From a virus: a stretch of DNA of 25,407 nt. The translations under genes and the position numbers were made by a program. Every line of letters begins with the position of its first letter. The stretch's first letter is position 1. Location of the stretch: the IMG/VR virus record IMGVR_UViG_3300042305_001518, positions 1 through 25,407 of that record. One strand, written 5' to 3'. Below, piece after piece: positions 1 through 25,407 of this stretch. Below the pieces are notes generated by a model. It made no database searches. It was not told the DNA's origin and saw only the letters and a program-made list of their open reading frames with translations.

Positions 1-1
1 C

Positions 2-568
2 GGCAACGACGCCAGCACCATCGACGCCATCCCATCCGGCGCCAAGACCATGATGGTCGCCGCCGCCAACGAACGCATCGCAGACTGCTGGGAATGGGCC
101 GACTGGCCTGAGCTTATGCGCGTCGAAAGCCGCACCGTGCAGGGCGATGCAACGAACGGCTATTACATCGACTACGAGCAGAGCGGCCAGACCGCCATGG
201 GAGAGGTCTTTGGCGTCCTAAGAGACAACCCTGCAACCCACGCCGCGCCCCGCGCCATTGGCTATACGCTCCTCGGAGATGCCATTCGCTTCCCCGAAGA
301 CACCGACCTGCCAACTAGCGTCTGGGTCAACTACCGGGTCCGCCCGACCGAATACAGCGCGAGCAACCTCTCCGCGACCGTGCCCGCCGTCATCGCAAAA
401 GCAGTCGGCCTGATGCTGAGTGGAGATTTGCTCCAAGAGGACGGACAGACCGACAAGGCGTTGGCCATGGAACAGATGGCCGAGTCCGAGCTGATCTCTC
501 AGCGCGACAAATATTACTTTCAGCAGGGCCAGCCCAGCATGTGGACGGCCCGCGTCAACCAATACTAA
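2..568 (+). CDS. Putative head-tail adaptor/connector protein, 5'-truncated
   Basis: The reading frame is open from base 2, so the first in-window ATG (base 50) is probably internal and the true start lies left of the window. About 188 residues are visible. The protein is soluble, acidic and helical with aromatic residues, and has no signal peptide or membrane segment. Only 6 bases separate it from the next virion gene, and tail genes follow. Position and size suggest the adaptor that joins portal to tail in short-tailed phages (the role of T7 gp11). I do not recognise a diagnostic motif, so the role is inferred from context. The coding status is secure; the function is tentative. Confidence 0.7.
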   Translation, partial: GNDASTIDAIPSGAKTMMVAAANERIADCWEWADWPELMRVESRTVQGDATNGYYIDYEQSGQTAMGEVFGVLRDNPATHAAPRAIGYTLLGDAIRFPEDTDLPTSVWVNYRVRPTEYSASNLSATVPAVIAKAVGLMLSGDLLQEDGQTDKALAMEQMAESELISQRDKYYFQQGQPSMWTARVNQY

Positions 569-574
569 AAACCT

Positions 575-1057
575 ATGCATCCTAACGTCTCCCTCACAAA
601 CTTCCGCACCAAGATCGTGCGGTTCACGCCAGTCGTAGACACCAGCGCCTACGCCGCCGGTGATGTCCTCTTCGACACCACTGCTGTTGAACTCAGCAGC
701 AACGCCGCAGCCGCCGCCCGCGGCACCATCCTCACGGCCTCGATCATTGACCGCGACGATGAATCCTCGCAGACCATCACGCTCTACTTCCTGCGCAGCA
801 ACGTCAGCCTCGGCACGATCAACTCGGCGCCCAGCATCTCCGACGACAACGCCGCCGAGATCATCGGCACCTGCACCGTCACCACCGGCACCGACTTGGG
901 CGGCTGCAAATACGGCGAGACCAGTGGCCTCGTCCTGCCCTTTGAGCTGCCCGCGCAGAACCTCTTCGTCGCCGCGACAACCGGCGGCACGCCGACCTTC
1001 ACCGCCGCCAGCGACATCCGCGTGCGCCTGAGCCTCCAGCTAGAGACCGCAGCCTAA
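575..1057 (+). CDS. Small virion structural protein (hypothetical)
   Basis: This is a 160-residue, beta-rich protein dominated by Thr, Ser, Ala and Val, with few charged residues and no signal peptide or membrane span. Such composition is typical of compact beta-sandwich virion proteins such as capsid decoration or tail accessory proteins. It sits between an adaptor-like gene and a lectin-like fibre gene in an uninterrupted rightward series with gaps of 6 bases on each side. I recall similar small proteins near the head-tail junction in environmental short-tailed phages, but cannot name a characterised homologue. A role as decoration or tail-attachment protein is inference. Confidence 0.65.
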   Translation: MHPNVSLTNFRTKIVRFTPVVDTSAYAAGDVLFDTTAVELSSNAAAAARGTILTASIIDRDDESSQTITLYFLRSNVSLGTINSAPSISDDNAAEIIGTCTVTTGTDLGGCKYGETSGLVLPFELPAQNLFVAATTGGTPTFTAASDIRVRLSLQLETAA

Positions 1058-1063
1058 GACTCC

Positions 1064-2386
1064 ATGCCGCTCCCATTTTCCAGACGCGCCAGCCAAACGG
1101 CGCCGAGCTTCTCCCGCGACTTCGCGGGCCTGAAGACGCTGGATCATGGTGTCGGCCCCGCGATCACCTTCACCCGCGCCAGCAACGCCACCTTCTTCGA
1201 CGCCAACGGCACCCTGCAAACCGCCGCCAACGCCGCGCCCCGCTTCGACCACGACCCCGCGACCGCCGGAAATCCGTCACGCGGGCTACTCATCGAGGAG
1301 GCGCGGACGAATCTGTATCAGCGAAGCGCAGAGTTTGACAATGCGTATTGGAACAAAACACGCGCCAGCATCACGGCAAGCGCCCTTGCGTCACCAGACG
1401 GGACAATGTCAGCGGACTTATTGGTCGAGGACAACACGGCGTCGAACTCGCACTTTGTATTTAGGCAGGTCGCTCATGCAGGCGCCAACAGCACCGTTAC
1501 AGTATCAGTGTTTGCAAAAGCTAAAGAACGTGACCGACTTTCTGTCTCCGTTCTTTCTGGAATTACAACACCTACCATTGATTTAAGTGGAGGAACCGTT
1601 GTTTTCAATTTGGCAGCAGGAACAGCGGGATCATTTTCTGGTTCACAAACAGGAACCGCGTCAAACGGCACGGGAAACGCCGCCATTGCCTCGGTTGGCA
1701 ATGGTTGGTATCGCTGCACGATCACACTGACTCCGGCAGGAGTTACCGCAACCGACACACAAGTCTATTTTGGACTGCACAACGGCACATCGTCATCCTA
1801 CACCGGCGACAACACATCCGGCCTCTACATCTGGGGCGCCCAACTAGAAGCGGGCGCCTTCCCCACCAGCTACATCCCGACGACCACCGCCGCCGCCACC
1901 CGCGCCGTGGACGTTGCGGTCGTCACGCCGATCTCCAGCTTCTATAACCAGAGCGAGGGGACGTTGTTTGCGGAGGTGCGCGAAGGCGGCAGCGATTTGC
2001 AATACGGAGCCGTCAGCCTCGACACTGACACAAGCGACAATCGCATTGACCTTCGCCGCAATAACGACGCTGGAGTCCTCGCGATGCTTGTAACGACAGC
2101 GGGTGCCCTGCAAATGCTTCAGTCCCCAGTGCTCGCCGTCGCCGCCCAAACTTACAAATTGAGCGGGGCATACAAGGCGAACGATTGCGCTGTGTGCGTC
2201 AACGGAGGAGCCGTTGCCACTGACGCTAGTGTAACCCTGCCAACGCTGACCCATCTGAGGATCGGGGGACTGACTCTGGTGTCCCCAGCAACCGGAAACT
2301 CGTTCCCGCTCAACGGCCACATCCGCAAGATCGCCTACTACCCCCGCCGATTGAGCAACACGCTACTCCAACAACTCACGACGTAA
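1064..2386 (+). CDS. Phage fibre/adhesin with lectin-like (concanavalin-fold) domain
   Basis: This 440-residue protein has the hallmarks of a common phage receptor-binding family. An N-terminal segment contains ITFTRASNATFFDANGTLQ, followed by a GLLIEEARTNL motif near residues 74-85 and a central beta-sandwich. A YIWGAQLEAGAFPTSYIPT motif lies around residues 255-275, and the C-terminal part is LamG-like and ends in HIRKIAYYPRRLSN. These motifs recur in carbohydrate-binding domains of phage spike and fibre proteins. The likely role is surface glycan binding. Bases about 1330-1760 are more AT-rich than the flanks, suggesting a module exchanged by recombination, which is usual for host-range genes. 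The gene lies just before the lysis cassette. Confidence 0.75.
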   Translation: MPLPFSRRASQTAPSFSRDFAGLKTLDHGVGPAITFTRASNATFFDANGTLQTAANAAPRFDHDPATAGNPSRGLLIEEARTNLYQRSAEFDNAYWNKTRASITASALASPDGTMSADLLVEDNTASNSHFVFRQVAHAGANSTVTVSVFAKAKERDRLSVSVLSGITTPTIDLSGGTVVFNLAAGTAGSFSGSQTGTASNGTGNAAIASVGNGWYRCTITLTPAGVTATDTQVYFGLHNGTSSSYTGDNTSGLYIWGAQLEAGAFPTSYIPTTTAAATRAVDVAVVTPISSFYNQSEGTLFAEVREGGSDLQYGAVSLDTDTSDNRIDLRRNNDAGVLAMLVTTAGALQMLQSPVLAVAAQTYKLSGAYKANDCAVCVNGGAVATDASVTLPTLTHLRIGGLTLVSPATGNSFPLNGHIRKIAYYPRRLSNTLLQQLTT

Positions 2387-2387
2387 C

Positions 2388-2663
2388 ATGACCGACTACC
2401 TCTACAAATTCCCCGACGAGGCCACGGCCCAAACCGCGCTGGCCGACTACTTTTCTGCCGAGACCGGCTGGAAGACCAGCGGAGAAGGCTATGCGCTTGA
2501 TCCGGTGGGTGTGCTGGCAGACGTAGACAACACCGATCCAGAAAATCCGGTCAGCACACTGCTCGACGGCTGGCACCTCAACCTCCGCGTGACCGACGAC
2601 CGCCCCGATCCGGCACCGACCTACAGCGTCACGCCGACCCAGCAACGGAGGGTGTGGCTATGA
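2388..2663 (+). CDS. Small hypothetical protein after the fibre gene
   Basis: This is a 91-residue acidic protein starting MTDYLYKFPDEATAQTALAD, with no membrane segment. The start lies 2 bases after the fibre stop, and the stop overlaps the next start as ATGA (2660-2663), indicating translational coupling. Small proteins of this kind, with an N-terminal 'YLYKFPDEATAQ'-like strand, are often found directly after fibre genes. Fibre assembly chaperone or fibre cap are possibilities, but neither is shown by the sequence. Confidence 0.65.
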   Translation: MTDYLYKFPDEATAQTALADYFSAETGWKTSGEGYALDPVGVLADVDNTDPENPVSTLLDGWHLNLRVTDDRPDPAPTYSVTPTQQRRVWL

Positions 2664-2869
2664 CCTCGTGGCACTATCACATGACGACGACCGAAAAAGG
2701 CGTGATCGGCACCGCGACCAGCATCGGATCGTCCATCTTTTCAATGCTCCCTCATCTTGAAGCAACCCTCCGCATCGGCGGACTCATCATCGGAATTTTG
2801 GTCGGACTGGCCACGCTGATTAGCGTCCTGCACGACATTCGGAAAAAACAGAAAGAACTAAAGAAATGA
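2660..2869 (+). CDS. Small membrane protein, holin-like
   Basis: The protein is about 69 residues. I chose the ATG at 2660 because GGAGGG lies 7 bases upstream and the start overlaps the previous stop as ATGA; a GTG at 2654 is the alternative. One strong membrane segment (IGGLIIGILVGLATLISVL) spans roughly residues 38-57. It is followed by a very basic tail (DIRKKQKELKK). A weaker hydrophobic stretch near residues 16-28 may be a second helix. A single span with a lysine-rich cytoplasmic tail ahead of an endolysin-like gene fits a small holin. The holin call is inferred from topology and neighbours. Confidence 0.65.
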   Translation: MTSWHYHMTTTEKGVIGTATSIGSSIFSMLPHLEATLRIGGLIIGILVGLATLISVLHDIRKKQKELKK

Positions 2870-3039
2870 GAAACTGGAAAACGAACCTACTCGGAGCACT
2901 CACTATCATCGCCAGCTTGTCCACGGCCGGACGCGAATTTCTGGCCAGCGGCACAATCCCTGACCTCGGCCTCGTCGGCGCAAGTCTACTCGCCGGATGG
3001 GGCTTGCTGATGGCGAAAGACCACAACGCCCGCCTCTGA
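2866..3039 (+). CDS. 57-residue two-helix membrane protein, holin/antiholin-like
   Basis: The start overlaps the previous stop as ATGA (2866-2869), so it is probably translationally coupled. The 57-residue product begins MRNWKTNLLGALTIIASL and has two short hydrophobic helices, about residues 7-20 and 33-47, separated by a loop with Gly, Pro and Asp. It ends MAKDHNARL. Small proteins with this K/R-N-W-K-T start and a final 'AKDHN' are widespread next to phage lysis genes, and their role is usually described as holin-like or unknown. Neighbours on both sides suit lysis. It may pair with the preceding membrane protein as holin and antiholin. Confidence 0.65.
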   Translation: MRNWKTNLLGALTIIASLSTAGREFLASGTIPDLGLVGASLLAGWGLLMAKDHNARL

Positions 3040-3043
3040 CTCC

Positions 3044-3202
3044 ATGAGCCACGCCCGCGTCACAAAACTCATTGCAGTTGCGATCCTCGCCGTGAGCTGG
3101 GCTGTCGCTGCGGCTGGATGCGTGACGGTCGGCTATGACTTCCTGAAGCAGCAGGCCACCGTCACGTTCGACGCAAAGACCGTCAAAGAGCCAACCAAGT
3201 GA
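3044..3202 (+). CDS. Small lipoprotein, candidate spanin component
   Basis: This 52-residue product has a basic N-terminus, a hydrophobic core (LIAVAILAVSWAVAA) and a lipobox-like AAGC. This is a signal-peptidase-II lipoprotein signal with the Cys near residue 25. The mature part is only about 28 residues and ends in lysine-rich EPTK. A tiny lipoprotein directly upstream of an endolysin-like gene and downstream of holin-like genes fits an outer-membrane spanin (Rz1 type), which would disrupt the outer membrane of a diderm host. No separate inner-membrane spanin is evident, unless a neighbouring membrane protein supplies it. The lipoprotein signal is visible; the spanin role is inferred. Confidence 0.6.
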   Translation: MSHARVTKLIAVAILAVSWAVAAAGCVTVGYDFLKQQATVTFDAKTVKEPTK

Positions 3203-3759
3203 TCCCCAAGAGCCGACCACAACAAAAGCGCGACGAGACGCTGAAGCAGCTCAAGGCTGCCAACGTCAGCGATCCGGTGTGCTTGGTCGGCATTCGTGGC
3301 TACTACCGCGACAGCATGGGCGCCAAGGGCAAGCAGGATCGCGGAATCTATGACGATGCCATTATCCTTGTCTCGCCCAACGCACACGTTGCCTTCAATG
3401 CCAACGTCGATCCAGCCCGCTACGGCATCAACCCAAAGATCGGCAAGGGCTACGCATCCCTCAAGTCAGGTGTCTACCGCTACAAGCTGGGCAAGCACGG
3501 CATTCGGAGCGGCAACCCTTACAAAGCTCTGGTGCAAGGCGATGCAGTCACCGTCCAGCGCGACGGCGGCAAGGAAGAAGTCGGATTTTTCGGCATCAAT
3601 ATCCATCGCGGCGGAATCACCCGCACCAACAGCGAAGGCTGCCAAACCCTGCCGCCCGCCCAGTGGCCCGCCTTCATCTCCCTCGTTGAGTCCGAGATGA
3701 AAAGGAACAACGCCAAGACCGTCAGCTACGTCCTGACCAGCCGGAAGGACGCCGCCTAA
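3199..3759 (+). CDS. Putative endolysin with L,D-transpeptidase (YkuD)-like catalytic motif
   Basis: This 186-residue protein starts at a GTG overlapping the previous stop (GTGA, 3199-3202). Residues about 130-150 read FFGINIHRGGITRTNSEGCQ, matching the His...Ser-x-Gly-Cys arrangement of the YkuD/L,D-transpeptidase fold, with His136 and Cys148 as the likely catalytic pair. Upstream, a beta-rich region ends in a segment resembling the substrate-binding sheet of that fold. There is no signal peptide, so it would need a holin for access to peptidoglycan. In this position the usual endolysin appears replaced by this YkuD-like enzyme, presumably cutting or remodelling peptide cross-links. The family assignment is fairly good; activity is not proven. 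Confidence 0.68.
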   Translation: MIPKSRPQQKRDETLKQLKAANVSDPVCLVGIRGYYRDSMGAKGKQDRGIYDDAIILVSPNAHVAFNANVDPARYGINPKIGKGYASLKSGVYRYKLGKHGIRSGNPYKALVQGDAVTVQRDGGKEEVGFFGINIHRGGITRTNSEGCQTLPPAQWPAFISLVESEMKRNNAKTVSYVLTSRKDAA

Positions 3760-5666
3760 TGGCATTAGAAAGTCCAGTGCAACGCGACGGCGACAACGGC
3801 TTCATCGGCTTTGCCAGCCGGTTAAACCCGCTGACGCTACCCGCCGGAATGCTGCAAGACTCGGTCAACATGCGCTTGGATCGCGGAGTCGCACAAACCC
3901 GCAAAGGATCAAAGCGTCTTACGGACAGCATTGGAGTCACAGGAGCACCACTGACCTTGGACTTCGTTTTGTCACCAGCGCCCAACGAGCCAATCGTGCG
4001 CGATACCTACAGCGGCGGGCTTTATGCCGCCGGAGTCTTTGCCTCGCAGAACTACGACAATGCCGCTGAATACATCGTCATGGTCGGCGCAGACAGCACA
4101 ACGCTATGGAAGCAAAGCGGAACGACCACGCTGACTTATCCGACATCTCCGAGCGAGACAGTCGAAGCGACCGACACTGTTAGCGTGGTGCAAGCATTTG
4201 ATCGCGTCTATGTGCTGCGCGAGGCCGACAGAACGGTGAGCGGATGGGAAGAAAAGCTCACCACTGCTTCAGGGATTACTGTCAGTTCTACCACGGCGAC
4301 CGTCAACGTCACCGCCCATGGCTATCCGGTTGGCGCCCGCGTCCGCATCGAAGGCAGCACGACACCTGCCTTCGACGGCCACGAATACGACATCGTCAGC
4401 AGCTCAACCGACAGCTTCACAATCACCGTCCCCAGCGGAACCGCAACGCACGCAGTCGCCGGAATCAAGGTTCGCCGCGTCAAAGCGCCTCTGTATTGGG
4501 CAGGAAGCGGATCTGTCTTTATTCGCTCCACTGCGGGCGTCCCAAGCGGGGGCGCCAGCTTCACGCGCATGCCGTCAACCGGATGGGCAACCTATTTCAA
4601 CAACCGCCTCTGGATCGCCAAGACCCGCGACACAGTCGGCATCAGCGATGTTCTCGAGCCAGATTTGTTTGATCCTTTCTTTAACAGCTTCCGCGCAGGC
4701 GCCGGTGGCGATGACCGCATTGTGGCAATCCACCCATGGGTCGAAGGCCAAGCCCTCGTCTTCTGCCGCAAATCCATCTGGCTCGCCACGCTGAACCAAT
4801 TCAGCAGCACCGATGGTAGCGACTTTAGCGTCGATACTCCGGTCAGCGGCCTTACCCTCCTGACCAACGAGATCGGCTGCTCGGCCAGAAACACCATCTG
4901 CACCGCAGGAAACTTCGTTTTCTTCCTGAGTGACGCAGGCATCTACCGCCTCGACAGCCGCCTTGACTTGAAGCTGCGCGGCGATACGCGGCCGCTCTCG
5001 GAGCCGATTGACGACCTGTTCAGCACAGTCAACCAGAGCCGCGTCGAGGACAGCGCCCATGCTGTTTGGCATAACAACCGATACGTCATAGCCTTGCCGA
5101 CCAGCAGCAATGCACTCGACGGAAACCAACTCGTCATCTGCTGGAACTCGCTTAATGAGCAGTGGGAATACCGCGACACCTATCCGTCGTCGGCGGCTAT
5201 CAATCAAATCTTGGTCGCAACCTACAACAACGCTCGACGCCTCTTTAGCATCCCTCGATCTGGCAACCTCTATCTGCTTGAGGAGCAGACAACCGGAGGC
5301 GACGACCAATCGACCGGCACGGCGACCAATCCGATCACCGGCAGCATCAAGACGCGCCGCTACGACTTTGGCGACATGCACTCCAAACGGTTCCTCCGCA
5401 CCATCGCCGATGTCGTCATTCCGGCCGGAGCCACCGTCACGACAAAGATCAGCACGATCAACCCCGACACCGAGACAACCGTCGGCGAGCTGACCAACAG
5501 CAACGCGACCAGCGAGGATTACAACATGAAGTCTCCGGTGCGCTACAAGGCACACGCGGCCGAAGTCATTTACGAAACCTCCGGTGGGCGGCCGGAAATC
5601 AGATCCGCCAGCATCGAGGCATCACCGAAATCGTTGCCTCCCACGGAAACCAGAAACGCAGCATAA
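3759..5666 (+). CDS. Putative tail nozzle / tail tubular protein B-like
   Basis: This is a 635-residue soluble beta-rich protein whose start shares one base with the previous stop (TAATG). The N-terminal region (GFASRLNPLTLPAGMLQDSVNMRLDRG, from about residue 17) is a conserved opening I associate with tail proteins of environmental short-tailed phages: the protein describes a binding surface and then repeated blades. Repeated aromatic strands such as YVIALPT and NRLWIAKTRD suggest a beta-propeller, as in T7 gp12 and the P22 gp10 needle-hub proteins. Length is close to that group (T7 gp12 is about 800, P22 gp10 about 470). Function is assigned from fold-level resemblance and position next to fibre genes. 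Confidence 0.65.
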   Translation: MALESPVQRDGDNGFIGFASRLNPLTLPAGMLQDSVNMRLDRGVAQTRKGSKRLTDSIGVTGAPLTLDFVLSPAPNEPIVRDTYSGGLYAAGVFASQNYDNAAEYIVMVGADSTTLWKQSGTTTLTYPTSPSETVEATDTVSVVQAFDRVYVLREADRTVSGWEEKLTTASGITVSSTTATVNVTAHGYPVGARVRIEGSTTPAFDGHEYDIVSSSTDSFTITVPSGTATHAVAGIKVRRVKAPLYWAGSGSVFIRSTAGVPSGGASFTRMPSTGWATYFNNRLWIAKTRDTVGISDVLEPDLFDPFFNSFRAGAGGDDRIVAIHPWVEGQALVFCRKSIWLATLNQFSSTDGSDFSVDTPVSGLTLLTNEIGCSARNTICTAGNFVFFLSDAGIYRLDSRLDLKLRGDTRPLSEPIDDLFSTVNQSRVEDSAHAVWHNNRYVIALPTSSNALDGNQLVICWNSLNEQWEYRDTYPSSAAINQILVATYNNARRLFSIPRSGNLYLLEEQTTGGDDQSTGTATNPITGSIKTRRYDFGDMHSKRFLRTIADVVIPAGATVTTKISTINPDTETTVGELTNSNATSEDYNMKSPVRYKAHAAEVIYETSGGRPEIRSASIEASPKSLPPTETRNAA

Positions 5667-5668
5667 TT

Positions 5669-7168
5669 ATGGCTACACTCACAAAAGGACAAACATTTGC
5701 CAGCGGCGACACCGTCACGGCGACCAAACTCAACAACTTGGTCGATGCGGCCACCATAGCCAACATCGTCAACGCCGACATCGGCGCTTCGGCGGCTATC
5801 GCTCACAGCAAACTGGCCAACATTACGGCTGGTCAGGTGCTTCTTGGCAACGCAAGCAATGTGCCAACGGCAACAGCTCTCAGTGGCGATGTCACGGTCA
5901 ACAGCTCAGGCGTCACAGCTATTGGGTCCGGTGTGATTGTGGATGCAGACATCAACGCCTCGGCGGCCATCGGATTGAGCAAGCTGGCAACCGGCGCTTT
6001 GCCAACAGCCATCACCGTTGCCTCGGCCAATCTGGTAGACGGCACCATCGTCAATGCGGACATCAATGCCTCCGCTGCGATTGCTCACACCAAGCTGGCA
6101 AACATAACTGCTGGTCAGGTGCTCATGGGAAATGCCAGCAATGCCCCAACCGCCACGGCACTCTCCGGTGACGTTACTATCAACAGCTCTGGCGTAACCG
6201 CTATCGGCTCCGGCGTGATCGTGGACGCCGATGTCAGCGCATCGGCCGGTATTGCGCACTCCAAGCTCGCCAATATCACAGCGGGCCAAGTGCTAGTGGG
6301 CAATGCAACAAACGTCCCGACCTCAACAGCTCTGAGCGGTGACGTGACGGTCAACAGCTCCGGTGTCACCGCTATCGGCGCAGGCGTGATTGTTGATGCC
6401 GACGTGAGCGCATCGGCTGCGATTTCATTGAGCAAGCTGGCGACAGGAGCATTGCCAAGCGCCATCACCGTGGCATCGGCCAACATTGTCGATGGCACGA
6501 TTGTAAACGCGGATATTAGCGGATCGGCGGCTATTGACCACAGCAAGCTCGCCAACATTACCGCTGGAAGCGTGCTGATTGGCAATGCAACAAACGTCCC
6601 TACCGCAACGGCGGTTACAGGTGACGTAACTATTAGCAGCTCCGGCGTGACCGCCATTGGATCGGGCGTTATCGTCAACGCGGACATCAGCGCTTCGGCG
6701 GCCATTGACGGCAGCAAGTTGGCAACGGCCGCACAGCAAGCCCTTGTTCCAGCTGGAGCCGTGATGGCCTTTGCCATGAATAGCGCTCCGAGCGGATGGT
6801 TGGCGGCGGACGGTAGCAACGTCAACCGCACCACCTACGCCGCACTCTTCACCGCCATCGGCACGACCTACGGCGCGGGCGACGGCAGCACGACATTCGC
6901 CTTGCCCGATCTACGCGGCTACTTCGTGCGCGGTAGCGGAACTAATAGTGACGGCACGGCGGCTGGGACGTTTGGGACGAAACAGGCGGACGAATTAAAA
7001 AGCCACCTACACACTCACGAGCCGGGGGCGGCAGCGGGAGCAGCGAGCGGCGGCAGCTTTACCGCCCAGCGCACGGACTTACTTACAACGGCGATTAACA
7101 CAAGCTCAACCGGCGGAACCGAAACCCGCCCGAAGAACATCGCCATGCTGTATTGCATCAAGTTTTAA
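5669..7168 (+). CDS. Tail fibre with repeated shaft units and C-terminal tail-collar domain
   Basis: The protein is 499 residues. Residues about 25-350 consist of near-identical repeats built from ADI-ASAAI-HSKLANITAGQVL, GNA-NVPTATALSGDVT and NSSGVTAIGSGVIV, interrupted twice by an LSKLATGALP-AITVASAN insert. This is a typical beta-helical or beta-prism fibre shaft. Residues about 360-425 (VPAGAVMAFAMNSAPSGWLAADG through FALPDLRGYFVRG) are a phage tail collar domain (Pfam PF07484 type). The C-terminus ends ETRPKNIAMLYCIKF, the classic end of collar-containing fibres. It is expected to be a trimeric fibre attached to the tail. The gene lies 2 bases after the nozzle-like gene. Confidence 0.85.
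   Translation: MATLTKGQTFASGDTVTATKLNNLVDAATIANIVNADIGASAAIAHSKLANITAGQVLLGNASNVPTATALSGDVTVNSSGVTAIGSGVIVDADINASAAIGLSKLATGALPTAITVASANLVDGTIVNADINASAAIAHTKLANITAGQVLMGNASNAPTATALSGDVTINSSGVTAIGSGVIVDADVSASAGIAHSKLANITAGQVLVGNATNVPTSTALSGDVTVNSSGVTAIGAGVIVDADVSASAAISLSKLATGALPSAITVASANIVDGTIVNADISGSAAIDHSKLANITAGSVLIGNATNVPTATAVTGDVTISSSGVTAIGSGVIVNADISASAAIDGSKLATAAQQALVPAGAVMAFAMNSAPSGWLAADGSNVNRTTYAALFTAIGTTYGAGDGSTTFALPDLRGYFVRGSGTNSDGTAAGTFGTKQADELKSHLHTHEPGAAAGAASGGSFTAQRTDLLTTAINTSSTGGTETRPKNIAMLYCIKF
5760..6720 (+). repeat. Imperfect tandem coding repeats in the fibre gene
   Basis: At least four copies of a unit of roughly 170-190 bases are visible. They are recognisable by the coding blocks for SKLANITAG (starting near 5803, 6090, 6259 and 6546) and by GGCGTGACC-like runs encoding SGVTAIG. 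Copies differ mostly at synonymous or conservative positions. The repeats encode the fibre shaft and could expand or contract by homologous recombination. Confidence 0.8.
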
Positions 7169-7189
7169 GGATTAACCGAACAAAACACT

Positions 7190-8947
7190 ATGGCAAAAAG
7201 AACACCAGCCCGCCGCCAACCTGCAAGGCGCCGTCCGCGTGGACCGCAGCAGGGAAGTAACATCAGCGCCCCACAGATCGCCCAAGAAGGCCGCGGCCTT
7301 GCCGCTGACAATGTCGGCTTCATCAACCAGAACCTACCGGCGACCGCCAACAACTTCAACGCGATCCAGCAGGCACAGATCGACGCGCAGGCTGGCCGGT
7401 TGGATAACCGCTTCACGCAATCGGCCATCGACGCTGGGCAGAACGTCATGGGCCAATCGCAAGCTCTCGGCGGGCTTGGCTCGCTGGCCTCCGCGCTTGG
7501 CGTTGGCAATATGATATCTGGCCCAACGCGCTCCGAGCGGCAACTTCAGCGCCTTGGACAGCAGGCCATGGGCGTGCGCGCCGACCAAGTAGTTGCACCA
7601 ACCAACGTCCGCGAGGTTGCCGCTCAGAATGTCTCTGGCGCCCAGCTTGGCGCAGTGCGCGACGTGTCGGCAGTCAACGCCGACCGCGTCAGGAATGTCA
7701 GGGCCAGTAATGTCGGTCAAGGCCAACTTGGATCTGCCCTCATGCAGCAGGCCATCAACCGAGCCAGCAGCAACGGAATGCTCTCGCCAGAAGCGTCACG
7801 CGATGCAGTGCAGGCGGCTCGCCAAGGCATGGCAGCGCGCGGTCTGGCTACCGGAGGCGCCGGAATGGCCGCCGAACTTCTCAACCGTGACCGCTACTCG
7901 CGCGCCCGCATGGCCGAAGACAATGCGTTTGCCGCTGCCGTCCAACAGCAGGACATTGCCCGCCAGTTCAGCAATGTCGGCAACCGCTTGCAGGCATCAT
8001 TGGCCAACCAAGGCGTGGCGGCGCAGCAATCATTGGCCAATCAAGCGGCGGCGATGGACGCCCAGCGCCTCAACCAAGGCACCGACCTTTCCATTGCACA
8101 GGCTGACGCTCAATTCCAGCAGCAAGCCAACTTGGCCAACCAAGACGCCGCCATGCGCGCCGGTTTGGCCAACCAGCAGCGCGACCAGTTCCTTGGGCAA
8201 ACGTCCATGGAAGCCCAGCGCCTCAATCAAGCGGCCAACATGCAGCAGACCGACGCAAATCGCTCGTTCATGCTGAATGCCAACAACGCCGTCAACCAAG
8301 GGATGCTCAATCGCCAAAACTTCGGCATGGGGCAGCTTGGTCTTGGCGCCAACCTCTTGGGCAACAGCGCCACGATGGGCATGAATTACGGCAACTACAT
8401 GACGAACCTTGACCCCTACTCCCGCGCCATGAGCGCCGGTATCAACATGGGTCAGTTCTCCGGCGGTGCCGCAGGCAACATGCTCGGCGGACAGCTCGGC
8501 GGGATGATCGACCTGTCTGGTAATGCAGCGACGTTTAATACGAATCGTCAGGACAGCCTTTACAATAACTATCAGAACAATCGGGCGGCGATGCGCTCTG
8601 CGAATATACAGGCGGGTGCCATGCGTGATGCAGGCATGATGAACATGATTGGAGGGATTGGTAGCGGACTGCTGGGCGGCGCGGCGCTCGCCTTCTCAGA
8701 TAAGCGCATGAAGAAAGACATCAAGCCGCTCGGCAAGGCTGGCAGCATTCTTGGTCTCACCGCTTACGAGTTCAGCTACAAGGGCGAGGACAAGAAGCAC
8801 AAGGGCTTCATGGCGCAGGACGTTGCGAAGGTGTTGCCGGAGGCTGTCGCCGAAGTCGATTACAAGGGCAAGAAACGTCTGGCCATCAAGCCAGCGGTCA
8901 TCGGCGCCGCCCTCGCTGAAGAATTGATGGCTGCGAAGGCGGCTTAA
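7190..8947 (+). CDS. Virion protein with C-terminal S74 intramolecular chaperone/auto-processing domain
   Basis: The protein is 585 residues. It opens with a very basic stretch (ARRQPARRRPRGP). Most of residues 25-480 is rich in Ala, Gln and Asn with repeated AQRLNQ, LANQ and QQ motifs, predicting long helices typical of internal or ejected virion proteins. Residues about 503-585 start SDKRMKKDIKPLG and continue HKGFMAQDV and LPEAV. This is the peptidase S74 domain, with Ser503 and Lys508 as the expected self-cleavage dyad. S74 domains guide trimer folding and are then cut off. A 13-residue hydrophobic Gly/Ala stretch (GLLGGAALAF) precedes the cleavage point. The gene is followed by other internal-virion-type genes. 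Confidence 0.75.
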   Translation: MAKRTPARRQPARRRPRGPQQGSNISAPQIAQEGRGLAADNVGFINQNLPATANNFNAIQQAQIDAQAGRLDNRFTQSAIDAGQNVMGQSQALGGLGSLASALGVGNMISGPTRSERQLQRLGQQAMGVRADQVVAPTNVREVAAQNVSGAQLGAVRDVSAVNADRVRNVRASNVGQGQLGSALMQQAINRASSNGMLSPEASRDAVQAARQGMAARGLATGGAGMAAELLNRDRYSRARMAEDNAFAAAVQQQDIARQFSNVGNRLQASLANQGVAAQQSLANQAAAMDAQRLNQGTDLSIAQADAQFQQQANLANQDAAMRAGLANQQRDQFLGQTSMEAQRLNQAANMQQTDANRSFMLNANNAVNQGMLNRQNFGMGQLGLGANLLGNSATMGMNYGNYMTNLDPYSRAMSAGINMGQFSGGAAGNMLGGQLGGMIDLSGNAATFNTNRQDSLYNNYQNNRAAMRSANIQAGAMRDAGMMNMIGGIGSGLLGGAALAFSDKRMKKDIKPLGKAGSILGLTAYEFSYKGEDKKHKGFMAQDVAKVLPEAVAEVDYKGKKRLAIKPAVIGAALAEELMAAKAA

Positions 8948-8965
8948 TTAGAAAGAGACAAAACT

Positions 8966-9481
8966 ATGTTTAGCTATTCACCCCAAGTTGCCGACCAATC
9001 CGGCGAAATTATCGCCGCGGGACAGCTCGGCGCCGCTCAAACTAATGCTCAGATGATGAGCCAGCTCGGAGACAATATCGGCGGCGCCTTGCAGGCCATC
9101 GGCGGAATGTATGGCGAGATTGAAAGCCAGAAAGCCAAAGGCCGCGCGTTCAAGGACGTGTTCAAGGTTGTCTCGCCGTCTCTCGGTATGTCTATGGAGC
9201 AGCTTGAATCGGTCGCTGGCGGGAAACTTAAAAACGACCGCGATTGGTTCAAGGCGTCCGAGATGCTGATGCCAATGATGCCTGCGCTGATCAATTCGCA
9301 GCTTGGGCAGCAACGCATGGAGCAGGCTCCAGCACTGCAGGATCAGCGCACAAACGACCAGCGCGACATCATGTATGAGCGCGAGCGTCTACAGCGTGAG
9401 CGCGAGGCGATGAACGCGCCACAAGGTCCGGCTCCGGTAACCGTCCCAACGGCCATGCGCCGCTTCAACAAACCCATCTAA
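8966..9481 (+). CDS. Hypothetical internal-virion-type protein (171 aa)
   Basis: This 171-residue protein is rich in Met, Gln, Ala and Gly. Its N-terminal half (GAAQTNAQMMSQLGDNIGGALQAIGGMYGEIESQKAKG) predicts an amphipathic helix, and its C-terminal half (QRTNDQRDIMYERERLQREREAMN) a highly charged coiled coil. AGAGAC (8951-8956) lies 9 bases upstream of the ATG as a weak ribosome site. It lies between the S74-domain protein and two larger proteins in the same operon. Composition resembles small ejection or core proteins of short-tailed phages, but no diagnostic domain is visible and the role is inferred from context only. Confidence 0.65.
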   Translation: MFSYSPQVADQSGEIIAAGQLGAAQTNAQMMSQLGDNIGGALQAIGGMYGEIESQKAKGRAFKDVFKVVSPSLGMSMEQLESVAGGKLKNDRDWFKASEMLMPMMPALINSQLGQQRMEQAPALQDQRTNDQRDIMYERERLQREREAMNAPQGPAPVTVPTAMRRFNKPI

Positions 9482-9484
9482 TCT

Positions 9485-10516
9485 ATGTCCACGCGCAACC
9501 GCAACCGACTGCCCGATCCGGTAGAGCCTGATCTTCCGCCGTATAGCCCTAGCGACACCAGCGTGTCCAACTCGCTGGCCGAAATGGACGCTGGCTATGC
9601 GCCCCCGATGAGCGATGAGTACATGGACACTGCGCCGGAAGATGTCGTCAACGATGTGGCAGAGCAAGCGGAGGTGCGTCGCGCTGAACCCGCCGAGCGC
9701 CGTGTCACTTCGTCCACGATGGATCTTTCGTTCATCAACAAGCTCAACGATCCAAACCTGACCGAAGAGCAGGCCGCGGCGGAATACAACAAGCTGCCGC
9801 CCGCGCTGCGCTACGTCTATGACCGCGTTGCTGATTTTTCGTACAACAATGAAGGCAGCGAGACTCCGGCGCAGCTAGACCCGCGTGACGCCAACCGCTG
9901 GCTCGATGAGTTCTACGAGCGCGAGACGAAGGCGAAGCCGGAAGATAAGGCCAACAAGCCGCTCGGCCCGCGCGAGCTGCAGGTCGCCATGGATGACGTG
10001 GCGCTGATGCGCAATACGATTGATTCCATCAAGAACCATGAGGGAAGATCCAAGGCGCTCGGATACCGCGGACCCTTCAACGTCGCCGCGCCTTCCTATT
10101 GGGGCGGTGTGGTCGATCAAGAGACCGGAAAGCAGCGCCCCGCCGCGGGAACTGCCGCCGCCGGATTCTCCAGCCTGATCGACAGCTCGCGCGCCAAGGT
10201 CTTCCTGCCGGTCATCCAGCGTATGCGTGGCTTCGGCTCGATGCAGGTGCGCGAGGCAGAGGCGGCGGTCAATTCGGCCAACCGTCTGTCGCTCGAATTG
10301 AGTGACTCCGACTTCGGCGCCGCTTTGGCAGAGGTTGAAGACTTCGCCGACCGCTTCGAGGCGAGATCGAAGGGTGTGCCAGTGGAAGAGATCAAGGCCG
10401 CAAGGACCGGAGGACAGCCACAATCCGGCGACGCCGCACCGGCTCGCAACACATTCGTCTACGACGGCTCCACCTACGAGCGCCTGCCGGACGGAACTGC
10501 CCGACTTATCGAATAG
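9485..10516 (+). CDS. Hypothetical internal-virion-type protein (343 aa)
   Basis: This 343-residue hydrophilic, acidic protein starts 3 bases after the preceding stop. It opens with a proline-rich, probably disordered segment (residues about 1-70), then has a largely helical middle. The C-terminal part ends TFVYDGSTYERLPDGTARLIE, a short beta-hairpin-like segment that resembles the 'YxGxxYxRLPDGT' ending found in several virion and scaffolding-type proteins. No membrane span or enzymatic motif is visible. Position directly before the giant protein suggests that it is a partner in the internal core or ejectosome. That is inference. Confidence 0.62.
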   Translation: MSTRNRNRLPDPVEPDLPPYSPSDTSVSNSLAEMDAGYAPPMSDEYMDTAPEDVVNDVAEQAEVRRAEPAERRVTSSTMDLSFINKLNDPNLTEEQAAAEYNKLPPALRYVYDRVADFSYNNEGSETPAQLDPRDANRWLDEFYERETKAKPEDKANKPLGPRELQVAMDDVALMRNTIDSIKNHEGRSKALGYRGPFNVAAPSYWGGVVDQETGKQRPAAGTAAAGFSSLIDSSRAKVFLPVIQRMRGFGSMQVREAEAAVNSANRLSLELSDSDFGAALAEVEDFADRFEARSKGVPVEEIKAARTGGQPQSGDAAPARNTFVYDGSTYERLPDGTARLIE

Positions 10517-10522
10517 TACGAC

Positions 10523-13500
10523 ATGCCGCCAAAAATACTCACGGCGGAACAGGTCGCAGAGATTGATCGGCAGCAGCAGAAGCCGGTCAATTGGAGCGCC
10601 GTAATTCCGCAAAAGGAAGACGTTCTGACCGCCCGCGTTAACCGCGAGGCGGCGCGTCAGGATGCTCCCCCTATACTGACGGCCGAGCAGACTGACGCTG
10701 CAGAGGCGCAGAACAGCGTGGCGGCTGAGACGTCTTTTGGCCGCGCCATGGGCGCTCGACCTGACCGCTCGGTCGGTCCTCAAGTTCCTGCTCCCAAGAA
10801 GGTGCTTTCCGCCGCGGAGGTAGACCAAGCGGACTACGAGCGGGTCGGCAACATTTCCTACGTTCCCACTAAGGACGAATGGAAGCGCTACAGCGAACTG
10901 CGCCAGCGCCGCGATGACAAGGTCGGCAAGTTCATCGAGGCGGGCCAAGCAATAGCTGGTGGTCTTGTTCAAGCGGCGGCGGCGACCGCCTATGCGCCCT
11001 TTGACTTTGTAACCCGCGGCACAAAAGCCTATGACGAATGGGTCAATTCCTCCGCGGAAGGAATGCGCCAAGCCAGCATCAGCACCGCCGAGCTGTGGTC
11101 ATGGGCCGGTGATGTCGTCAATGATAGCGTCCGAGAGACCGAGCGCGTCAACATCATCGACAACCAACTGCGCCAGCGACTCGCCGCGGAGAACAAGTTC
11201 ACCGGCAACGCTCAGGCCGACGCGCAGATTTTCGCTCAGGCCAGAGAGCAGGCCATGGCGTCCGGTGCCTACGAAAAGACGCAGGAGCAAGAAGCGAGCG
11301 ACGAGGACACCCAATACCAGCGCTTCGTCCGCGACCGCTCGTTCCAGCAGCAGGCGGCGAACGTTACTGAGACCAACATCGGCACGCTGCCGGACGGCCG
11401 CGCGGAGATGGGCATCGATGAGTCGAAGCTCAATCAGGGGTTAGTCTTGGCCAGCGCCCTTGTTCTCGACCCGCTCAATATTGCCATCCCTGCAGGATTG
11501 GGTGCAGCAAACAAAGTGCGCCTATTGCGCCGCGTTAGCAGCTTGGCAGGCAAGCCACTGAAACTTGGAAGCAAGGTTGCCGGTGGAGCTGCACAGAAAG
11601 CGGAGAACCTTTACTCCGGCATCGTGGAGCGCGTCGAGGGTGCAACCGGCATCGGAGAAGCCGGACAGGCCGCGGCACTCAGCGCTGTATCGTGGAAAGC
11701 GGCAGCAGCCATGGCCACGCTTAAAGGCAGTGGCAAACTGTTGCGACGCGCGGAGCGAGGGCTTGAAACCGGCAGCATCCTCGCCCGCGAGATCGGCATC
11801 GGCGGTGTCGGTGCATCGCGCGTTGAAGCGGCGAGCAAGCTGCGCAGCGCTCCCATCCCTGAGCGCTACCGCCGTGCTTACGATGGCTTTTTCACTTCCG
11901 CGGACAGCACACTGCGCCGCGTCAGCGAGACGCAAGGGCTTTCGCCCATCGCACGCCGGTCGGCCGCAACGCTCGACAAGCTGGGCGCCACGCAGGCATT
12001 CCGCCTAGCCGACGACGCAGTGAGCGGGGCGGTGGCGACGGCGCCCATCGCTGTGCCGCTGGCAGCCATTGCGCCCGAAGAGCGCCAGCCGGAGATCCTT
12101 GGCGCGATCATGACTGTCGGCGCCGGTGCCGGTGTGATCGGCGGCAAGATGCGCCGTATGTCGGAGTTCGATGACGCGCTGGTGGCCAAGATGCTGGCCG
12201 ACGCAGAGATCTCCGGCGGCGACGCCACATCGATGGCCAACATGATGCCGCACGACAAACTGGTCAACATGGCTCGCATGCAGTCGGTCATCTCGCCCAA
12301 GGCGGATTTCATTCCCCTGCGCGCTACGGACTACGAGATCAACACTACGGTCAAGGAAGCTATGGGTCTCGGCACTCGCGGCATCTATGTTGACGCCAAG
12401 AAGGGCCAGCGCCCGCGGATCTTTGTTAACCTAGACAAGATGGCGACCGGCGACGTGGCTGGCCATGAGATCGGCCACGCTATCCTCAAGAGCGACATCC
12501 TCGGCGGTGAGGTGAAGCGCGGCATGCGCGCCATGGTTGACCAGCAGTATGGCACCGATGGAGTCGCCGCCCGCGGACGCGAATACGTCACAGCGAATCT
12601 CACGCAGGAGGTCCGCGATGGCACGACCGGCATCCAACTTGGCGTGCTCAAGCCTGATGAGGTGACACGCATCGCCGCGGCCGGTGGCGACGAAGCGGCC
12701 GAGCAGGCGCTGAAGAATGAGTTTATCCGCGAGCGCTGGGCCAACGACACCGACTGGCGCAAGCGGGCCATCGAAGAGCGCGCCGACATGCTCAACCAAG
12801 AGCGCTTGGCGCAGGGTGAGATCTCTTGGGACTGGGCGCGCGACGAGATTGCAGCGGAGACATTCAGCGGGCTTGGCAGGGGTCTGAACCTTTCCGGCAT
12901 CCGTGCCAGTGGTCCGCTGAGTCGCGCGGTTGGCGCCGCCTCTGCAGGCTTCGAGGCGATGGGCGCTCGGATGCGCGGCAACGGACGGCTGGAGACACCC
13001 AACCGGCTCTTCGTGGAGAACCCGCTCTTCGACACGCCGGAGATGCGCAAGGCGGTCAACAACTACGTCAAGACCTTCGACCGCTATCTGGTCGGTCTGG
13101 AAAAGGAAGGCGCCGTCAAACAGCGCGGGACGCCGATTGCGCCGACCGGCAAGGCTCAGGATGCGGCGCGCAGTCCGCACACGCGCACCTACAGCAACCG
13201 CAACGGCACCGTCATCGAGAGCGACCTCTTCATTGAGCAGCCGGACGGCACGCGGGTGCCGAAGTCGCAGCAGCAGCTCGACACTCAAGAGAAGGTCAGG
13301 GCGGCGACCATCAAGTCGATCAACGACCGCACCAAGTTCGTCAACGAGAACAGCGACGAATGGGGCGCGCGGAAGTTGAGCAATGGTCGCGTCGAGGTTG
13401 GTGGCCCTACCCTTCCGCTGCAGTTCGACCACTTTGTCCAAGTGCCGGAGTGGCTGCGCAGCAAGGCCCGCGAGTTCGAGGCCGGTCGCTCCAAGGGCCG

Positions 13501-16500
13501 CAGCTACCTCTACAGCTACAACGCCATCGGCACCGGCGAGGCCGGAAGCTACAAGATCAAGAACCTCGGCAACGTCGAGGCCAAGACCGGCGAGATGGTT
13601 CCATTCGGCTGGGCGGTCTCCACCAAGAACCACCTGCTGGCCAAGGTCATCGATCTCAACTCGTTCCGCGCCGCGGCGATCCGCGCTATCGACAACGAGC
13701 AGCTCGGCGAGTTTGGCAACGACCTTCGCGCAGTGGAGTCAGGCTTAAAACAGCTTCTCAGCAACTACGAAAACGGCGTGGCCGGTGAAACCGGACTCGG
13801 CGTGACGCGCAAGAACATCCTCAACGGACTGCTCGGCACCGGCACCGTCGTCCAAAAGGCGAGCAACCCTGTGTGGCACACGTTGAACAACCAAGGCAGC
13901 GTCCGCACGTTCCGATTCGACCGGCTCAACTATGCCGACCCGCACGGCACCGGCTACTTCCCGCACTACAACAAGATCAACATCAACGCGCTGCCGGACG
14001 ACGCCGGTCGCATGTCGCTGGATCAATACGGACAGTTCGACGCCGACCGCAAGGCGGCTTGGATGAACAAGGAAGCGGTTAAGCGCGGCTTTACCAACGC
14101 GACCAATTGGCAGAACGCTGACGCGCAGGGATTCCAAACGGCGGATGGGCAGTATCGGCAACAGTTTCCGGCGGGTGGTGCGGCGCAGCGTGGAAGCGCG
14201 TTGCCGGATGTCGCCGTTGTTCCCGAAAGGTTTACCGGCTCTGGCGATGAGGCGGGTCGGCGCTCTCGCTTTGTTCCGCCCCCTGCTTTTTTCAATAGAT
14301 TCGCAATCGAGTCATACGAGCGCGGGGGTAAATTTTTTGACGCAAGCACAGGCGACGATTTGACAGGAAAAACATTCTCGTCTGGCTTCATTGATGTATC
14401 AACAGGCAAGCCGAGATTGTTTGTAGACAATCCGTCTTCCGATATAGGCATTGGCAACACCTATAAAACGAACCTGTTTAAGCAGAGGGCGGGATGGAAG
14501 TGGATATCCGACAATGCGCCAGAGACTTCTACCATAGTTTCCGTTGAGGGCGGGGGCCGACACGTTTATTCGCTGCGCTCTGATTTTGGCGGCGGCGTCG
14601 CGCTTGCAAGGTATTCAGACAAGGCAAGCGAGCCGCGCCTGCGACCCACAGCGAAGGGCGACCTAGTGCTCGGTCAAGAAGTTGGTCGCATAAGTATTCG
14701 CGGAAAAGAGCATCCGGTGTACGACAGCGTTCGTGTTCAATCGCGCACGCCTAGCGGACAGGGTGCGAGAGGTCAGGCGCTGCCTGACAACGAGCCGCGG
14801 ACGCTGCGGGACATGCCGCAATCAGCGCTGAAGGTTTTGCACGCAGACAGCGACGTGCTGCCAAAGCCTTCCAAGAAGCTAACCAACGCCACGGTGGCGC
14901 TGACGCTGGCGGACATCGCCGAGAAGCACAACGGCGGCATCATCACCAGCAGCAACATCACACAGGAGCAAAAGCTGGACCTGATGCAGATCGGCGCCGA
15001 TGAAGCAGAAGCCGCGCTCAAGGCCAGTGGGAAAAATGCGGGCAACTGGTATTCGACAGCAATCCAAGCAGCGCTTGGCATCGCTGGCGTCATCTACCGA
15101 GAACTGTCGGACGTTGTAACTGCGCGCAAACACGCGGTGCTGGCGAAGGAGGCCGACCCAGTGCGCGCCGGTCAATTCGCGCTCAGGCTGCCGCTCGCCA
15201 TTACCAGCCAGAACATGACAGTGAAGCTCAACACCAGAGCTTCTAATGAGCAGTTCAAAATATTTCTCAACACCGGCAAGTTTGACCCAAGCATTGCCTA
15301 CGGCGAAAAAGCCAAGTCGATCAGCGGCAACCTAGACTTGGCCAACGTGATGATCGATGAGCTGGGCAGCGTGCTCGCTCTCGAAGACTTTGTCTCGCGG
15401 ACGTTCACCGTGCGAGAGCTTGAGGCTGAAGCGTCGAAGATTGCCGGACGCAAAATAACCATCGCCGGACGCAAGGATGACATTGTCAATGGTGCTGCAA
15501 TTTTTGGACCCAAGATCGGCCAAGGATTCTTGCAGAATCTGATGGGTAAGTTTGATCCGGTGACCATCGACCTGTGGATGCGACGGACGTGGGGCCGGTG
15601 GACCGGCGACGTAGTCGGCGACGGCGTGACCGCGCAGCGGCTTGGGCGCCTCATCGAAGAGTCGCGAAAGGCAGGACGCAAGCTGCCTGATTCAATCAAG
15701 CGCCTGCGCACCACCATGCGAAGCATGGGCGAGACGAAGACCGGTAAGGCCAAGAAGCCGGAGCTGACCGTATCGGAAGACGTCGAAGCGCGCCTAGAGC
15801 AGGACAGCGCCTTCCGCAAAGACGTAGAGGCTTTTGCAAAACAGGCCAACGCTGAGTTCCAAGCGCTCTACCGCATGATGAGCGATGTGATGTCTCCGGC
15901 GCTGTCCAAGAAGGTGCAGGAAGCTATCGCGCGGGCCGAGAAGCTGCCTGACCAAGCCGATGCAATCTTGTCCGACGTATATCGTGCCGTCATCCGCGAG
16001 CAGACAAAGGTCAAGGCGCAGCTAGACAAGGGCTGGGACTCGATGTCGCTGGACAAAAAGAAAGAGCTGAACGCGCAGCGCTCTCCTGAGTTTGCCAAGC
16101 TCAAGGGTGATGACAGGGCCGCATTGATCAAGCAGTCCAAGCCGATAGCAAAGGGCGATTGGCTCGAAGCGCAGCACGAATCTGCCGGTCGGACGGCCAA
16201 GCTGGACAACCCTCAGAAGAACGCCATCAAGCCTGCTTGGGCCAATGCAGCCAAATCCATCGTCTCGGAGCTTAACCCGATTGACATCCCCAGCGACATG
16301 GACCGCCGCGTCATTACGGAGGTGGTCAATGGTATCCGCGAGGAGCTAGAGCGCCGCGGGTTGAGCGTGACCAATGCGGACGTGCAGGCAATTTTGTGGT
16401 ATCCTGAGAAAGACCTGTGGGCTAAATTAAGGGGAGAAGAAGAGTCCATATTGAAACAAAGCTATGACGACGAATTCATCAGCATCGCGGAAGGACTTGG

Positions 16501-16549
16501 CCTCGGCCAAGAGGCCCGCCAAATCGCAAAGCAGATCAGAGGCTATTGA
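10523..16549 (+). CDS. Giant (2008 aa) ejection/polyvalent-type virion protein with zinc-metallopeptidase motif
   Basis: The protein is 2008 residues. The N-terminal 100 residues carry three copies of an [IV]L[TS]A[EA][QE] motif (residues 5, 51 and 94). Hydrophobic Gly/Ala-rich stretches lie around residues 312-333 and 503-545, suggesting membrane interaction. Residues 648-652 are HEIGH, the HExxH zinc-metallopeptidase signature within DVAGHEIGHAIL, and Glu775 or Glu779 (DEIAAETF) could be the third ligand. An AT-richer module lies at about 1217-1423. The C-terminal third has FDPVTIDLWMRRTWGR (from 1677) and DVQAILWYPEKDLW (from 1953), motifs I associate with very large phage proteins delivered with DNA. 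It is probably packaged in the virion and injected, so it may act in the host cell. Peptidase substrate unknown. Confidence 0.8.
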   Translation: MPPKILTAEQVAEIDRQQQKPVNWSAVIPQKEDVLTARVNREAARQDAPPILTAEQTDAAEAQNSVAAETSFGRAMGARPDRSVGPQVPAPKKVLSAAEVDQADYERVGNISYVPTKDEWKRYSELRQRRDDKVGKFIEAGQAIAGGLVQAAAATAYAPFDFVTRGTKAYDEWVNSSAEGMRQASISTAELWSWAGDVVNDSVRETERVNIIDNQLRQRLAAENKFTGNAQADAQIFAQAREQAMASGAYEKTQEQEASDEDTQYQRFVRDRSFQQQAANVTETNIGTLPDGRAEMGIDESKLNQGLVLASALVLDPLNIAIPAGLGAANKVRLLRRVSSLAGKPLKLGSKVAGGAAQKAENLYSGIVERVEGATGIGEAGQAAALSAVSWKAAAAMATLKGSGKLLRRAERGLETGSILAREIGIGGVGASRVEAASKLRSAPIPERYRRAYDGFFTSADSTLRRVSETQGLSPIARRSAATLDKLGATQAFRLADDAVSGAVATAPIAVPLAAIAPEERQPEILGAIMTVGAGAGVIGGKMRRMSEFDDALVAKMLADAEISGGDATSMANMMPHDKLVNMARMQSVISPKADFIPLRATDYEINTTVKEAMGLGTRGIYVDAKKGQRPRIFVNLDKMATGDVAGHEIGHAILKSDILGGEVKRGMRAMVDQQYGTDGVAARGREYVTANLTQEVRDGTTGIQLGVLKPDEVTRIAAAGGDEAAEQALKNEFIRERWANDTDWRKRAIEERADMLNQERLAQGEISWDWARDEIAAETFSGLGRGLNLSGIRASGPLSRAVGAASAGFEAMGARMRGNGRLETPNRLFVENPLFDTPEMRKAVNNYVKTFDRYLVGLEKEGAVKQRGTPIAPTGKAQDAARSPHTRTYSNRNGTVIESDLFIEQPDGTRVPKSQQQLDTQEKVRAATIKSINDRTKFVNENSDEWGARKLSNGRVEVGGPTLPLQFDHFVQVPEWLRSKAREFEAGRSKGRSYLYSYNAIGTGEAGSYKIKNLGNVEAKTGEMVPFGWAVSTKNHLLAKVIDLNSFRAAAIRAIDNEQLGEFGNDLRAVESGLKQLLSNYENGVAGETGLGVTRKNILNGLLGTGTVVQKASNPVWHTLNNQGSVRTFRFDRLNYADPHGTGYFPHYNKININALPDDAGRMSLDQYGQFDADRKAAWMNKEAVKRGFTNATNWQNADAQGFQTADGQYRQQFPAGGAAQRGSALPDVAVVPERFTGSGDEAGRRSRFVPPPAFFNRFAIESYERGGKFFDASTGDDLTGKTFSSGFIDVSTGKPRLFVDNPSSDIGIGNTYKTNLFKQRAGWKWISDNAPETSTIVSVEGGGRHVYSLRSDFGGGVALARYSDKASEPRLRPTAKGDLVLGQEVGRISIRGKEHPVYDSVRVQSRTPSGQGARGQALPDNEPRTLRDMPQSALKVLHADSDVLPKPSKKLTNATVALTLADIAEKHNGGIITSSNITQEQKLDLMQIGADEAEAALKASGKNAGNWYSTAIQAALGIAGVIYRELSDVVTARKHAVLAKEADPVRAGQFALRLPLAITSQNMTVKLNTRASNEQFKIFLNTGKFDPSIAYGEKAKSISGNLDLANVMIDELGSVLALEDFVSRTFTVRELEAEASKIAGRKITIAGRKDDIVNGAAIFGPKIGQGFLQNLMGKFDPVTIDLWMRRTWGRWTGDVVGDGVTAQRLGRLIEESRKAGRKLPDSIKRLRTTMRSMGETKTGKAKKPELTVSEDVEARLEQDSAFRKDVEAFAKQANAEFQALYRMMSDVMSPALSKKVQEAIARAEKLPDQADAILSDVYRAVIREQTKVKAQLDKGWDSMSLDKKKELNAQRSPEFAKLKGDDRAALIKQSKPIAKGDWLEAQHESAGRTAKLDNPQKNAIKPAWANAAKSIVSELNPIDIPSDMDRRVITEVVNGIREELERRGLSVTNADVQAILWYPEKDLWAKLRGEEESILKQSYDDEFISIAEGLGLGQEARQIAKQIRGY

Positions 16550-16667
16550 GCCGCATGAGCTGGCCGGAGAGCTGACGCACGAACAGCGCGTCAGTTTGGC
16601 CAAGGGTCTTGGCGACCTTTACCGGCGCAAGGTGGCCGAAGACGCTGCCGCTAAAGCCGCGCAGTAA
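16464..16667 (+). CDS. Small hypothetical protein overlapping the giant gene
   Basis: This is a 67-residue frame overlapping the last 86 bases of the giant gene. The part beyond the overlap (HELAGELTHEQRVSLAKGLGDLYRRKVAEDAAAKAAQ) looks like a genuine helical, charged protein and continues the GC-rich codon pattern of its neighbours. No good ribosome site precedes the ATG at 16464; a TTG at 16497 is an alternative start. It would be the last gene of the structural operon. Function unknown. Confidence 0.45.
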   Translation: MTTNSSASRKDLASAKRPAKSQSRSEAIEPHELAGELTHEQRVSLAKGLGDLYRRKVAEDAAAKAAQ

Positions 16668-16723
16668 ACACAGGCAGTCGGTAGCACTCCGACCGCCGCC
16701 GGTTGTAAAACCGTCAAAAACGG

Positions 16724-16745
16724 CACTGCCAGATACACTGCCAGA
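16724..16745 (+). repeat. Two tandem arm-type repeats, left side of attP
   Basis: CACTGCCAGA occurs at 16724-16733 and again at 16736-16745, a 12-bp period. With the three related copies right of the core they fit the consensus [CT][AG]CTGCC[AG]GA. Tandem, phased copies of this length are typical of arm sites bound by the N-terminal domain of tyrosine integrases. Binding is inferred, not shown. Confidence 0.55.
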
Positions 16746-16781
16746 GTGCCCGCCAACCCGCATGAATGCTGGGTCCGCAGA

Positions 16782-16821
16782 TGATTACAAATCAGGTGCT
16801 CTACCACTGAGCTATACCGGC
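16782..16821 (-). pseudogene. 5' half of tRNA-Thr (anticodon TGT): attP core
   Basis: Read on the minus strand from 16821, the sequence gives acceptor strand GCCGGTA, then TA, a D-arm GCTCAGTGGTAGAGC, and the anticodon arm CTGATTTGTAATCA with anticodon TGT at 16787-16789. After about 40 bases the match stops: the lower anticodon stem does not pair (CC against TC), and no T-arm or 3' acceptor strand follows. It is therefore half a tRNA gene, ending at the anticodon loop where tyrosine integrases commonly cross over. It is adjacent to the integrase gene. Integration into a host tRNA-Thr would rebuild a whole gene. Confidence 0.75.
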
Positions 16822-16886
16822 GACTCTCAAATTCCTGCGTAGATAAGCGTCCGTCGTCGTCCAAAATTGTCCCGCGGGACCACCCT

Positions 16887-16940
16887 CGCTGCCGGACGAT
16901 CCGCCTAAGTGCTGCCGGATCTTGAGGCACTCCGGCAGTG
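16887..16940. repeat. Three arm-type repeats, right side of attP
   Basis: Copies of the same 10-bp motif lie at 16887-16896 (CGCTGCCGGA), at 16910-16919 (TGCTGCCGGA) and, inverted, at 16931-16940 (minus strand CACTGCCGGA). They sit between the tRNA core and the integrase start. The last copies are close enough to the start to allow integrase to repress its own gene. Confidence 0.5.
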
Positions 16941-16980
16941 CATGCTTGCACTGTGAATTTTGCCATGTCATGAGTGCGGC

Positions 16981-18102
16981 ATGGAAACCACGCACACGAT
17001 CAAAAGCAGCGCTCTCACCGGAGCCATTCACAAAGTCGGCAACTCCCCATTTTGGCAGCTCAAATTCTACCACCCTAGCGACCGGAAGCGGAAGCGGGTC
17101 AGCCTCGGCACCGAAGACCTTGCGCTGGCCAAGGTCAAAGCCAAGGTCATCCTCGATGACACCGCGGCCAAGGGTATCGCCGCCCTGCGCGATCACGCGC
17201 TGCGCGACAACTCGGAGACTATTGGTGCGGCGATCCGTCATTACGAGATGGTCAGCAAGATCAATAGCAGGCACGAAAATGTCAATTGTATGCTCCGGTT
17301 CCTGCGATGCGCGCTCGGCACCGACGACGTCGAGGCCATCAAGTCCAAGCCGCTGTCGATCCTGACGCCCGCGCTCATCTCGAAGTACCAGCGCAACTAC
17401 AAGGGCAGCCCCTACTCCGTCCGTACCAACCTCGCCTCGACGCGCTCGATCTTCGCACACTCCCTCGAATGGGAAGGCTTCGAGCTGCCGGACAACATCG
17501 CCACGTTTTGCGCGGCCACGACCGGCATGAAGGCGCCGGTCAGCACGTTCGTGCGTATCGCGCCGGAGATCCTCGAAAAAATGGACGCTTCGAGCAAGGC
17601 CATGGGCGGGTCCGTCCGCCGCGCGTATTTACTAACTCGATACCTCGGTATGACCCCCTCGGAGTGTGCCGCCTGCCGCAAGTCATGGATCGAGGACCGC
17701 GAGGACCGGAAGGTCATCGTGATCATCGAGCGGCCGGAAGAAGGCGTCACGCTCAAGACCGGCCACAATCGCGGCAGGGTCATGAGCCTACCGGAGTGGA
17801 TGTCCGCGGAGCTGCTCGATGTCGAGGGCGACTACCTCATCACCGGTAAGACCTTCGAGGCGCGCAAGAGATTCATGGAGCGGATGTTCAATGCGTGGGT
17901 CCGCGAGTTCATCCCCGACCGGCGCTCGGCAGCTTACGAGCTGCGACGTCAGGCCGGTTCCGACATGTTGAACGCGACCGGCAAGATCTCGCTGGTGCAG
18001 CACATGCTCGGCCACACCAGCCCCCAGACGACGGCGAGATTCTACGCGGTGTACGACCGCGAGGTGGACGTCGCGTCAGTCTGGGATAAGTCCAGTAATT
18101 AG
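16981..18102 (+). CDS. int: Tyrosine recombinase / phage integrase
   Basis: I prefer the ATG at 16981 (373 residues); a TTG at 16960 would add 7 residues. An N-terminal arm-binding type domain (FWQLKFYHPSDRKRKRVSLGT, short beta strands) is followed by a helical core-binding domain and the catalytic domain. Visible catalytic elements are the beta-hairpin lysine in TLKTGHNRGRV, Arg322 in YELRRQAGS, His345 in MLGHTS and the nucleophile Tyr355 in TTARFY. The first catalytic arginine position, normally in a GLRxSE motif, reads GMTPSE, so Arg I appears to be Thr. The usual box II His is Tyr. It should catalyse insertion and excision at the adjacent tRNA-Thr core. Confidence 0.88.
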   Translation: METTHTIKSSALTGAIHKVGNSPFWQLKFYHPSDRKRKRVSLGTEDLALAKVKAKVILDDTAAKGIAALRDHALRDNSETIGAAIRHYEMVSKINSRHENVNCMLRFLRCALGTDDVEAIKSKPLSILTPALISKYQRNYKGSPYSVRTNLASTRSIFAHSLEWEGFELPDNIATFCAATTGMKAPVSTFVRIAPEILEKMDASSKAMGGSVRRAYLLTRYLGMTPSECAACRKSWIEDREDRKVIVIIERPEEGVTLKTGHNRGRVMSLPEWMSAELLDVEGDYLITGKTFEARKRFMERMFNAWVREFIPDRRSAAYELRRQAGSDMLNATGKISLVQHMLGHTSPQTTARFYAVYDREVDVASVWDKSSN

Positions 18103-18139
18103 ACATGTCCGGTGCAACGTGTCTAAAAAGTAACTAAAT

Positions 18140-18160
18140 CTATCCACGTTAAGGTGGTAG
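18140..18160 (+). promoter_or_regulatory. Hairpin upstream of the 43-residue ORF
   Basis: CTA(T)CCAC-GTTAAG-GTGGTAG forms a 7-bp stem with one bulged T, 13 bases before a very strong ribosome site. A TAGAAT hexamer at 18158-18163 could be a promoter -10, but I see no convincing -35. It could be an operator or a translation-control hairpin. Confidence 0.35.
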
Positions 18161-18187
18161 AATAGATAGCGGAAAGGAGGTGCGCAG

Positions 18188-18319
18188 ATGCGTTACGATA
18201 CGTCCTCGGCGCTGGGGATCGTCTACGGTCCCTATGGCGCGACAGGGTTTGTCGGCGAGCGGAGCAACTTGAGCTGGATCACGGTCCTGTTCGAGTGGCT
18301 CGGCTTGAAGCCGGTGTAG
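18188..18319 (+). CDS. 43-residue hypothetical protein with strong ribosome site
   Basis: AAGGAGG (18174-18180) lies 7 bases before the ATG, one of the best ribosome sites in the window. The 43-residue product is MRYDTSSALGIVYGPYGATG followed by FVGERSNLSW and a C-terminal amphipathic or hydrophobic stretch ITVLFEWLGLKPV. It starts 85 bases after the integrase stop and ends just before a strong terminator, so it forms either the last gene of the integrase transcript or its own unit. No homologue is recognised. The combination of start signal and terminator argues for a real gene. Confidence 0.6.
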   Translation: MRYDTSSALGIVYGPYGATGFVGERSNLSWITVLFEWLGLKPV

Positions 18320-18325
18320 TCCCAG

Positions 18326-18357
18326 CGGCCGCTGGCAGAGATGCCCGCGGCCGTTTT
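18326..18357 (+). terminator. Rho-independent terminator
   Basis: Perfect 7-bp GC stem CGGCCGC (18326-18332) and GCGGCCG (18347-18353) with a 14-base loop, followed by TTTT. It ends the rightward integrase unit and separates it from the converging leftward operon. Confidence 0.75.
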
Positions 18358-18373
18358 GCGTTATTGAAGGAAC

Positions 18374-18625
18374 CTAGCCTTTAGATTTGTTTTCAAGCTC
18401 TGACATTGCTCGCTCCCAAGAACGAAGCGCTGCGGCATACTCTTCGTACGTATCAAAATCGCCGTGGCATGGACGCTCCGGCGCTCCACCTGCAATACAG
18501 TGGAAGATTTTGAACTCCTGAGACGCTGGCTGAAAATCTGGACGGCCAAGAGCATTCCAAGCGGCCAGCAGCTTTTTTTCATTCAGCCGCTGCTTGTTCA
18601 TCGGCGTCATTCCCGAATCATACAT
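18374..18625 (-). CDS. Hypothetical protein, last gene of the leftward operon
   Basis: The start at 18625 overlaps the upstream stop by 8 bases and has GAGGCGG a few bases before it; a second ATG (18610) is the alternative. The product is 83 residues and hydrophilic, with a probable amphipathic C-terminal helix (YEEYAAALRSWERAMSELEN). The sequence 'NEKKLLAAWNALGRPDF' suggests a small helical domain. No known family is recognised. It lies downstream of seven other small genes read in the same direction and converges on the terminator at 18326-18357. Confidence 0.6.
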   Translation of the reverse strand: MYDSGMTPMNKQRLNEKKLLAAWNALGRPDFQPASQEFKIFHCIAGGAPERPCHGDFDTYEEYAAALRSWERAMSELENKSKG

Positions 18626-18842
18626 AAGCCGCCTCGATGCGGCAAATATGCGCCTCAATCTCCGCAACTTCTTCGGCGTATGGCAGGACATCGAGTTCGA
18701 GGCAGGCGTTGCGCACGCAGCCATCGCTCAGGCACTGGCGGCGCATCATCGAGAACAGCTCCGGCGAGTCGAAGACGCGACCGGCGAGGCGCAGGCCGGA
18801 CCATGGGAAGGTGCCGGTCGAGAAGTAATCGTGACGCATCAT
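18618..18842 (-). CDS. Hypothetical protein (74 aa)
   Basis: The start overlaps the stop of the upstream lipoprotein gene as ATGA (18839-18842). The 74-residue product has four cysteines (QCLSDGCVRNACLE and ICRIE), but they are not arranged as a clear zinc motif. The C-terminal part (YAEEVAEIEAHICRIEAAY) predicts a helix. I recognise no family. Tight coupling on both sides supports real expression. Confidence 0.58.
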   Translation of the reverse strand: MMRHDYFSTGTFPWSGLRLAGRVFDSPELFSMMRRQCLSDGCVRNACLELDVLPYAEEVAEIEAHICRIEAAYV

Positions 18843-19222
18843 CGGACCTGCAGGGTTTGCGCGGTCTGTGGCGCCTTGGGTTGCGTCGCCGAGTACCAGT
18901 GCGTGTAGCGCGGCACGCGCAGCAGCAGGCGAGACGGCACGCGGGAGCCGGAGGGATACAACGCCTCCTCGTAGCTCTGCGTATCGTGCGGGACGTACGC
19001 TTGGAAGCGTGTCGGCTTCTGCCAGTTGCCAAACTTATCGGCGACGACCTTGAGCTGCAGCGGTGTGGTGCCGACGTATTCGGCGTTCATGTAGATGATC
19101 GCGCCGGTCGGCAGGCTACGGATGTCGATAGTCAGCACCGGCAGCGCCTGTTCGGTGTTGTAGTCGTTGGGTGTGGCGGCGCAGCCTGCTAGGGCCAGCG
19201 CGAGGATGGCGAGCGGTCTCAT
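18839..19222 (-). CDS. Lipoprotein with PEGA-like repeat
   Basis: This 127-residue product starts MRPLAILALALAGC, a very short lipoprotein signal with the Cys at residue 14. Residues about 30-60 (LTIDIRSLPTGAIIYMNAEYVGTTPLQLKV) match the PEGA surface-domain pattern (P-x-G-A-x-x-Y-x-N-x-x-Y-x-G-T-T-P). The mature protein would be anchored in the envelope. AGGAGG precedes the start by 4 bases, and the start overlaps the upstream stop as ATGA. An envelope lipoprotein in an early or lysogeny operon is a candidate for superinfection exclusion or host surface modification. That function is inference. Confidence 0.7.
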   Translation of the reverse strand: MRPLAILALALAGCAATPNDYNTEQALPVLTIDIRSLPTGAIIYMNAEYVGTTPLQLKVVADKFGNWQKPTRFQAYVPHDTQSYEEALYPSGSRVPSRLLLRVPRYTHWYSATQPKAPQTAQTLQVR

Positions 19223-19404
19223 GCGACCTCCTCGATGGGTAGCATCAGTTGCGGGTCCGCGGCCTCCTTGCGGGCGAGCTGCACCATGTGCGCGTGGCTG
19301 ATGACCAGCTCGGTCAACTTGAGCGCCGCCTGCAGATCGTAGTCGTGGTCCGCGTTGAACGTGGCCGCGGACTGCGCGATGGCGTGGGTGTTGAGGGTGG
19401 TCAT
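19219..19404 (-). CDS. Hypothetical protein (61 aa)
   Basis: The product is 61 residues, starting MTTLNTHAIAQSAATFNADH, helical and moderately acidic, with no membrane span. GGAGG lies 4 bases before the ATG, and the start overlaps the upstream stop as ATGA (19401-19404). Function unknown; it is a small member of the coupled leftward operon. Confidence 0.6.
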   Translation of the reverse strand: MTTLNTHAIAQSAATFNADHDYDLQAALKLTELVISHAHMVQLARKEAADPQLMLPIEEVA

Positions 19405-19622
19405 ATGTCCTCCTTCACGCCCTCGAAGATGTTGCTCTCGCGGGCCTGCTTGGCTTCTTCGATCCATTGCTGCAGCGATAGCCTGTTGAGGTGGGGCACC
19501 ATGACACACTCGCCGCGCTGGTATTCGGTGACGGTGTCCACGAAGTAGAAGTATCCGTCGCCGTTCCCGACCACCTCCAGATTGAGGTGGCGGATGGCTT
19601 TGTTGATGCGCGCGGTGGTCAT
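19401..19622 (-). CDS. Hypothetical protein (73 aa)
   Basis: This 73-residue protein has the layout INKAIRHLNLEVVGNGDGYF then YFVDTVTEYQRGECVMVPHL and LSLQQWIEEAKQARES. An N-terminal helix, a beta-hairpin and a C-terminal helix make a compact fold that I have seen in small phage and plasmid proteins of unknown function. Start and upstream stop overlap (ATGA, 19619-19622). There is no strong ribosome site, so coupling probably drives translation. Confidence 0.6.
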   Translation of the reverse strand: MTTARINKAIRHLNLEVVGNGDGYFYFVDTVTEYQRGECVMVPHLNRLSLQQWIEEAKQARESNIFEGVKEDI

Positions 19623-19846
19623 TGTAGTGCGAGGATGATGGAGCGGCCCGCGGAAGTGGTCGGCTCCCAGTTGATGATGCGGACAACCGCTGATGACGGC
19701 ATGCCGCGGGTGATAGCACGATCTTCGCGGCGAGTCGCCTGCAATGCGGCATGCGCCGTCTTGTAGGTGGTGCCGCGCTCCTTTGCCAGCCAGCCGGTCG
19801 GCAGCTCGCGGATCGTTGTCGATTTGCGGATGACGTGTGCGTTCAT
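19619..19846 (-). CDS. Hypothetical protein, possible HTH (75 aa)
   Basis: The ATG at 19846 shares a base with the upstream stop (TGATG); a GTG at 19849 is an alternative. The 75-residue product contains RELPTGWLAKERGTTYKTAH followed by AALQATRRE, which could form a helix-turn-helix (roughly residues 13-38). The rest, VVRIINWEPTTSAG, is short and beta-like. A DNA-binding role is possible but not secure. Confidence 0.58.
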   Translation of the reverse strand: MNAHVIRKSTTIRELPTGWLAKERGTTYKTAHAALQATRREDRAITRGMPSSAVVRIINWEPTTSAGRSIILALQ

Positions 19847-20106
19847 CACGCAGCCTTCCGGTTAAGCACAGGTATCTCCGAGTTCGCGGAGATGGCAATG
19901 CACTTCGGCTTGGCCTTCACGGTCACGGTCTGGCCCATCAGGGTGGTGAACGTGCGGGGTTCGACCGGCAGCGCGATGTAGGCTGCCGTGGGTGTGACGC
20001 GCTCGACGCGCACCTGTCGGCCGTCGTAGCGGACAAGGTCGCCGGTGCGGAGGCGGGTGAGTTGCTGGTTGAAGTTCCAGCGGATGTGTGTGGTGTGTGG
20101 TTTCAT
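19846..20106 (-). CDS. Hypothetical beta-barrel-like protein (86 aa)
   Basis: The start at 20106 has GGAGGACG just upstream. The 86-residue product has a central region LRTGDLVRYDGRQVRVERV then TAAYIALPVEPRTFTTLMGQ, with the GDLVRYDGR segment typical of small SH3-like barrels. It is basic and has no membrane span. Only 13 bases separate it from the preceding gene in the operon. Possibly a nucleic-acid-binding accessory protein; unproven. Confidence 0.62.
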   Translation of the reverse strand: MKPHTTHIRWNFNQQLTRLRTGDLVRYDGRQVRVERVTPTAAYIALPVEPRTFTTLMGQTVTVKAKPKCIAISANSEIPVLNRKAA

Positions 20107-20119
20107 AACTCGTCCTCCG

Positions 20120-20506
20120 TTAGACTCCGTAGTAGTAGCGGCCTTGGAAGGCGCTAAACGCATCCGTGTTCGGCCAAGTCATTTCGCCAGACTCGCCATC
20201 GTTCCATGTGACCATCGCGCCGATGACGGCAACGCCGTTTTCGTCTGCGGTGGTGTAGCACGTTCCGACTTTGATGGGACGCCTTGTTGCCCCGCCAAGC
20301 AGCGCCGCGAAGCGCTGCTCGACTTGGTCTTCGAGGTCAGGGTTGTTGAGGAGCTGGTTGATCGAGAACAGACCAAGGAAGTCCGCGATGAATTCGGCCT
20401 TGTCCTGCGTCTCGCTCCAGCGGCGAGCGTCGTTGATGGTTGCGGACTCGATCTTCTGCGCAGCCGTGGTGTTCGCTGCGTCCGTTGTGTGTGTATGCGT
20501 TGTCAT
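20120..20506 (-). CDS. Hypothetical protein, first gene of the leftward operon
   Basis: The product is 128 residues. The N-terminal 25 residues are rich in Thr, Ala and His. The middle (FIADFLGLFSINQLLNNPDLEDQVEQRF) is helical, and the C-terminal part (VAVIGAMVTWNDGESGEMTW) is beta-rich. No ribosome site precedes the ATG, but a good promoter lies so close that the mRNA would begin only about 5 bases upstream. This suggests a leaderless or nearly leaderless message. Function unknown. Confidence 0.62.
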   Translation of the reverse strand: MTTHTHTTDAANTTAAQKIESATINDARRWSETQDKAEFIADFLGLFSINQLLNNPDLEDQVEQRFAALLGGATRRPIKVGTCYTTADENGVAVIGAMVTWNDGESGEMTWPNTDAFSAFQGRYYYGV

Positions 20507-20517
20507 TACAAGTGCGG

Positions 20518-20546
20518 ACTTTAGAGGACGACTGTGGACGCGTCAA
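20518..20546 (-). promoter_or_regulatory. Promoter of the leftward operon
   Basis: On the minus strand TTGACG (20541-20546) is followed after exactly 17 bases by TAAAGT (20518-20523). This is a good housekeeping-sigma promoter match. Predicted start of transcription is near 20511, leaving about 5 bases before the ATG at 20506. Confidence 0.55.
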
Positions 20547-20580
20547 AGAAATAATTTAGCCCCTGCATGGTGAAAATGCG

Positions 20581-20617
20581 TTTTTCTCTGTAAATCAGCG
20601 ACTTACAGGCAGAAAAA
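20581..20617. promoter_or_regulatory. Extended inverted repeat upstream of the leftward operon
   Basis: CTGTAA (20588-20593) and TTACAG (20603-20608) form an inverted repeat, extended outward by TTTTTCT and AGAAAAA with a 2-base offset. No T-run follows the hairpin on either strand, so it is not a normal terminator. Being just upstream of the promoter at 20518-20546, it may be an operator or upstream element. Confidence 0.35.
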
Positions 20618-20619
20618 AA

Positions 20620-20880
20620 TTACTGCTCGGCGAGAAACTGCTGCAGTTTTTCCTGCGTTTGCTTGAGGTGCCGCACCGTCATGCCTCGGAACTGGTCCGT
20701 AAGCGGCCCTCCGAATGCCTCCTCGCAGTCGAGGAAGAATTCGAGCGCCATCTGCGCATACCGGTTGTTGCTCACGCGGTGCGCGGGCGCAGCTCGCATG
20801 ATTCTGGCGTGTAGCGTGGGCAGAAGCGAAACCGTGACGCGCTTGCTGTCGGGACGTGCTGCCCTTGTTTTGGTTTTCAT
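20620..20880 (-). CDS. Ribbon-helix-helix (Arc/CopG-like) transcriptional regulator
   Basis: The product is 86 residues from the ATG at 20880. Residues about 13-50 (KRVTVSLLPTLHARIMRAAP then AHRVSNNRYAQMALEFFL) match a ribbon-helix-helix fold: one beta strand with alternating residues and two helices. The C-terminal part is a basic helix (VRHLKQTQEKLQQF). It faces the divergent excisionase-like gene across 150 bases, the arrangement of a lysogeny switch, so it is a candidate repressor. The 10-bp-spaced direct repeat ACGTCCGC directly upstream (20881-20898) could be its operator. A longer frame from 20940 exists, but lacks support. Confidence 0.68.
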   Translation of the reverse strand: MKTKTRAARPDSKRVTVSLLPTLHARIMRAAPAHRVSNNRYAQMALEFFLDCEEAFGGPLTDQFRGMTVRHLKQTQEKLQQFLAEQ

Positions 20881-21030
20881 ACGTCCGCAAACGTCCGCCC
20901 AAGTCCTCACGATGTCAACACCGGCCCATGCGCCGGACATGGGGTCTTCACCCTATGACGCACGCTCCCCAAAAAAAAGATTTGCACGCCGGTCCGCATT
21001 GTGTGCACCTTTGCATACGCCATTACTTTT
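20881..21030. promoter_or_regulatory. Divergent regulatory region
   Basis: This 150-base gap contains ACGTCCGC twice with 10-bp spacing (20881-20888, 20891-20898). TTTGCA-type repeats occur in TTTGCACGCC near 20981 and TTTGCATACGCC near 21010, and GTGTGCAC lies near 21001. On the minus strand TTGACA lies near 20914-20919 but lacks a matching -10. A rightward pair TTGTGT-N17-ATTACT is weak. The repeats are plausible binding sites for the two flanking regulators. Confidence 0.4.
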
Positions 21031-21222
21031 ATGACCACACCTCTTGTACTAACTGTCACCGAAGCGGCTAAAGCCGTCCGCTGCCGCCGCACCGTCCTCG
21101 AAAACTATATCCGCACCGGAGAACTCACCGCGTTCAGCGTGGGCGGACAACGAGGGACGCGCATCTCTCACCGCGCGCTCGAAGCCTTCATGCAGAAGCG
21201 CGCCCTGCGCACCAGCAAGTAG
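21031..21222 (+). CDS. Excisionase-like MerR-type DNA-binding protein
   Basis: This 63-residue protein reads MTTPLVLTVTEAAKAVRCRR, continues TVLENYIRTGELTAF and SVGGQRGTRISHRALEAFM. It matches the short winged-helix DNA-binding domain of excisionases and MerR-like regulators (helix 1 TVTEAAKAV, recognition helix RRTVLENYIRTGEL, wing GTRISHRA). Small size and position opposite the repressor-like gene suggest a directionality factor (Xis) or Cro-like regulator. No strong ribosome site precedes the start. Confidence 0.72.
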   Translation: MTTPLVLTVTEAAKAVRCRRTVLENYIRTGELTAFSVGGQRGTRISHRALEAFMQKRALRTSK

Positions 21223-21227
21223 CCTTT

Positions 21228-21359
21228 ATGACAAACACACCCACCATGCTCGAAGCCCTGAGCTACCTCACCGACACGACGTTTGTGTCCGTCGTCGCGC
21301 TGACGTTCAGCGTGTTCATCGCCCTCGAAGTCATCAACCGCATCGGAGGACGGTCATGA
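21228..21359 (+). CDS. 43-residue membrane protein
   Basis: The ATG at 21228 lies 6 bases after the previous stop, and the stop overlaps the next start as ATGA (21356-21359). The 43-residue product has one hydrophobic segment (FVSVVALTFSVFIALEVI, about residues 19-36), followed by a short basic tail NRIGGRS. It is a small single-pass membrane protein of unknown function, the first of a coupled series of early genes. Confidence 0.5.
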   Translation: MTNTPTMLEALSYLTDTTFVSVVALTFSVFIALEVINRIGGRS

Positions 21360-21661
21360 TCGACCTTATTCGCACCCCCGAAGCCGACACCTGCGAGTGC
21401 GGCAACCCTGAGTGCCTCGGCGCCGCCGATGTGGTCGAGGCTGTTGTCGCTGACTTGGTCGAGTCACTGCCGCAGCTCGAATCTCCCCTGCTCAAGTTGA
21501 TCAAGGAGCGCAATGAAGCTCGCCGCCTAGCCGCCGCCATGGTCAACGCCATGAGCATCGGCATGCTCGCGCAGAGCGTGGCCATGGAGAAAGCCTTCAC
21601 CGACGTCTGCAAGGCGCAGCGCGGGTGGGACAAGCACAGCTATGAACCGGAGGGCGCGTAG
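21356..21661 (+). CDS. Hypothetical early protein (101 aa)
   Basis: The product is 101 residues. The N-terminal part has a short cysteine cluster, TCECGNPECLG (residues 12-22), which could bind metal with few ligands. The remainder is helical and includes LKLIKERNEARRLAAAMVNA. The start has GGAGGACG just upstream and overlaps the previous stop. The last base of the stop overlaps the GTG start of the following gene. Function unknown. Confidence 0.62.
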   Translation: MIDLIRTPEADTCECGNPECLGAADVVEAVVADLVESLPQLESPLLKLIKERNEARRLAAAMVNAMSIGMLAQSVAMEKAFTDVCKAQRGWDKHSYEPEGA

Positions 21662-22047
21662 TGAGCGACGCCGACCGGATTCAACAGCTCGAAGCGCAAC
21701 TGCGCAACACCGAAGAGCAGCTCAAGACCTACAAGGACAAAATCGACAAGGATGACCTGATCCGCTGCCTGCGCGCATCACGCGACAGCTACCTCTGGGA
21801 GACCTACCGGCTTAAGGACCGTATCGCCGACCTTGAGCAACAGAACGACGGACTGCGCGACGACAACATGAAGTGCGACGCGATGATGCGAGCCGCACGC
21901 AACGAGAGTAGCAACCTCAAGGCGGAGCTTGTTCGCGCCGATGAATACGAGCGCGAACTTTCCGAAGAGATCGGCGACCTGCGCTGCTCGATCCGCTCCG
22001 CATGGGACGAGATCAACCGGCTGCAACGCATGGAGGTCGCAGCATGA
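21661..22047 (+). CDS. Coiled-coil early protein (128 aa)
   Basis: The GTG start shares a base with the previous stop. The 128-residue product is almost entirely a heptad-like coiled coil (IQQLEAQLRNTEEQLKTYKD, DLEQQNDGLRDDNMK, LSEEIGDLRCSIRSAWDEIN). It has no membrane segment or enzymatic motif. The stop overlaps the next start as ATGA (22044-22047). Proteins of this type are common in early phage operons and may act by binding partners; no specific function is claimed. Confidence 0.65.
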   Translation: MSDADRIQQLEAQLRNTEEQLKTYKDKIDKDDLIRCLRASRDSYLWETYRLKDRIADLEQQNDGLRDDNMKCDAMMRAARNESSNLKAELVRADEYERELSEEIGDLRCSIRSAWDEINRLQRMEVAA

Positions 22048-22361
22048 CGACCGCGCACCGACTCACCCACCGCGCGAAAGCGTTCAGCCTTGAGACCTAC
22101 GAGAGCGGCTCTCGCTGGCGCTCGAACGCGGCCATGGCCATGGACCGCGTGAGCGACGGCACTGAGATCCTTGCCGACCTCGTAGACCATGTCTCGCGCG
22201 CCTTCCGCAAAGGACGCGCGTCCGCTCACCTCACCCGCAAAGAAGCCTACCACGCAGCGCACGCATCCGGTCGCCGCGATGCCTTCATGAGCGGCTACCG
22301 ATTTGCCCTGAGATACCAACGCCCAAGCCTAACCCCACATGAATATCGGAAAGAAAATTAA
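22044..22361 (+). CDS. Hypothetical basic early protein (105 aa)
   Basis: I chose the ATG at 22044 because of the ATGA overlap and the GGAGGTCG upstream. The 105-residue product is basic and helical (RVSDGTEILADLVDHVSRAF, then HLTRKEAYHAAHASGRRDAF). The C-terminal ARG-rich region could bind nucleic acid. No family recognised. It is the fourth coupled gene after the excisionase-like gene. Confidence 0.6.
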   Translation: MTTAHRLTHRAKAFSLETYESGSRWRSNAAMAMDRVSDGTEILADLVDHVSRAFRKGRASAHLTRKEAYHAAHASGRRDAFMSGYRFALRYQRPSLTPHEYRKEN

Positions 22362-22449
22362 GACCTACCGAGGTGCCGCCCCAACGGTGCCTGCGCACAT
22401 CATGCTAGTCATCGCGCAGCGCATCTGGAGGAAGCGGCACCATGGCTGA
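22339..22449 (+). CDS. 36-residue basic ORF, weakly supported
   Basis: This is a 36-residue frame overlapping the end of the preceding gene and the start of the following ORF. The product is MNIGKKIKTYRGAAPTVPAH then IMLVIAQRIWRKRHHG, very basic with a short hydrophobic middle. No clear ribosome site precedes it. It could be a genuine small early protein or a chance frame. Confidence 0.3.
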   Translation: MNIGKKIKTYRGAAPTVPAHIMLVIAQRIWRKRHHG

Positions 22450-22564
22450 CCTCGGCTTTATCTTCATCGGTTTCGCCGCGGGTATGCCGGTCGGCGCGCT
22501 CGCTGCCTATGGGTTCATGTTCCTCTGGGCTATCCGGTGCGGACGCGAGGAGGACGCGGAGTGA
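22442..22564 (+). CDS. 40-residue membrane protein
   Basis: GGAGG (22427-22431) lies 10 bases before the ATG. The product has one long hydrophobic segment (about residues 5-31, FIFIGFAAGMPVGALAAYGF) and a charged C-terminus (RCGREEDAE). Its stop overlaps the GTG start of the next gene, suggesting coupling. Small membrane protein, function unknown. Confidence 0.5.
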   Translation: MADLGFIFIGFAAGMPVGALAAYGFMFLWAIRCGREEDAE

Positions 22565-22893
22565 CGACCAATAGCGTCAATCCCAAGACCGGCCTGACGC
22601 GCTTCCCCGCGGCGCTGTGCTACTGGAACACCACCGGCAAGCGCTGGGTGATCCAGAGCCGCGTGCAGGAGCTGTCCAGCGCCCTGCGTCGCATCAAGGG
22701 CGCGAGGCGCTTCGGGTACGCGATCATGGGCGGTCATCTCACCCTCTGGGCCATCGATTGCACCGCGGCCAAGGCCAAGAGCGTGATGCGCAGTCTGGTC
22801 AAGATTTTGAACGACATCTCAGCGCAGAACGCACCGGCTAAAATCAAGCAGGAGGCGCTTTTATTGAGCGGAAGGGTAGGAGGAGCGAAATAA
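22561..22893 (+). CDS. Hypothetical early protein (110 aa)
   Basis: The GTG start overlaps the previous stop as GTGA and has GGAGG 8 bases upstream. The 110-residue product contains a compact region PAALCYWNTTGKRWVIQSRV then QELSSALRRIKGARRFGYAI and MGGHLTLWAID. It looks like a small alpha/beta domain. The C-terminal part is helical and basic. I recognise no family. Confidence 0.6.
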   Translation: MTTNSVNPKTGLTRFPAALCYWNTTGKRWVIQSRVQELSSALRRIKGARRFGYAIMGGHLTLWAIDCTAAKAKSVMRSLVKILNDISAQNAPAKIKQEALLLSGRVGGAK

Positions 22894-22895
22894 TC

Positions 22896-23513
22896 ATGGG
22901 AAGACCTAAAACACGCAGCAAGCCGAGGGGCACAGCCAAGTCAACGAAGCTCATCGAGGCGGAAGACGGACGCACCATTGTGAGCGTCCAAGGACACACC
23001 GGAGAAGACGTCCCACCAGCCAAGGCCGCGGAGATTCTCGCCGCTCACGTCGCCGGTATGCCCGCCACACGCATCGCACGCGCTTTCAACACGTCCTACC
23101 ACACCATTATCGCCCTGATCCGCAACCGGCCGGAAGCGCTGGAGAAGGCACGCCAGACGGCAGCCAACAATTGGAAGACGCTCGCAGCCGTTGGCACCGC
23201 CGAACTGCTTGATCGTGTTCCCGATATGAAAGACCACGGCTTGGTCATTATGTCGGCAGTGGCGACCGAGAAGGCCGAGCTGCTCTCAGGCGGCGCCACG
23301 CAGCGCGTCGAGCATGTCACGGCACCAGCCGCCGAGGCTTGGGATACGTTCGTGGCCGGACTCAAGGCGCGTGGCGATGTGGTGGATGTGGCGGTTGAAC
23401 CGGTCGAGGTGAGCGGAGACACGCCCCAAAAGACCGCTTCCGCCCTCCCGCCGGTCAACTCCACCCCGAAACCGGAGATCATCGATGCTGATGTTCAACG
23501 ACTTACGCTATAA
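22896..23513 (+). CDS. Helix-turn-helix protein (205 aa), terminase-small-subunit-like or regulator
   Basis: The start has GGAGGAG about 12 bases upstream. The 205-residue product has a basic N-terminus (MGRPKTRSKPRGTAKSTK). Residues about 43-75 (KAAEILAAHVAGMPATRIAR followed by AFNTSYHTIIALIR) form a convincing helix-turn-helix, and a helical middle (ATEKAELLSGGATQRVEHVT, about residues 126-147) follows. The C-terminal tail is proline-rich and flexible. A similar layout occurs in several phage DNA-binding proteins, including some terminase small subunits and early regulators. Placement between early and replication genes favours a DNA-binding or regulatory role. Confidence 0.65.
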   Translation: MGRPKTRSKPRGTAKSTKLIEAEDGRTIVSVQGHTGEDVPPAKAAEILAAHVAGMPATRIARAFNTSYHTIIALIRNRPEALEKARQTAANNWKTLAAVGTAELLDRVPDMKDHGLVIMSAVATEKAELLSGGATQRVEHVTAPAAEAWDTFVAGLKARGDVVDVAVEPVEVSGDTPQKTASALPPVNSTPKPEIIDADVQRLTL

Positions 23514-23667
23514 CCGAATACTATGTCCAGAATGTATAATGGAGCCACAGCGATTAACCCCTCGCACATTCCTCTGTACAGAGGGGGGGGGAGGGGGTCT
23601 GAGTTGATTTTTTCTTCGCAAACCCCCGACCGGTAAGCCGCCGCAAAATTTTTTCCAAAAAACACCC
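23514..23667 (+). promoter_or_regulatory. Regulatory gap with promoter-like box, palindrome and G-run
   Basis: A perfect TATAAT (23535-23540) lies 21 bases after the previous stop, though no clear -35 is seen. It is followed by a 14-bp perfect palindrome CCTCTGTACAGAGG (23571-23584), running into a G9-A-G5 tract (23583-23597), then T- and A-rich stretches. The next gene has no recognisable ribosome site. This looks like a controlled promoter for the replication module. Confidence 0.5.
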
Positions 23668-24144
23668 ATGCAAAACCTCATCGAAAAAGCCAAAGCCGCC
23701 TTCAAGCCCCAACCCCAACCCGCCCCCAAGCCGGTATCCGGTCCCAATCCGGTGTCTGAACCGGTAGCCGCCCCGCCGGTCGAGCCGGTGGCGGCCGCGG
23801 AGCCTAAGCCGGACACCAACCTAGTCGCCGCCCCCAAGTCAGCCAAGGAGCTGGCCGAGGAGACTGCGCGGCAGGTTGGCATTCTGCAGGGCGACGAGTT
23901 CTCCAACATCAAGCTCTGCAAGGCGCAGACCCCGCGAAACTCGCACATGCTGCACATCGAGGGCGTGCCGCGGTGGAACGTGCGCGCGATCTGCTGGGTG
24001 AAAGACGCTGAGAGCTGGAAGCCGGTCTGCCCGCCGCATGACACGCTAAGGGTTAAATACACCGGCATAGCCACGACGGAAGGTGTCCTGCAGTTTGAGT
24101 CCTCGGATATCTCGAAGCGGAATCGCTTGAGGAGGGCACAGTGA
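23668..24144 (+). CDS. Hypothetical protein with proline-rich linker (158 aa)
   Basis: The product is 158 residues. A short N-terminal helix (MQNLIEKAKAAFK) is followed by a Pro/Ala/Val-rich linker (about residues 14-58) with repeated PV-EPV units. A compact C-terminal domain starts near residue 70 and contains LCKAQTPRNSHMLHIEGVPR and NVRAICWVKDAESW. The linker suggests two tethered functional parts. The stop overlaps the GTG start of the initiator-like gene (GTGA, 24141-24144). Close coupling suggests a replication role, but no domain is recognised. Confidence 0.6.
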   Translation: MQNLIEKAKAAFKPQPQPAPKPVSGPNPVSEPVAAPPVEPVAAAEPKPDTNLVAAPKSAKELAEETARQVGILQGDEFSNIKLCKAQTPRNSHMLHIEGVPRWNVRAICWVKDAESWKPVCPPHDTLRVKYTGIATTEGVLQFESSDISKRNRLRRAQ

Positions 24145-24980
24145 GCGTCGCCGCGACTACATGGGTATGGGGCGACAGCAAGGCTCAGGGCGCTGACCTC
24201 TTGGTTCTCCTCGCCTTGGCCGATTATGCGGACGAGCACGGCAACTGCTACGCGAGCTGGGCGAAGCTGCAGTCAAAAACCCGCCTGTCGCGCAGCACGG
24301 TGATCCGCTCGCTGCGCCGCTTGCAGGAATCCGAGCAGCTCGAAGAGATAAAGAAGGGCTTTCGCCGGACGGCCGGTGACGGCGTGCAGGCGACCGTTTG
24401 GCGCATCGCAGGGATAGGTGTCAGCGCGACACCGGTGTCAGGAAGACAGGTATCAGAAAGACACCCAAGTGGTGTCAGCGCGACACCTAAGCGGTGTCTT
24501 TCTGACACCCCAACTATAAGAACATATAAGAACAATACTTTAGGTGACACTCCGGCGACTCCGTCGCCTTCGCATCCTCCCAAAAAGGTCGTAGCAGCAA
24601 CCGGCGCCCCCGAATCCAAACCGCGCAAGGCCAAGGTCGAGGGCATCGAATCTTGGTCCGCCGACCGCCCCCTGCCCCACAGCGTTGGCTTCCGTCAATG
24701 GTGGGGCGAGTTTGTCGAGTTCCGCCGCGGTAAGATTAAGGGTCGTCATCACCCGCTGACCGATCAGGCCGCGCGGATCATTCTCGGCGAGCTGGCCGCG
24801 GTGAACGAGTGGCAGGCGGTCGAGGCGATCAAGACCGCGATTGCGAGCGGCTACATCAAGCCATGGGTGGACAAGTTCCGCGGCAAGAATGGCGCCGCGC
24901 CGGTTGCCCCTGCCCCGCAGCGCTCCGGTCCCAGTGCCCTAGAGCGCAGCCTGCAGCGCGCAAGATTGGAGGCGGCATGA
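24141..24980 (+). CDS. Replication initiator, lambda-O-like organisation
   Basis: The GTG at 24141 has GAGGAGGG upstream and overlaps the previous stop. The protein is 279 residues. An N-terminal winged-helix domain (residues about 15-72, ADLLVLLALADYADEHGNCY, then ASWAKLQSKTRLSRSTVIRS and LRRLQ) resembles the HTH_36 family of phage and plasmid initiators. A flexible linker (about 93-134) is encoded by iterons. The C-terminal domain (182-247, FRQWWGEFVEFRRGK through IKPWVDKFR) is of the type that recruits helicase or helicase loader. This is the arrangement of phage lambda O, where the origin lies inside the initiator gene. Confidence 0.78.
   Translation: MSVAATTWVWGDSKAQGADLLVLLALADYADEHGNCYASWAKLQSKTRLSRSTVIRSLRRLQESEQLEEIKKGFRRTAGDGVQATVWRIAGIGVSATPVSGRQVSERHPSGVSATPKRCLSDTPTIRTYKNNTLGDTPATPSPSHPPKKVVAATGAPESKPRKAKVEGIESWSADRPLPHSVGFRQWWGEFVEFRRGKIKGRHHPLTDQAARIILGELAAVNEWQAVEAIKTAIASGYIKPWVDKFRGKNGAAPVAPAPQRSGPSALERSLQRARLEAA
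24417..24509 (+). repeat. Five iterons: replication origin inside the initiator gene
   Basis: Five 17-bp units follow GGTGTC-N5-GACACC. They lie at 24417-24433 and 24471-24487 (identical, GGTGTCAGCGCGACACC), 24434-24450 (imperfect, right arm GACAGG), 24449-24465 (left arm GGTATC) and 24493-24509 (inverted spacer). Two units share two bases. Each unit is itself an inverted repeat, suggesting binding of initiator dimers. Confidence 0.8.
24515..24534 (+). repeat. AT-rich tandem repeat, probable DNA-unwinding element
   Basis: TATAAGAACA occurs twice in tandem (24515-24524, 24525-24534) within an AT-rich run ending near 24541, in an otherwise GC-rich gene. It begins 5 bases after the last iteron. 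Iterons followed by an AT-rich direct repeat are typical of theta-type origins. Confidence 0.7.
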
Positions 24981-25405
24981 CTGCCGCCCAAACGGAACCA
25001 TCGTCCTGCCGCAAGGGCGACATGGCTGAAATGCTTTTTGCCGCTGGCGCGATTGTCCACGACTGGGAGATCTACATGCCCTTTGGCCACGCGCAGACGA
25101 CCGATGTTTGCCTGCTAAGACCGTGGACGACGCCAATCAAGGTGCAGGTCAAGACGGCATGGTGGGATGCGTCGCACCAAAGCTATGCGGTGTTTGTAAG
25201 GAACGGCAGCAAGCAGGCTTACGCCTTTGGAGACTTCGACGTCCTTGCGGCATACCTGTCAGACATCAATCAGTTTGTTTTTTGGGCGTTTTCCGACATC
25301 AGCGGCAGGCAGAAAATCCGTTACTCCCCAGAGCGGCACCGGAAGCCAAGCAATTGGGAACTGCTAGACGATGTCGCAAAATCCCTCGCGCGTCCTAATA
25401 ACTGA
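24977..25405 (+). CDS. PD-(D/E)XK-family nuclease
   Basis: The ATG at 24977 overlaps the previous stop as ATGA, and AGGCGG precedes it. The complete 142-residue product starts MTAAQTEPSSCRKGDMAEML. It has the hallmarks of the PD-(D/E)XK fold found in Holliday-junction-resolvase-like and group I intron nuclease families (PDDEXK_5 type): Glu18 in GDMAEML, a core strand with Asp43 (GHAQTTDVCLL), and Gln57-x-Lys59 in IKVQVKTAWW. Expected role is metal-dependent DNA cleavage, perhaps in recombination or replication. Coupling to the initiator gene supports a DNA-processing role in the early module. Confidence 0.72.
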   Translation: MTAAQTEPSSCRKGDMAEMLFAAGAIVHDWEIYMPFGHAQTTDVCLLRPWTTPIKVQVKTAWWDASHQSYAVFVRNGSKQAYAFGDFDVLAAYLSDINQFVFWAFSDISGRQKIRYSPERHRKPSNWELLDDVAKSLARPNN

Positions 25406-25407
25406 TT

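Follow-up and report, generated by a model that had tools for sequence, protein, structure and literature searches.

The window analysed here, a 25,407-base linear fragment, makes up an entire IMG/VR record. Close to its end, on the plus strand, lies a gene for a predicted replication initiator (24141..24980, 279 amino acids), which starts with GTG and has a 4-nt overlap with the stop of the preceding ORF. A Pfam profile search assigned residues 18-63 of the protein to HTH_36 (PF13730, E 3e-10), and PHROG families of replication initiation and O-like proteins matched it with a best E value of 1e-16. The protein is laid out as a winged helix-turn-helix (wHTH) domain, a disordered linker and a C-terminal region. 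The N-terminal winged helix (residues 1-90, 24141..24410) contains the Pfam match and was modelled by AlphaFold2 in the order H-H-E-H-H-E-E, with pLDDT of about 70-80 across most residues; the helix limits of the model place the predicted recognition helix at residues 51-63 (24291..24329). Residues 95-180 form the low-confidence stretch of the model, which we read as a disordered linker. In the C-terminal region (24642..24977), helices are weakly predicted (mean pLDDT 49) and a Pfam search gave no match; the region is 87-96% identical among relatives that differ in wHTH domain and iterons, and it may be the part that contacts a helicase or helicase loader. The next gene (24977..25405, plus strand) encodes a PD-(D/E)XK endonuclease-like protein (PDDEXK_5, E 1.4e-10) and falls outside the proposed origin. 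The same order of initiator and endonuclease genes is found in a relative, L006, where a gene for a DnaB helicase (PF03796, E 2e-84) lies 1.3 kb downstream. The window also encodes a tyrosine integrase (16960-18102) and an excisionase-like HTH_17 protein (21001-21222), which mark a temperate phage.

Within the linker-coding DNA of the initiator gene, five 17-bp palindromes of the form GGTGTC-N5-GACACC fill the 93 bases from 24417 to 24509. Iterons 1 (24417..24433) and 4 (24471..24487) share the sequence GGTGTCAGCGCGACACC, are exact and lie in codon phase 0; iteron 2 (24434..24450, GGTGTCAGGAAGACAGG) has two mismatches and iteron 3 (24449..24465, GGTATCAGAAAGACACC) has one, both in phase 2; and iteron 5 (24493..24509, GGTGTCTTTCTGACACC) is exact and in phase 1, all given on the plus strand. 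The original prediction of five inverted repeats in 93 bases, two of them sharing bases, is thus borne out, with the qualification that only three units are perfect; the shared bases are the two common to iterons 2 and 3. Start-to-start distances are 17, 15, 22 and 22 bp. The spacer of iteron 5, TTTCT, is the reverse complement of that of iteron 3, AGAAA, so that the two spacers are inverted relative to each other. When three mismatches were allowed, the whole window contained 11 units against 11 expected, and it is their clustering that is unusual. When the codons of the initiator gene were shuffled synonymously 20,000 times, five mutually matching palindromic units appeared in 5 of the shuffles; they appeared in none of 20,000 Markov resamplings, where the largest number was 3, and the best count elsewhere in the window was also 3. 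No DnaA-box-like site with at most one mismatch was found around the initiator gene.

The array is followed by an A-rich tract (24512..24545, plus strand; 76% AT), the AT maximum of the gene and a proposed DNA-unwinding element. Its AT value is attained by about 0.01% of the 34-mers of the window, and the most AT-rich 30-mer of the initiator gene (80% AT) begins at 24513. The tract contains TATAAGAACA twice in tandem at 24515-24534, so that the AT-rich dip with a tandem repeat described earlier is present as stated. The placement of the repeats between the parts of the gene that encode the HTH and C-terminal domains is likewise supported.

Repeated DNA in a linker-coding region could in principle be a by-product of a repetitive protein linker, and GVSATP-like motifs are indeed repeated in the linkers. 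In the window, however, all three codon phases are used, the five units lying in phases 0, 2, 2, 0 and 1 and being read as GVSATP, VSERHP-like and CLSDTP peptides, a sign of selection at the DNA level; the rarity of such an array in synonymous shuffles also speaks against a protein-level origin. Comparison with a close relative, L011, contradicts it further: palindrome arms differ at 0 of 58 bases and the remaining array bases, comprising spacers and inter-unit bases, at 11 of 35 (P 7e-6), while 8 of the 31 amino acids encoded by the array have changed. Because the arms are invariant while the amino acids change, the array is conserved at the level of DNA rather than of protein. The alternative anticipated at the outset, that the repeats would be kept in related phages only as amino acids, fails on this comparison, and we regard the by-product explanation as hardly credible.

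A protein search yielded 11 full relatives of the window initiator, and those with a window-type wHTH domain carry a window-type array. Three others, L010, L012 and L013, have wHTH domains only 65-68% identical to that of the window next to C-terminal parts that are 87-96% identical. At the equivalent place L013 contains GGTCTC-N5-GAGACC palindromes, and L010 and L012 contain palindromes with GGACC-type arms. Differing wHTH domains are thus paired with differing iterons at unchanged place and spacing, beside near-identical C-termini. Because a diverged wHTH domain goes with other palindromes beside a near-identical C-terminus, the winged helix and the iterons behave as one cassette that is swapped between phages. 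The GGACC-type cassette was found with two C-terminal classes, the second of which came from a wHTH-based scan.

To these relatives we added scans of IMG/VR by DNA alone, in which two close palindromes of a strict pattern were required. The GGTGTC-N5-GACACC pattern returned 27 stretches and its GGTCTC version 39, compared with none for a scrambled control palindrome with the same base composition; relaxed palindrome patterns gave at least 120 matches. Among the matches listed, 263 arrays were pooled from the DNA-only scans, a few of them from GTDB genomes; 237 lay within an ORF, 207 lay directly 3' of a wHTH domain in one ORF, and 56 had no wHTH domain by the wHTH profile, some of these being truncated contigs or diverged proteins. 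For the family anatomy we used 95 non-redundant clusters among the matches listed. Across these clusters arrays have a median of 4 units, with spacing peaks at 21-23 and 17 bp, and start about 21 amino acids past the wHTH domain; the AT-rich side lies downstream rather than upstream (P 1e-8), there is more A than T in 88 of the 95, and in 80 of the 95 the units fall in two or more codon phases. GTGTC palindrome arrays in L055, L059, L061, L062, L066 and L071 have no long initiator ORF over them and are possibly intergenic origins or operators for the same type of protein.

The specificity of such a cassette is proposed to reside in the recognition helix. We compared the initiators of 39 GTCTC and 57 GTGTC clusters among the matches listed. 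Residue 52 is A in 32 of the 39 GTCTC clusters, and S (40) or R (10) in the 57 GTGTC clusters (z 26); residue 55 is F, A, Y, H or C in the former and I, L or Q in the latter (z 12), and all other alignment columns in these matches stay at or below z 4, which is evidence against a signal of phylogeny alone. The wHTH tree is too weak to support a formal phylogenetic correction, and contains only one supported independent pair. An iteron-blind set was made up of 73 HTH_36 genes from the phylum of G013 (398 genomes), a small sample for co-variation. Arrays at the floor P value occurred in 14 of its 69 testable genes against 1.1 expected, many genes having no clear array, and GTCTC arrays were found in 3 of 6 genes with A52 versus 0 of 66 others (P 3e-4). 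In the blind set together with isolates, R56 coincided with C at base 5 in 7 of 7 cases versus 0 of 5 (P 0.001); R56 is present in 203 of 207 pattern-selected initiators among the matches listed versus 33 of 76 initiators when the blind set and isolates are combined. The co-variation of residues 52, 55 and 56 with iteron bases is therefore in part confirmed in the iteron-blind sample. In the window these proposed specificity residues are S52 (24294-24296), I55 (24303-24305) and R56 (24306-24308), all encoded on the plus strand, and the co-variation suggests that they contact the corresponding bases, with residue 52, aided by 55, reading base 3 and residue 56 reading base 5 of the GTxxC half-site. 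We consider it quite likely that HTH_36 initiators form a large class with palindromic iterons of their own, and that a recognition-helix code would predict the iteron, and hence the origin, from sequence: A at residue 52 would specify GTC and S or R would specify GTG, residue 55 would contribute, and R at residue 56 would specify C at base 5. HTH_36 genes in L360, L383 and L362 are accompanied by TCTGA-type palindromes at other spacings and would add iteron classes that the GTxxC code does not cover.

Taken with the gene context, these features point to a lambda-type intragenic iteron origin, at which an HTH_36 initiator would bind the array, melt the A-rich tract and hand over to the helicase; we give this reading a probability of roughly 0.86. 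The N-terminal winged helix would bind the five iterons, probably as one dimer per palindrome, on DNA that doubles as the code for the disordered linker of the same protein. Stacking of the protein on sites spaced by 22 bp, roughly two turns of the helix, would strain and melt the A-rich tract just downstream, and the conserved C-terminal part would recruit a replicative helicase, either a phage-encoded DnaB or that of the host. With binding specificity placed in the recognition helix, the winged helix and iterons could therefore move between phages as one cassette. We infer dimer binding, melting and helicase recruitment because the anatomy matches features of the lambda and Stx origins and because DnaB is encoded in L006. 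The complete origin described at the outset is likewise a prediction. Cumulative GC skew lends it no clean support: in five longer linear relatives the skew drops at the initiator from positive values to negative ones, the reverse of what the leading-strand rule usually gives, and the signal is confounded with gene content; the window itself is a fragment.

Two other functions for a winged-helix protein and its palindromes were weighed. The protein could be a transcription regulator and the palindromes its intragenic operators for auto-repression rather than an origin. Its fold is a generic winged helix: a Foldseek search of the PDB returned only winged helices of generic type, all above E 1e-3, led by MarR- and Fur-family regulators that are not significant matches. 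The profiles that the protein does match belong to replication-initiation families, the arrays of the 95 clusters among the matches listed lie in the gene body by an A-rich tract and not at a promoter, and a replicative helicase gene lies downstream in L006, all of which make this reading unlikely. Still less probable is that the array serves in partition or as a centromere-like element, with a TubR-like winged helix as its binding protein. TubR has a similar fold and was the sole sequence-level PDB match of the initiator (E 0.41, not significant); against this, a neighbouring ParM- or TubZ-type gene was not noticed, the phage encodes an integrase, and replication-type profiles dominate.

The lambda-type origin reading can be set against origins of known phages. 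In lambda and Stx phages, the iterons bound by O are 19-bp inverted repeats located within gene O next to an AT-rich tract (PMC7466680). Each lambda iteron is described as being bound by O as a dimer, and the N-terminus of O as binding DNA and its C-terminus as binding P, joined by a flexible linker (PMC6022878). As in the window, the inverted-repeat iterons of lambda (J02459/NC_001416) and Stx phages lie in the linker-coding part of their own initiator gene, and an A-rich tract lies 3' of them. The annotated lambda iterons (J02459) include TCCCTC-AAAAC-GAGGGA, a 6-N5-6 dyad like that of the window, and lambda iteron 1 has the core CTCAAAACGAG in common with GGTCTCAAAACGAGACC of L013. The systems differ in that lambda O belongs to PF04492 (Phage_rep_O, E 6e-36), a family with no Pfam profile match in the window initiator, which is a PF13730 protein; in the outer bases of the iterons; in iteron number and spacing, with four in lambda at 20-24 bp and five in the window at 17, 15, 22 and 22 bp; and in the gene that follows, the loader gene P in lambda and an endonuclease gene and then DnaB in L006. 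The wHTH profile scored an unconvincing 0.3 bits against lambda O. In both the window initiator and lambda O, the N-terminal part matches PHROG 678, and remote common ancestry is therefore possible. Of the original prediction that the iterons are unlike those of lambda and evolved independently, the difference in outer bases holds, while the shared 6-N5-6 geometry and PHROG 678 match make independent evolution one possible history beside remote common ancestry.

Among isolated phages, Salmonella phage ST64B (Sb42) and Psychrobacter phage vB_PmaS_Y8A also encode a PF13730 wHTH domain followed by 6-N5-6 palindromes in linker DNA. Their iterons differ from those of the window, being of GTGCA/GTGAA type in ST64B and GTGAC type in Y8A, and in Y8A the gene after the HTH_36 initiator is annotated as replication protein P. 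In PotUPM1, TC7, LPPA33 and D65, no clear array of 6-N5-6 form came out of a simple scan. The window initiator protein itself matched none of the isolated phages; GenBank phages gave no match to the initiator (tblastn) or to the array (blastn), and a GTDB search with a full-protein alignment of the initiator returned no relative. Phage P1 resembles the window in that oriL is a proposed origin within the initiator gene repL, where synonymous changes in the AT-rich part impair replication; it differs in its initiator, and that report does not use the word 'iteron' (PMC9948254).

An intragenic-iteron origin is thus of a kind known from lambda and Stx phages, here with the lambda layout carried over to another initiator family, and the new part would be the winged-helix/iteron code; neither this iteron type nor the code was found in the literature searched, mostly outside subscription journals. 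If it extends to the wider class, the code would allow origins to be located from sequence in many uncultured phages and prophages, and would explain how origin specificity changes, the wHTH domain and iterons moving jointly while the C-terminus stays. The system would also be a compact natural case of a protein-DNA recognition code, suited to swap experiments.

Elsewhere in the window, a G-rich tract (23580-23599), in which one A interrupts a long stretch of G, occupies an intergenic position before the replication genes. An ORF of 2008 amino acids (10523-16549) has no Pfam match at E 1e-3, contains a HEIGHA stretch (HExxH-like) and possibly encodes a giant virion-associated protein. At lower coordinates lie genes for a tail-collar protein (5669-7168, PF07484), the long N-terminal half of which is repetitive (NADISASAAI...SKLA units), and for a protein with a C-terminal Peptidase_S74 intramolecular chaperone domain (7190-8947).
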